DNA of 64,000 nucleotides from Fabrea salina. Taxonomy: Eukaryota > Ciliophora > Heterotrichea > Heterotrichida > Fabreidae. Below, piece by piece: positions 1 through 64,000 of this stretch. Numbering within the stretch: the stretch's first letter is position 1; each line of letters starts with the position of its first letter. The position numbers and the translations under genes were made by a program. The notes beneath the pieces are model-generated. The model saw only the letters and a program-made list of their open reading frames with translations. It did no database searches and was not told the DNA's origin. The DNA lies in the NCBI GenBank assembly GCA_022984795.1, contig JALIHJ010000019.1, positions 124,001-188,000 on the forward strand, read 5' to 3'.

Positions 1-943
1 AACTCCTTTTCTTGCTGAGATCCCAAGCTCTGACAGTCCCGTCAATCGAACCGGATACTAGAGTGTTAGGACCATTTGATATTAAACAGCTCACTTTTGC
101 ACTGTGGTCCTCTAGAACAGCAACTTCTGTTTTCTTTTTTGCGTCCCAGAGCCTAATCGTTTTATCATAGCACCCCGAAGCTAAAAACTTCCCACAAACT
201 GCTAAGGAGCTGACAGGACTTGCATGCCCCTTTAGACTGGCTACTTCTTGTCCAGTGCTTAGGTCCCAAAGATTAACTGTTCTGTCTACGGAGCCAGATA
301 CTAGGTGTCTATTAAGCTGCTGCAAGCATAAAACGCTGCCAGCATGCCCTTTTAAAACTCCTACTCTGGTTTTTTCACCCAAGCTCCAGAGTCCGATCGT
401 TGTGTCTTTAGACCCCGTTACTAGGAGTCCGTTCATGCTTGTCATGCAAGTGACTTGTTTCTGGTGTCCTTTTAAAATTCCTTCAACTTCTTGACTTTCT
501 AAATTCCAAAGCACTATGTTATTTTCTTGGGAATTAGACACTAGGTAGCCTCCAGCGCTTTCCAAGCAAAATATTAGGCTGATTCCACCACCAAGAACTG
601 CCACTTCCTTCCTGGATTCCACGTCCCAGATTTTAATGCTTCCGTTAGAAGATCCAGATGCTAAGTGGTTGTCATCTATGGTGGCCAAGCATCTTATTTG
701 GCCTTGGTTTCCTTCTATAGAGCCAACTTCTATCCCTGCTTCTAAGTTCACCAGCTTGATTGTAGTTCCACACGCAAATGCAGTGTAGGGGCCCACAGAT
801 TTTGCATCCCAAATTTTGCCAGCTTTCTCTACCATAACTTTAGAAAGCTTTAGATCTGAGAGCTCGTTGATTTCCTCGCTTCTTTGGCTTTCTGGTTGGT
901 TTCTTTCCATAAGGGGAGTTTGTAGTTCCTGAATATATTTCAT
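1..943 (-). CDS. WD40-repeat protein (3' end beyond window)
   Basis: The frame opens at an ATG at 943-941, with a second in-frame ATG at 910, and stays open to the window edge, about 314 codons. Repeated WD40 strand-d motifs are visible, among them SGSSNGSIKIWD, TGSKDTTIGLWS, SGSVDRTVNLWD, SGCYDKTIRLWD and SGSIDGTVRAWD, so at least six blades are present. WD40 propellers are protein-interaction scaffolds; no partner or pathway can be inferred. An upstream in-frame stop lies at 979-977, so the start is bounded. It belongs to the same broad family as the WD40 genes at 1778-2790 and 31605-32621, but those two resemble each other more than this one. The C-terminus is missing. Confidence 0.85.
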   Translation of the reverse strand, partial: MKYIQELQTPLMERNQPESQRSEEINELSDLKLSKVMVEKAGKIWDAKSVGPYTAFACGTTIKLVNLEAGIEVGSIEGNQGQIRCLATIDDNHLASGSSNGSIKIWDVESRKEVAVLGGGISLIFCLESAGGYLVSNSQENNIVLWNLESQEVEGILKGHQKQVTCMTSMNGLLVTGSKDTTIGLWSLGEKTRVGVLKGHAGSVLCLQQLNRHLVSGSVDRTVNLWDLSTGQEVASLKGHASPVSSLAVCGKFLASGCYDKTIRLWDAKKKTEVAVLEDHSAKVSCLISNGPNTLVSGSIDGTVRAWDLSKKRS

Positions 944-1777
944 TATTACTTTAGATTTTTTCTGTTGAATAAATCTTCAGGATACGGCTTTCGCGCCATC
1001 TATCCTTTATGGACCTCTGATTTATGCGCGTTCCAAGGTAGTTCTACAACCTAGGAAAGCAGTAATAATCTAAAGAGTCTGGTGAGCAAGCATCCCATTT
1101 GCTCGTTGCTGAACCCACCATACAAAACTCATGCAAAAACTAGGAAAAGCATCCCGGAATGCCCAGCAATACTGAAGAAAGCTTTAGACTGCTATATCGG
1201 GATCAAATTTACCTAGAATAAGGAAGCAACTTAATTCAAACGGAGATAGTACAGAAGATTAAAGCAGCCTACAAGCGGGTATGGAAAAGAACCATTGGAG
1301 TTGTAAAAACTAAAAATACTCGAATTAAGCTGTTTTGAGCGATTTCTGGAAGAAACTGGAATTGACTCTATAGAAATTCAGACCGTTGGTCTCATAAAGA
1401 AGAAGGATCAGGACCTTAAGGCAGAACAGAGGTAGGCGGGAAAGATCGGAGTGACAATGGGTAAAATAAAATCCCAGCAAGCTATAAGAAAGCTATTAAA
1501 TTCAAAAACTTAATTTAGCCTAATAGTAACGAGGAATGCATTAACAAGGTGAATGAACCCAGGTTCAGGCATACAAGTCAAAACATACAAATAGCTATAG
1601 AAAACTCTAGGATGGCAAAAAGAAATATATGGACAAAAATCACCCAGAGACCAAGGAAACCTGCACAAAAGGATCTAGACCACTGTGCGATGTGGCTAAC
1701 GAAAATTGGTATAATCTAATCATTTAAGACAAAGGTTAAATTAAAGACAAAAAACTTAGGTTGATTCTTAAACTTAA
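944..1777. other. 834-nt gene-poor gap, possible decayed gene
   Basis: No convincing gene is seen. A 66-codon frame without an initial ATG runs 1519-1719 on the plus strand (it contains MAKRNIWTKITQRPRK), and a shorter open stretch near 1330-1435 reads FLEETGIDSIEIQTVGLIKK. Stops between them mean they could be remains of an old gene, but I recognise no family. Nested short inverted repeats lie at 1151-1203 (ATCCCG with CGGGAT, AGCA with TGCT, around AAAGCTTT), and another pair, GAGCAA and TTGCTC, lies near 1085-1105. They are short enough to be chance. This is by far the longest spacer in the window. Confidence 0.4.
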
Positions 1778-2790
1778 ATGTCAGATTCTGATCAAATAGC
1801 TTGTGTAGAAACCCTGGGGAACTACTTCATCATAGCATCCAAAGAAGGCAAAATTAAAGTACTGGATCTAAAATCCAAAGCTCTGGTAGCCTTTTTTGAA
1901 ATATCTCCGAATGAGATAACCTGTTTGCAAGCCACTGGAGATCACCTAATCTCAGCAGATTCAGACGGAATCATAAAACTTTGGAAGTTCTCAAAAGAAC
2001 CAAAAATAATAAAAAGACTCCAAGGGCATACTGGCCGCATTAATTCCTTAAAGTTATTTGGGAATTACTTCGTTTCAGGATCCTATGACGGTACGGTAGT
2101 TTTATGGAGTATAGAAACCAAAGATAAAGTAAGAGTTTTCTGCGGTCATACTGACTATGTTTTTTGCGTTGAAGCAGCAGGAAACTACATTGCCTCAGGA
2201 TCCTTTGATAAAACAGTGAGGCTGTGGAGTCCAGACAACGACCACCCAGTTGCAGTATTAGAAGGGCATACTGATTCAATGTAGAGTGCTTAAAGTTCAC
2301 CGGAAGGTACCTTGCTTCTGGGTCTTGGGACAAGACTGTGATTCTATGGAACCTAGAAACTATGGAAAAAGAAGCAGTTCTAGAGGGCCACACTAAACTC
2401 ATAGATTGTCTAGAAGTTGTAGGCCAAATACTTGCTTCTAAGTCTTTTGAAAAAACCATAATACTTTGGAGTTTAGAAACTAAAGAAAAAGTAGCAGTTA
2501 TCCAAGAAGAAAAAGCAATTCCAACTTGTTTGCGAGCTTTTGGAGACTACTTAGTTTTAGGATACTCAAATGGGGCCTTAGTTATTTGGAGCCAAGAAGG
2601 ACAAAGGCTGAAAGCAAACAACACCCAAAAAGTGACCATCAGCCTTCTAAAAGTGTGCAGGGACCAAATTATATCAGTTTCATTGGATGATACTGTTATG
2701 TTCTGGAACCCAGAAAACCTAGAAGCAACAATTGTCCAAGGATGCAACCAACTAGAACCTGAAGCTACGAATGCCAGCATTGCTTTGTGA
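1778..2790 (+). pseudogene. WD40-repeat protein interrupted by one frameshift
   Basis: Codons from ATG 1778 encode WD40 blades (SGSYDGTVVLWS, SGSFDKTVRLWS) until a TAG at 2282-2284. Coding similarity resumes at once in another frame from 2281 (VECLKFTG, SGSWDKTVILWN-type blades) and runs to TGA at 2788-2790. The paralogue at 31605-32621 reads HTNSVECLKFTG at the matching place, so this copy has two extra bases (2279-2280) or lacks one. A 15-nt intron cannot repair this because it would not change frame. The second half has no other stop, so the lesion is recent, an assembly error, or bypassed in translation. Product unknown; a propeller scaffold by family. Confidence 0.7.
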
Positions 2791-2809
2791 TAACTACCTA
2801 TGTAATAAA

Positions 2810-3265
2810 ATGGCTAAGATAGTTCAAAAAGGAGGGAAAATCCACATAGGAATAGGCAGCTATGCAAGCTTAACTAAGAGCTTCACCCAGCAAGAGATAC
2901 TTAAGTACTCAGAACTCTCAGGAGACTCAAACCCAATTCACTTTTCTAAAGAAGCTGCTAAAGAAAAAGGTTTTGAAGATGTAGTGGTTTTTGGAATGCT
3001 TTCTTCTTCACTGTTCAGTGGACTTCTTGGAAACAACTTCCCTCATTCTGTTTACCTTTCACAAACTCTTAACTTCCTAGCCCCTGTTTACGTCTTTGAA
3101 AACTTGCTAGCTAAAGTCCTCGTAACAGACGTCCAGCACTCTAAGTCTGGAAAGATCAAGTGTTTTTTAGACACCACACTTACCAAATCAAGTTTAGAAG
3201 TACTAGCAGTGGAGGGTAAGGCATTAATTCTTTTAGAACCCAACTCGGTTCAATTAAATTCTTAG
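2810..3265 (+). CDS. MaoC-like (R)-hydroxyacyl dehydratase / enoyl hydratase
   Basis: A 151-residue hot-dog-fold protein. SGDSNPIHFSKEAAKEKGF contains the MaoC/hydratase-2 signature with candidate catalytic Asp39 and His44. The family reversibly hydrates trans-2-enoyl thioesters. Single-domain eukaryotic members are usually mitochondrial type-2 fatty-acid synthesis dehydratases (HTD2-like) or peroxisomal hydratases. No clear targeting signal is seen, so the compartment is open. The start is placed at 2810 because it follows TAATAAA, the usual A/T-rich leader here. An upstream in-frame ATG at 2771 would overlap the preceding WD40 frame. Its TAG stop shares three bases with the DPH2 stop on the other strand. 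Confidence 0.85.
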   Translation: MAKIVQKGGKIHIGIGSYASLTKSFTQQEILKYSELSGDSNPIHFSKEAAKEKGFEDVVVFGMLSSSLFSGLLGNNFPHSVYLSQTLNFLAPVYVFENLLAKVLVTDVQHSKSGKIKCFLDTTLTKSSLEVLAVEGKALILLEPNSVQLNS

Positions 3266-4302
3266 TTATTGAGTTCAGAGTGGTACACTTGGGCAATTCC
3301 GTTGTAGCCTTCTTCGATTTCCTTCACTCCTTCTACACTTGGCTCTAAGCCTTTAAAGTCTCTGTCTGTGAATCTGTCTGCTACCTTTGCGTTCCTTGAA
3401 GTTTGGGTGTACTCCATGCCTTCGAACTCAGTAGAGTAGGTTCCGTCCCAGTTGCCTTTTAAGCCTACTTCTAGTTCAAAAGGAGTAATTACAGGTTTGT
3501 AAAGTTCTGAGTTGTCAGGAAGTTCCAAGTGAGGACACCCAACTACTACAAACATGTCCACTTCTGAAAAGTTTCCTAGCTTAAGGGTGTTGATTTTGCC
3601 TAAGTAAATAGGGTAAGCAGACTTGTTGTGTGAGGCAAGTAAGCCTTTGATCTTTTTGGAAACTTGGTTGTACAGAGGAATCGACAGTATTAAAATGCCG
3701 AAAACTTCAGAGTCCTTGACTTGGGAAATGTAGTGGTAGCGCTTAGAAATAAACACGTAAGGGTTGTGCTTTTGAAGTCCTTGCTCACCTAGGGTAAAGA
3801 CTTCCTGGTGGGAATTCCTTATGAGACTCGGAATCGAGTACCCTTCTCCTAGGTAAACAATAGACTTAGCTTCTTCAATAGAAGCAACAGTTTTGTTAGC
3901 TTCTTGCAAGACTTGCTCAACTTGGTGCTTCATGGCTTCATTGTGCTGGTCTGCATGTACATGGACACTTTCACTTAAATCATCAAGCTTTTCTTTTAGG
4001 GGCTCTAGTGAAAAAGAGTGTACTTCAGGAATGTGCAGCATCGGAATGGGCGAAGCAGGCACGCAAATGTGACCGAAGTGAATAATTCCAGAAGTAGTAA
4101 TGTGCTTAGCTGAGATGTAGTCAACACAGCACGAAGGAAATGGGCTTTCCCCAATAATTACGAACTTTGTGTCGGGAAAAGCAGTTTCAAGCATTTGCAG
4201 GATAGAAATGCCTTGAGTGACTATGGAAGAGTGGAACTCCAAAGCAATTGTTCCTGGGTTGGCAGCAATGAATTCTTGTATTTTTTCTAAATCTAATTCC
4301 AT
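3262..4302 (-). CDS. DPH2: Diphthamide biosynthesis protein 2
   Basis: A 346-residue member of the DPH1/DPH2 family. SCCVDYISAKHITTSG (Cys58/59), IIHFGHICVP (Cys80) and VVVGCPHLELPD (Cys256) mark the three subdomains that place iron-sulfur cysteines. LYKPVITPFELEVGL matches the DPH2-specific end of the third subdomain better than DPH1. The DPH1-DPH2 complex transfers the 3-amino-3-carboxypropyl group of S-adenosylmethionine to a histidine of elongation factor 2, the first step of diphthamide synthesis, in the cytosol. It is shorter than animal DPH2. The ATG at 4302 lies 24 nt from the divergent start at 4327. Confidence 0.9.
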   Translation of the reverse strand: MELDLEKIQEFIAANPGTIALEFHSSIVTQGISILQMLETAFPDTKFVIIGESPFPSCCVDYISAKHITTSGIIHFGHICVPASPIPMLHIPEVHSFSLEPLKEKLDDLSESVHVHADQHNEAMKHQVEQVLQEANKTVASIEEAKSIVYLGEGYSIPSLIRNSHQEVFTLGEQGLQKHNPYVFISKRYHYISQVKDSEVFGILILSIPLYNQVSKKIKGLLASHNKSAYPIYLGKINTLKLGNFSEVDMFVVVGCPHLELPDNSELYKPVITPFELEVGLKGNWDGTYSTEFEGMEYTQTSRNAKVADRFTDRDFKGLEPSVEGVKEIEEGYNGIAQVYHSELNN

Positions 4303-4326
4303 GTTTTATGTAAGCCACAGGTAATA

Positions 4327-5058
4327 ATGGCTAAAGCTATGCAAAAAGAAAGAACCAACTCGATCGAGTTCATTAAATCCCAGTCACTCAAAACCCAAGA
4401 CATGGCAGGGGCCTTGATTTCCCCCGACACGCGAATTTCTGTAGGTCCCAACAAGACGGTTAGTGAGTTCTTTTACAACAAGCACACGAATAACGCTCTG
4501 CCTAGTAAAGAAGACATAATGAGACTCACAAACACTTTCTTGCCTAGCAAAAAGAAGAATCCAGAGTTCTCTGCTGAGTCCTACGACCCTTTATCTACTA
4601 AAAATTCATTTAAGTTGCCCCAGATCACACTGCGCAAAGCTATTCAAGGAGTCAACACTACTGGGAAGTGGTTTGAGTCAAAAGAAAAAGAACCTGTTGA
4701 CGAAATAGGAGCTTCTAGGTACCAAGCTAGGCCTAAAAACATGTTTGAGACAGCCAACAGAATGTTTCCAACAAAAAATTTGGAGTTTTCTAAGTACCCT
4801 CAAACTAACTCTAGCAGGTTTTCCTTGCTGAATCCCAAAGAGGACACTGAACTTGCAGACTACTTAGTAAGAGCAGATAACGCCTTTAAAACCCAGTGGA
4901 ACAAAAGTAACCAACTCAAAGACCGCAGGTTTTACCCAGAAACCCACCCTGAGTTCATTAGAGAAGAAGAAAAGTACAACCGCAAACGGGATAGAATAGT
5001 TGAGTACCGCGAAGCAATGCTTAAGGTAGAAGACATGATGAAGAAAAAGAACCGATAA
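4327..5058 (+). CDS. Uncharacterised basic protein, 243 aa
   Basis: I do not recognise this gene. It has no signal peptide or membrane segment. The sequence is polar and Lys/Asn-rich with scattered short aromatic motifs, and ends in a charged probable helix (REEEKYNRKRDRIVEYREAM, then KKKNR). Such proteins are common in ciliates and often belong to cytoskeleton or axoneme, but nothing here proves that. The frame is uninterrupted with codon use like its neighbours. It ends one base from the stop codon of the convergent gene at 5060. Confidence 0.8.
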   Translation: MAKAMQKERTNSIEFIKSQSLKTQDMAGALISPDTRISVGPNKTVSEFFYNKHTNNALPSKEDIMRLTNTFLPSKKKNPEFSAESYDPLSTKNSFKLPQITLRKAIQGVNTTGKWFESKEKEPVDEIGASRYQARPKNMFETANRMFPTKNLEFSKYPQTNSSRFSLLNPKEDTELADYLVRADNAFKTQWNKSNQLKDRRFYPETHPEFIREEEKYNRKRDRIVEYREAMLKVEDMMKKKNR

Positions 5059-5059
5059 T

Positions 5060-5507
5060 TTAATAATTACAACTTAAGTTTCTTTGAGAAACCATGTCTC
5101 TTAAGTTGCTGTTTTCTATTTGCAAGAGTCCGTTTTCTCTTTTGAGTCTCTGCAGTTCGAACTCAAGGGCTTCCATTCCCCTGTCCCTGTCTTTGTTTTG
5201 CACAAAACTTTCCATGATAACCTCTTTTTCCACCTGCATTACTTCTTCGAACCTGTTCATGAGGTTCTCAGTTAAACCCTGACATTAGCTTTCCTACAGC
5301 CAAGTTTTTGGAGTCCTCTGAGTTTTTTTTGGGGTCTGTTTTGGCCGGCTCAGTAGAAGTTTCTCTGTCGTAAGTAGTTAGGTTGGGCAAAGTGTTGTAT
5401 CTGAGGGTGTTTCTTCGAAAACTAACAGTTAGGTCTACAACATCTTCGCTTTCTCCTAAGTCTACAACGTTGAACTCTGTTTAGGCCTTACTTTTGCGAG
5501 TACCCAT
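5060..5507 (-). CDS. Small coiled-coil protein with 15-nt intron and a second possible intron
   Basis: The start at 5507-5505 reads MGTRK. A canonical 15-nt intron, GTAAGGCCTAAACAG, lies at 5491-5477. The frame then continues through a polar region (VVDLTVSFRRNTLRYNTLPN). To join the C-terminal coiled coil (FELQRLKRENGLLQIENSNL), 19 nt at 5297-5279 (GTAGGAAAGC...TCAG) must be removed. That gives exactly 137 codons plus stop, but 19 nt is not the usual intron length here and its A is one base off the usual place. It could instead be a frameshift, or two genes (71 codons, then about 66). Function unknown; the coiled coil suggests oligomerisation. Confidence 0.6.
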
Positions 5508-5526
5508 TTTTAATAAAAGAGGTTAA

Positions 5527-6126
5527 TTACTCTTCCTCAGGCTCTGCAATAGAGATTGGCTGGGACAAGCCAAATTCTTTAAGGTACTTTTGAAGCTTGC
5601 CAGTCTTCACAAGGTGGTCTTTGAACTCAACCACAACGTCGTCTCTGTCTCTGAGCTTCTTCAGGAAGTCACGAGTTTTAAGTAAGTGCTCTGCGTAAGT
5701 TTCTCCTACATACATGATTTGGTCGTAGCCCCTTCGGAAGCCTCTATAAGCTGATAGCAAGAAGGGAACTGAGCACACAGCTATCCTGGCTTTGATGGGA
5801 AACCCTTTCCACCCACTCATAGATGCAAAAACACCAGACCAGATAGCTCCGTAGAGTAAGCCGGCTTTAACTTCGTAGTCCCTAATCATAAGGGCGTTCC
5901 TGAACTTCTGGTCAATTACAGGGTCTCCAGTCTTTTTAAAGAAATAGAAAGCTTCGAGCCATCTTGCCATTTGGTACTTGTAAATTTGTTTTCCGAAGAA
6001 AGGGATGCTCTCAGAAGCATCTGAAGGAGGGTTTTCAACGATGGGCGTGTACTTGCGCAAATGGTACCTATAGTTAGCCTTGAACTCTTCAGGAATGTCT
6101 TCTATCCTAACAGGATGAACTGCCAT
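5527..6126 (-). CDS. Uncharacterised protein with two possible membrane segments, 199 aa
   Basis: Not recognised. Residues about 85-105 (AGLLYGAIWSGVFASMSG) and 115-135 (IAVCSVPFLLSAYRGF) are hydrophobic with small residues and could be a membrane hairpin. The rest is basic and amphipathic, ending in an acidic tail (PEEE). Length and pattern resemble small mitochondrial inner-membrane assembly or complex subunits, but that is inference only. Start ATG 6126-6124 follows an A/T-rich leader. Confidence 0.75.
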   Translation of the reverse strand: MAVHPVRIEDIPEEFKANYRYHLRKYTPIVENPPSDASESIPFFGKQIYKYQMARWLEAFYFFKKTGDPVIDQKFRNALMIRDYEVKAGLLYGAIWSGVFASMSGWKGFPIKARIAVCSVPFLLSAYRGFRRGYDQIMYVGETYAEHLLKTRDFLKKLRDRDDVVVEFKDHLVKTGKLQKYLKEFGLSQPISIAEPEEE

Positions 6127-6159
6127 TTATATTCAAGGTCGAAATTTTATTAAGAATAA

Positions 6160-7023
6160 CTAGTGGGGAACGCACTGTCTTTCGAGCTGTTTCAGCTGCT
6201 TAACAAACTGAGGGCTTATGTCCACTTGGGGGTGTCCTTTCTTTACAACGTCAAAAGCTGTGTTATAACTCAAAGAGAACTTTTTCATAAGAAAACCTAC
6301 TACAGCTGCACACGACCTGGACTTTCCCTGGAAGCAGTGCACTAAGACATTTCCTTTTTTCAGTTTGTTTTCGAGGAAGCGCTCCACTGTGCGGAGTTCT
6401 TTCAAAAGAACAGCTGAGCTGTTGTCTTCTAAAGATATCGTTAGGTACCCGCCTTTTATCGAAGCAAAGTTCGAAGGGGCATTTTGTTCTCCAAAGGTAA
6501 GTATTGCGTAGATGTTGTTGTGTCGCAGAAGAGTAAGGTCGTTTGCAGCTCTGATGTCTGAAACGTAGATTTTGTTAATGATGTCGTCTGCACCCAGTTC
6601 AGTTCTGAAAGGAATCTCGTTCATCACTCCCCAAACTTCTCCTTCAAGCATTTGGGGTTCGTCACAGATGTAGGAGTTGTCCAGTTGGTCCAGTGGAAGA
6701 GTTCTGGTTCTATAAAAGTTACCCTGTGTTACGTAGTTCTTCGTTGGACTATCGTTTTCTTTGGGGAGTTTGCTCTTCTTAGGGCTGTGAAGTTTGTGTG
6801 GTTTGCGACTGTGCAGACTACTGAGGGTTTCGTAGTCTTGCTTTTCACTTTCAGGAAGGGACTTCCAAACGTCCATTAGTAAGTTCATGTGTTGTCTTTG
6901 GTTGGAACTAACTTTTTTCTCGCCTCGGATTTCTTTCCTTATTTGCGAGGTGATTTGCTTCATTGCTTTAGACGAGTGTCTGATGTGTAGACCCATGTCT
7001 AGGATGCTGCTTTCTTTGTCCAT
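6160..7023 (-). CDS. Dual-specificity protein phosphatase
   Basis: A 287-residue protein with the cysteine-phosphatase signature HCFQGKSR (Cys230, Arg236) and a typical C-terminal helix region (KKGHPQVDISPQFVKQL). Family members dephosphorylate phosphotyrosine and phosphoserine/threonine through a thiophosphate intermediate; substrates are unknown. The first ~120 residues are basic and rich in Ser/Lys (KKSKLPKENDSPTK) and may be regulatory. The start is set at ATG 7023 rather than an in-frame ATG at 7083, because the latter lies inside the preceding RNA polymerase gene. Confidence 0.85.
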   Translation of the reverse strand: MDKESSILDMGLHIRHSSKAMKQITSQIRKEIRGEKKVSSNQRQHMNLLMDVWKSLPESEKQDYETLSSLHSRKPHKLHSPKKSKLPKENDSPTKNYVTQGNFYRTRTLPLDQLDNSYICDEPQMLEGEVWGVMNEIPFRTELGADDIINKIYVSDIRAANDLTLLRHNNIYAILTFGEQNAPSNFASIKGGYLTISLEDNSSAVLLKELRTVERFLENKLKKGNVLVHCFQGKSRSCAAVVGFLMKKFSLSYNTAFDVVKKGHPQVDISPQFVKQLKQLERQCVPH

Positions 7024-7055
7024 TTTAATTTTTAACGGAATTTTAACTAAGGTGT

Positions 7056-9893
7056 TTAAACCAGGTACTTGCAAAGTATCCAAGGAAAGGAGATTAGCCT
7101 TGTTTCAAGTTCTTCTAAGTAAGCCAACTGGTAAAAGGCAGAGGCTATTAACCTCCTTTCTTCAGGTGGGTACTGTTCAACGTCAGTCTCGATTTTCTCC
7201 CTTACTTGCTTCATCATCGTAAAGATCCTGTTTCGGTTGTCGTACTTGTCTCTTTCTGCACTGGCTTCCAGTAGTCCTGCTAGCAATGAAAACTCGTCTT
7301 TTACTTCGAACTTCTTGAATATCCTTTTCATAGTTTTGAGGTACTTAGCGTAGTTCTTTCTAGCGCACTCCATGTAGTTCTCACGCCCTTCGACCAAAAA
7401 GCATTCGCTTATTTTGATGCTTTCATCTTCTTGTATTTCTCCTTTCGAAGCAACTGACCTGTAAAGTATCCCTAGAATGGATTGCGACTCGTAACACTCC
7501 TTATTAGTCTTCTCCATAAAGTCTGGGTACTCTTTTACTCTTAAGTCAGATCTCAGCACAGCAGGTTCTCCTGTTTTGGGATAGTCCACCGCAATGGAGT
7601 TTAGCAAGGCAAGTTCTAAGCAGTCTTTATGGAAGATGCCTTTCCTGTCTGCGTGAACTAAGTGGGCGTTTGAAAGAACACCTAAGTTTTCGTTTCTCAT
7701 GTAGTTAACAAAGAACTCAATGATGTCTGAGAGCGAAATATTGTCAGTCCTTTTCTCCTTAGCAGGAGTGTAGTCCATTGGCTTCCAATGCCTTACGTGA
7801 GAAGTGAATTCAGTGTTCCAACTTACAAAGTACATGTCTCCATCTAAATCTGACCCTGAAGACTCGTTAGGGTGTGGGCGGTGGCCTCTTTGCGGAAACA
7901 CTACTACGTTAGCGTAGTGATACAGTTCTGGAATGTCTACAGCTTCTAGAAGTCTGACATCTCCTGGGTGGTGGCAAGGGTTCTTAGTTACTACTACCTT
8001 CCCGGTGATCACTTTCGATTTTCCTTTATAAGACTTTCTGACAAACACTTGTCCGTAGTCCAAAAGGCCCTTTTCGTCCATGACTCCCATTAGAACTGCT
8101 GACTTGGGGGAAATTATTCTGGACTTAGACCTGATTTCTCCAATGGACCTTTTATACAAGCAGTGAAGAACCCTTTTTATGTATGAGTCCCTTTGGGTAC
8201 TAAACCCTTTCTCAAGTAGGTACAAGATGTCTTCGTAGATTCTTTCTGAGTTATACTTTCTAAACAAGTTCAAAGCGTCATCTTCGTTTTCCAGGGCTCT
8301 GTTCAGCAGTTCTAGCATTCGGTCTTGCAATTCAATAAACACTCTGTTGGGCACTCCTAGTCCCGACATTAACAGAATGATTTGCCTGTTTAGAAAAGCA
8401 GGGTTGTACCTTGCAATGCTGCAGACTTCTATAGTGGTGTCTTTTGAAGAAAACTTAGTCATAGAAGGCCTTACTGCAATGTCCATGTCTAACTCGTCAA
8501 GCTGTGGGTCCAAGCTCACAACTCCTTTGCACCCTGCAAAACGTATTTGGAGTGCACTGATTTCTTCTTGGTGCTTTACTTTAAGCATTTCCCTGACCTC
8601 AAGCATTTTCTGCGCTGAAATTCTCCCTACTCCATCACTGAAGCAGTAGTCATTTCTTTCAACGTCAGAGTCTTTCTTTATCCTTGTTGGGTCGATTTCT
8701 ATTGTTCTCTGAGTAGCAGTGAAGCACATGCCGATTCTAGCTGCAAACTTTGCAACGTTCTTTATTCCAGAAAAGTCTCCCATTTCTTGAATGATCTTTT
8801 CGGTAGTGAGTTCAATTGAATCGTAGCATACCCAGCAAGAGTGACTTCTCATTTGGCTGTTTGAGAACCCCAAGAACTTGTAGTTGCGCCCAAATATTCC
8901 AAAGTCGTGTAACAAACTTTTGAACCTCTTAACTATACCTATGCTTGTAGACCATATTGACCTTTGAAGGTTTTCGTCTACAAAGTTCAGCCTGATGAAG
9001 TAGTTTATGTTTGATCCGTACTTGCGAAGGACTCTGTTTGCTTCATCTACACTAGGGGGTTCGAAGATTGTAGCAGTGGGTGTAACCCAAATTCTCCTGA
9101 TGTAAACAAACCTTTCAGACCCTTCGAAGGGATCTTCTAGTTCCTTTTTTCGAGCCAAGTTTAAAAAACGCTCGTTTGAGAACTTTTCTTCGTTTTCGAA
9201 CATAGAGTCTAGTATCACATTAGCTTTTGGAGTGTTAAAAAGGTTGGGGATAGTATCCTTTTCAAGAAAGTCCTCTATCTTCATAAGGTTGTTGGTAAGC
9301 AGAACTAGCAACGAGTAGTTGGTTTCCCAAGGCAATCCCCAAAGCCTGGTGGAAATGTTTATATTTTTGTTTTCATAGTCCATGTAATGAACATCTTTAA
9401 TGGTCTTTTCTTCAATTGTGCAGTTTATGCTTTCTAGAAAACTTAAAAATGATTCACACTCGTTGCTGAACTCCAGTTTCAAAGTAATGAAGTTCGGACT
9501 AACTTGTTTAAGCAACTGGTCGGTTTCATTGTAACAGAAGAAGCTGGTGGTAGTTGCCCAGAAGTCGTTGTCTTCGTTTATAAGTTTTTGAAACACCGGT
9601 CTCGATTTTAACCGGATAAAATAATGAAGCTTATTTTCTAGGCTTCTTTTTACCTTAAAGAAGTTGTTGAACTTTAAAAGAATTCTTCTTTTATTTTGAA
9701 TACAATCGTCAAGGTTTTGGTTGTATTCTCTAAAACCATCAGGTTCTATTTCATTCATTTGAAGAATAAGTACTCCTTTGTCTTCAAACTTTTTCAGATC
9801 AGCTTCTCCTGATCTAGAGTATCTGAAGCTACCCTGGATTATCATTCCATAGTACACTTTGACGTTCTTTTCGTCGACTTGGTAAGAACTCAT
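7056..9893 (-). CDS. RNA-dependent RNA polymerase of the eukaryotic RNAi type
   Basis: A 945-residue cell-type RdRP (RDR/QDE-1/EGO-1 family). Diagnostic blocks include YCFSDGVGRIS near residue 415 and the catalytic SGSDLDGDMYFVSW near residue 680, whose aspartates bind the metal ions in a double-psi beta-barrel active site. Such enzymes turn single-stranded RNA into double-stranded RNA that Dicer cuts into small RNAs. In ciliates they act in gene silencing and small-RNA pathways. The gene is unspliced and full length. The next gene starts 32 nt downstream. It is clearly not viral: viral RdRPs have an unrelated fold and motifs. Confidence 0.95.
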   Translation of the reverse strand: MSSYQVDEKNVKVYYGMIIQGSFRYSRSGEADLKKFEDKGVLILQMNEIEPDGFREYNQNLDDCIQNKRRILLKFNNFFKVKRSLENKLHYFIRLKSRPVFQKLINEDNDFWATTTSFFCYNETDQLLKQVSPNFITLKLEFSNECESFLSFLESINCTIEEKTIKDVHYMDYENKNINISTRLWGLPWETNYSLLVLLTNNLMKIEDFLEKDTIPNLFNTPKANVILDSMFENEEKFSNERFLNLARKKELEDPFEGSERFVYIRRIWVTPTATIFEPPSVDEANRVLRKYGSNINYFIRLNFVDENLQRSIWSTSIGIVKRFKSLLHDFGIFGRNYKFLGFSNSQMRSHSCWVCYDSIELTTEKIIQEMGDFSGIKNVAKFAARIGMCFTATQRTIEIDPTRIKKDSDVERNDYCFSDGVGRISAQKMLEVREMLKVKHQEEISALQIRFAGCKGVVSLDPQLDELDMDIAVRPSMTKFSSKDTTIEVCSIARYNPAFLNRQIILLMSGLGVPNRVFIELQDRMLELLNRALENEDDALNLFRKYNSERIYEDILYLLEKGFSTQRDSYIKRVLHCLYKRSIGEIRSKSRIISPKSAVLMGVMDEKGLLDYGQVFVRKSYKGKSKVITGKVVVTKNPCHHPGDVRLLEAVDIPELYHYANVVVFPQRGHRPHPNESSGSDLDGDMYFVSWNTEFTSHVRHWKPMDYTPAKEKRTDNISLSDIIEFFVNYMRNENLGVLSNAHLVHADRKGIFHKDCLELALLNSIAVDYPKTGEPAVLRSDLRVKEYPDFMEKTNKECYESQSILGILYRSVASKGEIQEDESIKISECFLVEGRENYMECARKNYAKYLKTMKRIFKKFEVKDEFSLLAGLLEASAERDKYDNRNRIFTMMKQVREKIETDVEQYPPEERRLIASAFYQLAYLEELETRLISFPWILCKYLV

Positions 9894-9915
9894 ATTTATA
9901 AACGGGATTAACTAA

Positions 9916-11271
9916 CTAAAGGTCCTCCTTGGCAAAGGTATCTGGAGTGTTTTTCATGAGGAACTCAAATATCTCCTCTTCAGACTTTGCACCGGAGTAC
10001 AGAATCCCTTCTCTGTTGTGTTTGGGGTAAAAAACCAAAGTAGGGAACTCTGATATAAACTCTCCAGGAATGTCGTTTTCCATAGCGTCTATTGAAGTTA
10101 TATAGAAGTCTTTGCGGTTCGCTAGCCTTTTAGACAGGGTATTTAGTTCTTCCTCTAGCTTTTTACAGTGCTCGCACCAGTCTGCTTTGAAGTGCACAAG
10201 TAAGTTTTGTAAGGGGTTTTTAAATGCTTCTTGGAACTCACTTACTAGAGTGTGGTTGGAAAACTTGTAGTAGGGGCTAAGTTTGTTTTCTTTCCAGTTA
10301 AGTATGAAGTCCTCAACGCTCTCCTTTGTAATGTTTTCAAGTAAGTACTTAGTTAAGACATTTTGTTTAGTTTCAACAATCATGGCAAAGGGTTGGTGCA
10401 GAGGCTTCATCCCTATGAGTTGGGCAAACCTAGGATGTAAATTCAGGTCTAGTTTGCAAAAGCTCAGTTCTTTGTTGTGCGTAAAAGCTTCCTCCTGCAA
10501 AATCCAGTCAAAGGAGTTTTTTTGGGTTTCTTCTCTGAAGAAAAAGAGTCCAGGGTTCTCTTCTTCAAAAAAGAACTCTAAAGCTCTTTGGTTGAAGTCC
10601 ATCACCCAAGTGTCCTTTTCATCGTTCACAAAGTCTAAAATGTTTTTTCTGTTAAGTTCTAACTTAAGTTCTTTTCTACGATCGTCAGTGTTTTTGAAGA
10701 CCACCAAACTTGGCTCCTTGGCTTCGTACATCTTCAAAGCAAAGGGATTAGTTGATATCCCAAACATATCGGGGTCGTAGAACTTAACAGCTTGAGTGAG
10801 TTCCTTAGCTTCGGGGGAGTCATCTGAAGCAAACAGCACAAAGGCCCTTGGTTGGTTACTTAAGAACTGTTGGAGTGCAGGGTAGCTGTTAAGTACTTTA
10901 ACTTTGGGGTTGGTTTTTTGCAAAGCCCATTCCTGGAAACTAGCAGATGTTCTTTGACCAAGGTATTCTAGATGTTGGTTGTCTGAAAACAACAAAAAGG
11001 TTGGGTCTCCTTTAACAGAGTAAGCAGTGGGAACGTGAGTGTTGGTTTGTATGTTTATAAACCCAAACTTAAGTTGGTCTTCAAGTTGTTCTGCAGCTTT
11101 TATGAATTCTGGAAGGGCTTTGCGAGAGTGGCCACAATTAGGGTTGTAAAACATCACAAAGACTTGGTTGAACTCGTGAAGAACCTCCATAAAGTTAACA
11201 TCGTCCATGATGACGAGTTTTTGTTCTTCTTTAAAAGCTTCCACTAGACTCAAAACTAGCAGTACCCACAT
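9916..11271 (-). CDS. Protein disulfide isomerase with degenerate first active site
   Basis: A 451-residue ER protein. An N-terminal signal peptide (MWVLLVLSLVEAF) precedes a thioredoxin domain with FYNPNCGHSRK, where CGHS (Cys46-Ser49) replaces the usual CGHC. Two redox-silent thioredoxin-like domains follow, then a C-terminal domain with ADWCEHCKKLEEE (Cys366, Cys369). The tail ends KEDL, resembling the KDEL retrieval signal with two residues swapped. The family oxidises and shuffles disulfides in secretory proteins. The first site, with one Cys, can at most form mixed disulfides, so the C-terminal site probably does the redox work. Confidence 0.9.
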   Translation of the reverse strand: MWVLLVLSLVEAFKEEQKLVIMDDVNFMEVLHEFNQVFVMFYNPNCGHSRKALPEFIKAAEQLEDQLKFGFINIQTNTHVPTAYSVKGDPTFLLFSDNQHLEYLGQRTSASFQEWALQKTNPKVKVLNSYPALQQFLSNQPRAFVLFASDDSPEAKELTQAVKFYDPDMFGISTNPFALKMYEAKEPSLVVFKNTDDRRKELKLELNRKNILDFVNDEKDTWVMDFNQRALEFFFEEENPGLFFFREETQKNSFDWILQEEAFTHNKELSFCKLDLNLHPRFAQLIGMKPLHQPFAMIVETKQNVLTKYLLENITKESVEDFILNWKENKLSPYYKFSNHTLVSEFQEAFKNPLQNLLVHFKADWCEHCKKLEEELNTLSKRLANRKDFYITSIDAMENDIPGEFISEFPTLVFYPKHNREGILYSGAKSEEEIFEFLMKNTPDTFAKEDL

Positions 11272-11282
11272 TTATGTTGAAC

Positions 11283-12119
11283 TTAAGAGTTATCGTTAGT
11301 AAATGAAAAGTTGCTTTGCGAGTTCTTAAGAGACTTAACGGGGGACTTGCCAGGACTGAAACTTTGTTCAGACAGTAGTGAGTAGTTAAGTGCTTTTTCT
11401 TGGAAGTATGAAGTGTTGCGCAGGTCTTCAACTAAGCTTTCTTCCATTTTGCTGAGTTTTTCAATTTCTTGTCTGGTTTTTTCTTGCATTTGGAGTTCTT
11501 CTTGGATTCTGCTTTCAAAAAGACTTTCAAGTTTCTTTTGGTGACACTTTTCGCCAGTGTCACGTAACTGCTTAATTTTGAATTCGTGGTTTTTAATAGC
11601 TTTGGCTTTTTCCTTGTTGAGTTTAACTTTTAGTTCTTTTTCTTTTTTTCTAAGGTCTTCGTTGGCTTGGGTTTGGGACTTTATTGTGCTGCGGCTTCGT
11701 TTGTTTTGTTGGAGTAAGTTTTCTCTGCTACAGTTAAGACTCTTCATGCGTTGGGCTCTTTCTTGGGCAAGTTCTTTCTTTTTGTTCATAAGTTCTTTTT
11801 GGGCTTCGGTTTTTCTAGCTTGTACGTACTGCTTGTGAGTGCTGATTCCAGTTCTAACTTTGCCTTTGCTTTCTTGTTGTTTTTTTGCGCTTTTTTGGAG
11901 TTTGTCTCCTCTTTGCTTTTCAGATTCTAAATACTGAACTCTGTTAGCAAGGAGTCTCATCTTGCGGTCTAATTCCTTTTTTTCTTGAGTGAGTTGCCAG
12001 AGTTTCTTTCCAACAGACCTTTTACTTTTAGCTTGGGTAAGGTTTTGCTTGATCAAAGAGTTATCTATGGACTGGGAGTTCTTAGTTCTGCAACGAGCTG
12101 GTGACTGTTGGTTTGACAT
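11283..12119 (-). CDS. Coiled-coil protein, 278 aa
   Basis: Not assigned to a family. From about residue 45 to 245 the sequence is almost continuously charged and heptad-like (for example KKLWQLTQEKKELDRKMRLL and LQMQEKTRQEIEKLSKMEE), flanked by Ser/Asn-rich ends (SFSPGKSPVKSLKNSQSNFS) with possible Ser-Pro phosphorylation sites. This is the build of a cytoskeletal or basal-body linker, but no specific homologue can be named. Stop lies 11 nt from the start codon of the disulfide isomerase downstream. Confidence 0.8.
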   Translation of the reverse strand: MSNQQSPARCRTKNSQSIDNSLIKQNLTQAKSKRSVGKKLWQLTQEKKELDRKMRLLANRVQYLESEKQRGDKLQKSAKKQQESKGKVRTGISTHKQYVQARKTEAQKELMNKKKELAQERAQRMKSLNCSRENLLQQNKRSRSTIKSQTQANEDLRKKEKELKVKLNKEKAKAIKNHEFKIKQLRDTGEKCHQKKLESLFESRIQEELQMQEKTRQEIEKLSKMEESLVEDLRNTSYFQEKALNYSLLSEQSFSPGKSPVKSLKNSQSNFSFTNDNS

Positions 12120-12178
12120 GTCCGTTAAATTGTAAATGTCAATATACTTAGATTAAGTCCAAGTTTACTTAATATACA

Positions 12179-12418
12179 TTAGGGTGTGAATTCTTTGAAG
12201 TAAAAGTTGAATTTAGTTCCGAGCATAGTACCTTCAAGGTCAATGCTCTCTTGAGGATCGTGCTTATGGTATTCTATTAGGTATTGGGTAGTGTTGTGGG
12301 GGCTCTTAGGAGGCCTGTACTTCTTCTTAGGCTGTTTCTTGGTGTAGGGTTCGGCTTTGCTGAGGGGTTTTGTTGGGTGTTTAAAGTCAGAAACTTTGAG
12401 TTGTGCCTGGTTCTTCAT
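12179..12418 (-). CDS. Small uncharacterised basic protein, 79 aa
   Basis: Not recognised. Lys/Pro-rich middle (KKQPKKKYRPPKSPHNTTQ) and an aromatic C-terminus (TKFNFYFKEFTP). It is accepted as a gene because it fills its own interval between two genes, begins with an ATG after an A/T-rich stretch, and has no competing frame on the other strand. It is too short for certainty. Its start is 71 nt from the divergent SFT2 start. Confidence 0.55.
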   Translation of the reverse strand: MKNQAQLKVSDFKHPTKPLSKAEPYTKKQPKKKYRPPKSPHNTTQYLIEYHKHDPQESIDLEGTMLGTKFNFYFKEFTP

Positions 12419-12489
12419 TTCGGTTCCCTATCAAATAATGACCAATATGAAAACTTGTCAGATTTGGGTTTTTAAATGTACTTATAAGA

Positions 12490-12951
12490 ATGTCATATTT
12501 CAGTATGCGCAAAGACAACGAGCTGGAAAGCATGTGCCCTAAATTAAGTTTCAAAGAAAGAGTCATAGGCTTTGCTGTTTGCTTTGCAGTTGGGGCCGTA
12601 CTTGATTTTTTGGCTTGGGTTTCCCTTATAGGGTTTTTCGAGGGAAAGCCAAGGGACTTTGCAATCTTTTTTTCAGCAGGGCAAATAGTAACTATACTTG
12701 GTTCGGCTTTTCTCATAGGGTTCAAGCGGCAGTTCAAGTCTATGTTCCACAGAAAGAGATGGATCACTACTACTGTGTTTTTGGTAGCCTTGGCTTTAAC
12801 TTTAATTAGTGCTTTGGTTTTAAAGAACCCTGCTTTGACTATGGTGTTTTTAATAATAGAACTTGGCGCTTACGCATGGTACGTGCTTTCCTACTTGCCT
12901 TTTGGTCAGAGACTTGCTAAACGCATATGTGGAAGTCTTTGCAGTGATTAA
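12490..12951 (+). CDS. SFT2: SFT2-type vesicle transport membrane protein
   Basis: A 153-residue protein with four hydrophobic helices and the family motifs CPKLSFKERVIGFAVCF, FSAGQIVTILGSAFLIG and WYVLSYLPFGQR. SFT2/GOT1-like proteins sit in Golgi or endosomal membranes and help transport vesicles fuse with the Golgi. The N-terminal 18 residues are cytosolic. An in-frame Met at residue 6 is an alternative start. Length matches the family. Confidence 0.92.
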   Translation: MSYFSMRKDNELESMCPKLSFKERVIGFAVCFAVGAVLDFLAWVSLIGFFEGKPRDFAIFFSAGQIVTILGSAFLIGFKRQFKSMFHRKRWITTTVFLVALALTLISALVLKNPALTMVFLIIELGAYAWYVLSYLPFGQRLAKRICGSLCSD

Positions 12952-12985
12952 CTCAAGTCTTGGTTTAACTAAACTAGTTATAAAT

Positions 12986-14374
12986 ATGGACGAAGTGCTA
13001 AGAAGAGACTTTCTTAAAGAAGAAAGCATCAGAAAGGGACTATTTGACGACTCGTCCATCAACTCTTCAGAAAACCCAGCTGACAACGACCTGCTGGCAG
13101 CAGAGGACTTTGGAGAACTCATGAATGAAACTGACGAAGAGTTTGAGTTAGACTTAGTTTCATTGGAGGAGGACGAGTACACTCCTGAAATCATAGAGTC
13201 CGACGAAGAACCTCCCCAGTCAGAAGAACCAAACCCCTTCTCTATCTCTGTCCAAAGCTGTGAGTCCCTGTTCAACCAACCTGAGTTTTCTATCCAGCAA
13301 GCCCAAATTCTAGGGACTCACCTGTCTACAGAGGGCCATCTTTGTTTTAGTATAGAAATATTCCCTATAGACTGGTGTGTCACAAGGTCCATGAGAGACT
13401 TTTTATGGCTCAAAGACACACTTACCAAAACATTTCCGGGAGTGTACGTTCCTCCAGTTCCTAAAAAGAAACTAAGGAACTCCCATTATGAATCGAAAAG
13501 ACCTAAACAAGTCTTTTTGCTGCAAAGTTTCTTAGACTGTATACTGAGGAGCCCCTTTTTAAGGAACTCATTTTACGTACACGCTTTCTTCAAAGAAAAA
13601 GAAGACTACTTCGCCAAAACCAAGTCGCAACTCAAGAGTTCAAGGGGACTCTGTGGTTTGGAAGAGTTTTTAACTGACTCTGTAAATACTGACTTAGTTT
13701 GCGACGAAGACAAAGAAAAACAACAGACAACCTACGTATCCAACACACAAATTCTTAAAAGAAGACTTAAAAAACAAAGTTCCTTACTAGTTAACCAAAT
13801 CCAAGGACTGACTGAAACTCTTGGAAAAATGAAAAACACTCTAGAAAGTCTTGAAAACCTCCAGAACTGTCCTTCAGAGTTCCCTACTAACTCCAAACTT
13901 TACTCTGGACTCAAAAAAGCACTGGACTCCTGGTCTGCACAGAACCTTAAAAGCTCAGAACTCTTTGAAAACTACTGGAAGAACTTCTTCAACTACGGAG
14001 ACCTAGAAATTGACCCAATGAAACAACTCATCAAACACAGAGACGTGCTGAAAAACAAGTTTAAAAAAACACAACGCAAACTCGAAAACAAAAAACAAAA
14101 ACTCTGGCAGAGAAGCTGCGGTTTCGAGTCAAGAAGTATGAGTTTCAGTAAAAACTTCGAAGAAATGCTTCCTCAAGAAACCCAAGCCATTCAAGAAATA
14201 GCCAAGGACTACGGGTACTGGAACTTCCAAGTCAAAAAAGAAATTTCCAGAGTGCTTTCAGACAACATTTTCATTGAAAACCATCACTTCCAAGAGTTTG
14301 CCAAAGAATTGATTGACCATAACACTTCTTCATGCATAATTTGGAGTGACTTGTTGTGTTCACTCCAATCTTAA
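12986..14374 (+). CDS. PX-domain sorting nexin
   Basis: A 462-residue protein. An acidic N-terminal 90 residues (LDLVSLEEDEYTPEIIESDE) precedes a PX domain at about 105-215 with RSMRDFLWLKDTLTKTFPG and the proline-rich loop VYVPPVPKKK. The C-terminal half is helical (QIQGLTETLGKMKNTLESLE) and consistent with a BAR-like sorting nexin. PX domains bind phosphatidylinositol 3-phosphate on endosomes; such proteins shape recycling tubules. The start is placed at 12986 (after TAAAT) because an upstream in-frame ATG lies within the SFT2 gene. Its TAA stop touches the stop codon of the convergent NAA25 gene with no base between. Confidence 0.85.
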   Translation: MDEVLRRDFLKEESIRKGLFDDSSINSSENPADNDLLAAEDFGELMNETDEEFELDLVSLEEDEYTPEIIESDEEPPQSEEPNPFSISVQSCESLFNQPEFSIQQAQILGTHLSTEGHLCFSIEIFPIDWCVTRSMRDFLWLKDTLTKTFPGVYVPPVPKKKLRNSHYESKRPKQVFLLQSFLDCILRSPFLRNSFYVHAFFKEKEDYFAKTKSQLKSSRGLCGLEEFLTDSVNTDLVCDEDKEKQQTTYVSNTQILKRRLKKQSSLLVNQIQGLTETLGKMKNTLESLENLQNCPSEFPTNSKLYSGLKKALDSWSAQNLKSSELFENYWKNFFNYGDLEIDPMKQLIKHRDVLKNKFKKTQRKLENKKQKLWQRSCGFESRSMSFSKNFEEMLPQETQAIQEIAKDYGYWNFQVKKEISRVLSDNIFIENHHFQEFAKELIDHNTSSCIIWSDLLCSLQS

Positions 14375-17300
14375 TTATTGTAAATTCTTAGTTATAAGCG
14401 AACTTAAGGTGTTCACTAAAGAAATCAAAGCCTTGACATCAGCCTGATGGTTTAAAGCAGCTTCGTTTACAGTAAACTCCAGAATGTGAGGAGCAATTAA
14501 ACTGGAGTACTTTTTAAACAACTCATTTTCTAAGTCCCTTCTCCACTTGTCTCCAACGTAAGACCTTTTAATCTGGGATTCTAAAAACTTCTTCAGCTTT
14601 CTGTGGACTTGCTTTAGTTGCTCTTCAAATAAGCCAATAGTTGTTTTTATTTCTTCAACAAAGGTTTGTTCCTTTTCTTCTTCAGTTTTAGGAAGCATTT
14701 TGTGGAAAACTCTAGAAACCCTCAAAGACATAATGTACGGTCCTATAATGAATTCTTTTACGATTCCAAACATTCCAGGAACTAAGGGTTCTTCTTCGTC
14801 TTCTTCAGTGTCTTCCAAAACTTTAAAAGCACTGTAGTTGTCTTCTTTGGGAATAATGAAACTCACTAGGTCTCTAAGCATAACTTCCAGCACTTCTAAG
14901 TGCCTTTTAACGTGGGAGTGGTTAGTCAACACCAAAGTTAAGTCTTGGCTAAGGTCTTGTTTTCCTTCGTGGAAGTTTAAGTTCAGCAACCTAAAGCCTG
15001 CTTCAAACAGCATCAAAAGGTACTTCCAGAAGTATTTTTCCATATCAAACTTGTGTTGCTGGAACTCCTGTTCTGTAGCAAAAGAGTCTTTGAAGTTGTT
15101 AGTTTCTAAGTCTAAGCTTTGGGCTTTTATGGTTCTTTTGACTACTTCTTTCATGGCAGCGTCAGAGTCAAACTTGGCTGAATCTAAGTACTCAAGTTTA
15201 TTAAGTTGGAGATAGAACTTTTGAAGGTCTTCTTCTATTGCAGAAAAGTTTTGTTCCATTAAATCCGAAAACACCTTGAACTTAAGTGCTTCAAGTTTAA
15301 TGTAGTTCTCGTCTGAGTACTTGCCGTAGAGAGAAGCTAGGTTCTTAAAGTGTCTGTGTCTGAAGGGGTCGGCTTCTATTAGTTTTTTGTCTAAAGGACT
15401 TTTGGCCCTCACCTCCCGAACGGTTCTTATAGGCACTTCTCCACAGTAGTAGTTACACTGAGGGTCTGCAAGGATAAAGTATTTGTCTAAGGACTCCATG
15501 TAAGCTGACTGTGAAATCAAAGGCAGTTTGTCTCTGAGTAACTTTGCCAATTGTTCATCAGACAAGCTTACGTTTTTCAAAAGCAAAGCACGGAAGTAGT
15601 CCAGTTGGAGAATGACTCTGAAGTAAGAGTTTTCGTGTTTTTCTTTTTCAATAAACAAGTTCTTGAGAGTTTGAATGTCGTACTGGCTGTGGGCTTTGTT
15701 GACGTGTGGAATAAGGTTAGTGACATACTTTTTAATTGAGTTCATCACGCTTCTGCAGAGGTTAAAGAACTCCAAAGAGTAAACTTCTTGTTCACTTGAA
15801 AACACGTAAAAGTTGTAGCCTTCCTTTTCCACGTTTTCTGGTTTTATTTCTAGTTTCTCGAAGATTCTGTGAGCTCCGAGGTAGTTACTAGAGGTGTAGT
15901 AAAGCTCCAGTAGTTTTTGTTTGAAGTAGTTGTTGTGGGGACTTTTTTCTAGGGCAAACTCTAGTAAGCCAATGCAAAAAAGAATTCTTTGACTGTAAGC
16001 TTTGTAGTTTTCAATTTCAAACTGGGAAGGAGTTTGGTCTTCTGATTGAGTTTCAGTGTCAAGTTGGGTTGAAGGAGGACTTTGCAGTAGAATCTCAACA
16101 GCCAAAAGCACGAGTTCATCCGAAATATAGTTTTCGCCTTTTCTAGGAGGAATTTCTGCTCCAATGTACTCTAAGTAGTTAGACACTAAAGAGTAGGCAA
16201 CATCCCACATTTCTTCCACCGACCTGAAAGACTTGCTTGAGTACAAACCTACCAGTCTAAAGATCTTGTGAACACACAAGTAGCACTTAAGACACCTAAC
16301 TCTGTTAGTAGTCATTGACTGCACTTTATCAAAAACTGCTTCTAGCCTAGCTTTGAAGTCTTGGAGTTGGGTGTTGTTAATTAGATACAGGTAAGGAATG
16401 AGTTCATCTGGAGTATTGGGCACTTCGTAAAATATTGCTACGTACTTTACAATCAAGTTGAAAAACAACCCTCCAGGTTCATTTTCGTCCTTGTACTCCT
16501 CTTTGCCCTGATTGAAGTTGTAGTAAACTAACCTTCTTTTAAATTCCATTTCCGCCAAGTAAGACTGTCTTTTTATCAAGTTGCAAATTGCTGATGTCCC
16601 GCTCACAGAGTCCCTTGTAAACTTTAAGTTAGTGAGCGCAGACATCAAAATGCTTGTCAAGCTTTCTCCACCAGTAAAACTTTTCCAAAGCCCAAACTTC
16701 TTCCCAGTGTCAATGACGCTTATGTTCACGTTAGTTGGCTCAAAGGCACACTGTTGGTTGAACCTAGTGGGGCCTTGGCAAGCATCCCTCACAAGAATAA
16801 ACACAGTGTCTATGTAGTCAGTGTAGATATGCCACATGTCTCTAGAAGTTTGTTCGTTAAGGTTAAGTGCCAAAATAGAGTGGTAGTTGTTGAGACAACT
16901 AATGTACTCTCCTCTAAGTCTATAGAACTTGGCTATGCTTGAAGACCTTGAAACGTAGTCAGGAATGATGGTTTCGTGCTTCCTAATCAAAGTCATGGCT
17001 TCTTGATACTTATGGAGTCTTTCAAGTATAGCTAAGTCCAAATTCAAAAATGTCTGGGAGGGTTCAAAGTCCTCCATTTGTTTGAACTTTTGGAAAAGAA
17101 GGTCTGCTACGTCGAGTAGTCCAGTTTGGGACTTTTCTAAGTCAGAAAGCACCACCATGCAGAAGGCAGCTGTTTCTGCGTAATGCATTCTGGAGTAGTG
17201 CCTGTGGAGCCTGATCCCCAGTCTGGCTTGGTCTCCTAGTTGAAAAGTGGCAATATAAGAATTCAAAAGTAGTTGTCCTCTTTCTTCGTTGGGGTACTTT

Positions 17301-17596
17301 TGGTAGGCTTCTTGGTAGATATTGGCTACTTCTTGGTAGTCCCTTAAGTTCTTAAAAACTATAACTACTATTTCAATGTCTTCTAAGTCTTCAACAACTT
17401 CACTCCGGATTTGGTAAATGAGTTCCTTGGCTTCTCTGGAGTGCTTCATCTTCTGAAGAGCCAGTGCTTTCAGAGCGTAAAACTTAAAAGACTCAGTTGC
17501 TGCAATGTAGGTGTTGCACCTTTTTATGGCTTGTTTGCAGTCTCCTTTTGAAATCAGTTCCAGTATCCCTGACACCTTTGCATTTTGTTTGCTCAT
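14375..17596 (-). CDS. NAA25: NatB N-acetyltransferase auxiliary subunit
   Basis: A 1073-residue alpha-solenoid of the NAA25/MDM20 family. The first ~270 residues show TPR-like repeats, including ALKALALQKMKHSREAKELI and AILERLHKYQEAMTLIRKHE, then TDYIDTVFILVRDA, matching the family layout. NAA25 anchors the catalytic NAA20 to the ribosome and together they acetylate nascent proteins starting Met-Asp, Met-Glu, Met-Asn or Met-Gln. No intron is seen. The catalytic partner is not in this window. An acidic loop (EDTEEDEEEPLV) near residue 925 is less conserved. Confidence 0.85.
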   Translation of the reverse strand: MSKQNAKVSGILELISKGDCKQAIKRCNTYIAATESFKFYALKALALQKMKHSREAKELIYQIRSEVVEDLEDIEIVVIVFKNLRDYQEVANIYQEAYQKYPNEERGQLLLNSYIATFQLGDQARLGIRLHRHYSRMHYAETAAFCMVVLSDLEKSQTGLLDVADLLFQKFKQMEDFEPSQTFLNLDLAILERLHKYQEAMTLIRKHETIIPDYVSRSSSIAKFYRLRGEYISCLNNYHSILALNLNEQTSRDMWHIYTDYIDTVFILVRDACQGPTRFNQQCAFEPTNVNISVIDTGKKFGLWKSFTGGESLTSILMSALTNLKFTRDSVSGTSAICNLIKRQSYLAEMEFKRRLVYYNFNQGKEEYKDENEPGGLFFNLIVKYVAIFYEVPNTPDELIPYLYLINNTQLQDFKARLEAVFDKVQSMTTNRVRCLKCYLCVHKIFRLVGLYSSKSFRSVEEMWDVAYSLVSNYLEYIGAEIPPRKGENYISDELVLLAVEILLQSPPSTQLDTETQSEDQTPSQFEIENYKAYSQRILFCIGLLEFALEKSPHNNYFKQKLLELYYTSSNYLGAHRIFEKLEIKPENVEKEGYNFYVFSSEQEVYSLEFFNLCRSVMNSIKKYVTNLIPHVNKAHSQYDIQTLKNLFIEKEKHENSYFRVILQLDYFRALLLKNVSLSDEQLAKLLRDKLPLISQSAYMESLDKYFILADPQCNYYCGEVPIRTVREVRAKSPLDKKLIEADPFRHRHFKNLASLYGKYSDENYIKLEALKFKVFSDLMEQNFSAIEEDLQKFYLQLNKLEYLDSAKFDSDAAMKEVVKRTIKAQSLDLETNNFKDSFATEQEFQQHKFDMEKYFWKYLLMLFEAGFRLLNLNFHEGKQDLSQDLTLVLTNHSHVKRHLEVLEVMLRDLVSFIIPKEDNYSAFKVLEDTEEDEEEPLVPGMFGIVKEFIIGPYIMSLRVSRVFHKMLPKTEEEKEQTFVEEIKTTIGLFEEQLKQVHRKLKKFLESQIKRSYVGDKWRRDLENELFKKYSSLIAPHILEFTVNEAALNHQADVKALISLVNTLSSLITKNLQ

Positions 17597-17623
17597 TTTA
17601 TTTAAATTTAGAACTTATGTGAC

Positions 17624-18223
17624 TTAGCCCAATAAAGAATTAAGAGCAGTGTTTTCGTCCCAGCCGGCGTTTTCTAGCGCGTTTCTTACAAGTTGTTCTT
17701 CAAAGCCCATTTCCATAAGTCTACGCACTTGTTCTTCATGAACTACATCAAGACTCTTGGCATACTCCCTGGTCCACTGACGTGCAGTTACTTCAAACTC
17801 AGGAAAATTCCGTTTGTACTGAGAAGCAACTACTGCGTCTTGGGGATCGTCTGGTTCGGGAGAACATAGTAGTGCTTGCAGACTCAGTAATGCAGTCCTG
17901 ATGGTTAAAGCCGGACTCCACTCGTCTTTTAGAATATCAAGGCAAATTGCCCCTGTTTGGGAAGACACGTTGGGGTGCCAGATCTTAGTGTCGAACTTCA
18001 TTTTGGGGGGCTTGTAGGGGTACTCTGAAGGAATTGCAATATCCACTATGAAGGTACCGCCTTGGTAAACAGTGTCAGCCTAAGTAGAGGTTACAGGTCC
18101 TTGGATTGTGCCTTTGAAGTGGGTCATGCTGTTTCCTACCATTTGAGCACTGATTCCTGCGTCAGGGTTTGCGTTGAGCTTCTGTATTTCTTCGTATTCT
18201 TTTTGAAGTCTTCTAGATTCCAT
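17624..18223 (-). CDS. UBE2K: Ubiquitin-conjugating enzyme E2 with C-terminal UBA domain (UBE2K-like)
   Basis: Two exons joined by the 15-nt intron GTAACCTCTACTTAG at 18094-18080. Exon 1 gives 43 residues ending HFKGTIQGP; exon 2 continues [10 protein letters not shown], exactly the UBC-fold order. The 194-residue protein has the HPN motif (KIWHPNVSS), catalytic Cys89 in [12 protein letters not shown], and a C-terminal UBA domain ([20 protein letters not shown]). The family makes Lys48-linked ubiquitin chains. The intron contains a stop and was recognised because removing it restores the family. The start lies 61 nt from the divergent gene at 18285. Confidence 0.95.
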
Positions 18224-18284
18224 TTATATTTTAAGTTCCGCAAACACAAGTCTTTAAGGTGCAACGAAAATAATTTAAGCGAAA

Positions 18285-21200
18285 ATGTCCGTGATACAAG
18301 AAATACCTTTATCGGACCAGAGGGTTTCGATATCAGTAACTAACTCAGAAGAAGGAAACTACGTAGAAGTTTGCCTCCCTACTTTTCCTTCGCTTGTCAC
18401 TCACGTGGCTCTGCGCCTAAAAGACCCACAAGCAAATGAAAACTTCAGAATCATTTCAATTGAAACTCGCAAAGGGGAAGGGGAAGACTACAGCTCTTTG
18501 CACGACTACGAAACCTCAGACATAGAGCCCAACCTAGACTTTTCACAACCAGGTTCTATTCTTTTAATACCTGCCTTAGGAGTTTCGTACGGAATGAAAT
18601 TGTGCTTTCTCAACCAAAACTCTGACTTCGACGACCTCGACAAAGAAGTAGCTGCTATTGCTCAGGGACCCAACTATACCAATAAAAACTTTTACGAAAA
18701 CTTTTCCCAAGTAACACTTGTTGGGTACTCTCTTTCTGCTGGGCCTTCTGCTTCTTCAGTTGTGGCCCTTCTGAATATTGCCTCCTACTTAAAAACTTTT
18801 CCAGAGGGAATAGATGCAGATTACGTAGCTGGATTAGCTTTAATGAATGCCCGCAGGTTCGTGCAGGGTGCAGAGTTCCTAAGGAGGGCCCAAAACAGGC
18901 TAGTGGGGAGTTTGGACATTCCTGTAAGGTCTCCTAGAGTCTTGACCAGTGGAAGCAGACCGCCCTCAGTTACCACTAACAAAAGACTTTTAAGAGCTGC
19001 TAAGTTTGAACTTTTAGTTGCTGAGGGCTTTAACCAACATGGCCAAATTCTAGACAAGTTGTTTGCTTACGAAAGAGCTACTGAAATGTACTTAGGCGGA
19101 ATAGAACTAGACGCTGTAACTTTGGATAGTGACGTGTACAGTAGTCTTTTAGGTCTGCAGCCCCACTTAAGCAGACTTTTGTTAAGGAACTTACAAGATA
19201 CTCTAGAGCCCTTAAAAATAGCCTGTGTAAGGGGCTTGGAGTTTTTGCTAGAGCACCTAGGCTGCTCTTTAGGGCCCCAGTTAGGTTCTATTTTGAAAAT
19301 CATTATAAACACTTACCCCAGCAACAACCCCCAGTTTCAACTAGAGTCCTTTAACAACTCTTTACTATCCAACAACTCAATGTCAGAAGTTCTTCACAAA
19401 GAAGACCCTTCGCCTGGAGTAGTGGACTCCTACAACCGCTTGCTAGAAACTTTTTTAACTACTTTGTCCTCAGCAGCACCTCAAATCCTACACTCGATTT
19501 TCCACGAAGTGCTGTCCCACCACCTCCTCATCAACGAACTCCCCAAAGACCTTAAAATTTACTTACTCAAAATCACTGAAAAAGTTACTTTGATATGCGA
19601 AGGCGACTTAGACTACGGAAATTCTTTGCTAACTGGACTGATGGCTATGCGCCGCACTGAAGGAATAACAGACCAAGCAAACAAGCTTTGGGAAACAGTT
19701 AAAACAAGAGTGCTTATTAACTACAAGGGTTCAAAACTCTCCAACCTTATAAAGTGGGTTTCTGAATTGCTTACAGGAGACAGCGAAGAAGACTGTATTT
19801 ACGAAGCTCTAGACTTAATAGTGCTCTTAAGTAGCACTCAAAGCACCAACTCCTTGATAAAGCCTAGGCCTTTGCTAGAACTCAAAGCTTTGATTCCTCC
19901 ACTTTTGCACTGGCTGGACCATGCTGCTTCTAGTGTCCACAGACTTGAACTTTTCCAAGCAGTTTGGAAGGGACTGGTAGGGATCCACAAACAAACAAAT
20001 GATGTTTCGCTTTCAAACTGCGTTTTTCCGCTTCTTAGAAGAACCAAAGACTACTTCCAAAGTTCCTCTCCTTCCGAAAACATGCTTGTGTTTCTAGAAA
20101 CTATTTTGCAGGACTTGCCTGCCGAACCCTTGGTTACTGAGTTCTTAGTAGAGTTTTTGCCTGTTTTCTGCAAAAGTATTCCCAACAACGTGAACGATGA
20201 AGTTTTTTCGATTCTAAACCAGATTTTGGGATTCATTGGTAAGTCCTTGTCAGACCAGCACTTAAAATCACTTTTGGACTCTATGATAGACCAGTATACA
20301 GTAAAGTCTCAGTCTCAGAAACAAAGCAAAGCTTACTTGATTAACTTGATTCTTTCAGAGCCCTCCTACTTGGAGTTTGTGTTCCAGTACTGTCTTTTAA
20401 ACAACGAAGAAGTTTTTTTGGACTCAGAGAAAAACGACCGCCAAAGAATAATCCAAGAGCACGACTTTTTCTTGGAAAAGTTGTCTTTTGGTATAGAAGT
20501 GATGTCTTTGCTCGAGCCCCAGCACTCACCCATTGCCTTTTCAATCACTGATCAAATCGGAGTCACTGCACAAAGACTCCTCAACAGCAAAAACTCCCAC
20601 GTAAGGATCCGTGCTTTGGAGATTCTGCGTCTTCAGGGCGAACTTACTCTTTCTAACCACGAAGAAGAAGCTTTTGGAATTGCTGATATTATTTCTGACG
20701 TTGTGAAGCCCCACCTTGAAAAAAACTCCGACCCCAAAGTGGTGTTTTACAGCTTGCAGCTTATTGACATGATCTTTAAGCACTTGATTCCAGTTAACTT
20801 GTATGACAAAAAGTACCAAGAAGCCCGGATTTCTGAAGCTTTGAAGGTGTGGAATGGAGTTCAGTTACAAATATCCTCTCCTTGGAGCAACATAAGGGCT
20901 ATAGCTTTCAGCATAATGTGTTCTTGGGTGCAAGTTAGTCTTGCAGACTTGCGACAGCAACTCTCTAACAAAGTTAAGTCTTTTCTACTGCCCTTGTTGC
21001 TTTCCTTGTTGTCTTCTAAAGAAAGCGAAAGCAGAGCAGGAGCTCTTAACATTCTTGGTTCTTTTTGCGGAATGAATTTACCTGAGGACGCAGACCAACC
21101 CCAAGACTTCCGCAAACACAGCCAAGCCATTCCACTTGCTTTGTGGGAACAAGTTTTCCACCTTCAGGACGACTGGGACCCTATGATCAGGGACGCCTCT

Positions 21201-22100
21201 TCTGTTTTAATTCAACTCTCAGCTCCCAAAGAAGCTGTAAGGCACTTTTACCAACTACAACAAGAAGAACTGTCTTTGCGTGTTTTTAACTCAGGCAGTT
21301 CTGAGTCAGAAGACTCTATGTACGGCCTCAACGACCAAAACATTTTCTGGGCAGAAACTTATAACAGCCAAGAAGTGCTGGAACTAGTGAGTATGTTTAG
21401 AACTGACTCCCAAAACCCCACACAACTATGGAGTGAACAACTTGAACCAAAAGAAGACGACTTTTTAGAAGTAAGTCCTGAAGAAGTCAAACAAGAAGAC
21501 GAAGAAGAAACTCTGGAACAACTTGGAGTCATTGACGTTGAAGACGAACTTTTAGAAGGCTGTGATGACGAAAACAACTCCTACCCCGTAATAAAAAACT
21601 CTTACGCCAGAAAAAGAGGACTCCAAGTTCCTGAGTCCAAAAAAACCGAAGAGCACTCCTGGAGCAGAACACTAAGACCCCATAACTCAAGTTTAAGGCC
21701 CTGCACACCCCCTGCAAGGGCCCATTTAGAGTTGCCTAAAGAAGAAGACACAAGGTACTCCCAACCCGAACTAAACGAAATTCCTGAGTTCAGTCCAGAA
21801 GAAGAAATTTCCTCACACCAAAGAAAAAGCAGTCTTGAAGAGCTTGAGGAGTTATTTGAAAGTAACCTGAAAGAAGACCCAGCTAAGTCGCCTAGAACTC
21901 CCAGAAGAAAGATCGAAACCGACTTTGCTAACCAACTCAAGAACTTGACTTCTGCTCCTCCAGCTTCTAACTTAGGCAAGATCTACTTACAAAAGCCTGA
22001 CTTAGGAATCTTTAAAAAAAAGTCCAAATCCCTAAACACCTCCTTGAACAGATCCAGAAGGGGCCCGCTTAAAATCACCAGAAGCCAAGCCAAGAAATAA
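18285..22100 (+). CDS. Large HEAT-like alpha-solenoid protein, 1271 aa
   Basis: Unspliced. The first ~130 residues look like a beta-rich domain (VEVCLPTFPSLVTHVALRLK). Residues about 290-1040 are Leu-rich paired helices typical of HEAT/armadillo arrays (LLSLLSSKESESRAGALNIL). Then follow an acidic stretch (EEVKQEDEEETLEQLG), a Ser/Pro/Arg-rich region, and a basic tail (LNRSRRGPLKITRSQAKK). The plan, beta domain then solenoid then disordered tail, recalls ciliary or centrosomal TOG-like proteins such as CEP104, but I see no decisive motif. A decoy 15-mer GTAAGTCCTTGTCAG at 20239 lacks the A at position 10 and is taken as coding. Confidence 0.85.
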   Translation: MSVIQEIPLSDQRVSISVTNSEEGNYVEVCLPTFPSLVTHVALRLKDPQANENFRIISIETRKGEGEDYSSLHDYETSDIEPNLDFSQPGSILLIPALGVSYGMKLCFLNQNSDFDDLDKEVAAIAQGPNYTNKNFYENFSQVTLVGYSLSAGPSASSVVALLNIASYLKTFPEGIDADYVAGLALMNARRFVQGAEFLRRAQNRLVGSLDIPVRSPRVLTSGSRPPSVTTNKRLLRAAKFELLVAEGFNQHGQILDKLFAYERATEMYLGGIELDAVTLDSDVYSSLLGLQPHLSRLLLRNLQDTLEPLKIACVRGLEFLLEHLGCSLGPQLGSILKIIINTYPSNNPQFQLESFNNSLLSNNSMSEVLHKEDPSPGVVDSYNRLLETFLTTLSSAAPQILHSIFHEVLSHHLLINELPKDLKIYLLKITEKVTLICEGDLDYGNSLLTGLMAMRRTEGITDQANKLWETVKTRVLINYKGSKLSNLIKWVSELLTGDSEEDCIYEALDLIVLLSSTQSTNSLIKPRPLLELKALIPPLLHWLDHAASSVHRLELFQAVWKGLVGIHKQTNDVSLSNCVFPLLRRTKDYFQSSSPSENMLVFLETILQDLPAEPLVTEFLVEFLPVFCKSIPNNVNDEVFSILNQILGFIGKSLSDQHLKSLLDSMIDQYTVKSQSQKQSKAYLINLILSEPSYLEFVFQYCLLNNEEVFLDSEKNDRQRIIQEHDFFLEKLSFGIEVMSLLEPQHSPIAFSITDQIGVTAQRLLNSKNSHVRIRALEILRLQGELTLSNHEEEAFGIADIISDVVKPHLEKNSDPKVVFYSLQLIDMIFKHLIPVNLYDKKYQEARISEALKVWNGVQLQISSPWSNIRAIAFSIMCSWVQVSLADLRQQLSNKVKSFLLPLLLSLLSSKESESRAGALNILGSFCGMNLPEDADQPQDFRKHSQAIPLALWEQVFHLQDDWDPMIRDASSVLIQLSAPKEAVRHFYQLQQEELSLRVFNSGSSESEDSMYGLNDQNIFWAETYNSQEVLELVSMFRTDSQNPTQLWSEQLEPKEDDFLEVSPEEVKQEDEEETLEQLGVIDVEDELLEGCDDENNSYPVIKNSYARKRGLQVPESKKTEEHSWSRTLRPHNSSLRPCTPPARAHLELPKEEDTRYSQPELNEIPEFSPEEEISSHQRKSSLEELEELFESNLKEDPAKSPRTPRRKIETDFANQLKNLTSAPPASNLGKIYLQKPDLGIFKKKSKSLNTSLNRSRRGPLKITRSQAKK

Positions 22101-22135
22101 TGTATTAATCTTTGTTATTTACAAGAACAGTCGTA

Positions 22136-22468
22136 TTAGGACTTAAGAGGTTGCTGGGGAGCGACAAAAGCCTGGAAATCCTTAAAGGCTTCTCTAAACT
22201 CAAAAGTTCTGGCCAGCACTATTGTGACTCTACTCACAGGGCGCCCGTCCACTTCAACAGTATCAGTAAACAGTTTTACGAGTTCTGCAAACCCTTTGTC
22301 CCGAGCCATGTTTGCCACATTCAGAGCCATTGTAATTGCAGTCCCCAGCGCTTGCACAGCAGCTTCGTGGTTTTTCTTAAGGCGGTTTCCCAAAAGGTTC
22401 GTGTAATAACGGGTAGGCTTGTTCGTCCCAACCTTCAAATAAGGAATACTTTTATGTTCTTCTAGCAT
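22136..22468 (-). CDS. Alba-family nucleic-acid-binding protein
   Basis: A 110-residue protein with the Alba signature: an N-terminal basic strand KVGTNKPTRYYTNLLGNRLK followed by helix EAAVQALGTAITMALNVAN and a C-terminal beta-hairpin. Alba proteins bind RNA or DNA; eukaryotic members are RNase P/MRP subunits (POP7 type) or cytoplasmic mRNA-binding proteins, and the length does not separate these. Start ATG 22468 is chosen over an in-frame 22492 that lies inside the divergent gene. Only 9 nt separate the two start codons. Confidence 0.85.
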   Translation of the reverse strand: MLEEHKSIPYLKVGTNKPTRYYTNLLGNRLKKNHEAAVQALGTAITMALNVANMARDKGFAELVKLFTDTVEVDGRPVSRVTIVLARTFEFREAFKDFQAFVAPQQPLKS

Positions 22469-22477
22469 ATTATTAAA

Positions 22478-23029
22478 ATGGACCAGGAGCAACTAGAAGA
22501 GTATAGGAAGCGCATGCAAGCTAAGTACCAAAGGCAAAACAGTTCGCAAGATGAAGAGATTGCCCGCAAAATCCAAGAAGAAGAAAAAAGACGTGCTGCC
22601 GAACAAGCTAAAAGAGATGAAGAAATCGCTCGGAAACTACAAAGCCAGTACGAAGGGGGACAGTCTTACCAACCTGGAACTTATCAAGAACCTCAACCAG
22701 CTGGGTACAGTTCCCCTGGTTACAATCCCTCTCCCCCAGCCTACAATCCTCCTGCTGCCTACAATCCCTCTCCCCCAGCCTACAATCCTCCTGCTGCCTA
22801 CAATCCTCCTGCTGCCTACAATCCTCCTGCTGCATACCAGCCCTCGTCTAGAAGACCTCCGCCAAGGCAAGAACAACAACCCCTGCTGGCTTCTGAGCCG
22901 TCCCAAGGATGCCTTCCACAGGTCACAGACAAGTGTTGCGGAGTTAACACCCAGTACTGTGTTTTGGGAGTTGCAGGAGTAATGACTCTAGGAATACTGA
23001 TCTCGATTATAATTTTAGCTGCTACTTAA
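22478..23029 (+). CDS. YNPP-repeat protein with C-terminal membrane anchor
   Basis: A 183-residue protein in three parts. A charged helix (residues 1-65) carries two copies of EEIARKIQ/EEIARKLQ. A Pro/Tyr region (about 80-125) is built from AYNPP-A and AYNPSPP repeats. A Cys-containing segment leads to one C-terminal hydrophobic helix (VAGVMTLGILISIIILAA). It fits a tail-anchored or type II membrane protein with a long flexible cytosolic arm. Pro/Tyr repeats of this kind often mediate weak multivalent contacts. No specific family is recognised. Confidence 0.85.
   Translation: MDQEQLEEYRKRMQAKYQRQNSSQDEEIARKIQEEEKRRAAEQAKRDEEIARKLQSQYEGGQSYQPGTYQEPQPAGYSSPGYNPSPPAYNPPAAYNPSPPAYNPPAAYNPPAAYNPPAAYQPSSRRPPPRQEQQPLLASEPSQGCLPQVTDKCCGVNTQYCVLGVAGVMTLGILISIIILAAT
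22727..22838 (+). repeat. Short coding tandem repeats (YNPPAA / YNPSPPA)
   Basis: The units CCTACAATCCTCCTGCTG and CCTACAATCCCTCTCCCCCA alternate and repeat about six times in near-identical DNA. The low divergence suggests recent expansion and possible length variation between alleles. Confidence 0.85.
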
Positions 23030-23039
23030 TTAGTTATAA

Positions 23040-23687
23040 ATGTCAAAAGCAGAACATCCTAAACTCTCTGGTAAAAACGAAGAGTTGCATAATAAATACT
23101 TGCAAGCAGAAAGGTAAGAACCACACAGAGACAAAGTGATCCAAGAGTACCAAACAGCCTTGCAAGAACTAAACGAGTACAAAAAAATAAAAGAAGACCA
23201 AAAGGCTAGGTACCAAAAAGCAAATAAGGAGGCTGAAGAACTGAAAGAAACGCTTTCAAAAACAATGGCCGAAAGGGACAAAGCTATTGGGGAAAAGTTC
23301 ATGATTAACCAGAACCTACTTGCCCAAGAAGCTTTTAGAGAGCTCCAAAACGAAAACAGACAACTGGAAGAAAAACTAATAAATGTCAAAGTAGAATACG
23401 CAAACTCAGCCCAACTTCTAGACGGAGCCAAAGACGACGCACTCTACTTAAGGTCCTTAATTTCTATCAGAGACAACGAAATAGTGCTGTTGAACAGAGA
23501 AATGGAAAAAGTGATTAAACAAAGAAACATTTTAAGAGAAAAAACACAGGGCAAAAGACACCACACCAGAAACAAAGAGTCCTGGTCGAAAAGGTCCTTT
23601 GCAAACATTTATACAAGGCCTCCTCCTCAGTTCAGCCTGAACGAAACTACTAACAGAAAACCTACTAGAAACGTAAGAGTTGAGTAA
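23040..23687 (+). CDS. Coiled-coil protein with one 15-nt intron, 210 aa
   Basis: ATG 23040 starts MSKAEHPKLSGKNEELHNKY. The 15-nt intron GTAAGAACCACACAG at 23114-23128 is removed to read QAERDKVIQEYQTALQELNE. Residues about 20-165 form a continuous coiled coil (AEELKETLSKTMAERDKAIG), followed by a basic, Arg-rich tail (KRSFANIYTRPPPQFS). Function unknown; the layout suits a cytoskeletal linker. The start follows the previous stop by 10 nt. Confidence 0.85.
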
Positions 23688-23697
23688 TTAATAAATA

Positions 23698-24456
23698 TTA
23701 GTTTTCAGTTTGGTCGTCTTCTTCTTCATCTACTTCTTGCAAACTACTCATCATGGGTTCAGGGTTACTTAAAAAGTGTTCGTTTTTCTGTGAAATCTTT
23801 TTAAGGAACTTTTCGTGTTTCAGTTGGATTTCGTGGCCCTCCTCTTCTTCTTGGATGCTTTCGGCAAAAAAAGATATCAGGGGTGCTTTTGGGGACCCGG
23901 GGAACTCCGTGTCACCTTTTTGGAGCTTTTTGAAGAAGTCGTCGTGCTTGAATATTTGGCGTTCGTCTTCTCCAAGTTCTTCTTGGATGCTTTCGTGTAG
24001 TTGGATAGGCTTTTTTTTCTTTGAAAGGGCCTCTTCTTTTTTGTCCAGCATAAGCTGCACTTTTGGACTTACTTCTTGCTCGCCTTGCTCCGACTCTTCA
24101 AGTATAACGTCTCTGTCTAAACTTATAGAGGTTTCTAGATGCTTCCTGGCCTTGTAAGACTTGGAACCCACTAGTTTGTCGTGGAAAGCGTCTAAGGATG
24201 TGGGTGAGAGGACTCTGGAACTAGACAGTTTGTAAAGGTTTGCTGGGAGTGACCCCCTGCGGCCTCTTGTTATTTTTTCTTCAGTTTCTTCTTCAATCTT
24301 GGCTTCAGGAATTTTATCAAGGTTGGTTTCACTGATAGAGTGGGACCTTGTCCTGGGGATTTGGGAGAAGTTGAGCTTCTGGAGTTTGAAGTCTTCGTCG
24401 TCTGAAGAGCTGGGACTAGTCGAGCACGCTGATAACAATGGGGACCTTTTATACAT
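23698..24456 (-). CDS. Acidic Ser-rich protein with internal duplication, 252 aa
   Basis: Not recognised. The N-terminal half is Ser/Arg-rich with likely basophilic kinase sites (TRSHSISE, RGRRGSLPANLYK). The C-terminal half contains two related copies of a module, HESIQEELGEDERQIFKHDD and AESIQEEEEGHEIQLKHEKF, each followed by lysine-rich FFKKLQ or FLKKIS. The duplication suggests a repeated short binding motif. No membrane or signal sequence is present. Confidence 0.8.
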   Translation of the reverse strand: MYKRSPLLSACSTSPSSSDDEDFKLQKLNFSQIPRTRSHSISETNLDKIPEAKIEEETEEKITRGRRGSLPANLYKLSSSRVLSPTSLDAFHDKLVGSKSYKARKHLETSISLDRDVILEESEQGEQEVSPKVQLMLDKKEEALSKKKKPIQLHESIQEELGEDERQIFKHDDFFKKLQKGDTEFPGSPKAPLISFFAESIQEEEEGHEIQLKHEKFLKKISQKNEHFLSNPEPMMSSLQEVDEEEDDQTEN

Positions 24457-24464
24457 TTATTAAC

Positions 24465-25226
24465 TTATCTAGCTTTTAGAACTGAAGTTTTCTTTCTGGG
24501 TTTAGTGTAGTTTGATAGATTAGAACAGGAGTTTGTTTTTTGCGGCTTTTCTCTGCCGAGCATTTTCCCAAAAGAAAGTGTAGTGCACAGTTTTTTCAGC
24601 AAAAAGTCTTTGTTGGGGTTGTAGTGGGGGCTGAATTCTTTGTGACTGAAAAGTTCAGTCCTTGCTAGCTGCTTTGAGATATTAGGGACCCTTACTTTGG
24701 TTCTGAAGGAAGTGTTATATGGCTCTGAAACTTGTGAGTTGGCCTCTGCAAAGCTAGGTCTTTTAAGTTGTTTTTTGAAGTCAGGACAGGTAGTGTTTTT
24801 GGTAGTTTTAGAACTTTGTGGTCTCGATTTGATTCTGGGTTGGGGTTTTACAGGGTCTCTTTTCAGGGTCTTTTTAGTGCTGAAGTTAGGAACTAGTTTA
24901 GGCTTGCTAGGAAAAACAACATCGTAGTGTCCAGCAGGTGGTGAAGAATTGGGGTCTAAATAGGGTTTGTAGTACTTTTCTCTGCTTACAGATCTAAAAA
25001 TAAAAGAAGGTTTAGGCTTCAAAGTTTTTTTGGGGTTCTTTGATATAGGAATTTGGTTTAAGACTTCTTCGTAGTTTTCTATAGGTCTAGACTTGTCTTT
25101 GGTTTGCTTTTCAGGGTGAAACCGTTTAGAGTCTCGACTAAGTATTTGGTCTTTTTGTTTAAGTATGTGAATTTTGTAAACAGAACTTTTTCCTGCTCTT
25201 GAGACGAAGTCAGTTTTTAGTGACAT
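24465..25226 (-). CDS. Basic uncharacterised protein, 253 aa
   Basis: Not recognised with confidence. Very basic (Lys/Pro/Ser), with one SSPPAGHYDVVFPSKPK element reminiscent of the Pro-Gly-Tyr motif of sperm-tail/axonemal repeat proteins, and a closing FGKMLGREKP segment. A microtubule-associated role is a guess. The start ATG 25226 is only one base downstream of the TAA stop of the PP2A gene (25230-25228); an in-frame ATG at 25256 would lie inside that gene. Confidence 0.75.
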   Translation of the reverse strand: MSLKTDFVSRAGKSSVYKIHILKQKDQILSRDSKRFHPEKQTKDKSRPIENYEEVLNQIPISKNPKKTLKPKPSFIFRSVSREKYYKPYLDPNSSPPAGHYDVVFPSKPKLVPNFSTKKTLKRDPVKPQPRIKSRPQSSKTTKNTTCPDFKKQLKRPSFAEANSQVSEPYNTSFRTKVRVPNISKQLARTELFSHKEFSPHYNPNKDFLLKKLCTTLSFGKMLGREKPQKTNSCSNLSNYTKPRKKTSVLKAR

Positions 25227-25227
25227 T

Positions 25228-26942
25228 TTATTTAGAATTAAGAGCCCTTTTAGCAAAGTACTTGACGTCCTTGTCAGAGTCTTCAGTTAGAGTGCTTATG
25301 AGTTGGTCTAGCTTTTCAGACTTGTACTTTAGCTTTTCGTAAACTTGACAAAGTGCCAAACGCACATTAGGAACAGAGTCCTTGCTGGCTTCTTCAAAAA
25401 CTAATAAGCTAACTTCGTTCAAAGGAACGCACTCTAGTACCTTCAGTACAGTTATTCTGTGGGAATAACTTAGTTCTTGGCTGTGGAATGTTTCCTGGAG
25501 TTTAGGCAAGAGGTGAGTTTCTGCCCAGTGCATTCCAAAGCATTCAAAGAACTCTTTGCAGTTCTGCACTCCAGTTTCCCTTATGGTTGAAACTTTGTCA
25601 CTCAAAAACCTAAAAAATAAGCTTTGCAGGTGACTAATGAACTCATCAATTCCAAGTTTCTTTCCTAACACAACAAAAGCTTTAAAAGAAGACTCCCTAA
25701 GCCGCCAGTTGGGACAGTCCTTGCTAAGCAAATCAAGTGCCTCTATAAGTGAGCCACTTAAAAGGTCACTGCCAAGTATACTGCTCATTTCACAAAGTCC
25801 TTCTATAACTTCTTGTTTGATTTCAGTGTTGTTTTCCTGAGTAAGTCTTTCTATAATGATAGGCAGCACTTGACTCACGCAAAACTCAGTGGGAACGAAC
25901 TTGGATAGTTTAGACAAAGTTCTGCACGCGTTTTTCCTAACTGAAGGTTTGGCACTTGTGTCACAAGCTAAAGCACTAATAGGCGGGAAAATAACTCCGT
26001 GGAGTTTGTCTTGGGGTATCATTGGAAATAGTTCTTCTAAAGCAAACAGTCCAGCTGACTTAACTTCTTCTTCAACGTCCTTTAAAAGTTGCGCTAAGTT
26101 AACTATCAAGTTTGTTTCCAAAGCTTCTGTACCAAGGACCTTAGCAATCTCAGGCAGCTTTTCAGCAAAGTGGTACTTGATTCTCCAGTTTTTTTCTTCT
26201 GAAAGACTAATGAACACTGGGAAGATGTGTCTTTTGCTTTCTTCTTTGTCCAGAACTTTGGCTATCTCAACTAAGCTGTCCAAACACAAAATCTTCACTT
26301 GGTCTTGGTCGTCTTGGTAAAGTTTGTTGAAGTTCCCCACAACGTGCTCAACTAAGTTGCTTTTTTCAATCACTAAGGCGAACTTGCCCAGTACTCTAGC
26401 TGCTGCTCTCCTCACTAAAGAAACTTCATCTTGGCAGAGGTTAGTAAAGGTTTGTCTGAGTGTTTCTTTTTGGTCGTCTGCAAAGGAGTAAGCACCTACA
26501 CACAGACCACACGCTGAGATTTTTGAAGAAAAACTTTCTGAAACTGCTAAGTTGTAAACAACAGGCAGTGCTTTTTGCGTAAAACTGTCTTGAGTTGTAT
26601 GGGCAAAAAGGACGCACAAAGACTTCACGGCTTGTTCCCTCACTATGGTTTCCTCTATTCCCGCGAGTTTTTCTAAAGCATCGAGCATGCAAATAGAATC
26701 CTCTTTAAGAAAAGGAACTAACTTGCCCAGTTCGTGGGCCAAAGCATAAAGCACTTCGTCTTCGTGCTCAAGCAAAGCTCTATCTATTGCATACTTTCTA
26801 AGTAAGGCACAAGTTCTTTCTGCACCCTTTCTCTGCCTATAAGAGTGGCAATCATTGCGAGTCTGTGGAGGGCGTTGACTTTGAGATGGACTTCTTCTGA
26901 GTCAATTTCTTGTTTGAAGAGTTCGAAAGGGTCCACTTCCAT
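25228..26942 (-). CDS. PPP2R1A: PP2A scaffold subunit A (PR65)
   Basis: A 565-residue protein of about 15 HEAT repeats, close to the 589 of human PR65. Clear matches include LVRRAAARVLGKFALVIEKS, WRIKYHFAEKLPEIAKVLG and the ending DKDVKYFAKRAL. PR65 holds the catalytic C and a variable B subunit of protein phosphatase 2A. The first 49 codons (MEVDPFELFKQEIDSEEVHL) lie in exon 1. Removing 17 nt at 26794-26778 (GTATGCAATAGATAGAG) gives PYLETLLEHEDEV, aligned to human PFLTDTIYDEDEV with no gap. The first 15 nt fit the usual intron consensus, so a 15-nt intron plus a 2-nt insertion is the alternative. The ATG lies 9 nt from the divergent gene. Confidence 0.9.
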
Positions 26943-26951
26943 TATAATATT

Positions 26952-28634
26952 ATGGAATTCAACCCTGGGCAGCCCGACCCACCAATTGAAGAAGGAATGC
27001 TTAGAGTCTTGCACGTAGTTCCAGGCGTAGGTCCTTACCAAACTATCCAAGAAGCCATTAACGAAGCATCCCCAGGAACTGTAATACTAATTGCCTCAGC
27101 CTTGTACACGCAACCTATTGTAATTAACAAGCCTGGGCTGGTGCTTGAAGCCAGAGACAACAACCCCGAAGTGCAACTCACTTGTGCGTACGGACCTATT
27201 CTTACAGTTTCGCTTTCAGAAGGAGAAACCTGCGCAATCAGGGGAATCAAACTCATCCATACAGCAGCTTCAGCCAAACGGATAGAACCTAAAGGAAGCA
27301 TGGAGTCCGAGGCTTACCTAGACGTCTTTGAAACTACCAAAAGTTCTGAGCACTGGGTGAAGAATATCAAAGTGTCTAATTCTATGAACTGCGGACTGTG
27401 GGTTAACGGAGGGCAAGTTTTACTAGAAAACTCAAGCGTGATTTTAAGCTCTGCGAAAAACCCTATACCAGGCGTTGTGTGCAGTTCAGGACACCTTGAC
27501 ATAAGGAATTCTAGAATCAAAGGCAACGGCGAAGTTCCTTCGGTGGGGGTTTATGTTTTGGAAGCTGACTTGTCTGTTTACAGAAGTAAAATATACAGAC
27601 ACCGCGGAGGAGGTATGGTGCTTTACGGCAGTCCAAAGTGCAATATTCTAATTAACGAAAGTAAAGTTTTTGAAAATGTTAACTGTGGAATTTACCTACT
27701 AGGAGCTGACGCCAAACAAGTGATTCAGAAGTCTAAAGTTACACAGAACGAAGGAGCTGGAATCAAAATAGGCCACTTCAACTGCTCAGTGGTAAAAGGT
27801 TGTGAAATCAGTGAAAACGAAAAAGGCATTGAAGTGCAGAACGCAAACCCTTTTATCTTTTTAAACATAATCAAAAGCAACAGTGAAGAAGGAGTGAGCT
27901 TCACAGGAACTGAAGGCTCAAGATGTGACGGCAAGTGCATGAGTAACGACATTTTTGAAAACGAAAACGGAATAGTGTGCAGCGGAGTTTCTTGCTTTGC
28001 CAAAATTGAAGGAAACGGTAAGATCTCAAACAACGAAAAAGCAGGAATCCGTGTAGTGAACAACGCACACGTTTCAATCATTAAAAACGAAATCTTCGAA
28101 AACCAAACCCAAGGAGTCCTCTTGGTGAAGGGCTCGTCTGCACACATTGAACGAAACAACATTTTTAAAAACAAAAAAGCCAACATTGCTTTTGGGGGTT
28201 GTGAGAACTCAGACACAACTATAATTGAAAACTCTATTTTCCAAAGCTGTGCTGAGGGCATCTTCAACCTTGAAGGAGGAACTTCTTGGATCAAACGCAA
28301 CAGTATTTTTGAAAACGCAGACGGAATAGTTTTAGTAGACTCGCACCCAGTGATTACAATGAACTCTGTTTACGATAACCTCAGGTCTGGGCTAACTATT
28401 GCTGGCTACTCCCAACCTAACGTAGCTGACAACGAGTTCTTAAGAAACACAGCAGTAGGCATCAACATTAGGGACAAAGCATCTGGACTCATTGTACGCA
28501 ACTACGCAATTGGCAACTTAGTCCCAATGGCAGTGATCACCAAAACCAAAATGAACCTAAAACAGATTAAAAACGAAAATTATATTAAAGGTGAGATTCA
28601 ATTACCCTTGCCAACTCTGTGTTCCCTTTTGTGA
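26952..28634 (+). CDS. Right-handed parallel beta-helix repeat protein
   Basis: A 560-residue protein. An N-terminal RVLHVVPGVGPYQTIQEAIN segment begins the helix as in pectin-lyase-fold proteins. Some 15-20 turns then recur with the pattern N-x-I-x-x-N-x-x-G-I (for example GIYLLGADAKQVIQKSKVTQ, AGIRVVNNAHVSIIKNEIFE). The region resembles the CASH/beta-helix repeats of FBXO11 and SHCBP1, but no F-box is seen. Such folds bind proteins or polysaccharides; no enzyme site was identified and no signal peptide is present, so a cytosolic or nuclear adaptor is likely. The start ATG 26952 is 9 nt from the PP2A start. It ends with TGA. Confidence 0.85.
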   Translation: MEFNPGQPDPPIEEGMLRVLHVVPGVGPYQTIQEAINEASPGTVILIASALYTQPIVINKPGLVLEARDNNPEVQLTCAYGPILTVSLSEGETCAIRGIKLIHTAASAKRIEPKGSMESEAYLDVFETTKSSEHWVKNIKVSNSMNCGLWVNGGQVLLENSSVILSSAKNPIPGVVCSSGHLDIRNSRIKGNGEVPSVGVYVLEADLSVYRSKIYRHRGGGMVLYGSPKCNILINESKVFENVNCGIYLLGADAKQVIQKSKVTQNEGAGIKIGHFNCSVVKGCEISENEKGIEVQNANPFIFLNIIKSNSEEGVSFTGTEGSRCDGKCMSNDIFENENGIVCSGVSCFAKIEGNGKISNNEKAGIRVVNNAHVSIIKNEIFENQTQGVLLVKGSSAHIERNNIFKNKKANIAFGGCENSDTTIIENSIFQSCAEGIFNLEGGTSWIKRNSIFENADGIVLVDSHPVITMNSVYDNLRSGLTIAGYSQPNVADNEFLRNTAVGINIRDKASGLIVRNYAIGNLVPMAVITKTKMNLKQIKNENYIKGEIQLPLPTLCSLL

Positions 28635-28654
28635 CTAAGTAAAAGTTTATAAAA

Positions 28655-29077
28655 ATGATAATAGCAAGGTTCTTTGCCAAAAGGTCAAGACGTATCCCTG
28701 CAGCCAACGTCAAGGAAAAGTTGTACCTCAACCTTCCTAAAAAACAATACTTAGACCCTTCCCAGTTCCAAATCATCTCTGACGCTTACCTAAACAAGAT
28801 CTACTCAGCTTTAACTAAACTCAAAGAAGACAACCCTGGGTGCATGCTGCACTTCAACCCAGACTCCTTGTCCTTCACCAAGCAAGACTTTGCACTCACC
28901 CTCAAAAAAGAACCTGAGAGCCAACAGATCGTAATGAATGTTGCTGAAGTGAGCGGCCACAAATACTTTTTTGACTTAGAAAACGAAAGGTGGGTTAGTG
29001 ACAGAGACGGCCACATCCTAGACGAACTCTTAGTTAGGGAACTCCTTAAGGCTTGCAAAGGGTACCTTCATATATAA
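28655..29077 (+). CDS. FXN: Frataxin, mitochondrial
   Basis: A 140-residue protein. A basic N-terminus (MIIARFFAKRSRRIPAAN) fits a mitochondrial presequence. SGHKYFFDLENERWVSDRDG followed by ELLVRELLKACKGYL matches the frataxin core (human SGPKRYDWTGKNWVYSHDG...ELLAAELTKALK). Frataxin activates cysteine desulfurase and supports iron-sulfur cluster assembly. The acidic helix 1 that binds iron is less acidic here (DAYLNKIYSALTKLKEDNPG), which is a difference from animal and yeast forms. Confidence 0.85.
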   Translation: MIIARFFAKRSRRIPAANVKEKLYLNLPKKQYLDPSQFQIISDAYLNKIYSALTKLKEDNPGCMLHFNPDSLSFTKQDFALTLKKEPESQQIVMNVAEVSGHKYFFDLENERWVSDRDGHILDELLVRELLKACKGYLHI

Positions 29078-29086
29078 TAACTCTAA

Positions 29087-30802
29087 ATGAATATGGACAT
29101 AGAAAGTCTTACAAGAGTGTGTTTGAGGAACATCCAAGAAATAGGCGGGAGACCCGTAGCCTTAGGAGGAGCACAAGGTAAGCCATAAGCAGCCCTGGAA
29201 CTACTAGAGAGACTCCAACAAGCTGAGAAATTAGAACAAGACTTCTATGCAAGTCAGAAACAGGAACCTTCCGAGGACACTGAACCACCAATTATCACAG
29301 TTCCATCCTTGCCCGCAAGGACTCCCTTGTTGAGGACCTCGGATAACCCTAAAGATATAATCTTTGATGCTTTTTTGGCCGACAGACCTATTCCCTCTCT
29401 CACTTGTGTTAGCCCAAATCGTTTGTCTTTGCTTTTAAAGGCCTTGGCGCTGTCTGGAGACGGACAGCCTCTGCTGGAAGAAGAAAAGGCCTTGGTGTCG
29501 CACTTCGTGCAGAAAAGCGACCTAGAAAGTCTTGAGAACTTCTTGTACCAGAAACTCATGCACGGGTACTTGCAAACTCCTCAGCTATACGAGGAACTAG
29601 TGAGTTACATCCTCAACACGATTTCAGATGTTTCTGTGGGTGAACAGATCATAAGGCGCCTTCCCCTGCTAACCCAGGACGTCTGGAGCTTCATCTGGAC
29701 AAACTCTACTGCACTTCTCGACTTAATTCGGGAGTTAGTCGTCACATCCGAAGAAGCCTCGCAGGGCCTACACCAGATCTTTAGTATGCTTGAAGACCCT
29801 GACCCAGAGATCCAGAAGCACGCTATTTCTCTGATCGCCAAGCAGTTATACACTGTGTGTTCCAACGAGATAGAAGCTAAGGCCCTAAACCACTTTGAAG
29901 TTATTTGGTAAGTTTTACTTAGTCAACAGCCCATTTACCCCCAGGGTTCAGAAGCTAAAATCAAGGTTTACTTCAAACTTTTGGCTAAAAACCCTGACTT
30001 GCTTCCGCATTTCATTACTTTTTTGCCTGAAATTGCTAACCCGCTTACAAGGCAAACAGTTCTGCAGCACTACTCTAAAGTGTTGCAAAAATCTTTTCCA
30101 CAAGACCACGCAGTTTTATTAGAATACTTAGACACCAACCCTGAAGAGACTTTTTCCAAAGAAACCCTGACCATCATTTCCCAGTTGCCCTCAATAAACC
30201 CCCAACTCAAGCAACTGCTCATTGAAAAAGCTAAGTCCAACGTGCAACTAATCACCTACGTTGCAGCTCACTTGAACATGCAAGAAATTGAAGAGGTCAT
30301 TCCTACGTTAGTTTCCCAGCCAGAGAGTTCTTTAAGTACTTACATGAGTTCGCTTTTGGAAGCTCCTGAAGTAGACCCTTCAGAAGTGCTTGCTAAGATT
30401 CTGAGCTTGGACTTAGCAACTCCTCAAGTCATCAAAGCGCTCAAAGTAGCTTTGGACCTCCGGCACGTTTACTACCAAGAAACGCTCCAAGCTGCTACAG
30501 AAAAAATAGTTAGACTTGAACCCATTCCAGAGACTTCTATGTATTTTATTTTGAAAGCTAACGAACTTTATCCACAGTTAAAGAGTTTCTTCATTAGTTA
30601 CGCTTTGCCTTATTTGCTGGAAAGGAAAGTATGGGAATACCCTAGGATTTGGAAAGGATTTGTGACCTTCATAGAAAGAACCACTCCTGACTCCATACAA
30701 GTCCTAGACCTCATGCCTCACGATGTACAGCAAAAACTTTTACAGAGGGAAACCATCCGCAAAGGGAAACTCGAAGAAACTATGAGAAAGCAAAAGTCTT
30801 AA
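29087..30802 (+). CDS. SYMPK: Symplekin/Pta1-like mRNA 3'-end processing scaffold
   Basis: Three exons with two 15-nt introns: GTAAGCCATAAGCAG (29178-29192) and GTAAGTTTTACTTAG (29908-29922). Their removal gives 561 codons in one frame. The C-terminal half, with AKNPDLLPHFITFLPEI, WEYPRIWKGFVTFIERT and PDSIQVLDLMPHDVQQKLL, matches the symplekin C-terminal domain. Symplekin scaffolds the cleavage/polyadenylation factor and histone-mRNA processing complexes. The protein is about half the animal length because the N-terminal HEAT domain that binds Ssu72 is missing or not recognisable. Given how close genes are here, 3'-end formation is of special interest. Confidence 0.85.
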
Positions 30803-30845
30803 TTAATGTTTATACTTAACTAGACTTACAATTTAAATTCATATT

Positions 30846-31583
30846 ATGCGGAAGTCTACCAAACCAGGGCGCTTGGAACTCTTGGAGTGGGTCAACAAAC
30901 TCTGTGAAAGCGACTACCCCAGAATCGAAAGCTTGTCTGACGGAGTAGCTTATGCACAGATCCTAGACATGCTTCACCCCAGAACTATTCCTCTTTCAAG
31001 GATTGTGTTTTTGCCTCGTTCTATAGAAGACAACGCTAAGAACCTTAGAATGGTAGCAGACGCACTGAACAAAATCAAAGCCAAAAAACCCCTTGACATA
31101 AGTAAACTCTCCCAAGGCAAGTTTGCAGAGCACATGGACTTAGTTCAATGGATGTATTCTTACTTTCAGAAAAACCAGTCACTAGTTAAGGGCAAGTACA
31201 GTGCTTACACTAAAAGACTTGAGGCTTACAAACGCCAAAAAAAGATTCCCTCCGAAAAAACCAACTTTGAAGTAGTTATGAGTGAACACTTAATTCCCAA
31301 TGACCCTGACCTTGAAACCCAGGACTCAAGCATTCACGAACAAAGACTTAACCAGTTAAAAGACCTAGTAAGTTCTTTAGAACAAGAACTCACCAACCAA
31401 GTTTCTAACTACAAACTCTTACAAGAAGACATCCAACAAGTAGAGGAAGAAAGGAACTTTTACTTCCAAAAACTCAGACAGATCGAAATCATTTCGGAAA
31501 GCAACCCCCAAGACCCCATTGCAGAGTCACTCATGCAAATTATATCCGAGACTCCTGAAGACTTTTTAACTGCTGACGAGTAA
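30846..31583 (+). CDS. EB1: EB1-family microtubule plus-end tracking protein
   Basis: A 245-residue protein. The calponin-homology domain at about 8-110 has LELLEWVNKLCESDYPRIES, DGVAYAQILDMLHP and the conserved AEHMDLVQWMYSYF. A linker and coiled coil follow, and the EB-homology motif ERNFYFQKLRQIE sits near residue 205. It ends in an acidic tail without the EEY/F motif that recruits CAP-Gly proteins. EB1 proteins bind growing microtubule ends, and in ciliates also basal bodies and cilia tips. Confidence 0.93.
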   Translation: MRKSTKPGRLELLEWVNKLCESDYPRIESLSDGVAYAQILDMLHPRTIPLSRIVFLPRSIEDNAKNLRMVADALNKIKAKKPLDISKLSQGKFAEHMDLVQWMYSYFQKNQSLVKGKYSAYTKRLEAYKRQKKIPSEKTNFEVVMSEHLIPNDPDLETQDSSIHEQRLNQLKDLVSSLEQELTNQVSNYKLLQEDIQQVEEERNFYFQKLRQIEIISESNPQDPIAESLMQIISETPEDFLTADE

Positions 31584-31604
31584 TGTAACTTAAACCTTTG
31601 TTAG

Positions 31605-32621
31605 TTACTTTCCGTCGTGAGTTGAAGTGTTTACGCTTCCGTCAAGAACTATTGGTGTTTCGTCGGACCCTGGGCTCCAAAACCTTAATTTCCCATCGAG
31701 GGACCCTGACCCAATGTAGTCTTGTCCTTGGGCGTTCTTTACAGCTGCTAAGCAAGTAATAGCTTTTTCGTGCTTTGCAGGCATTTCTTGTCCTTGCCAC
31801 TGCTCTTGGTCCCAAACCTTAACAGTACAGTCTGCACTTCCTGAAGCAAGGCGGTCCCCAACAACTAGTAAGGACTTAACAGCCTTTGCGTGATCTGTAA
31901 GGGTTTGAATTTTTTGTTTGGATTCAAGGTCCCATATGATAATGGTTTTGTCCCAAGAAGCTGAAGCAAGCTTTCCACCTACAACCTCCAAGCATGATAC
32001 GCGATTGGTATGCCCTTCTAAAACTGCTTCTTTTTGCATAGTTTGCAAGTTCCACAGTATCACGTTTTTGTCCCTGGATCCAGAAGCAAGGTACTCTCCT
32101 GTGAACTTTAGGCACTCCACAGAATTGGTGTGCTCTTGAAGCACAGCAACTGCTTCGTCACTGTCGGGACTCCACAGTCTTACTGATTTATCTACGGATC
32201 CTGAGGCAACATAGTTCCCTGCTACTTCAACACACATAACCTGGTTAGTGTGGCCCTGGAAAACTTTTACAGGCTCTTTAGATTCCAGGTTCCAAAGCAC
32301 CACTGTATGGTCCAGTGATCCCGAAGCAAGAAACTCCTGGAAAACTACTATGGAACTCACAGACTGGCTATGATAACGTAGCTCTCCAATTTCTCTTGAC
32401 CCGTTGTCCCAAAGTTTTATAAGGCCGTTTGAGTATCCTGAGGAAAGGCAATCCCCAAAAGCTTTCAAGCAAGTTACACTAGGAACGTTAGCTTTCTCTT
32501 GCAATTCAAGAGTTGCAACTCTTTCTGCACGTACTATGTCCAGCACTACTATGCGTCCGTTCTTAGCTCCTGATGCAAGATAATGCCCAAAACTTTCAAG
32601 ACAGGTCACTGATTCCCCCAT
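31605..32621 (-). CDS. WD40-repeat protein, intact paralogue
   Basis: A 338-residue propeller with seven or eight blades (SGSLDHTVVLWN, SGSVDKSVRLWS, SGSRDKNVILWN, SASWDKTIIIWD, SGSADCTVKVWD, GSGSLDGKLRFWS). It begins directly within the first blade and has no extra domain. It is the close paralogue of the broken gene at 1778-2790: HTNQVMCVEVAGNYVASGS here against HTDYVFCVEAAGNYIASGS there. It lies 54 nt downstream of a B-box/coiled-coil gene on the same strand. Function unknown beyond scaffold. Confidence 0.88.
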   Translation of the reverse strand: MGESVTCLESFGHYLASGAKNGRIVVLDIVRAERVATLELQEKANVPSVTCLKAFGDCLSSGYSNGLIKLWDNGSREIGELRYHSQSVSSIVVFQEFLASGSLDHTVVLWNLESKEPVKVFQGHTNQVMCVEVAGNYVASGSVDKSVRLWSPDSDEAVAVLQEHTNSVECLKFTGEYLASGSRDKNVILWNLQTMQKEAVLEGHTNRVSCLEVVGGKLASASWDKTIIIWDLESKQKIQTLTDHAKAVKSLLVVGDRLASGSADCTVKVWDQEQWQGQEMPAKHEKAITCLAAVKNAQGQDYIGSGSLDGKLRFWSPGSDETPIVLDGSVNTSTHDGK

Positions 32622-32675
32622 TTATAAGTTATCAAGCTGCAATTTAAATGGCTTTTGTTAGTCATAATTCATTAC

Positions 32676-33092
32676 TTATAAAGTGTTTCTTAAAGAATTG
32701 ACCATGTCTCTGAGTTCATTAAGGTGGGTCTTAACTATTCTGAGGTCATTTACTTTTTTTTTCAGTTCTTCTTGGTTTGCTTCGCCTTCTTTTTCTTCTT
32801 CAGGTCTTTGGTTCCTTAGTTCTTCGAGCTTTTTGAATTGATTGATAGTTATTTCTTGGGTTCTAGTTGATATCGTGTGGATGAGTTTAAAAACTTGCTC
32901 CCTTGCTTCAGCAATTGGCTGCGTTAGCATTTTGAATACTAATTCCTTAGGAACAGGCTTGACATCCTCACAACCTCCGTCTTGATGGTCTTCTGGGGTT
33001 TCATGCTCCGAACACAAGTATATACTGCAATCTCCGCAATAAGCAACAGCGGTGCACTTCTCAGGACAACTAGCAATGGGTAAATCAGCCAT
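32676..33092 (-). CDS. B-box zinc finger coiled-coil protein, 138 aa
   Basis: The N-terminal CPEKCTAVAYCGDCSIYLC with EHETPEDHQDG gives the Cys/His spacing of a B-box zinc finger (residues about 9-38). A coiled coil follows (KKLEELRNQRPEEEKEG, LKKKVNDLRIVKTHLNELRD). This is the middle of a TRIM-like protein without a RING domain. The next gene on the strand encodes a WD40 propeller. A fused B-box/coiled-coil/WD40 protein would be a familiar layout, but I found no splice that joins them. Confidence 0.8.
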   Translation of the reverse strand: MADLPIASCPEKCTAVAYCGDCSIYLCSEHETPEDHQDGGCEDVKPVPKELVFKMLTQPIAEAREQVFKLIHTISTRTQEITINQFKKLEELRNQRPEEEKEGEANQEELKKKVNDLRIVKTHLNELRDMVNSLRNTL

Positions 33093-33151
33093 TTAACACT
33101 ATAATAACCATGCAAAGATGCTAGAATGAATTGTAGATAAACACCCTTATC

Positions 33152-34039
33152 TTAGTTGGTTTTAAGACTAGGTACCCAAAGCAGAATATTTGTGCTGGCA
33201 GTGGCCATCAAAGCAAAGTCTTTACTCCAAACTATACAGTTAATTCTTTCAATCTCTTCTTCTCTTTGAAAAACTAAGTTACCTTGTGTGTCGTACATGC
33301 TTACAGTTTTTTCAGCAGCTCCACACACAAACTTACTGTCTGGAGTGAAGCAAGCTACTTTTTCAGGGATGCTAAAAACTTCTTGGCCGTTCCAAGCGTC
33401 AAGAACTCTAGTAGATTCTCCAATGCTTAGCAAAAACTTGCCGTCGTCGCTTACTTCAAGGTGGTTTAGTTTTTCTGTGTGACTTGATATTTTAATTGAG
33501 TCACTGAGTTTTCTGGTGTCAAGCATTTCTATTCCAGTTTGGGAACCTACAAATATTACTGTACCCGAGGGGTCGAAGTTACTTACAACTGGCAAGCCAA
33601 GCTCCTTTTCTAAAAAGGAGTTTTTTTCTGTGATGCTTTGGAGTTTCAAAGACCTTTCGTAAGTAGTTAAAAAGTAGTTACTAGTAGGGTGGAGTTCCAG
33701 AGAAGTTATTCTAGACTGGAACTGGTAAAGTTCTACTGTTTCTGGTTCTTGGAAGTCAATTAAGCGAATTATGCCTTCGTGGCCTTTAGAATTAGCTGTA
33801 AGTATAGTGTGGGGGTCTTGTGTAAAAGACACAAAACTAGTACCATAAATCTCTGACTGAATGCAGGTTTCTCTACTGGCAGAGTGCAAGTTGTACAGGT
33901 TAATAAAGTCGTCCCCACCTGAACTAGCTAGCAAGTTGCGACTTGTAGATATACTTTGGACTTTAAAAGTGTGGTCATTTAGTACCCTTAGGGGCTGAAA
34001 GAACCCCAGTGTATCTTTCGTCAACTGGTAAAGCTCCAT
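33152..34039 (-). CDS. WDR82: WDR82/Swd2-type WD40 protein
   Basis: A 295-residue WD40 protein whose blade order and wording follow WDR82/Swd2: SSGGDDFINLYN near the start, LPVVSNFDPSGTVIFVGSQ, LDAWNGQEVFSI, ACFTPDSKFVCGAAEK, and the closing SKDFALMATASTNILLWVPS, compared with human FMTFASACSNMAFWLPT. WDR82 is a subunit of SET1/COMPASS histone H3K4 methyltransferase and of the PNUTS phosphatase and Pol II termination complexes. It starts 3 nt after the stop of the gene upstream, and that 3-nt gap is a second in-frame TAA. Confidence 0.8.
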   Translation of the reverse strand: MELYQLTKDTLGFFQPLRVLNDHTFKVQSISTSRNLLASSGGDDFINLYNLHSASRETCIQSEIYGTSFVSFTQDPHTILTANSKGHEGIIRLIDFQEPETVELYQFQSRITSLELHPTSNYFLTTYERSLKLQSITEKNSFLEKELGLPVVSNFDPSGTVIFVGSQTGIEMLDTRKLSDSIKISSHTEKLNHLEVSDDGKFLLSIGESTRVLDAWNGQEVFSIPEKVACFTPDSKFVCGAAEKTVSMYDTQGNLVFQREEEIERINCIVWSKDFALMATASTNILLWVPSLKTN

Positions 34040-34042
34040 TTA

Positions 34043-34387
34043 TTACTTACCGTACTTAGCAAAGGCCTCTTTGAGGAAGGGGTCCAAAGTCCCATTGAAA
34101 GCCATCCAAAGCATTTTATAGTCCCCCATCAAAGACCAAATTGGGTAGTTGAAAGTTGCAGGTTTATTTTTTTCAAAAGCAAAGTGGCCAACCCAGGCAA
34201 AACTGTACCCACAAAGCGGGTACAAAACTAAAAACCACAAGTTCTGAGTCAAAAGGGCCAGAACCAAAAACACCGAACCAAAGACAGTTCCTATGTAGTG
34301 AAGGGCCCTGCAAGTAGGGTTGGAGTGCTCAGACAAGTAGTAGGGGTAAAAGTCTTGGAAACTATAGAACTCAGGAACCTTATTCAT
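34043..34387 (-). CDS. MPO1-like (DUF962) membrane protein
   Basis: A 114-residue protein. FQDFYPYYLSEHSNPTCRALHYIGT is the family signature (conserved His in EHSN and LHYIGT). Two or three hydrophobic helices follow, then VGHFAFEKNKPATF and SLMGDYKMLW. Yeast Mpo1 is an Fe(II)-dependent dioxygenase that oxidises 2-hydroxy fatty acids in ER phytosphingosine breakdown; the histidines bind iron. The start is ATG 34387, since upstream in-frame sequence overlaps the divergent EF-hand gene, whose ATG is 10 nt away. Confidence 0.9.
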   Translation of the reverse strand: MNKVPEFYSFQDFYPYYLSEHSNPTCRALHYIGTVFGSVFLVLALLTQNLWFLVLYPLCGYSFAWVGHFAFEKNKPATFNYPIWSLMGDYKMLWMAFNGTLDPFLKEAFAKYGK

Positions 34388-34397
34388 AATTATATAA

Positions 34398-34850
34398 ATG
34401 GAAATCACCCTAACTCCCCAAGAACAAAGTGACATCAAAGACGTAATAACTGTGTATGGAAACCCATTGGACATGAACATACCTACTAACTTACTAGGCT
34501 CAGCCCTCAGAGCACTTAAGCTCAACCCTCTAGAAAAAGAAATTTCGCAGTTCAAAACTGAATTTGACCCTTCAGGTTCAGGAGTTCTAAGCGAAGAACA
34601 ACTCAAAACAATTTACTTCAGAAAGAAAAAAGACCCTGACACCTACGAAGAACTCATTCAAGCTTTTAGGTTGCTAGACAAAGAAGGAGAAGGCTTAATT
34701 TCTACGCAGGAGTTCAGGTACTACATGGTGAGAATGGGAGAACAAATGCCAGAAGACGAAGTTGACGACTTAGTCAAGCAAGCAGACAACGCTTCTGGGA
34801 AAGTGGACATTGAAAAGTTTGCTAAGTACTTACTAGGAATAAAGGATTAA
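34398..34850 (+). CDS. Calmodulin-like EF-hand protein, 150 aa
   Basis: A calmodulin-length protein with four EF-hand positions. Only DPSGSGVLSEEQL and DKEGEGLISTQEF keep a near-canonical loop; the first lacks recognisable ligands and the last (ADNASGKVDIEKF) is shortened. This pattern resembles myosin light chains and calmodulin-like regulators with few or no working calcium sites. Partner unknown. Confidence 0.85.
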   Translation: MEITLTPQEQSDIKDVITVYGNPLDMNIPTNLLGSALRALKLNPLEKEISQFKTEFDPSGSGVLSEEQLKTIYFRKKKDPDTYEELIQAFRLLDKEGEGLISTQEFRYYMVRMGEQMPEDEVDDLVKQADNASGKVDIEKFAKYLLGIKD

Positions 34851-34867
34851 CTTTGAATAATAAAGAA

Positions 34868-36997
34868 ATGGTAACAGATATGTAGAGTTTAAAAGAACCT
34901 AATTTTGTACCTGAAACAGTTATGGACTCAGAGGAAGGTGCCTGTGATGCTGTAAGCACAGAGGAAGTCCCCAAGTTGAAATATAAGCACGTTTGGCAGA
35001 GGGTGAAAGGAAGGATCCTCATGAACATTAGGTTCAAAAAGTTTATGAAAGAAATCAAGGTGTACGGTCCTGGACAAGGGTACTTTTCGGAGTACCCCCA
35101 AGCCACTACAGACTACGAAGGGTATTTTCAACGAAAAGCCAACTACTTGCTTGAAAACAACAATTCTAAAGAGTCCCAGAAACTCCCTAGGTTCATTTCC
35201 CACCCTTCTAAAGGAGTTAAGGCTTACTGGAACATATTCGTAGGGTTTTTGCTACTTTACACTGCCACAGTTACTCCCTTTATTCTTGCCTTTGTGGAAA
35301 CTTCTTACTGGGACAAGTGGTTTTGGAGTGACATGATCATAGACTTTTGCTTTTTGATAGACGTAGTATGGAACTTAAACACTGCTTATGCAAAAAACGA
35401 AGGGGTTCTGGTAACTAGCCGCTGGAAAATATTTCTGCACTACCTAAAAGGTTGGCTCATTTTAGACTTGTGCGCAAGCATTCCTTTAGGACTAGTTGAA
35501 GCCCTAGCTTTTGAAGACGAAGGCATAGGTGGCTACAACAGTTTAGTGAGACTCATCAAGCTGAGGAGTCTTCCCAAGCTGTTCCGACTTTCAAAAGTTG
35601 CAAAGTTGCTTAAGCACTACAAGTCCAACACTGTTTTGGAGCACCTGCAACTGATGCTAAGCATCAACCACGGAGCAATGAGACTGATTAGTACAGTTTC
35701 GGGGATTGTGATAAGTTTGCATGTGGTTTCGTGTTTTTGGTACTTGTCTGCAAAGCTCGAAGACTTTAGCCCTAGCACTTGGGTAGTTAGGAACGGCTAT
35801 ATAGACTCGGGCTTGTTTACTTCGTACCTGGCTTCTCTTTACTGGGCAATGACTACTCTGACTACTATAGGTTACGGAGACATTTCTCCTTACACTAACC
35901 TTGAAAAGATCCTAGCAATGCTTTGGATGATAGCAGGACTGTACTTTTTGTCTTTTACAATCAGTAGTTTGTCTTCTATGTTTAGTCAAATCGACACTAA
36001 GCAAACTATGATTGACACTAAGATGAGCCATATTGACGAATTCGCCAAAGAAGCCCTTATTGACAAGGAAACCAAACAGAAGATGCAAAGAGTAGTTAAA
36101 ATGAACGCAATGTACTCAGGGTTTTCAGTTGAAGACCGAGAGAACTTACTGGACGAAATGCCTAACACCCTTAGGTACTCAATAGCTACAAGCATGAACA
36201 AAAGCGTAATAGCTAACTTTACTTTTTTTGAAGGAAAGGACAAAATATTTGTTTCAACTATAGCTCCTTACCTGCAGCCTTATTTCGTTCCTCAGTACGA
36301 AACCATTTATAGCGAAGGCGAACCTGCCAACGAAATCTACTTTGTAATGCAAGGCAGAGTAAATTTTGTGTACGGAGAAGAGCAAACAATGTACAGACAC
36401 CTTGGGTTTCCGCACTACTTTGGAGACATCGAAGTAGTCAAAAAGGCCGAAAGGAAGCATAACGTTATAGCTGGTCTTACAAGTCAGTTCCTAGTACTTA
36501 ATAAAAAACTCGTCCAAATCATCGAAGAAAGGTTTCCATTAGTTTGGAAAGAAATGGAATACTTAGCTGAAGAAAGGTACAGAAAGATCAAAGCAGGCTT
36601 AATTGAAATGAAAGTTCTCAAAAGAGTTAACGAAGAAGGCAAACTCAGACAACTCAAAGCCCAAGAGTTCAAGAACTTAATTGACGCTGAAATCCAAAGC
36701 AACCTAGAAGACTCAATCACTAAACCTAACAAAAAACAAGAAGAAGACATCTTTTTTTTGTGTGAAAACATTCACCAACTCTCAGACGAAGTGCAACAAA
36801 ACTCTGACTCTATTAAGAAGATCGAAGAACTCCTTGAAGAACTACTTGAAAAACAAACAGACAAAAACAAGTTGAGTCCCAAGCTCTCTACCAGAAGGAA
36901 CTTGGACCAGACACTTCCTAGTCTTAACTTCAGGTCCAACCCAGGGTCTATTGCCAATTCTTTTTCGCCTTCTTCTGAGCGCTTAAGTGATACATAA
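34868..36997 (+). CDS. Cyclic-nucleotide-binding-domain potassium channel (EAG/HCN-like)
   Basis: A 704-residue channel after removing the 15-nt intron GTAACAGATATGTAG at 34871-34885, which begins directly after the start ATG. Six membrane segments start near residue 115 (GFLLLYTATVTPFILAFVE). S4 carries spaced Arg/Lys (LVRLIKLRSLPKLFRLSKVA). The pore has TTIGYGDISPYT, a K+-selective filter, near residue 329. A C-linker and CNBD follow (YSEGEPANEIYFVMQGRVNF), then a coiled coil. Such channels set membrane potential and ciliary or contractile excitability. Whether cyclic nucleotides bind is uncertain because the PBC arginine motif is not obvious. Confidence 0.92.
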
Positions 36998-37003
36998 ACT
37001 AAA

Positions 37004-37366
37004 ATGGAAGAGGACAATGTTTTAGATAAACTTAGAGGAGAAGGTCTTTCGAAGTTAGTGGAAGCTTACTTCAAAAGGATGTTAGAAGACCCCCGAGTCA
37101 AAAACAGATACCTAAACAAAGACCTTGAAGACCTTAAAACTAAGTACGAAAACTACCTTGAAAACTTGCTTTCGAAAGGAACAGAAGAATACAGCGGAAG
37201 GTCAATGCAAGAAGCCCACAGCGGATTAGGACTTACCCAGCACGAAATGGACGTTGCTATTACTCATTGGGAAGACGCAGCTTTGGAATGCGGTCTCACA
37301 GCTTCCACTACTCAAATCATCACTACCTACTTAACTTCAGTTCGCAGTGAAATCGAGGGTAAGTAA
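37004..37366 (+). CDS. Truncated hemoglobin
   Basis: A 120-residue globin of the truncated 2-on-2 type. KLVEAYFKRMLEDPRV is the opening helix, and YSGRSMQEAHSGLGLTQHEMD contains the proximal heme-binding His72. Ciliates are known to carry such globins, which bind O2 or NO. The start lies 6 nt after the stop of the channel gene. Near the end, a 15-mer starting GTAAGTAACT (37359-37373) could be read as an intron giving a C-terminus EIEV and a stop at 37376-37378. It lacks the A at position 10 and ends AAG, so the unspliced end is preferred. Confidence 0.85.
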   Translation: MEEDNVLDKLRGEGLSKLVEAYFKRMLEDPRVKNRYLNKDLEDLKTKYENYLENLLSKGTEEYSGRSMQEAHSGLGLTQHEMDVAITHWEDAALECGLTASTTQIITTYLTSVRSEIEGK

Positions 37367-37399
37367 CTATAAGTTTAGTTTAGTTTGAGTAACTTTAAT

Positions 37400-38824
37400 T
37401 TAAGTGTGAGGAGTTAAATCAAAAGAGTAGTCTCCGAAGCTAAGAATCCTTGGTCTGTCTAAAGGTATTCCATTCAGAACTGCTTCTGGCTCTCTAGAGT
37501 AAATGGGAAAAGGCTCAGAAGGTTCACCACTTGTAAACTGCTCAAGACTCTTCAGTAGGAAAAATGTTCCATTGCTGGACCCTGCATCTTTCAGTTCCCA
37601 AGTGCTGCTTTCTGGGAGGTAGTTTATGTAAGCATGGAGCCTACTGACTCCTGTGCCGTTCTTTGTAATGAACAAGTCTGGGGCGTGTCCACCTCCTCCA
37701 CAACCTACTTTGAAGCTTTGTTGTTCAGAAGGCTTGAATTTTTTTACTTGGTCTTTATGGGGCTCGCTCAAGAACCTTAGGTATATTGAGTTGTCTTCTT
37801 CAGAGTCTATTTTTTGGACTTCAACTACCATGCACGTAGAAAACATAACAAGCATTCCTGCTTGGAGTTTTAAAGAGTCTTCAGGCAGCAACTTGATTCC
37901 TACTTTGCCCCTTTCTGAAGTGTCTTGAATCAAAACTGATTCCTTCCTCAGGTACATGATTGCGTGCAGGTAAGAGTTTATGTCGTCCTTTGGCGGCAAA
38001 GGAATGTCTACAAGGTCTTCTTCATCGTCCACTCTTCCGAAAACCACTACTCCGTCAGAGCAATACCTTTTGCTGCCAGGAAGTCCTGAAGGATCAATCT
38101 CAAACTTTTGGTCAAGCTGAATGAATCCATTGTCCCGAAAATCAGGGTAAATACTTTTAACTGTGACTGACAACTCAAAACTGATTCCTGGTAGTTCAGG
38201 ATGGCAGTACTCAGATATTGTTTTGAGTCTTAAGTAATCGTTGAACCTTCCATAAACTTTTTCAAATACCTTTTGGGTACTTTCGACTGGGAAACTGGAG
38301 TCTTGCTCTGAGCCTAGTAACTTCTTAAAAAGCCCTTCAATAGCTTCTACTTTTCCAAGGCTTATTTCTGCAAAGCGTCTACTAATAACCTCCTTGAACT
38401 TTTCAAAGTTTAGTTCTGGTGGAAACTCTTTTTTGAAACTTTTGTGAGCTAACTTTGGCAAGGCTTTGTCAATGGCTAAGTAAGTTCCTAGTTTCCTTAG
38501 TTTTTGCTTTGACTTTTCGTAGTCTATTGGCAGCACAGAAGCTACCAGACCGGCCTCTAGGCCTTTCAGCCTTTCTTCAATTTCAATTCTGCTTTTTTCG
38601 TCTCTAATCACTTGAATGAGTTCTTGAGATGCGTCAATCAACTGGTTGAGGTTCCTTTGTTGGTTGCCTTGGGTTACAAATTTCAGTCTTTTCATTTCGT
38701 TTAAGAAACACTTAAATCTCCGCTTTAAGTCTTGGGAACTAAGTGCTTCTTGGATTTCTTCTAGGTGTGACTGCAATACTTGCTCTGGAGTCATGCTTTG
38801 GGCTTGGTCTTTCGATTCTTCCAT
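37400..38824 (-). CDS. FHA-domain protein, 474 aa
   Basis: The C-terminal third contains a forkhead-associated domain: VGCGGGGHAPDLFI, then GVSRLHAYINYLPES and WELKDAGSSNGTFFLLKS, with the Ser-Arg-x-His and Asn-Gly residues that read phosphothreonine. The N-terminal 200 residues are helical and charged (EEIQEALSSQDLKRRFKCFL) with no known domain. Residues about 215-350 may be a beta-rich domain. FHA proteins act in phospho-dependent assembly, but which kinase they follow is unknown. Confidence 0.85.
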   Translation of the reverse strand: MEESKDQAQSMTPEQVLQSHLEEIQEALSSQDLKRRFKCFLNEMKRLKFVTQGNQQRNLNQLIDASQELIQVIRDEKSRIEIEERLKGLEAGLVASVLPIDYEKSKQKLRKLGTYLAIDKALPKLAHKSFKKEFPPELNFEKFKEVISRRFAEISLGKVEAIEGLFKKLLGSEQDSSFPVESTQKVFEKVYGRFNDYLRLKTISEYCHPELPGISFELSVTVKSIYPDFRDNGFIQLDQKFEIDPSGLPGSKRYCSDGVVVFGRVDDEEDLVDIPLPPKDDINSYLHAIMYLRKESVLIQDTSERGKVGIKLLPEDSLKLQAGMLVMFSTCMVVEVQKIDSEEDNSIYLRFLSEPHKDQVKKFKPSEQQSFKVGCGGGGHAPDLFITKNGTGVSRLHAYINYLPESSTWELKDAGSSNGTFFLLKSLEQFTSGEPSEPFPIYSREPEAVLNGIPLDRPRILSFGDYSFDLTPHT

Positions 38825-38860
38825 TAATTATATGGACCAATCAGTTTTAATTGTGTTATT

Positions 38861-40009
38861 CTAAAATAAACTAAACTTTAACAAAAGGTTTTCTACTGAG
38901 TCTGCTATGGCTGGAGCATTGCTTTGTTGGTACCCTCCTGAAAGAACCATAGCAATAGGAATTGACCTTTCTAAGCAGTGCTTAAACACCGCTTCGTCCC
39001 TTCTAACTATGCCGTTTTCTGTAAGGCTAAGCCCTCCTAGTGGGTCTCCTTCCATGCAATCAGTTCCTGCATTGTACACTACTAAGCTTGGTCTGAATCT
39101 TTCAATACACACTTCTAAAGCTTGGTTGAGCTTTTCTAAGTAGCTGTCGTCTGTGTCACTAGGTGCAATGTGTTCTGCGTACTTAATGGCTCTTCTTGCG
39201 TAGGTGTCTCCTGGGTAAATATAGTCATTGAAAAAGTCAATAATAAAAACTTCTTCATCGTCTATGAAGTCCCTTTCGTGGCCATTGCCTTGATGAGCGT
39301 CTAAGTCTATAATCATTACTTTGCTAACTCTGTTAGGGTACCACTTCCTCAGCCAGTAAATTGTCAGGGTGATATCTGCGTATATGCAAAATCCTCCTCC
39401 GTTTGTTGAGCAACAGTGGTGGTAACCTCCCGAAAGGTTAATGCCCCAGCCCCTTTCAACTGCAGCTACTCCTGCTAAAATGCTTCCGTAAGTAGCATAA
39501 AGCATTGGCTTAAGCACACGCATCCTCAATAAAGGTCCTGGGACGAAGCACAAAGGTACCTCCACAAAGCGAGTGACTTGCAAAGAATAGGACAACAATG
39601 CTAAGTACCAAAAGGGGTGCACAGGCTTGAGGTACTGTCTAGGACACTCTTTAGAACTAACGTGGTCCTGCCTAAATACTCCTTTAGACTTAAGTATTGA
39701 AAATATCCTTCCGTACTTTTCCGAGTCAAAGGGGTGGAGCTTCTCTAGCCCACAAAAAGTAATGTTGTAATTGGGGTGGTAAACTATTGGCAGCACCCTT
39801 TCAAAGTTGATTCTTGGAGGGTGTGCAGACTGAAAACTTGAGTAAAGGTGAATGAAGCCCTCTAATAAAAAGGGGTAAAACACAAAAACCAAAGCCCCTG
39901 CCAGTACCTAAGTAAGCCCTACCAAGAAAAAGGGGCTGTCTAGAGTGCACCCGTAAATGAAAATAGTTAAGCTTCCTAAGTAAAAACCCAAGTCTACCCA
40001 TGCGTACAT
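38861..40009 (-). CDS. HDAC11: HDAC11-type class IV histone deacetylase with N-terminal membrane segment
   Basis: Two exons with the 15-nt intron GTAGGGCTTACTTAG (39922-39908); 377 residues. The catalytic domain matches HDAC11 closely: YNITFCGLEKLHPFD, GGYHHCCSTNGGGFCIYAD (His192/193), IIDLDAHQGNGHERDF (zinc ligands Asp232, His234) and VVYNAGTDCMEGD (Asp312). HDAC11 removes long-chain acyl groups from lysines more efficiently than acetyl. Unusually, exon 1 and the start of exon 2 encode a hydrophobic region (FYLGSLTIFIYGC, VLAGALVFVFYPFLL) that looks like one or two membrane helices ahead of the deacetylase domain. Start ATG 40009. Confidence 0.92.
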
Positions 40010-40402
40010 TTTATTTATTTATTTAATTACTGGTATTGTTGTAAGCCGTCTAGGCCTCTGCTTCGTGTCTTGGGGGGTTTTGGGGTGGGTGTTGTTTTCT
40101 TTTCTCCTTCTTTTTCCCTTTGGGGGGGGGTGGGTGTTTTTTGGGGGGGGGGGGGGGGGGTTTTTCTGTTTTCTTTTTTTGTTTTGGGGGGGAGGGTTTT
40201 TTGGGTTTTTGTGTGTGTGTTTGTGTTTTTTTTTTTTTGTGTGTTTGTTTTTTTTTTTTGGTTGGGGGGGGGGGTTTTTTTTTTTTTAATTTGTCTGACT
40301 CTAGTGTTAGGTGGTAGATGAGTGATTCCCTTGGTTTGAAGAGTTTTCTTGCGATTTTCCTGAGTTTTTCCATGCGTACATTTTATTATTAGGAAATTAC
40401 TG
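39999..40402. repeat. Imperfect direct repeats flanking the G/T tract
   Basis: CCATGCGTACATTTTATT occurs at about 39999-40016 and again at about 40370-40387. After each, a matching AATTACTGGTA follows (near 40024 and 40394). The left copy forms the start codon region of the HDAC11 gene; the right copy follows the stop of the E2 gene. About 370 bp separates the copies. Confidence 0.8.
40010..40388. other. G/T-only low-complexity spacer
   Basis: No gene supported. From about 40070 to 40290 the plus strand is almost only G and T, with runs of up to 18 G and 13 T. A 107-codon frame on the minus strand (40373-40050) exists only because A/C runs encode Lys, Pro, Thr and Gln. The ends (40021-40065 and 40290-40385) have normal composition. 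No telomere-like repeat is present. The tract may be real simple sequence able to form G-quadruplexes, or an assembly artefact. Confidence 0.7.
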
Positions 40403-41648
40403 GTAAGTTTTCAAGCTCAACTTTTAGCTCGTCAATGGCTTCTTTAAATGCTTGCTTTACACCTTTGTTAGTAAATTCGTCTAAAGTCCACTGGTTGTGC
40501 GAAGATATGAGTCCGTCGTCAAAAGCTCCCGAGAAGTCTTCTAGGCACTCTTCTAGCCAGGTGTCTACAGTTTTAATGATTTCTTCTTTTTTCAAGGCAA
40601 AGTGCTTGTTAACGACCTCTTTGAATTGTTCAGGAGGGTTCTTGAGCGTCTCAGTCATGGCGAATTTAATGTTTCCGTATTTTACAATTGAGCAGTATAA
40701 TTGGTTTTCGGAAGAGTCTTCCTCGTAGCATTCGTAACCAGGCTCTTTTTGAATGACTCTTTTGTCCATCACAAGGGCTTGGATGGACAAAAGCACCTGC
40801 AACAAAGTACTGTAAGTAGGGTTCCACATTTCTTCAGGGTCTCCGTCCCAAGTGTTTATGATCGACAAGCACACAAACCCACTGTCGTAAAGGTTGGGGT
40901 TAAACCTCAGAACTCCCCCTCCAGTGGTCAGAATGTTCATGTTGGGAGGTTGGTTGGGGTAGTTCCCGTCTAAGTTTATGCTGAACAAGTAAAGTCCGTG
41001 CTCGTAAGGAGTTTCTGCAGGGCCTGATATTAAAGCGTATATTTCCCCTAGGTTTTTGCTGTTCATGCTCACGAAAACCGAGCCCTCAGCTTCACAAGGC
41101 AGTGAAGTTGACAAAGACTTGATTTCTTTGTTGATTCGGGTAAGTGCAGCCCCAGAAAGGCTAGCTTGAGTTTCTGTTTCGAACATGTTGAACGAGTAGC
41201 CAGAAAGTTCAGTTGAGTACTTGGAGTTCGAAGCTGGCGCTTGGGGGTCATCGGAAGTTGCAGGCTTTAAGTAAGGCAAAGGAGGGTCTTCGCACTGAGC
41301 AACTGGGCCATCTTGTACAAGACCAAGATCCTTTTTCTGGTCATTTATGTCCTCAGTGACATCTAAATCTGGAAACAGCATAAGTTGCTCCTCAGAAAGT
41401 TCTGCTAAGTCTTGAACCTGGCACTGCTGATGATTTTGGTTTTCTTGCAAGTAGAAGTCAGAATTGGAGGATGATTCATTAAGAACTGAATGTTGAGACT
41501 GTGCGTTTGAAGCCAAGTCTTCTTGAGACGAAGGTCTTGAGTCTTCTGAGTCCCCTGTGGAGTCACTTTTTGCTATTGGCGCAGAAGAAAACTTTTTCAG
41601 CTGGGGCAACTCGTGGTCTGTCGGATCGCTTCGGAATGGAACTTCCAT
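40389..41648 (-). CDS. BIRC6/UBE2O-like ubiquitin-conjugating enzyme
   Basis: A 419-residue protein. The first ~165 residues are polar and acidic (SSQEDLASNAQSQHS). The UBC domain follows from about 170: ALISGPAETPYEHGLYLFSI, YPNQPPNMNIL, GGGVLRFNPNLYDSGFVCLS with catalytic Cys260, and NTWDGDPEEMWNPTYSTLLQ. The wording matches the large-E2 class (BIRC6, UBE2O), which can combine E2 and E3 roles, but this protein is far smaller and has no BIR domain. The C-terminal 100 residues include a helical extension (KEEIIKTVDTWLEECLEDF). Confidence 0.88.
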   Translation of the reverse strand: MEVPFRSDPTDHELPQLKKFSSAPIAKSDSTGDSEDSRPSSQEDLASNAQSQHSVLNESSSNSDFYLQENQNHQQCQVQDLAELSEEQLMLFPDLDVTEDINDQKKDLGLVQDGPVAQCEDPPLPYLKPATSDDPQAPASNSKYSTELSGYSFNMFETETQASLSGAALTRINKEIKSLSTSLPCEAEGSVFVSMNSKNLGEIYALISGPAETPYEHGLYLFSINLDGNYPNQPPNMNILTTGGGVLRFNPNLYDSGFVCLSIINTWDGDPEEMWNPTYSTLLQVLLSIQALVMDKRVIQKEPGYECYEEDSSENQLYCSIVKYGNIKFAMTETLKNPPEQFKEVVNKHFALKKEEIIKTVDTWLEECLEDFSGAFDDGLISSHNQWTLDEFTNKGVKQAFKEAIDELKVELENLPVIS

Positions 41649-41672
41649 TTATAATGCTTTTGCTAAAGCTTA

Positions 41673-43583
41673 TTAAAAGATGCTGCAGATTTTAAACCTT
41701 TTTCCTTTTTTAACAGAAGCGCCTTGGGCTCTTAGGTACTCCTCTATGTCTTGGTGGTCATTTAGAATGGCTAGGTCGAGGGGAGAGTAGCCTTTTTTGT
41801 CAACAGGAGACAAAGCTGCTCCGAATTTAACCAGTTCTTTAACTGTTTCTAAGTGTCCGTTGTGGGAAGCTTGGTGCAGCGGAGTTCTGTAAAAAGAATC
41901 TCTAGAGTTAATTAAGCAGCCGTTTCCTATAAGGTAACTTACAAGACTTGAATGGCCCATTGAACAAGCTGCAAATAAAGGTGTCCAGCCAAACTTGTCA
42001 GTAATGTTTAAGTCGCAGCCTAAGCTGACTAGTCTGTGTATAAATTCTTCGTTGTTGGTTTCTGCTGCCAAAACAAGCAAAGGCTTACTGAAAAACGAAG
42101 ACCTTCTTGAGTAGGTAACCAGCACTTCCTCTAAAATGGCTTTTTCGTTTTCAAAAGCTTCGATTTCTTTAAGTCTTGCAATGAAGAAGTTTACGTTGTC
42201 GAATTTCTGTTTATGGAAGAAAAACTGAGCTGCAGAGTAGAGTTTTTGCGTAAGGTCTTCAATCTGGATTTCTTTTTCAAAGATAAGTTTTAGAATCTGA
42301 GGTGTGATCGGTTTTAGTAAAAAGATGTTTGTGTGGTTTTGACAAGTATCTAATATGAAGCCTTCACTCAGCAGAAACTCCAGTGCTTTTAGGTTTCCTT
42401 TTCTTAATGCTTCGCAGTAAGGACTGCAGTAGTTATGTTTGTTCCGGGACTTCTTGTGAAGCCCGTACTTAGTGAAGCTCTTTAAGATGCTCAATTTCCC
42501 TTTTTTAATAGCTTCGTGAAAAGCAGGAATCTCACTTGACCCTGACTCAAGCACAGGCCAAACGTCTGCTCCGTTCCGCAACAACAAGTCTGCAAGCTTT
42601 GGAAAGCCAAACCTGATAGCACTTATAAGGATAGTATGAGTACTGGTCTGGAAATGAAAAGACAAGTCAAGTCCAGCTCCAATTAACACTTTGTAAGCTT
42701 CCACAGTTAAGTCTTCATCTGTGAAATAAGCCAATAAGTTCATTTGGGGGTATGCAGTTATAGAGTTAACTATTGCTGTTTGGAACTGGTTGCAGTGCAC
42801 GTTTACGTCACCTCCCATCTTAATAAAGTCTTTTATATTGCAAAGGTCGTCTTGGGACTTAAGTTCATTTAATAGTTCCCCAATAGTAACTCCTACGACT
42901 TCTACTCCACATTGCATAAAGAACTCTAGAATCTTGTCGTTGAAGTTAGTTGCGAAAATCAACTCTAAACTTGTGTCTGACATGAAAGAATTGATTTCGT
43001 TAAGGTTAAAGTTTTGAGAGCTCTCCATGCTACAATAGGAAATGTCTAGTAACTTCAGGTGCCTGAAACCTGCAATGATCTTGTAAATATCGTCGTAGTT
43101 GGTTTTGGTGTTTCCAGAGTAAAGTTTTTCAAGTCTGGGGAAAACGCTTTTCATGGAGTCGTAGGATGGAAGGCTTTTACTGTTGGTAATTCTGAGTTCC
43201 TTCAACGCTAGGGTGTCTTTCTGAAGTTTGCTCGAGATCCAACTCCAGAGTTCGCCTAAGCACACTTCTGTGCTTGTGAGGTTAAGTTTCTCTAAGTAAG
43301 GCTGGCTAGCAACTACTCTAGCTACCACTGAGCTCTTTAAAAGGGTTCCCATCAAAGAGATTTCCCTGAGTTTGAAGTTGGAAGCCCTTAAAAACAAGTC
43401 CTCGTCCACCAAGTTCCTGGGGTACAAAGAAATCCTGCGAGTGCTTTCTAACTCGAAAAATAGCGGGTTGGTTTCAATAAGGTTCTTCCAAGTTTTGCAG
43501 ACAAAGGTAAGCATCAAAACCTCGTCAAAGCTGCCTACTTGTGCTAGGATCAGGTGGAGCACTGGCTTGGGTATAGTTTCCAT
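41673..43583 (-). CDS. F-box protein with leucine-rich and ankyrin repeats
   Basis: A 636-residue protein starting METIPKPVLHLILAQVGSFD, an F-box that would bind SKP1. Residues about 75-205 are LRR-like (LEKLNLTSTEV, LKLLDISYC). Ankyrin-type repeats run through the rest, clearest at the end: DKFGWTPLFAACSMGHSSLV, DSFYRTPLHQASHNGHLETV, DKKGYSPLDLAILNDHQDIE. F-box plus LRR or ankyrin repeats is the design of SCF ubiquitin-ligase substrate receptors; using both is unusual. The start is ATG 43583; upstream in-frame codons have no ATG. Confidence 0.85.
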   Translation of the reverse strand: METIPKPVLHLILAQVGSFDEVLMLTFVCKTWKNLIETNPLFFELESTRRISLYPRNLVDEDLFLRASNFKLREISLMGTLLKSSVVARVVASQPYLEKLNLTSTEVCLGELWSWISSKLQKDTLALKELRITNSKSLPSYDSMKSVFPRLEKLYSGNTKTNYDDIYKIIAGFRHLKLLDISYCSMESSQNFNLNEINSFMSDTSLELIFATNFNDKILEFFMQCGVEVVGVTIGELLNELKSQDDLCNIKDFIKMGGDVNVHCNQFQTAIVNSITAYPQMNLLAYFTDEDLTVEAYKVLIGAGLDLSFHFQTSTHTILISAIRFGFPKLADLLLRNGADVWPVLESGSSEIPAFHEAIKKGKLSILKSFTKYGLHKKSRNKHNYCSPYCEALRKGNLKALEFLLSEGFILDTCQNHTNIFLLKPITPQILKLIFEKEIQIEDLTQKLYSAAQFFFHKQKFDNVNFFIARLKEIEAFENEKAILEEVLVTYSRRSSFFSKPLLVLAAETNNEEFIHRLVSLGCDLNITDKFGWTPLFAACSMGHSSLVSYLIGNGCLINSRDSFYRTPLHQASHNGHLETVKELVKFGAALSPVDKKGYSPLDLAILNDHQDIEEYLRAQGASVKKGKRFKICSIF

Positions 43584-43621
43584 ATATATTAGTAATTCAG
43601 AAACTTTCAAACAATATTAAT

Positions 43622-44566
43622 ATGGGAAATGGTATAATAAGTTGTTGCGACACAGCATACAAATCCAAAGCAGGAGAGTTCTCGATAAGTTCGCCTAAGA
43701 CGCTAAAGACTCCTATAGAAACAGGAAACAACTCTGAAATGTTTCCATCCCTAGGGTCCCCACCGAGTTCCTTAAACATTCCAGACCTAGAAAATCGACT
43801 AGAACTTCTTCAAAGTCTAGGGTGCTCCAAAAACCTTACTTTGAAAGTCATCAACTCAGGGAACTTGCCTAAAGGAACCACCCTCAGCATAACTCCTAAA
43901 GGCATAGAAAAAGGTTTTAGGAACGCAAACGATGGGTACACTTTTTTTGGGTGCAAGAAAAAGCAAAAGGGACAGGTTGTCAACGACTACGTAATCCCAA
44001 TAAAGCAAAACGAATTAGGCGACCACCACAGAGGCAGACACTTCATGGTCTTTTACCAGATAGAAAAGGATTCTTACTGGATCAGAGACTTAAGCAAGGG
44101 CTTCGGAGTGTTTGTGAGACTTGACTACGCACTAGTAAGTTCCAAGTAGGTCCTTAAAGACAACATGCTGCTTAACATGGGGGAAAGCTTCATTGTAGTG
44201 AACTTAAACGCCCCTCAAGAATCCTGTCCGCCCCTTCTCACACTTAAGTTGTTCAGCGGAACTGTTTCGGGTGAGGTATTGTAAGGAATAAACAGACACT
44301 TCAACGCTAGCAACTTCATTAACGAATACATAAAGGTAGGCAGGAATTACTTTTGCAACGTGAAACTTGAAGACAAACTGCTGTCTAAGGTGCAGTGCAG
44401 CATATTTTTCAACCCTGTTTCAGGTTGGACTTTAGTGGACGGAGACGTTGAAAACCAAAAAAGCAGCACCAACTGCACTTGGCTTTACTTGAATGAAGAC
44501 TTTCAGATTTATAACGGTATGATTTTCAAATGCCACCAAACTCTGTTCCAAGCTACTGTTGTATAA
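43622..44566 (+). CDS. Putatively lipid-anchored FHA-domain protein, 3 exons
   Basis: ATG 43622 starts MGNGIISCCDT, a match to an N-myristoylation site with neighbouring palmitoylatable cysteines. Two 15-nt introns, GTAAGTTCCAAGTAG (44135-44149) and GTAAGGAATAAACAG (44281-44295), join the exons into 304 codons. The C-terminus holds an FHA domain: VGRNYFCNVKLEDKLLSKVQ, GWTLVDGDVENQKSSTNCTW (Asn-Cys where Asn-Gly is usual). The middle (YTFFGCKKKQKG to HFMVFYQIEKDSYWIRDLSK) looks like a second, divergent FHA domain. Likely membrane-attached phosphopeptide reader; kinase and partner unknown. Confidence 0.82.
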
Positions 44567-44576
44567 TATCTAATAA

Positions 44577-45131
44577 ATGGGAGAACAATGTTCAAAAAGT
44601 TGCGTTAAAACTAAGTCTTACAGAAAACCCTCTGTCAGAACCCCTGTAGTTAGGAAGCCCAAGGAACCAGAACAACCTCACACTGAAAATGCTCCGTCTG
44701 CCAAGTCTTCTGTTAAGTCAAGTTTTGTTGAGCAGATGGCTGTTGAAATGGTGCCAGATGTTCTCAGAAAAGCTTACTCTGGAGACATTCCAAGCTTAAG
44801 AAGTATGCTAGACTCAGGCTTCCCTGTAGACTACCCTTTGAACAGTTCAGGGTGGACTCTTGCCCACATAGCAGCTGAAAAAGGAATTAGGGAATTGGCA
44901 GACTTAGTAGTTAGTGTCTGGGGAGACTTAGAAGTCCAAGAACTAGGCCAAGGCTGGACTCCCCTTATGGTTGCTGCAGTAAACGGGAACGACCAAGTAG
45001 CCAAAGTCTTTTTGAAAGGAGGAGCAAAAAGACACGTCAAAGACAACAACGGCATGAACGCCAGAGAACTTGCCCAGAAGTACAAAAACTTGCATGTGTA
45101 CAAAGTGCTAATATCACCTGATAACTTTTAA
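44577..45131 (+). CDS. Ankyrin-repeat protein with N-terminal lipidation motif
   Basis: A 184-residue protein starting MGEQCSKSCVKTKSYRKPS, again a Gly-2 start with close cysteines and basic residues, like dual-acylated membrane proteins. About four ankyrin repeats follow from residue 57 (RKAYSGDIPSLRSMLDSGF, SSGWTLAHIAAEKGIRELAD, GQGWTPLMVAAVNGNDQVAK). The start is 10 nt after the stop of the FHA gene, which shares the same kind of N-terminus. A shared membrane complex is possible but unproven. Confidence 0.82.
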   Translation: MGEQCSKSCVKTKSYRKPSVRTPVVRKPKEPEQPHTENAPSAKSSVKSSFVEQMAVEMVPDVLRKAYSGDIPSLRSMLDSGFPVDYPLNSSGWTLAHIAAEKGIRELADLVVSVWGDLEVQELGQGWTPLMVAAVNGNDQVAKVFLKGGAKRHVKDNNGMNARELAQKYKNLHVYKVLISPDNF

Positions 45132-45163
45132 ATGCTTTTAAATTATCGAAGTTTCTAATAAAG

Positions 45164-46082
45164 ATGGAAGAAGTCTACCTTAAGGACTCGATAAAATGCA
45201 TGTCCATAGTGAGTTCAGAGTTCCTGCTGTACCCCATGTCCACAGTGATAACTAGAGTCCAGGCTAACCATATCAACGTTTCAGTTAACAAACGACTGCT
45301 TTCTTCTTACCACGGAGGAATGAGTATATTCTCAGTTGTGCCAGCTTTTATTTTCCGCTTGAAGTTCACAGACGTAGTTGAACCTACTCTTAAAGAGAAA
45401 TGTAAGTACTTACTTAGACAAGTTCTCAGAAGCCTCTACTTTTTTCGCAGTTTCTTGTATAGCTGACGGGCTAACTTGCTTCTTAAGGTGCCCCACAGAG
45501 CACTGGAGGCAGCAGTTCCAGTCAGGCAACTACACATCTGGAAAAGCCCTTATGAACGACATTGTGGGGTACACTGGTCCTCTGGGGTTCTGGAGAGGCA
45601 TGGGTGTTTTCTTTTTAAGAGACACAGTGTTCAACGTAATTAGGTTTGGACTTTTCAACCACCTCCAAAACAACTACAGACAGAACCCTGAGTACAAAAG
45701 ACTTAACAGACGCAGGTACCAAGAAGAACTAAACGAGTCACCGGAACGACAAAGGAACAAAAAAGTATTTGAAGAAATGAGAACACTGACTTGGATTAAC
45801 GTGTTGTCTACAATCCCTGCAGCAATCATCACTACTCCTCTTGACGTAGTTAAAACAAGACTCATGACACACCCCCTTTACGAACCCATGGGTGCTATGG
45901 AGCACTTCAGAAAGATCCTGAACGAAGAAGGTTTTTCAGCCCTTTTCAGAGGTGCAGGAGTTAGAGCACTTTATGTGTGTTCACTTATTTCAGTGTTTAT
46001 GTCACTTGACTTTTTCTTGTCGTACCCACTTGAAAAGGCCAAAACTATGCAGATTGATACACGCAATGAACTCTTTAAATAG
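45164..46082 (+). CDS. Mitochondrial carrier family (SLC25-like) protein
   Basis: Two exons joined by a 16-nt intron GTAAGTACTTACTTAG (45402-45417), giving exactly 300 residues, the usual carrier length. The threefold signature is visible as LLYPMSTVITRVQ (degenerate), LRCPTEHWRQQFQ and TTPLDVVKTRLM, each at the end of an odd helix, with EGFSALFRGAGVRALY closing the third repeat. Carriers exchange metabolites across the mitochondrial inner membrane; the substrate cannot be told. The N-terminal repeat departs from PxDxxK, so transport may be atypical. It ends two bases from the stop of the convergent NEK gene. Confidence 0.88.
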
Positions 46083-46084
46083 TA

Positions 46085-48334
46085 TTATAATAACTCAAAC
46101 CTCAAAGCAGCAATACTTTCTTGGCACTTGACTTGTTCTGTTTCAAGATGCAGTAACTTATACATATCGTATATCAGCAAAGTGTTTTCGTTGTTGAGTT
46201 TCGAAAACACAAACTCGTCTATGGCGTTTTGGTCCTCTTCAGTTAGTTCTTCTTCACTGGTAACCTTGGACTTAAATAGTTCGTAGAACTCGCAAAACAG
46301 TTCTTCTCCTGTTTGCTGTATTATGTTTTGTTTTCTGGCTCCTATTAGTTTTCCGAACTCGGCTTCTTTTCTTTCTATGTCTTTGAGTTTGAGTCTGACT
46401 TTGTCACAGGTGGACTCAAGGTCCTCTTCTTCGTCTTCTTCTATCCAAACAAGGTCTTGGCTTTCTTCGCTGTAGTTGTACGCTTCGTCTTCGCTTTCTT
46501 CTGGGGAGGAGTTGTTTTGCACTGAGTAGTTCACTTGGTATAGTGGAAACTCAGGCGGGTTTGACACTGCTATTATTGGTTGTTCTGGAGTAAAGTTTGT
46601 TTGGGAAAGCTCCCAGTCAGTTGACTTCAAAGTGAATGATTCAGGCGTGCTTGGTTCAGAGGAGTACACTGGAGGTTCATAGGGCTTTTCAAGGAGTTCG
46701 AAGAATTGAGTTTTTTCTATTCTAGTGAACTTTTGGGGTTTTTTAGGTTGTGGTTTAGGTTCTTGCTTAAGTTCCTTTTTAGGTTCTTGCTTAAGTTCCT
46801 TTTTAGGTTCTTGCTTAAGTTCCTTTTTAGGTTCTTGCTTAATTTCCCACTTAGGCTCCCACTTAGATTCCTGTTTAAGCTCAATCTTAGGATCTACTTT
46901 GTGCTCTTCTTTAAGTACTTTTTTAGGTCTTTCTTTAGGAGTTTCAGCTCTTTTAGGCTGATACAAGTTATTTGCAACATGGTTGCCTCTGGGAAAAACT
47001 TCTCTTCTATAAAGAAGCTCTTTAGGTTCAGGTTTTTTGCTAGGAAAATCTGGTAAGTTTTCTACTTCTTTAATTTCTTCAATCTCTTCTTTAGACTTTG
47101 AGTCACTGCGGCCTGGGTGCACTGGACGTGAAGGAGGTTTAAAGTGAGGACCAGAAGGAGCAGGTTTAACTACTTTTTGTCTCAAAGCTTGTTTGGCAAG
47201 GCCTTGAGGAGCACCTTTTCTAACTCTTTTAGGCACAGGAGCTCCTTTAGGAGCAGGTTTAGGTTCAGGTTTGGGCTCAGGCTTGGGTTCAGGTTTGTGC
47301 TTGCTTTCAGGCATATTCTGTCTTGTAGAAGGAATTTCTCTTTGAAGCCTGGGTGGTTCTAGTTTCTGAACTAAAGGTTTGGGAGGACTTAATTCTTGTT
47401 TTTTGGGGGGTTTTTGTAGTTTTTCAGACTCTTCACTAGCTTCTGGGTTTCTTTTGATTTCAAGAGGAGTGCTGTAGAGTTCAGAGTCTTCAGGTATGAC
47501 TATGTTCATAGAAATAGCTTTTTCTTTAACTCCAGGACGCTTAAGAATGCTTTGGATTGATGGTCTTTTTTTGTAGTCTTTTGCCAAACAAGCCTCTACA
47601 AGCCCTTTCAGTTCCCCAGAAAACTGACTTGAAATCGGAGCGTAGTTAGCTCTAAGGATCTTAAGCACCAGAGCTCCTTGGTTGTGGGCGTCAAAAGGAT
47701 GTTTCAGAGTGCACATTTCGTAAAGCACGCAGCCTAGAGCCCACACGTCGCTTTTGACGTTATAAGGTTTTTCCTCGCAAAGCTCAGGCGACAGGTAGTA
47801 AGGAGTTCCTACCATAGTGTGTGCAAAGGCAGCACTGTGGGAAAGAACTTTAGCTACACCTAAGTCTCCAATGCGCACACTATCTTCTTTAGCTAAGAAA
47901 ACATTTAAGCTTTTTATGTCTCTGTGGAGGATTTTTTTGTTGTGTAAGTACTCTAGTCCAAGCACCATCTGGATAAAGAACTTCCAAACCCGGGGTTCAG
48001 AAAGCAAGCGCCCCATTTGGTTTTTGATGAGTTTGGAAAGGTCCCCTCTTTCACAGTATTCCATAACGATGTGGAGGGTTTTATTTTCCACAAAAGAGTC
48101 GTAATAACTCACTATGTAAGGGTTGGTTAGAGACCCTAGGATTTTCACTTCGTTAATTGCTTCTTGCTGGCCTCGTTTGTCCATTCGGGAAATGTTGATC
48201 ATTTTGATCACAAATAAGTTACGGTCGGCTGCATAGGAGTTACCTTTCCTGCGGACTTTGTGCACAGTTCCGAAACTGCCCTGTCCTAGTTTGTTCAGTA
48301 TTTCAAAATCCTTGATGCTTCCTTTCTTTGCCAT
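46085..48334 (-). CDS. NIMA-related (NEK) protein kinase
   Basis: A 749-residue kinase. The catalytic domain lies at about 9-270: GQGSFGTVHKV, IKMI, HRDIKSLNVFL, IGDLGVAKVLS (DLG for DFG, common in NEKs), GTPYYLSPELC and DVWALGCVLYEM. The activation loop FAHTMVGTPYYLSPE is typical of NEK1/NEK4-type kinases, which control cilia and the cell cycle; ciliates have expanded families. The tail is long, with Lys/Glu/Pro repeats (EPKPEPKPEPKPAPKG; KQEPKKEL three times), acidic blocks and a final helix. Confidence 0.93.
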   Translation of the reverse strand: MAKKGSIKDFEILNKLGQGSFGTVHKVRRKGNSYAADRNLFVIKMINISRMDKRGQQEAINEVKILGSLTNPYIVSYYDSFVENKTLHIVMEYCERGDLSKLIKNQMGRLLSEPRVWKFFIQMVLGLEYLHNKKILHRDIKSLNVFLAKEDSVRIGDLGVAKVLSHSAAFAHTMVGTPYYLSPELCEEKPYNVKSDVWALGCVLYEMCTLKHPFDAHNQGALVLKILRANYAPISSQFSGELKGLVEACLAKDYKKRPSIQSILKRPGVKEKAISMNIVIPEDSELYSTPLEIKRNPEASEESEKLQKPPKKQELSPPKPLVQKLEPPRLQREIPSTRQNMPESKHKPEPKPEPKPEPKPAPKGAPVPKRVRKGAPQGLAKQALRQKVVKPAPSGPHFKPPSRPVHPGRSDSKSKEEIEEIKEVENLPDFPSKKPEPKELLYRREVFPRGNHVANNLYQPKRAETPKERPKKVLKEEHKVDPKIELKQESKWEPKWEIKQEPKKELKQEPKKELKQEPKKELKQEPKPQPKKPQKFTRIEKTQFFELLEKPYEPPVYSSEPSTPESFTLKSTDWELSQTNFTPEQPIIAVSNPPEFPLYQVNYSVQNNSSPEESEDEAYNYSEESQDLVWIEEDEEEDLESTCDKVRLKLKDIERKEAEFGKLIGARKQNIIQQTGEELFCEFYELFKSKVTSEEELTEEDQNAIDEFVFSKLNNENTLLIYDMYKLLHLETEQVKCQESIAALRFELL
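46757..46852 (-). repeat. 24-bp coding tandem repeat in NEK tail
   Basis: Units of AGGTTCTTGCTTAAGTTCCT plus TTTT (plus-strand view) begin at 46757, 46781 and 46805, with a degenerate fourth at 46829. They encode KQEPKKEL in the minus-strand kinase. The first three are identical in DNA, pointing to recent expansion. Confidence 0.9.
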
Positions 48335-48363
48335 TTAAGTTAATAGAAACCGAGTGCATATAA

Positions 48364-50421
48364 ATGATATTAAATGTAGTGTGTGAGGACAGCACTTTGG
48401 AGGTGCAAGTACAAGAAGAAACTACTGTGCTCGACGTGAAAAATGCAGTTTCAGAGAAACTTGGGATACCTTCAAAGTTCCAGCACTTAGTATACTACGA
48501 TAAAGGCACTAAAGTCCGTTTGCCAACTGCTGGGTTCGTTAGGGACTTTATAGATAGTGACACCAAAGTTTACTTGGAAAAAAAGTCAACTAGTGCTTTC
48601 AGAGAAGTTTCTAGCGGAGAAGTCAATAAGTACGTGCTTACTGCAGTCACAGCTTGCAGTGAAAACAACGTTGAAAAACTCTACTCAGCACTTAAGTCTT
48701 ATGAAAAAACTTTAGCAGTTGCACTGAAGATAGAAGATGTAGGTAGAATACTAAATACGCTTTACCAAGGAAAGTGGGCTTGCATCCACTACGCATGCTT
48801 CATGGGTAACAAAACTATTCTTAAAGAGCTACTAGAGCTAGGCGCCCAAGTTAACATTGAAACTAACGACTGCTGGACACCTTTGCAAATTACTTGTTTT
48901 CAAGGACAGTTAGAATGCTGCAAAGTATTACTAGACCACCCACTAATTCAAATCAACAAGTCTACTAAGCAAAGAGGAACTGGGCTACACTTAGCAGCGC
49001 AACAAGGGTTTGTAGAGATAATAGAACTTCTACTTTCATATGGAGCTGACTTAAACATTGAAGACCAAGACCAAAAGATCCCTATAGAGCTGTCTTGTTC
49101 CTCTGAAGTTATGGAGACTTTAGGAAAGGCTGCTGGACAAATGATGCTTGAGAAGTACGGAAACTTAAGTCCTCCTTTGCCTTTCAGCGGGGAGTTGTGG
49201 TACACTAGTTCTTTGCAGATTGCCGATAAAAAGGTGTTCCTGGTGCTTGACGTAGACTCTGCCAAACTCAACCACTACAAAGAGAGAACTGACTTTTTGA
49301 ATTCTGAGCCACCTAACATCAGTGTTCCTTTTACCAACATAGAGGACTTAAGGAGGTGGAGGGACGGAGACAAGCACTTCTTCGGAGTCAAAAGCAAAGA
49401 ACAACAACTGGACTACTACACTGAGTTTGGTGATATGACCAGCGAGTGGACAAAGCGCATCATTGAGATAGTGAACTACTACCAGATCTTTAAAAACAAC
49501 CGCGAAAACAAACTGAAAGAACCTGAGGACAACTATGAAATCGTTGAAGAGTTCGCTGAGTCTCAAGAAGGTGACTTAAGTATAGACGACTTCACTATTG
49601 AGAAAGAAATAGGCTCAGGCAGTTTTGGGAAAGTTTACAAAATCACCAAAAATGACTCAGGCAACACTTACGCCTTAAAGTCCTTAAGCAAGCCCGCACT
49701 TATCAGAAAGGACCAACTCAAGTACGCCATTGGAGAGTGCAAAATACTGAAACTAATTAGACACCCGTTCATAGTGCGTTTGCACTGGGCTTTGCAAACA
49801 GCTTCTGAATTGTGCTTTGTGCTGGAGTACTGTCCGAACGGAGACTTGTCCCAAGTACTTGAAAGGAAAAAACTATTTCCAGAACCAGTGGCTAAATTTT
49901 ATTTATGTGAAATAATACTGGCTATAGAACACCTACACAACTACGACATAGTTTTCAGGGACCTTAAACCACAAAACCTTTTGCTGGACGCAGAGGGTCA
50001 CATTAAGCTAGCAGACTTCGGCTTAGCAAAAGAAAACGTGACTGAAAGGAACTTAGCAATGTCTTTTGTGGGTTCTCCAGCTTATCTTGCACCCGAAGTG
50101 CTCAAGAGTGAGGGAGCTTCTGAGTCTATGGACATCTACTGCATTGCTACTAACTTTTACGAGATGCTTACTGGAGAACCTCCTTTTTACACTGATGACA
50201 TTTCACTGCTGTACCGAAGGATTTCTCTTGGAGGAATAAGTTTTCCTGAGTTCGTTTCAGAACCTGCTAGAGTGTTTATTGAGTGGCTTATGAACAAAAA
50301 CCCCAAGAAAAGGCCCAAAATAGACGAAATCAAGCAGTCAAGTTACTTAAGTGACGTGGACTGGGACGGTGTTCTGCAGAAAGTTAAAAAACCTGACTTG
50401 GAGTTTTTAGGAATTCTATAA
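48364..50421 (+). CDS. AGC-type kinase with ubiquitin-like, ankyrin and PH domains
   Basis: A 685-residue single-exon protein. Residues 1-75 look ubiquitin-like (MILNVVCEDSTLEVQVQEET, VLDVKNAVSEKLGIPSKFQH). Ankyrin repeats span about 95-260 (KWACIHYACFMGNKTILKEL, NDCWTPLQITCFQGQLECCK). A PH-like domain lies at about 270-380 (GELWYTSSLQIADKKVFLVL). The kinase domain runs from about 409: GSGSFGKVYK, YALKSLSK, FRDLKPQNLLLD, LADFGLAKEN, SPAYLAPEVL. The order resembles an AKT/SGK-type kinase with extra N-terminal modules. SMDIYCIATNFYEM replaces the common DWW-LG motif. PH and ankyrin parts suggest membrane recruitment. Confidence 0.88.
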   Translation: MILNVVCEDSTLEVQVQEETTVLDVKNAVSEKLGIPSKFQHLVYYDKGTKVRLPTAGFVRDFIDSDTKVYLEKKSTSAFREVSSGEVNKYVLTAVTACSENNVEKLYSALKSYEKTLAVALKIEDVGRILNTLYQGKWACIHYACFMGNKTILKELLELGAQVNIETNDCWTPLQITCFQGQLECCKVLLDHPLIQINKSTKQRGTGLHLAAQQGFVEIIELLLSYGADLNIEDQDQKIPIELSCSSEVMETLGKAAGQMMLEKYGNLSPPLPFSGELWYTSSLQIADKKVFLVLDVDSAKLNHYKERTDFLNSEPPNISVPFTNIEDLRRWRDGDKHFFGVKSKEQQLDYYTEFGDMTSEWTKRIIEIVNYYQIFKNNRENKLKEPEDNYEIVEEFAESQEGDLSIDDFTIEKEIGSGSFGKVYKITKNDSGNTYALKSLSKPALIRKDQLKYAIGECKILKLIRHPFIVRLHWALQTASELCFVLEYCPNGDLSQVLERKKLFPEPVAKFYLCEIILAIEHLHNYDIVFRDLKPQNLLLDAEGHIKLADFGLAKENVTERNLAMSFVGSPAYLAPEVLKSEGASESMDIYCIATNFYEMLTGEPPFYTDDISLLYRRISLGGISFPEFVSEPARVFIEWLMNKNPKKRPKIDEIKQSSYLSDVDWDGVLQKVKKPDLEFLGIL

Positions 50422-50439
50422 TTTAACCTTTAAGTTAAT

Positions 50440-50601
50440 GGTTCATTTCTACAGATTGTGCTCTTAGAATGCTCAGCAGGAACTATACTTTCTATAGACC
50501 AATTCAACTTCTAAACTTAAAGAAAGTTAAGTTTGGCGACTTAGGATCCTGTTTTATTTGATTATAAAACCATTTAAATAGGATTCTAGAAGAGCGCCAA
50601 A
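50440..50601 (+). ncRNA. Candidate structured RNA or hairpin element
   Basis: This lies in a 220-nt gap with no frame. Perfect inverted repeat AAACTTAA/TTAAGTTT (50513-50520, 50527-50534) has a 6-nt loop. Immediately next is a nested arm: TTTGGCG/CGCCAAA (50532-50538, 50595-50601), TAGGATCC/GGATTCTA (50542-50549, 50581-50588, one G-T pair) and GTTTTAT/ATAAAAC (50551-50557, 50564-50570, 6-nt loop). Twenty-two pairs in 70 nt is more than I would expect by chance. I cannot name an RNA family: no tRNA, snoRNA box or known snRNA motif was recognised. Strand is arbitrary and the 5' limit is a guess. Confidence 0.35.
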
Positions 50602-50641
50602 ATTAATTGTAACTCTAGATTCATTCCAATTAAGTTAAAGT

Positions 50642-50866
50642 TTAAAAAAGCAAACATTTAGTTTCACAACAAGAAGCACCTACTGTAGATTTAGTAGAAG
50701 CCCTGGATGACTTTGGTTTGCTAAAAAGGTCCACAAAGTCTTCGCTATAGTATTTACTGCACGGAGTGCTTGCAATCGTATGTCTAAGGACACCGGTACT
50801 AGGGGAGTCCCTGTTGTTTATAGTTCTGATTCCGTCCGTACTTGAAAGAGAAGCTACTTCTTCCAT
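50642..50866 (-). CDS. Small protein with C-terminal CaaX box, 74 aa
   Basis: Starts MEEVASLSSTDGIRTINNRD at ATG 50866 (11 nt from the divergent ATG at 50878) and ends SCCETKCLLF followed by TAA. CLLF fits a CaaX prenylation motif, and the pair of upstream cysteines could be palmitoylated, as in the tails of small GTPases. The body is Ser/Thr-rich with no GTPase domain. No family known. It is accepted as a gene because of position, start context and lack of a competing frame. Confidence 0.6.
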   Translation of the reverse strand: MEEVASLSSTDGIRTINNRDSPSTGVLRHTIASTPCSKYYSEDFVDLFSKPKSSRASTKSTVGASCCETKCLLF

Positions 50867-50877
50867 AATTTTTTTTA

Positions 50878-51975
50878 ATGGAAAGTACACAAACTATATG
50901 TTTTGATGCAGACTGGACCCTTGTTAAGTACAAGTTAAAAGAATTCCTCCAGTTGTGCTACCAAGATATGGTTACAAAACTAGTCCACAAAGGCTACGAC
51001 AGTGCAATTCTCCAGCACCCCTCTTCTGAGTATCCAGAGAACTATGTTGTGTCTGGACTGGTTGCTGACCTTCAAACAGGGTTCTTACTTAAGCTTGACA
51101 AGAACTATCGAGTGCTAAAGGCCTACCAAGGCTTTGAAGAAGTTTCTGAAAAAACTCTGCAAGAAACATACGGAATTCCTTCTGTGTTTGAACTAAGCAA
51201 CCCACAGAACATCTATGTGAAAGGGGCTTACTTTGTTTTTGTGGCCAATTTCTGCTTAGGACTGCAACTAGCTTTTAGAGTAGGCGTGCAAAGGATAAAA
51301 GAAGGGGCTTTACACACAAGTTATGCTAGTTACATGCAGGAAGCCTTAGAAGTGTTTGCAACTATACTGGAAGACCAAAACTGCGGGTTCTACAGAGAAG
51401 TAGTAGCTAAGCCAGCAAACTACGTAATACAACAACCAGAGTTAGTTCCGCTTCTGAGAAACTTAAAAAGCTCAGGCAAAAAGTTAGGAGTGATTACTAA
51501 TTCCCCTGGACTCTACGCAAAGGTGATACTTAAGCAAACACTAGGAGAGGACTGGGAAGAGTTGTTTGACTTTGTAGTAGTTGACTCTTGCAAGCCCAGT
51601 TTCTTTTTGGAAACTCCTGAGTTCTGTGAAAGCGAAGGGTTTCTGCAGTATGGAAACTGGGAAAGTCTGCAACTCCAAAAAGAACTAGGAAGCACTATGT
51701 ACGTAGGAGACCACTATCTAGGGGACATTTATGCTCCTAAACTTAAAGGATTGAAAGTAACTGGAATCTTTGAAGAAGTTTACAGAGAACTAGGCTTGCA
51801 AGGAGTAGTCAGCAAGGAACTAACTAGCAATACAGGAGCTGAGTACGAAACTGAGTGGGGTTCTATTATAGGCCCCCATGGGGAGGGGCTGTGGTGGAAC
51901 TGGGTTGCTAGGTACTCAGACTTAGTTTCAACAAGTGTTAAAGACCTCTTAAGTTATTTAACTAGTGCTTCTTAA
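50878..51975 (+). CDS. HAD-superfamily 5'-nucleotidase (NT5DC-like)
   Basis: A 365-residue protein with motif I FDADWTLVKY (Asp nucleophile in DxDxT), motif II in LGVITNSPG and the acidic motif in GSTMYVGDHYLGDIYAPK. The arrangement matches the cytosolic purine 5'-nucleotidase/NT5DC family, which removes phosphate from nucleoside monophosphates; NT5DC members have poorly known substrates. Its last 14 bases overlap the end of the gene on the other strand (51962-51975). Confidence 0.85.
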   Translation: MESTQTICFDADWTLVKYKLKEFLQLCYQDMVTKLVHKGYDSAILQHPSSEYPENYVVSGLVADLQTGFLLKLDKNYRVLKAYQGFEEVSEKTLQETYGIPSVFELSNPQNIYVKGAYFVFVANFCLGLQLAFRVGVQRIKEGALHTSYASYMQEALEVFATILEDQNCGFYREVVAKPANYVIQQPELVPLLRNLKSSGKKLGVITNSPGLYAKVILKQTLGEDWEELFDFVVVDSCKPSFFLETPEFCESEGFLQYGNWESLQLQKELGSTMYVGDHYLGDIYAPKLKGLKVTGIFEEVYRELGLQGVVSKELTSNTGAEYETEWGSIIGPHGEGLWWNWVARYSDLVSTSVKDLLSYLTSAS

Positions 51976-52720
51976 GATTTTTAATAAGGTTTTCACAGCT
52001 TTTGGGGTAGTTTTTGGTGCTTAAAAGAGAACCATACCTAGACTCCTGGTGGTTTCTAATGGAGTCAATAGTAGAAATGGATTCAATGTTCCTTCTGATG
52101 CTGAAGTTGCTTTTGCCTACTTCTCGAGATTTGTTTCTTTTCCTAGTTAAGTCGCCAGTTTCCTCGAAACCTCCTAAGTAAGGGTCTTTTGCAGAGAACT
52201 CGTCTTTTTTTGGGACTTTTGAAAACACAAAGTTTTTGCCCACCCACTTGTTCTTTTGGTCTATTCTCCAGGTAGGATTTGCGTATTCTTTACACTCTAA
52301 AGGTTCAGACTCGATTTCGTGTTTAGGCAGTTCTCTAGACTTAGTGTTGAGTCTTGAGTTAGGGTTTGTAGGTCTCAGCCAGTTTTGGTGAGTGTGGGGG
52401 CTGTTAGGGTTGTAGACTTCGTTAAGGTAAGCTTTTCTATAGTTAGTGGCTTCTGTGTGAGCTCTGTCACGAGAGGTCATACACTTCCTTATGTAGATGC
52501 TTCCTGAGAGTTCCTTTGTTTTTTCGCGAGTGCGAAACTGGTGGTTAGAGGGGTGGTCAATAGGAATAACGCCTTTGTTAAGAGCTTGTGCTGATTTGGG
52601 TTCTAAAGAACAACACCAGGAGTTAATTCTTTTTTGAGAGTTTTGCCCAGAAACCTTTTTGGGCTTGCTTTTTTGGGCATTGAGTCTTCTTTTTCTTTTT
52701 TCTTGAAAGAAATTAAACAT
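51962..52720 (-). CDS. Uncharacterised basic protein, 252 aa
   Basis: Not recognised. Lys/Arg/Asn/Ser-rich, with a basic start (MFNFFQEKRKRRLNAQKSKP), an ERAD-unlike polar middle with repeated Asn-Pro motifs (NEVYNPNSPHTHQNWLRPTN) and no hydrophobic helix. Probably disordered. It ends with TAG inside the last codons of the convergent nucleotidase gene, overlapping by 14 nt, and begins 10 nt after the stop of the RBR gene. Confidence 0.78.
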   Translation of the reverse strand: MFNFFQEKRKRRLNAQKSKPKKVSGQNSQKRINSWCCSLEPKSAQALNKGVIPIDHPSNHQFRTREKTKELSGSIYIRKCMTSRDRAHTEATNYRKAYLNEVYNPNSPHTHQNWLRPTNPNSRLNTKSRELPKHEIESEPLECKEYANPTWRIDQKNKWVGKNFVFSKVPKKDEFSAKDPYLGGFEETGDLTRKRNKSREVGKSNFSIRRNIESISTIDSIRNHQESRYGSLLSTKNYPKSCENLIKNLKKH

Positions 52721-52730
52721 TTTAGGTTAA

Positions 52731-53714
52731 TTATACTTGAATTGCTAAAGCACCAAAAAGGGTGCAAACCCCTGCAAAGCCCAACTGCAACAGAACCACT
52801 AGTAAGTCCCATAAAAAGGAACTTTGGTAGTACAACAAAGCAATAGTTAGTGCCATGCTTGAAAGCACCAAAGAAATTCTAATCCAAAACATAGTTCGAT
52901 TCCAACCATAGAAGTTGCCAATAATAAAGATCAAAGCCATAACTTGAACTGTTGCTATTGCTGAGTACCCTATAATCAATACCTTGTACAAAAACCATAG
53001 CGCAATTTCTTTGAGTTTCTCAGATAAGCACGCAAAGTACACCAATAACGCTATAAGTGACAACCCAATTAACCCAAACTTAACAGTATTCAAAATAATA
53101 CACTTTCTGTTGTCGTGGCTGAAGTGGTTTTGTTTGCAGTACCAACAAAACTCGTAACTACAGTTTTGGCAAGTCATATGAGGACACCCTCCGTTTTTCT
53201 GAATAGGACACTGGCACATTGGGCAGTTTTTAGTCCAGAACTTCTTCCACAAGTAATTACTTAAATCTTCTTCAGCACTAAAGATTTGCAGTCCGAACTC
53301 AGTAAACTTTTTACTGAGTGACTTCAAAGAAGGGTCACTCCACTTGTTTCCGCACTTTTCGCACTCAAGCAGTTCACTACACTTAAGCCCAGACTCAACC
53401 CACCCCACGTAGTCACACCCATTTCTGGGACACTGCTTGAATTCTTTGTTTTTAATCACAGTCCTTCTAAAAAGCACTTCTTGGTAAAGTTGGTAGTTTT
53501 CTGAGTAAAGTGATTTTTTGATGTCTTGTTCTGTAAGAGCATGGCTTTCATGGTTGCTCGGACAAAGTAACTTGAAAGAAGTCTTAAAAAACGCTTCTAG
53601 TTGAGTCACGATCCAGTTGTTGGTTGTATTTTTGCAGAACCTGCATCCGCAAGAAAGCACTATGAAGTTACTAGAGTCTTCATACTCATAGCAAACAGAA
53701 CAGTACTCAGTCAT
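52731..53714 (-). CDS. RBR-type E3 ubiquitin ligase with C-terminal membrane helices
   Basis: A 327-residue protein with RING1 (CSVCYEYEDSSNFIVLSCGC), an in-between-RING (CPRNGCDYVGWVESGLKC) and RING2 (CPMCQCPIQKNGGCPHMTC), where Cys177 is the expected thioester cysteine, followed by YEFCWYC. After this, residues about 210-325 contain four hydrophobic helices (FGLIGLSLIALLVYFACL and others). RBR ligases first take ubiquitin onto RING2 and then pass it on. Membrane anchoring by the C-terminus recalls RNF19/RNF144, so ER or Golgi membranes are a reasonable guess. Confidence 0.92.
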   Translation of the reverse strand: MTEYCSVCYEYEDSSNFIVLSCGCRFCKNTTNNWIVTQLEAFFKTSFKLLCPSNHESHALTEQDIKKSLYSENYQLYQEVLFRRTVIKNKEFKQCPRNGCDYVGWVESGLKCSELLECEKCGNKWSDPSLKSLSKKFTEFGLQIFSAEEDLSNYLWKKFWTKNCPMCQCPIQKNGGCPHMTCQNCSYEFCWYCKQNHFSHDNRKCIILNTVKFGLIGLSLIALLVYFACLSEKLKEIALWFLYKVLIIGYSAIATVQVMALIFIIGNFYGWNRTMFWIRISLVLSSMALTIALLYYQSSFLWDLLVVLLQLGFAGVCTLFGALAIQV

Positions 53715-53742
53715 AAATGGATTACTATTTATTGATGGTTAT

Positions 53743-55497
53743 TTAAAGTCTTTCTTGAGGCTTGACGCCCAAGAGTTCAAATATCTTCTTCATAGTTAAC
53801 TTGGTGCTAACACACAGTTGGATTCTGGAGTCTTGCTGTTCACTCCCGATAACTTTGCAGTGGTTATAAAACTCACTGAACTTCACGCTTATTTCGTAAA
53901 TTAAGTCGCAGAGTTTATGCAGAGCCAGTTCGTCAATCACGGTTTCAATGACATCTGGGAATCTAGAAATAAACAAGGCTAGAGACTTTTCTTGAGTAGT
54001 TGTAATCACACACTGGGCTCCAAGTGCAGTTGCAACAGCTTCTTCTCCAGCTTTGTCTAAAATAGAGCAAATTCTTGCGTAGGCGTACAACAAGTAAACT
54101 GCTGTGTTGCCTCTGGGGTCCAGCATCTTCTCAAATTCAAACTTGTAACTTGAGTTCCTGTTTTGCCTTAAGTCGTAATACTTAATGGCTGCAATTCCAA
54201 TATCTTCAGCTGCCTGTTCAAAAGTTTCGGGCTGTAAGTAAGTTTGCTGGCCCATTCCTGGTTCTTCTGACCTTTGAGTAAGTCTGTCCTTTGCCCTGGT
54301 TTTGGCTTCGTTAAGTAAGTCTATGAGTTTGACACTTTCGCCTTCCCTTGTTTTGAACTTTTTCCCATCAGGTCCCAAAACCACTCCAAACCCTGCGTGG
54401 TCCATCCTCGTTTCAGGAGGTAAGTGCCACCCTGCTGCTTGGGCTGCTTCGAAAATAGAGTAGAAGTGGTTTGCTTGGCCGTTGTCAGTCACGTATATAA
54501 CTCTCTTAACGTCAATTTCTTGTAGTCTGTACCTAGCAGCTGCAAGGTCTGTTGAGTCGTACCCGTAGCCTCCGTCTTTTTTGCGCATCATAAGAGGGAC
54601 TTCGCATACTTTAACAGACAAGCACAAAGCACCTTCGCTTTCTTCGACAAGTCCTTTTTCTGAGAGTTCCTTAGTTACGCTTTCAAGCATAGGGTTGTAA
54701 AAGCTTTCGCCGTAGTCTTCGAGTTCTATTTCTAGTCTGTCGTAAATGATTTGGAGGTACTCACGAGACACCTTGTAGATGTAGCGCCAGGCTTTCATAG
54801 CTTGTTCTTCTCCTGACTGCAACTCAACTACTTTGAGTCTGGACCTTTCTTTAAAGTCGCTGTCTTCGTCAAACCTTTTTTTGGCTGCTTTGTAAAAAGT
54901 TTCTAAGTTAGAAATGTCTGGAGAAGTAGTTTCCCAGTCAGGGTAGGTGTCCATCAAGTAAGTTAAAAGCATTCCAAACTGTGTTCCCCAGTCGCCTAAG
55001 TGGTTTACTCGCATCACAGGGAACCCTAGAAATTCCAAGCACCTGCAAATGGAGTCACCTATGATGGTTGAACGCAAGTGACCTACGTGCATTTCTTTGG
55101 CAATGTTGGGACTAGAAAAGTCCACTAAGGTCTTCACACGCGGAATGTCTAAGTCCAAAACAACTTGTCCTTCCCGGCACACTTGTGTAATGTTGCTTCC
55201 TAGCCACTCTTCACTTACGAAAAAGTTCAAAAACCCGTTGTTAGCTACTTCGACTTTGGAAAGGACTCTAGGCAGTTCTAAGTTCTCGTGTATCTTGTCT
55301 GCAAGGGCTTTGGGGTTGGCGAACCCGAAAGCCCCTGACTTTTTGTGCTTATTGAAGATAGTCAGAGCAATCGGAGATATAAAGTCTGTGTTGAATTTAG
55401 CAGCGGCAGGGGTAACTACAAGGGCTTCTTCAACAGAAACGACTTGCTTAAGGGCTTTTCCTAGAGCTTCTTTGAGTTCGCGAACCACAGACAGCAT
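53743..55497 (-). CDS. RARS1: Arginyl-tRNA synthetase
   Basis: A 584-residue class I synthetase. The N-terminal Add-1-like domain ends near 100. VDFSSPNIAKEMHVGHLRST contains the HIGH motif as HVGH (137-140), followed by VNHLGDWGTQFGMLLTYL, YDSTDLAAARYRL and the KMSKS-equivalent GKKFKTREGESVKL. The anticodon domain is present at the end. It charges tRNA-Arg. It starts directly with no long leader or targeting peptide, so probably cytosolic. Its ATG is only 4 nt from the ATG of the divergent phosphatase gene. Confidence 0.96.
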   Translation of the reverse strand: MLSVVRELKEALGKALKQVVSVEEALVVTPAAAKFNTDFISPIALTIFNKHKKSGAFGFANPKALADKIHENLELPRVLSKVEVANNGFLNFFVSEEWLGSNITQVCREGQVVLDLDIPRVKTLVDFSSPNIAKEMHVGHLRSTIIGDSICRCLEFLGFPVMRVNHLGDWGTQFGMLLTYLMDTYPDWETTSPDISNLETFYKAAKKRFDEDSDFKERSRLKVVELQSGEEQAMKAWRYIYKVSREYLQIIYDRLEIELEDYGESFYNPMLESVTKELSEKGLVEESEGALCLSVKVCEVPLMMRKKDGGYGYDSTDLAAARYRLQEIDVKRVIYVTDNGQANHFYSIFEAAQAAGWHLPPETRMDHAGFGVVLGPDGKKFKTREGESVKLIDLLNEAKTRAKDRLTQRSEEPGMGQQTYLQPETFEQAAEDIGIAAIKYYDLRQNRNSSYKFEFEKMLDPRGNTAVYLLYAYARICSILDKAGEEAVATALGAQCVITTTQEKSLALFISRFPDVIETVIDELALHKLCDLIYEISVKFSEFYNHCKVIGSEQQDSRIQLCVSTKLTMKKIFELLGVKPQERL

Positions 55498-55501
55498 TAA
55501 T

Positions 55502-56002
55502 ATGGCTTATTTTTTAAGGAAAAATTCTAGGGTTTGCAAAACAGTTGCTCAGCTCAAAAATCAGGACTCTAGACCTCAGAAAGTAAAGTTTACTTAGATT
55601 CTGGAGGGTCTCTACTTAGGTTCTGCTGCTGCTGCTTGTTCAAAAAGAACTTTACACTACTTAGGGGTTACCCATGTTCTAACGGTTTGCGATTCTTTAG
55701 AACCGGAGTTTCCAAGTGACTTTGTTTACAAAGTCATAAAGATCCCAGATGACCCTAGTTACAACATTTTAAACTGCTTAGAAGAAGGCTTGGAGTTTAT
55801 CCAAAAAGGCCTTAAAGAAGGCTCGGTTTTAGTTCACTGTCTTTGTGGAGTCAGTAGGTCTGCTTCATTCGTAATTGCTTATTTGATGAAAACCCAAGCA
55901 ATGAGCTTATCCTACGCACTTAGATTCTTAAGACAAAGAAGACCCCTTTCAAACCCCAACGAAGGGTTCCTTGCACAACTAGCCCTTCTTGAGAATAATT
56001 AA
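55502..56002 (+). CDS. Dual-specificity phosphatase with 15-nt intron
   Basis: A 161-residue atypical dual-specificity phosphatase after removal of GTAAAGTTTACTTAG (55583-55597), which contains an in-frame stop. The splice gives RPQKILEGLYLGSAAAACSK, the usual entry to this fold. The active site is VHCLCGVSRSAS (Cys108, Arg114), followed by YLMKTQAMSLSYAL and RPLSNPNEGF, the usual ending. Substrates unknown. The start ATG 55502 lies 4 nt from the ArgRS start. The next gene starts 2 nt after its stop. Confidence 0.93.
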
Positions 56003-56004
56003 TT

Positions 56005-56541
56005 ATGGACAAACCTAGTGCTCTTGTAGAGAAAGGCTGGGAAAGCATAGGGTACTCAAGGTACTCTTTTGGAGACACCCAAGTTCTGGCAAGTGCCTAC
56101 GGACCTTACGAGTCCAAAGCTGTAGTAAAGTCTAGCTTTGAAAAGTGCTTAGTAGAAGTAGTTATTTCAGACGTGTTCTTTTCCACAGACACTTCCACAG
56201 AAGAAGCTCAACTAAAAAACCTTTTCAGCTCACTTGTGGATTCTAAAAAGTACCCTTACTTGTGTGTGACCATTAACATACAAATAATTTCTAGAGGAGA
56301 TCAACTCATTGCTAGTTGCATTAACGCAGGCTTTTTGGCTTTGAAGCACGCATGCATAGACTTAAGGCACGACGCTTTTGCTATGGAGTTCAAGGAAAAA
56401 ACCTTTGAGTGCCTGTTAGCCCTTGTACCCCACACAGACTTGATTCTGCTGAGTGTAGTTAAAGGCTTGATGACAATCCAGGACTACAAAGCTTGTGTGC
56501 AACAAGTTTACGCCAAAACACAGGAGTTGTTTACTTACTAA
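56005..56541 (+). CDS. EXOSC5: Exosome core subunit of the RNase PH family (Rrp46-like)
   Basis: A 178-residue RNase PH fold: GYSRYSFGDTQVLASAYGPY, then YPYLCVTINIQIISRGDQLI and ASCINAGFLALKHACIDLRH. The order and short length fit Rrp46/EXOSC5, one of the six-ring subunits of the RNA exosome, which is catalytically inactive in eukaryotes. The exosome trims and degrades RNA in nucleus and cytoplasm. The start lies 2 nt after the preceding TAA. Confidence 0.85.
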   Translation: MDKPSALVEKGWESIGYSRYSFGDTQVLASAYGPYESKAVVKSSFEKCLVEVVISDVFFSTDTSTEEAQLKNLFSSLVDSKKYPYLCVTINIQIISRGDQLIASCINAGFLALKHACIDLRHDAFAMEFKEKTFECLLALVPHTDLILLSVVKGLMTIQDYKACVQQVYAKTQELFTY

Positions 56542-56555
56542 TTATAAAGTTAATA

Positions 56556-57194
56556 ATGCAGTCGGAGTATGAGATGAAAAGATTCATATGCAATGATTGC
56601 CAGCACAGAAACCTAGTCAACGTGATGGACCGACTTAGGTGTCCTACTTGTGGAAGCGGAAACCTCACTGAAGCCAGGCCAAACCGAAGACATCGAACTT
56701 CTGGATCCGAAGATTGGGACAACTTTATTTCTGGATTCTTCCAACACCCCCGTCCTAACATGCGGCCTCGGGACTTCTTTTTTGACGGCATTTCTCACTT
56801 CGGAAACATCTTTGGAAGGAGAGAAATGAACCTATTCAACATGTTCTTCGACGACTTCGACTCATTTGGATTTGACAATGTTAGGAACTTCTTTGAAGAA
56901 CCAGACCCTGTATTTACTTTTATGGACATTGGAGACATACTCTCACACATGGCCCAACAATACCCACAAAGAGCTACTCCTGCCTCCAAGTCTGCCATTG
57001 GAAAACTCCAGCAAGTTGCAGTGGACGACCAGCTGAAGCAAGAACAAAGCACTTGTTCAGTATGCCAGGAAGAGTTTAACCTCCGAGAAACAGTTAAACA
57101 ACTGCCGTGCAAACATATTTTCCACGACAACTGCATTCTGCCTTGGCTCAAGGTTAAGGATACCTGTCCTTTGTGCAGAAAAACTATTTCTTAA
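56556..57194 (+). CDS. RING-H2 E3 ligase (RNF115/126-like)
   Basis: A 212-residue protein. The N-terminus holds a zinc-ribbon (FICNDCQHRNLVNVMDRLRC PTCG split over residues 10-33) as in RNF115/RNF126, which binds ubiquitin. The middle is aromatic and glycine-poor (FNMFFDDFDSFGFDNVRNFF). The C-terminus has a RING-H2 domain: CSVCQEEFNLRETVKQLPC, HIFHDNCILPWLK and CPLC. Start ATG 56556 follows TTAATA; an in-frame ATG at 56493 lies within the exosome gene. Confidence 0.9.
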   Translation: MQSEYEMKRFICNDCQHRNLVNVMDRLRCPTCGSGNLTEARPNRRHRTSGSEDWDNFISGFFQHPRPNMRPRDFFFDGISHFGNIFGRREMNLFNMFFDDFDSFGFDNVRNFFEEPDPVFTFMDIGDILSHMAQQYPQRATPASKSAIGKLQQVAVDDQLKQEQSTCSVCQEEFNLRETVKQLPCKHIFHDNCILPWLKVKDTCPLCRKTIS

Positions 57195-57261
57195 CATACT
57201 TAGTGTAGGTTAGTCTTCAGCACATTTGTGGTTAGTATAAATAGAGGTGTTAGATACTATT

Positions 57262-58203
57262 ATGAACTTGTCCAGGTATTCGCCTGTAAGTTGGAGCAAC
57301 GAGTCGCAGAGCCAAGTAGTTTCTTTCGAGATGACCTCAGCACAAGCACTCAGGTCTACAATAGAAAACGTGAACTGTTTGTTGTCCATCCTAACAAATC
57401 CTCTAGACTCAACTGCACTAAGGAACGGTAAGCAACATGTAGACTTAACTTGTTCTGAACACCAAAAGGTTGCAAGGCACGTTTCAGAAGCTTCTCGCTC
57501 GTTGAGCAAACTAGCTCTGGACTACAACGTTTACTCAGCCACTTCTCCAATGCTTAAAGGGGACGAAGACTTTAGAATCTGCACTCCCCAAACCAAAGAA
57601 CTAGTTTCTTCATTTAACTCTATAAAAGACGACTCAGAGTCTTCTTTCCCCAAAGAAGCTTCTCTGTACGTAAAGCAAACCATAGAAATAGAACCACCTG
57701 TTGATAGCGAAAATATTGCTATCGGCAGAACCTTTGCGACTTTAGAAGAAGCCCGTGACGCCTTCAAAGACTACGCCTTCCGTTGTGGCTTTAACGTTTG
57801 CAAAGGCAACAGCAAAAAGGACATCTACCAAGAATACGCTTGCTCTTCAAGGGGCAAAGTCAGAATGCGCAAAGTCCATGACCCCACCAAAAGGAGAAAC
57901 CGAAAAAGCATTAAAAAAATGTGCAAGTGTCACATTATTCTGCGCAAGAAAGGCCAACAGTGGGTAATCACTACTAGAAAACTCCAGCATACTCACGAAC
58001 TTTTGTCTCCACAAGAAATTAAAAACACTGCTAAAAACCGGTTCATTCCAGAGTCTGTCCGCCAAAAAGCTTTGGAGCTTTACCGTGGAGGCGAAGCTCC
58101 AGCTAAGATCCAGTACATGTTTGAAACTGAACTAGGAGACAACTGCACCTGGAGCATGAAAGACCTGTACAACATGCTTTACAGGTATAAAAAGGAGGTC
58201 TAA
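57262..58203 (+). CDS. FAR1-type (MULE-derived) DNA-binding protein without transposase
   Basis: About 313 residues. Residues about 160-250 form a FAR1 domain of the WRKY-GCM1 fold: GRTFATLEEARDAFKDYAFR, the zinc-type Cys in YACSSRGK, MCKCHIILRKKGQQW and TTRKLQHTHELLSPQ (Cys-Cys-His-x-His ligands). FAR1 domains come from Mutator-like transposases and often serve as host transcription factors. There is no DDE transposase or SWIM domain here; the C-terminus is a helical region (VRQKALELYRGGEAPAKIQY). The 15-mer GTAAGCAACATGTAG at 57428-57442 fits the intron consensus and has no in-frame stop, so about 5 residues are uncertain. An earlier GTG-only start was ignored. Confidence 0.82.
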   Translation: MNLSRYSPVSWSNESQSQVVSFEMTSAQALRSTIENVNCLLSILTNPLDSTALRNGKQHVDLTCSEHQKVARHVSEASRSLSKLALDYNVYSATSPMLKGDEDFRICTPQTKELVSSFNSIKDDSESSFPKEASLYVKQTIEIEPPVDSENIAIGRTFATLEEARDAFKDYAFRCGFNVCKGNSKKDIYQEYACSSRGKVRMRKVHDPTKRRNRKSIKKMCKCHIILRKKGQQWVITTRKLQHTHELLSPQEIKNTAKNRFIPESVRQKALELYRGGEAPAKIQYMFETELGDNCTWSMKDLYNMLYRYKKEV

Positions 58204-58204
58204 C

Positions 58205-59134
58205 TTAATCTTTGTAAACTGCAGTTCTGTTCCAGCATCTTCTTCGAACACAGTCAAAGAACTTGCTTTCTTTGTGGAAGTTGCTTCCAAAGTCAAGTGC
58301 GTACTCCCAGTCGCCAGGTTCCCAGTCACTTGTCCACTCCCAGTTTTCAGGCAACTGAATTTCTTCCCGAGTTAAAGGTCTGCCTTTGTTGTCGCTCCAA
58401 GAGTTTCTTTCAGTTGGCAAAAGGAAGTGCTTCCAGACTCCCAACCACTTTCTTTGGTTCTCATAGACTTTATAAGTTTTTTGGTTAGACTGCGTTTGGT
58501 AAGTCGGGCTGATGTTTTGAGTTACTTCGTCAATTGCTCCGATTGACCTTGACAGAATCAAAACCAAACCTGTGTGGACGTAGGGACAGTTCCTTGTTAA
58601 GTCAACCACCAGTCCAATGAACAGCAAGTCTGGAAAACTTATGTAGTAGCAAATAACTAACCCAGGAATAATTGAAATTTCTATAAGTCTTTGGAACTTC
58701 TTGGCCTTTAGTGGGTCTTGCCATTCTATTACCTGTGCTTTAAGTTGCTTGAGACTGTTCATAGTTTCTGCAAGGCTGTTCATAGATTCCTGTATGAAGT
58801 ACAGTCTTTCGCTAAGCTGACTTTCTTCGTCACGGTGTTCTGGACGGTGCACTGCGTAGTAAACCATCCAGAACCAGAGAGCGACGAGCAGAATAACAGG
58901 GATGTAGTTGCTGTACAGTCTTAGTAAATATACAAAAGTCAAAGTGAAAAGCGACACAAAAGGTTTCTGCCATGAAACAATTTCTCGGTAAGTGTTGTAA
59001 ACATCAACTACTGGGCCTATGGCAAGCACAAACTTTCTGAAGTTGTAGCTAAAGCGGTAAGCACTGAAGTCAGTTTTCTTTTTGTCAGCAATTTTTTGCA
59101 AGTAGCTTTCAATTCCAATATGCTTATTTTCCAT
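58205..59134 (-). CDS. Dysferlin-domain peroxisomal/ER membrane protein (PEX24/PEX30-like)
   Basis: A 309-residue protein. Hydrophobic helices at about 78-118 (FVSLFTLTFVYLLRLYSNYI, VILLVALWFWMVYY) and about 175-215 give a reticulon-like membrane part. The C-terminus holds the DysF pair: YENQRKWLGVWKHFLLPTER, then WEWTSDWEPGDWEYALDFGS and VRRRCWNRTAVY. Pex23/24/30-type proteins shape ER regions where peroxisomes and lipid droplets bud. Its stop is one base from the stop of the convergent FAR1 gene. Confidence 0.88.
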   Translation of the reverse strand: MENKHIGIESYLQKIADKKKTDFSAYRFSYNFRKFVLAIGPVVDVYNTYREIVSWQKPFVSLFTLTFVYLLRLYSNYIPVILLVALWFWMVYYAVHRPEHRDEESQLSERLYFIQESMNSLAETMNSLKQLKAQVIEWQDPLKAKKFQRLIEISIIPGLVICYYISFPDLLFIGLVVDLTRNCPYVHTGLVLILSRSIGAIDEVTQNISPTYQTQSNQKTYKVYENQRKWLGVWKHFLLPTERNSWSDNKGRPLTREEIQLPENWEWTSDWEPGDWEYALDFGSNFHKESKFFDCVRRRCWNRTAVYKD

Positions 59135-59139
59135 TTAAC

Positions 59140-60216
59140 TTATCTAGTAAAGTTAGGTTTGTACTTAATTCCATTTGGACTTTGGGAATAGTGCTTTTTG
59201 AAGTCATGCAAATGGAAAGTTTCTCTGTTGGTTTCTCTGATGTCTTTGGCCTTCAGTAAGGTCTGTAAGTAGTTCATTAACTTTTGAAGTTCAAAGTCCT
59301 GCAAGTCGTCGTACCAACTAACAACAGGAATTCCGTTATCAAGTTGGTAAGCAAAACTAAGCACTGAGTTGTCCACAATTATGGTGTCTTCAAGTCTTCT
59401 GTTACCAAGTACTCTCAAGTCTTTTATAAACAGTCCATCTACCTTCAAGCAGTTTTCTCTGTAAAGTCGATGGTGCACGTACCTGTTCAGAGGGTCCAAC
59501 AGGTCCAGTACCCTGTCTGCGTAGCACTTGTGTGAAGCTGTGAACACTATGACTTCGAACTCTTCGTTTGCAGCTCTGAGGAGTTCCTTTGCAAAGGGTC
59601 TGATGTTTATGCCAACCTGGACTTCTTGGCCAGACGCAAAAGTGACGTTGATAGTTTGTTGGGCTTCTTCTTTGTTCTTCACACAGTGAACCAGTGTTTC
59701 GTCCAGGTCTAAAACAAGTGTTTTTTTGTGTTCGTAACCAGGTTTTTTGGGCAGGTTTACAATTTTGGAGTTCAACTCAGTTAAGCTAACAGTACTGAGT
59801 TTAGCAGTATAAGCAAGGGCCTGGTCAACTCGAGCCAAAAAGTCTCTATGTACAGATGGGAAGTTTTGTGTTGGGGTAGCCAGCGAGTCAAGGTTATTTG
59901 GTACAATGGAAAACCTAGAGAGCCGAGCTCTAGGGGTAGCTGGTTTAATGTAATGTTTTCTGATTAGGGGGTTTTTCGGTTTAAAAACGTACTTGCCAAG
60001 AGGAGGTTTTGAGGGAAAGGAATCTGAGAATTCAAACTTTGAAGACTTGGAAGTGCCTGTGGTTTTTGGAGTGATCGTTATGCAACTAGGTGGGTTTTTG
60101 CTAGGGATTTCTTTGTTTTGGATATCGTCGAGTACGTCTATTTCTAGGTTTTTAAGTGGTTTGTATCTTCTGTTCCGTAGTTGCTTCGTGCTCACCGAAG
60201 TACTTTTGGCTGACAT
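59140..60216 (-). CDS. SCP/CTD-like HAD phosphatase
   Basis: A 358-residue protein. Its N-terminal 150 residues are basic and disordered. The FCP1-homology domain starts at KKTLVLDLDETLVHCV (Asp170 nucleophile, Asp172 acid/base), then INIRPFAKELL, VIVFTASHKCYADRVLDLLD, LYRENC and IIVDNSVLSFAYQLDNGIPV. This matches small CTD phosphatases (SCP/Dullard), which dephosphorylate serine in the RNA polymerase II tail or SMAD/lipin-type substrates. The next gene starts 5 nt downstream. Confidence 0.93.
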   Translation of the reverse strand: MSAKSTSVSTKQLRNRRYKPLKNLEIDVLDDIQNKEIPSKNPPSCITITPKTTGTSKSSKFEFSDSFPSKPPLGKYVFKPKNPLIRKHYIKPATPRARLSRFSIVPNNLDSLATPTQNFPSVHRDFLARVDQALAYTAKLSTVSLTELNSKIVNLPKKPGYEHKKTLVLDLDETLVHCVKNKEEAQQTINVTFASGQEVQVGINIRPFAKELLRAANEEFEVIVFTASHKCYADRVLDLLDPLNRYVHHRLYRENCLKVDGLFIKDLRVLGNRRLEDTIIVDNSVLSFAYQLDNGIPVVSWYDDLQDFELQKLMNYLQTLLKAKDIRETNRETFHLHDFKKHYSQSPNGIKYKPNFTR

Positions 60217-60240
60217 TTAAATGTTATGAACTATTTAACA

Positions 60241-61495
60241 TTAACTAAGGTGCTGATTAATTATCCAGGGACTCTTGCCTTCATAGGAGTTGCCAGGGAT
60301 TTTGAAGGGAATTTTAGAAATGACTTCGTTTTTAGTAGCTGAAGAGTCAGTTTCTGGCATAAACACCACTCCTAACTCGTAGTTTGCTATGAAGAGTTGA
60401 GAGCACTGTTTTTCGAACTTGCCCCAAGCTGCCATAGAAAGGTTGTGGCTTCCTATGTAAATTAAAGTATCGTCAGTGTACTCGTAGTTGTTGTGGGCCA
60501 CTATTACTTTGCTGTGGGACAAGTGGTTGCAGATTTGAGGAAAGGCTTCTGGAGCTGCTAAGTCTCTGAAACTCTCCCTGGGGAACTTTGAAGCATTGTA
60601 GTGACTTTCCTTCAAAAAGGTCGTACCTCCTCCTTCTAGTCCTAAATGGGAGTTTCTGACTGTTTCTACTGAAGGAAATATTATTTCAAAGTTTGCGTCT
60701 TGGTTGTTTGCAAAGCTCAAACAGTACTCTTTTTGCATGCTAGGGTTGATATTGCCTATACTTGAGCACTGCAAAGTAAGGTTGTTGAAGCTTTTGTTGG
60801 AGTTTTGAAGGAGGTTTCTCAAACGGCCTTGTCCGTACTTAACAGTGTTTTTATGCCTTCCTGGGACCGAACTGACCAACTGGACTTTTGCTTGGGAGTA
60901 GTCATAACGTTCCAGGTTAATTCCTAGTTCTTCTGCTAAGTTGTAGTTGTCTGGCAAAATGCTACTCACAAACTCACTAAGCTCTTGGTAGAACTCCGCC
61001 TGAAGCAACTCCTATTGGAAAGTCCTGGAACCAAACTACTTGGCCTATGCTGTTCCAGTCATAACTTACAAGGTTCGCACTCATCACAACTACTCTTAGG
61101 GTGTTGGGGAACTTAATCAGGCAGAGTTTAGCGTGGAACTTGCCCCAGCTTTCTTGGACACTTGGAGACACTAACGTAAAGTGGTCAAATACCCTTTTGA
61201 GTGCTTTTCTGTTTGAGTGGCAAACTAAACAAGTTTTAATGCCTTTTTGAATAAGTGGAGCAATAAAGGTCTCTTCAAAGCAAAAAGTAGTTAGTAAAGT
61301 AGACTCTACTGTAAGGGAAGACTTTAAGTCTTCCAAAAAAAGCTGTTTAAAAGCTAGCATGTGGGAAGGTGGGTTCTCCACAAACGAAAGCTTAGTAATG
61401 TATATGCTTGAAGATTCAAATTCCCTTCCATTTAACTTTTTCTTTTTGGTAGGTTGGGTGTGTTGGTGCATTTTCCTTTTAGCGGGAGTTTCCAT
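60241..61495 (-). CDS. TDP1: Tyrosyl-DNA phosphodiesterase 1
   Basis: Two frames join into 412 codons if 16 nt at 61009-60994 (GTTGCTTCAG GCGGAG) are removed. The N-terminus is basic (AKRKMHQHTQPTKKKKL). HKD motif 1 is GKFHAKLCLI (His121, Lys123) followed by MSANLVSYDWNSIGQVVWFQ. HKD motif 2 is HSKVIVAHNN with GSHNLSMAAWGKFEKQ. TDP1 frees topoisomerase I stuck to DNA 3' ends. The 16-nt segment starts GTTGC and lacks the usual A near its 3' end, so it may be a frameshift rather than an intron. Its ATG follows the TAA of the upstream kinase gene with no base between. Confidence 0.88.
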
Positions 61496-63946
61496 TTAAC
61501 TAATTACAACCTTTTCAAGTAAGTCAACTATGCTAGAAAAAGAAGGTCTTTTGTCTGGAGCAGTCCTCCAACACATGCCCATTACTTTTAGAAGCCGTTT
61601 GGGACAGTCACAGGGCACTAAGTCTGTGTTGGGTCTTTGGTGGTTATGGAGTACTCTGTGCTTGATTTCTGAGTGGGACAGTCCGCTGTAAGGAATTTCT
61701 CTTGTAATCACTTCGTACATCACTATTGCAAAAGAAAACACGTCTGCCTTAAAGGTGTACTCGCTTCCACTCAGTACTTCAGGGGCCATCCAGTGGCAAG
61801 TACCTACTTGGTTAGTCATGAACTCAGGGTTCTTCAAAACCCGACTAAGACCGAAATCTGCGATCTTAAGAGTTATGGGGTCAGTTGGGTTCAGTATTGG
61901 ACAGCACAGCAGTATGTTTAAGGACTTTAGGTCTCGGTGAAGGTACTCTTTGGAGTGCAGAAAGTGCATTCCCTTTGCTACTTCTTGGAGTATTTTGAGT
62001 TTTTGAGCCCAGCACAGAGTTACTGAGTCTTGTTTGTGGAGCAGGTGGAAAAGGTCTCCTCCTTCACAAAACTCAGTAACTATTGTAAGTGGAGTTCCTA
62101 AGTACGCGCCTAAAAACAGAACTAAGTTGGGGTGGCGCAGTTTGATGAGGACACTGACTTCTCTGCCGAACTCTTTGTAGTTTTGGGAACCTGAGTTGTA
62201 GAGTTGTTTAATAGCAACTTGGGTTTTTTTAAGGGTGCCCAACCAGACTTCACAAGAGCTTCCTCTTCCGATTCTTTTAGTGAAGCAAAGTTGGTCTAAG
62301 CTTATTTCCCAGTTTCTAAGTGACTTGTTGATGTGCCTTGAAAACCTAGTGAGGGTTTCAGTTTTAAGGTCCACCAAACTGAAGTCTGAGGACTCACTGG
62401 GCTCCTTTGCAGAGTTACTTTGGTCAATCAGTAAGGTGCAAAACAACTCAGGGGGTTCTTGTGGAACTTCAGAGTTGTCTATTTCAAAAAGTGACTTAGC
62501 TTGGTAGTAGCACCTTACGTACTCAGGCTTGTTGGTGTGCATCAAGGAGTTCAGCAAGTTGATTAAGTTTACCTGCTCACTTACAAGGCTCATCCGCAAG
62601 TTCTTTCTGGTTTGTTCTAGGTAGCCTTCACTCACTAGCAAGCAGTGGGTTTTCAACAGTTTGTCCCAGTAACTAAGTAGTTCTTCTGTTAGGCTTTCAG
62701 CTGAATCGCTGGTGTATTTAAAGAACTTAAAGTCGTTCAAGCTAAGTTTTCCGTTAACAACTCCAATGTGGTTTTTTACTACAAAGAACTTTTCTTTAAT
62801 GACTGAACAAAAAGAGTTGGTTATAGCTTTGAAGTGTTGGTTTTTCAAGGGGTGTTTAGGCTTTACAAAGCACTGAGAGTCTATGTACTCCAGAAGAGTT
62901 TCAAACTCCTCTGCAGCTTCGTAAGCCAGTAAAGGAGCTTCTCTTAAGTAAACAAACAGCAACAAACAAGCATTCAGTCTAGTTTTGGGGTGGCTTAGTC
63001 CTATTAACTTTGTCATTTCCTGAAAGAACTTTTTGATTTTGTAAGGTTTGTTTTCAGACTTTTCAATGAGTTTCTTAAGTTGTACTGACTGTTTAGTGTT
63101 TACAACATACTTGTGAATCAGCTTAGCTGTGGACCTTCTTGACTTAAAACGCAGAAAAACCAGAGTTCTGGGAATACAGAACAAAGAGTCCAGAATGAAC
63201 TTAGACTTTTCTTCGTAGAGTTTGCTAAGCACTCCGTTTATTTCAGTTCTCAAAAAAGGGTTAGGGCGAAGCATCATGTTCAGGAGTTCTTTGACTCTGG
63301 CAGAAACTCCTTCTTGGAGTTTCCATTTTCCTTCGCACTGGCACTTAGTGCTTTCAAAGGGAAAAACGCCAAACAAACTGTAGTAAAAAACCATTCCTAA
63401 GTTCCAAATGTCCATTTTGGTGCTAGGAATGCTGTGGGCTTGTGGGCTGATTAACTCTGGCGGCCTCCACCTTTCGTTGGTTAAACTCTCAACTTCTTGG
63501 AAACTCGAGTACTGCTTAGCTGAGTGTTCAAGTCCGGATATCTGCATTGAGTCTTGGCTGTAAAAAATGTTTTCGGGATTAAGGTTTCTGTGTAGAACAG
63601 GAACCTGTTGCGAATGCATGTGTTTGAGTCCCAGTGCTAGTTGGTAAAGGGCTTTGAAGGGGTCTCTAGGCAGTGACCGTGCCAAGGACCTGTAACAGTA
63701 CTCGTACAAAATCACTATTCTTTCTTGGGTTTGTTCTTTGCCTTTGAGTGAAATTATATTAGGGTGGGGATTTAGTTCTGCAAGAAGGTTTACTTCGTTG
63801 TTGGCTTGTCTAACTTGCAAAGGAGTTGGGTTTGGAATGATTTTGGCCAGATAATAAGTTTCGCTTTCGTGCACAAAGTACAAGTCCTTAGAAACTTTGT
63901 GGCTGATTTCCAACTCTTTGTTTTGCATAGTTAATTTTCCTTCCAT
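61496..63946 (-). CDS. Tandem pseudokinase plus TKL kinase
   Basis: An 816-residue protein with two kinase folds. The first (about 18-260) resembles the NAK/AAK1 group but is degenerate: LHRNLNPENIF replaces HRDLKxxN and SGLEH stands where DFG should be, so it is probably inactive. A helical middle (about 265-530) recalls ANTH/VHS-type solenoids but is not identified. The second (about 550-810) is intact and TKL-like: GRGSSCEVWLG, VAIKQLY, LHRDLKSLNILL, IADFGLSRVL, GTCHWMAPEVLSG and RPSFSSIVDLLE. The plan recalls JAK, where a pseudokinase controls a neighbouring kinase. Start ATG 63946 follows an A/T leader. Confidence 0.9.
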   Translation of the reverse strand: MEGKLTMQNKELEISHKVSKDLYFVHESETYYLAKIIPNPTPLQVRQANNEVNLLAELNPHPNIISLKGKEQTQERIVILYEYCYRSLARSLPRDPFKALYQLALGLKHMHSQQVPVLHRNLNPENIFYSQDSMQISGLEHSAKQYSSFQEVESLTNERWRPPELISPQAHSIPSTKMDIWNLGMVFYYSLFGVFPFESTKCQCEGKWKLQEGVSARVKELLNMMLRPNPFLRTEINGVLSKLYEEKSKFILDSLFCIPRTLVFLRFKSRRSTAKLIHKYVVNTKQSVQLKKLIEKSENKPYKIKKFFQEMTKLIGLSHPKTRLNACLLLFVYLREAPLLAYEAAEEFETLLEYIDSQCFVKPKHPLKNQHFKAITNSFCSVIKEKFFVVKNHIGVVNGKLSLNDFKFFKYTSDSAESLTEELLSYWDKLLKTHCLLVSEGYLEQTRKNLRMSLVSEQVNLINLLNSLMHTNKPEYVRCYYQAKSLFEIDNSEVPQEPPELFCTLLIDQSNSAKEPSESSDFSLVDLKTETLTRFSRHINKSLRNWEISLDQLCFTKRIGRGSSCEVWLGTLKKTQVAIKQLYNSGSQNYKEFGREVSVLIKLRHPNLVLFLGAYLGTPLTIVTEFCEGGDLFHLLHKQDSVTLCWAQKLKILQEVAKGMHFLHSKEYLHRDLKSLNILLCCPILNPTDPITLKIADFGLSRVLKNPEFMTNQVGTCHWMAPEVLSGSEYTFKADVFSFAIVMYEVITREIPYSGLSHSEIKHRVLHNHQRPNTDLVPCDCPKRLLKVMGMCWRTAPDKRPSFSSIVDLLEKVVIS

Positions 63947-63954
63947 TTTATAGT

Positions 63955-64000
63955 ATGTCTTTTGCTTATGCAAAGTTACAAGCACTCAACGGGGAGGACC
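63955..64000 (+). CDS. Start of a gene cut by the window edge
   Basis: ATG 63955 opens MSFAYAKLQALNGED and continues past the window. It lies 8 nt from the divergent kinase start, matching the other divergent pairs here. Only 15 codons are visible, so neither function nor reality is sure. Confidence 0.45.
   Translation, partial: MSFAYAKLQALNGED

What the first reader, a model, noticed from the sequence alone, without database searches (positions are those of the whole stretch)
55495..55504. Two divergent start codons only 4 nt apart
The ArgRS ATG (55497-55495) and the phosphatase ATG (55502-55504) are separated by TAAT, so the ten bases CATTAATATG hold both starts. Both proteins are clear family members and need these starts, or starts a few codons away. 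The two 5' leaders must be nearly absent or must overlap the other gene, and core promoter elements must lie inside coding sequence. This is among the tightest divergent arrangements I can think of in a cellular eukaryote.
Basis: partly seen in the sequence, partly recalled or inferred. Interest (0 to 1): 0.75.

Follow-up and report, generated by a model that had tools for sequence, protein, structure and literature searches.

The report
Back-to-back genes sharing ten bases
Two neighbouring genes of a ciliate with a very compact genome really do start only four bases apart on opposite strands, but several other gene pairs nearby are packed almost as tightly, so it looks like a habit of this genome and not an isolated oddity.

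Summary
The ArgRS start (55497-55495, minus) and the phosphatase start (55502-55504, plus) flank TAAT. Both starts are supported. ArgRS has an in-frame stop four codons upstream, and its first Met is shared with close relatives. The phosphatase frame holds a TAG at 55595-55597, which a 15-nt intron (55583-55597, GTAAAGTTTACTTAG) explains: removing it gives the spacing seen in the nearest homologues.

The rarity claim fails for this genome. In a 184-kb sample I found eight further divergent pairs with 4, 5, 5, 5, 8, 9, 10 and 15 nt between starts; seven have a Pfam family above cut-off on at least one side. Three of the eight lie in the same window. The spacers are nearly all A/T, and first ATGs of long ORFs are preceded by 84% A/T at -5 to -1, against 58% for internal ATGs.

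Best reading: a streamlined heterotrich ciliate macronuclear genome (probably Fabrea salina, inferred) with very short leaders, where the A/T-rich start context may double as an initiator usable on both strands. Transcription start sites were not measured. Comparable compaction is described in Giardia, microsporidia and nucleomorphs. Interest is modest: the class of pairs could test how little DNA a eukaryotic divergent promoter needs.

The parts
53743..55497 (-). Arginyl-tRNA synthetase, 584 aa, one open frame; ATG at 55497-55495, TAA at 53745-53743
   Evidence: Pfam Arg_tRNA_synt_N, tRNA-synt_1d, DALR_1; start shared with relatives; TAA four codons upstream
55498..55501 (.). TAAT spacer between the two start codons
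55502..55582 (+). Dual-specificity phosphatase exon 1 (27 codons, MAYFLRK...DSRPQK)
   Evidence: QL(R/K)xxDSRP stretch also in homologues P0001, P0002 and P0006
55583..55597 (+). Predicted 15-nt spliceosomal intron GTAAAGTTTACTTAG containing the in-frame TAG
   Evidence: GT[AG]A-N-TACTTAG occurs 8 times at length 15 (this one included) against 0-3 at each other length from 12 to 30 in 184 kb, both strands; homologue spacing
55598..56002 (+). Phosphatase exon 2, DSPc domain, stop TAA 56000-56002
   Evidence: Pfam DSPc E 3.1e-28
55486..55501 (+). Context upstream of the phosphatase ATG: the last six bases (ATTAAT) are A/T only; 55486-55497 are ArgRS codons 1-4 read antisense
55498..55515 (-). 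Context upstream of the ArgRS ATG (AAAAAATAAGCCATATTA): the last six bases (ATATTA) are A/T only; 55502-55515 lie in phosphatase codons 1-5
56005..56541 (+). Next gene, RNase PH family; its ATG is 2 nt after the phosphatase stop

Best explanation
This is a real head-to-head gene pair in the macronuclear genome of a heterotrich ciliate, compacted until only TAAT separates the two start codons. Shown: sequence, starts, intron-aware gene models, and the frequency of similar pairs in 184 kb. Inferred: the A/T-rich stretch of about 4-10 nt just before most start codons marks the site of transcription initiation and acts like an A/T-rich initiator. Because such a block need not have polarity, one short block can serve both strands, so each mRNA has a leader of a few nucleotides or starts a few codons inside the neighbour, antisense to it. 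Any further promoter or nucleosome signals would then lie in the first codons of the two genes.
For: Starts. Context: with no choice of start at all (first ATG of 91 ORFs of at least 200 aa) A/T is 84.4% at -5 to -1, 74.1% at -10 to -6, 68.5% at -20 to -11, 66.7% at -30 to -21, 61.5% at -60 to -31 and 58.3% at -100 to -61, against 57.6% at -5 to -1 of 872 internal in-frame ATGs. Context-chosen starts give 88.8% (91 ORFs), and the 63 of these with a context score above 2 give 93.7% (circular). Similar pairs: spacers TTATA (right gene uridine kinase family), AATAA (right gene large RNA polymerase subunit), AAAAA (right gene phosphoribosyltransferase family), TTTATAGT (kinase and FYRN protein), AATTATATAA (Mpo1-like and EF-hand).
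Against: No transcript 5' end, RNA-seq or chromatin data were available. Upstream-ATG counts give only weak support for leaders under about 20 nt. Counting all frames they are 2 against 6.8 expected at -10 to -1, 7 against 10.7 at -20 to -11, 14 against 9.8 at -30 to -21, but also 3 against 9.7 at -40 to -31 (97 genes); in-frame upstream ATGs are biased by the ORF definition. Out of frame only, 2 against 4.8, 5 against 8.0, 9 against 5.2 and 2 against 6.8, numbers too small to decide. The A/T context may be a translation signal only. Counts of pairs rest on a simple ORF caller. The second 4-nt pair depends on a context-chosen start for its right gene.
Confidence: 0.65

Rival explanations
1. 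The A/T block before the ATG is a translation-start context only. Transcription starts upstream, inside the neighbour's coding sequence, so both mRNAs have leaders of tens of nucleotides that overlap antisense.
For: A/T richness peaks right at the ATG. The phosphatase has no ATG on its sense strand for 300 nt upstream, so a long antisense leader would carry no upstream start. Upstream ATGs are also low at -40 to -31 in one of two gene sets.
Against: No upstream-ATG depletion at -30 to -21 (14 against 9.8). About 3 ATGs would be expected by chance in 300 nt, so their absence upstream of the phosphatase is weak evidence; ArgRS has its nearest upstream ATG at -178.
Confidence: 0.28
2. One start is misannotated: the phosphatase starts further upstream inside ArgRS (55190, 55145 or 55103), so the two coding sequences overlap head to head.
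For: The phosphatase frame is open back to a TGA at 55079.
Against: It would add over 100 residues; homologues P0001 and P0002 have 26 residues before DSRP, against 21 here. P0006 does have a longer N-terminus, but it is an unnamed metagenomic prediction. I did not score the context of those three ATGs.
Confidence: 0.04
3. The phosphatase is a broken gene (TAG at 55595), so the pair is not functional on the plus side.
For: The TAG is in frame.
Against: The TAG lies in a consensus 15-nt intron; Blepharisma introns are mostly 15-16 bp (PMC9942806, passages) and the median in Stentor is 15 bp (PMC10946202, passages). Spliced spacing matches the nearest homologues. P0006 has a 5-residue insert at the same place, as an unspliced 15-nt intron would give (its DNA was not seen).
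Confidence: 0.03

Closest known systems
Giardia A/T-rich initiator and bidirectional initiation (TSS-seq, PMC3792122, passages seen)
   Same: Very short leaders, A/T-rich consensus containing the start site, and in some cases initiation in both directions from one nucleotide between adjacent genes
   Different: Measured there, only inferred here. The same paper suggests that much of what was called bidirectional may be separate one-way starts. Unrelated lineage
Encephalitozoon cuniculi head-to-head genes (PMC2803860, passages seen)
   Same: Leaders under 7 nt by RACE and a motif just upstream of the ATG; a 35-bp head-to-head ribosomal protein pair
   Different: Motif is CCC-like, not A/T; the quoted spacer is longer; parasite. 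That paper says overlapping head-to-head CDSs are very rare after start correction
Spironucleus salmonicida (PMC3916229, passages seen)
   Same: Run of As before the start codon, compact genome
   Different: Also TATA-like and C-rich motifs upstream; mean intergenic distance 421 bp
Heterotrich macronuclear genomes (Blepharisma stoltei, PMC9942806, passages seen; Fabrea salina, MBE 2022, only its title seen in reference lists)
   Same: Gene-dense, short intergenic and untranslated regions, 15-16 bp introns (Blepharisma)
   Different: I could not read the Fabrea paper or compare gene order in a named relative
Nucleomorph genomes (PMC8887012, passages seen)
   Same: Very little intergenic space, occasional gene overlap
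   Different: Endosymbiont remnant nucleus, highly A/T-rich chromosomes, clear upstream nucleosome-free region

Membership tests
Divergent gene pair | Two real protein genes on opposite strands with adjacent 5' ends | tested here: met
   (by coding sequence; transcripts not seen)
Bidirectional promoter | Both genes transcribed from one shared region | not testable with these tools
   no transcript data
Short-leader A/T initiator system (Giardia-like) | A/T-rich element at the start codon of most genes | tested here: met
   84.4% A/T at -5 to -1 for unchosen first ATGs of 91 ORFs against 57.6% for 872 internal ATGs
Short-leader A/T initiator system (Giardia-like) | Transcription starts inside the A/T element | not testable with these tools
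   only weak upstream-ATG counts
Heterotrich ciliate macronuclear genome | 15-16 nt introns | tested here: met
   TACTTAG-ended candidates peak at 15 nt, 8 against 0-3 at other lengths; splicing itself not seen
Heterotrich ciliate macronuclear genome | Closest named relative is a heterotrich | tested here: met
   ArgRS best named hit Blepharisma stoltei, 67%, among the 120 listed of 7993. The phosphatase is not informative: its named hits are mixed, with Stentor at 37%
Fabrea salina | Species identity | tested here: inconclusive
   assembly of 18.33 Mb fits a recalled size of about 18.35 Mb; no named sequence compared

The most novel reading that the evidence does not exclude
In this free-living ciliate the divergent core promoter has shrunk to a 4-10 bp A/T-only block, so that ten base pairs (CATTAATATG) hold two translation starts and two transcription starts, with all other promoter information in codons. 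Four A/T bases may be the floor, because each start context needs about that much.
Probability: 0.28. Interest if true: 0.6.

Novelty: new member of a known kind. Interest (0 to 1): 0.35.

Why it matters
If the inferred initiation sites are right, pairs like this show how little DNA a eukaryotic RNA polymerase II needs between two divergent genes, in a free-living cell and not only in parasites or nucleomorphs. The eight further pairs found in 1% of the genome make it testable as a class.

Tried and rejected
Rejected: TAG read as glutamine. Of 45 ORFs of at least 150 aa kept in the window, 35 end in TAA, 9 in TAG and 1 in TGA, so TAG works as a stop, and a 15-nt intron explains the case. Rejected: a codon-score gene caller with a 25-bit cut-off, which kept only 85 genes and lost many small ones; the ORF-based list was used instead, where 15 of 30 divergent neighbour pairs have gaps of 42 nt or less. 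One of these 15 (gap -2) looks spurious. The ArgRS pair and the 5-nt phosphoribosyltransferase pair are not among the 15: the caller missed the phosphatase and chose another start for the other. A gap of 13 nt (C14:197419/197433) was left out of the eight because its left start was chosen by context and neither protein was run against Pfam. Two hits with gaps of 0 and 1 nt lie within 30 bases of an end of a fetched stretch (C14:104027, C2:100026) and could not be judged, so a floor of 4 nt is not shown. A raw count of CAT-N-ATG is confounded by codon phase and was not used alone. In the raw list of 15-nt GT-AG stretches that mend a frame (35 candidates) most do not match the intron consensus. 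A scan of viral contigs with the ArgRS alignment found no relative. A whole-genome count of CATWWWWATG was wanted but did not complete.

Full report
Observation. The ten bases CATTAATATG lie at 55495-55504 as described. The 13-mer around them occurs once in the 18,328,466-base, 103-contig assembly that holds the window.

Gene models. ArgRS (53743-55497, minus) has its three Pfam domains, the N-terminal one starting at residue 7. The in-frame codons upstream of its ATG are TTA, ATA, GCC, then the stop TAA, so no other ATG start is possible without an upstream exon. In an alignment with 17 close relatives, 12 begin exactly at the same Met, 3 have an upstream extension with a Met at that column, and 2 begin ten residues later (I aligned 17 of the 120 hits listed). 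A cytoplasmic ArgRS of known structure (4q2t; human, recalled) aligns from query residue 1.

The phosphatase frame from 55502 is interrupted by TAG at 55595-55597. The DSPc domain begins four residues later. The bases 55583-55597 are GTAAAGTTTACTTAG. In the 184-kb sample, GT[AG]A-N-TACTTAG occurs 8 times at length 15 (this one included) and 0-3 times at each other length from 12 to 30. Removing it gives DSRP-QKILE-GLYLGS; P0001 and P0002 also have five residues between DSRP and GLYLGS. P0006 has five extra residues (VRPTQ) at that point, which fits an unspliced 15-nt intron beginning GT and ending AG; its DNA was not seen. Of the eight homologues in the alignment, six have no insertion there; P0006 and P0099 (one residue) do. 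The only ATG of this frame between the ArgRS start and the domain is 55502; further in-frame ATGs lie at 55190, 55145 and 55103 inside ArgRS.

How common is it? With ORFs of at least 100 aa in 184 kb (window plus L002-L013, 1% of the assembly), 15 of 30 divergent neighbour pairs have gaps of 42 nt or less, one of them spurious. A direct scan, the pair listing and Pfam give eight tight pairs besides the finding: C14:120308/120314, TTATA, right gene uridine kinase family with its domain from residue 6; C2:125383/125389, AATAA, right gene a large RNA polymerase subunit with its domain from residue 8, left gene without a Pfam hit; C14:113663/113669, AAAAA, right gene of the phosphoribosyltransferase family; window 63946/63955, TTTATAGT, kinase and FYRN-domain protein; window 22468/22478, ATTATTAAA, left gene Alba-like but below the Pfam cut-off; window 34387/34398, AATTATATAA, Mpo1-like and EF-hand, left start chosen by context; C14:192647/192652, AAAA, left gene of the isocitrate dehydrogenase family, right start chosen by context; C1:121436/121452, 15 nt, left gene a PPIase. 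Seven of the eight have a Pfam match above cut-off on at least one side, two on both sides (the 8- and 10-nt pairs). In the three 5-nt pairs an in-frame stop lies within nine codons upstream of both starts. So tight divergent starts are a habit of this genome.

Start context. For the first ATG of 91 ORFs of at least 200 aa, with no choice of start, A/T is 84.4% at -5 to -1 and 74.1% at -10 to -6, falling to 58.3% at -100 to -61; for 872 internal in-frame ATGs it is 57.6% at -5 to -1. A context-scored subset of 63 gives 94%, which is circular. At the finding both starts have six A/T bases directly upstream (ATTAAT and ATATTA). CAT-W(4-11)-ATG occurs 23 times against 3.8 on average in 20 shuffles, but only 7 of the 23 have long ORFs on both sides. 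Upstream ATGs are fewer than expected within 20 nt of the start and not at -30 to -21, but are low again at -40 to -31 in the context-chosen set; out-of-frame counts show the same with small numbers. This fits short leaders but does not prove them.

Organism. ArgRS is nearest to Blepharisma stoltei among named hits listed (67%); a near-identical unnamed entry, P0121, differs visibly at one residue. PMC10553269 passages say that Fabrea and Stentor use the canonical code, which fits TAA, TAG and TGA acting as stops here.

Mechanism. The A/T block may act as an initiator usable on both strands. This is by analogy with Giardia, where TSS-seq found initiation in both directions from the same nucleotide between some adjacent genes (PMC3792122, passages). 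The same paper warns that such cases may often be nearby one-way initiators, which could equally hold here.

Literature limits. Of the titles and abstracts listed by the searches (capped lists), I saw none that maps transcript starts in a heterotrich. That is a statement about those lists only.

Noticed in passing
window 61493-61498: Two minus-strand genes abut with no base between: the stop TAA of the 816-aa kinase gene (61498-61496) is followed directly by the ATG of the next ORF (61495-61493). Other same-strand gaps in the window are 1-11 nt, e.g. 25226/25228, 59134/59140.
   Followed up: partly
window 3262-3265 and 51962-51975: Convergent ORFs whose 3' ends overlap by 4 and 14 nt.
   Followed up: no
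window 29908-29922 and 45402-45417, plus strand: Further stretches like the tiny intron: GTAAGTTTTACTTAG (15 nt) and GTAAGTACTTACTTAG (16 nt); both mend an open frame.
   Followed up: partly
window, 45 ORFs of at least 150 aa: TGA is almost never used as a stop: 35 TAA, 9 TAG, 1 TGA.
   Followed up: no
184-kb sample: Strong trinucleotide skew: AGT 9838 against GAT 2841 and ATG 3877, both strands counted.
   Followed up: no
window 1-64000: ARAGORN finds no tRNA gene in the window.
   Followed up: no
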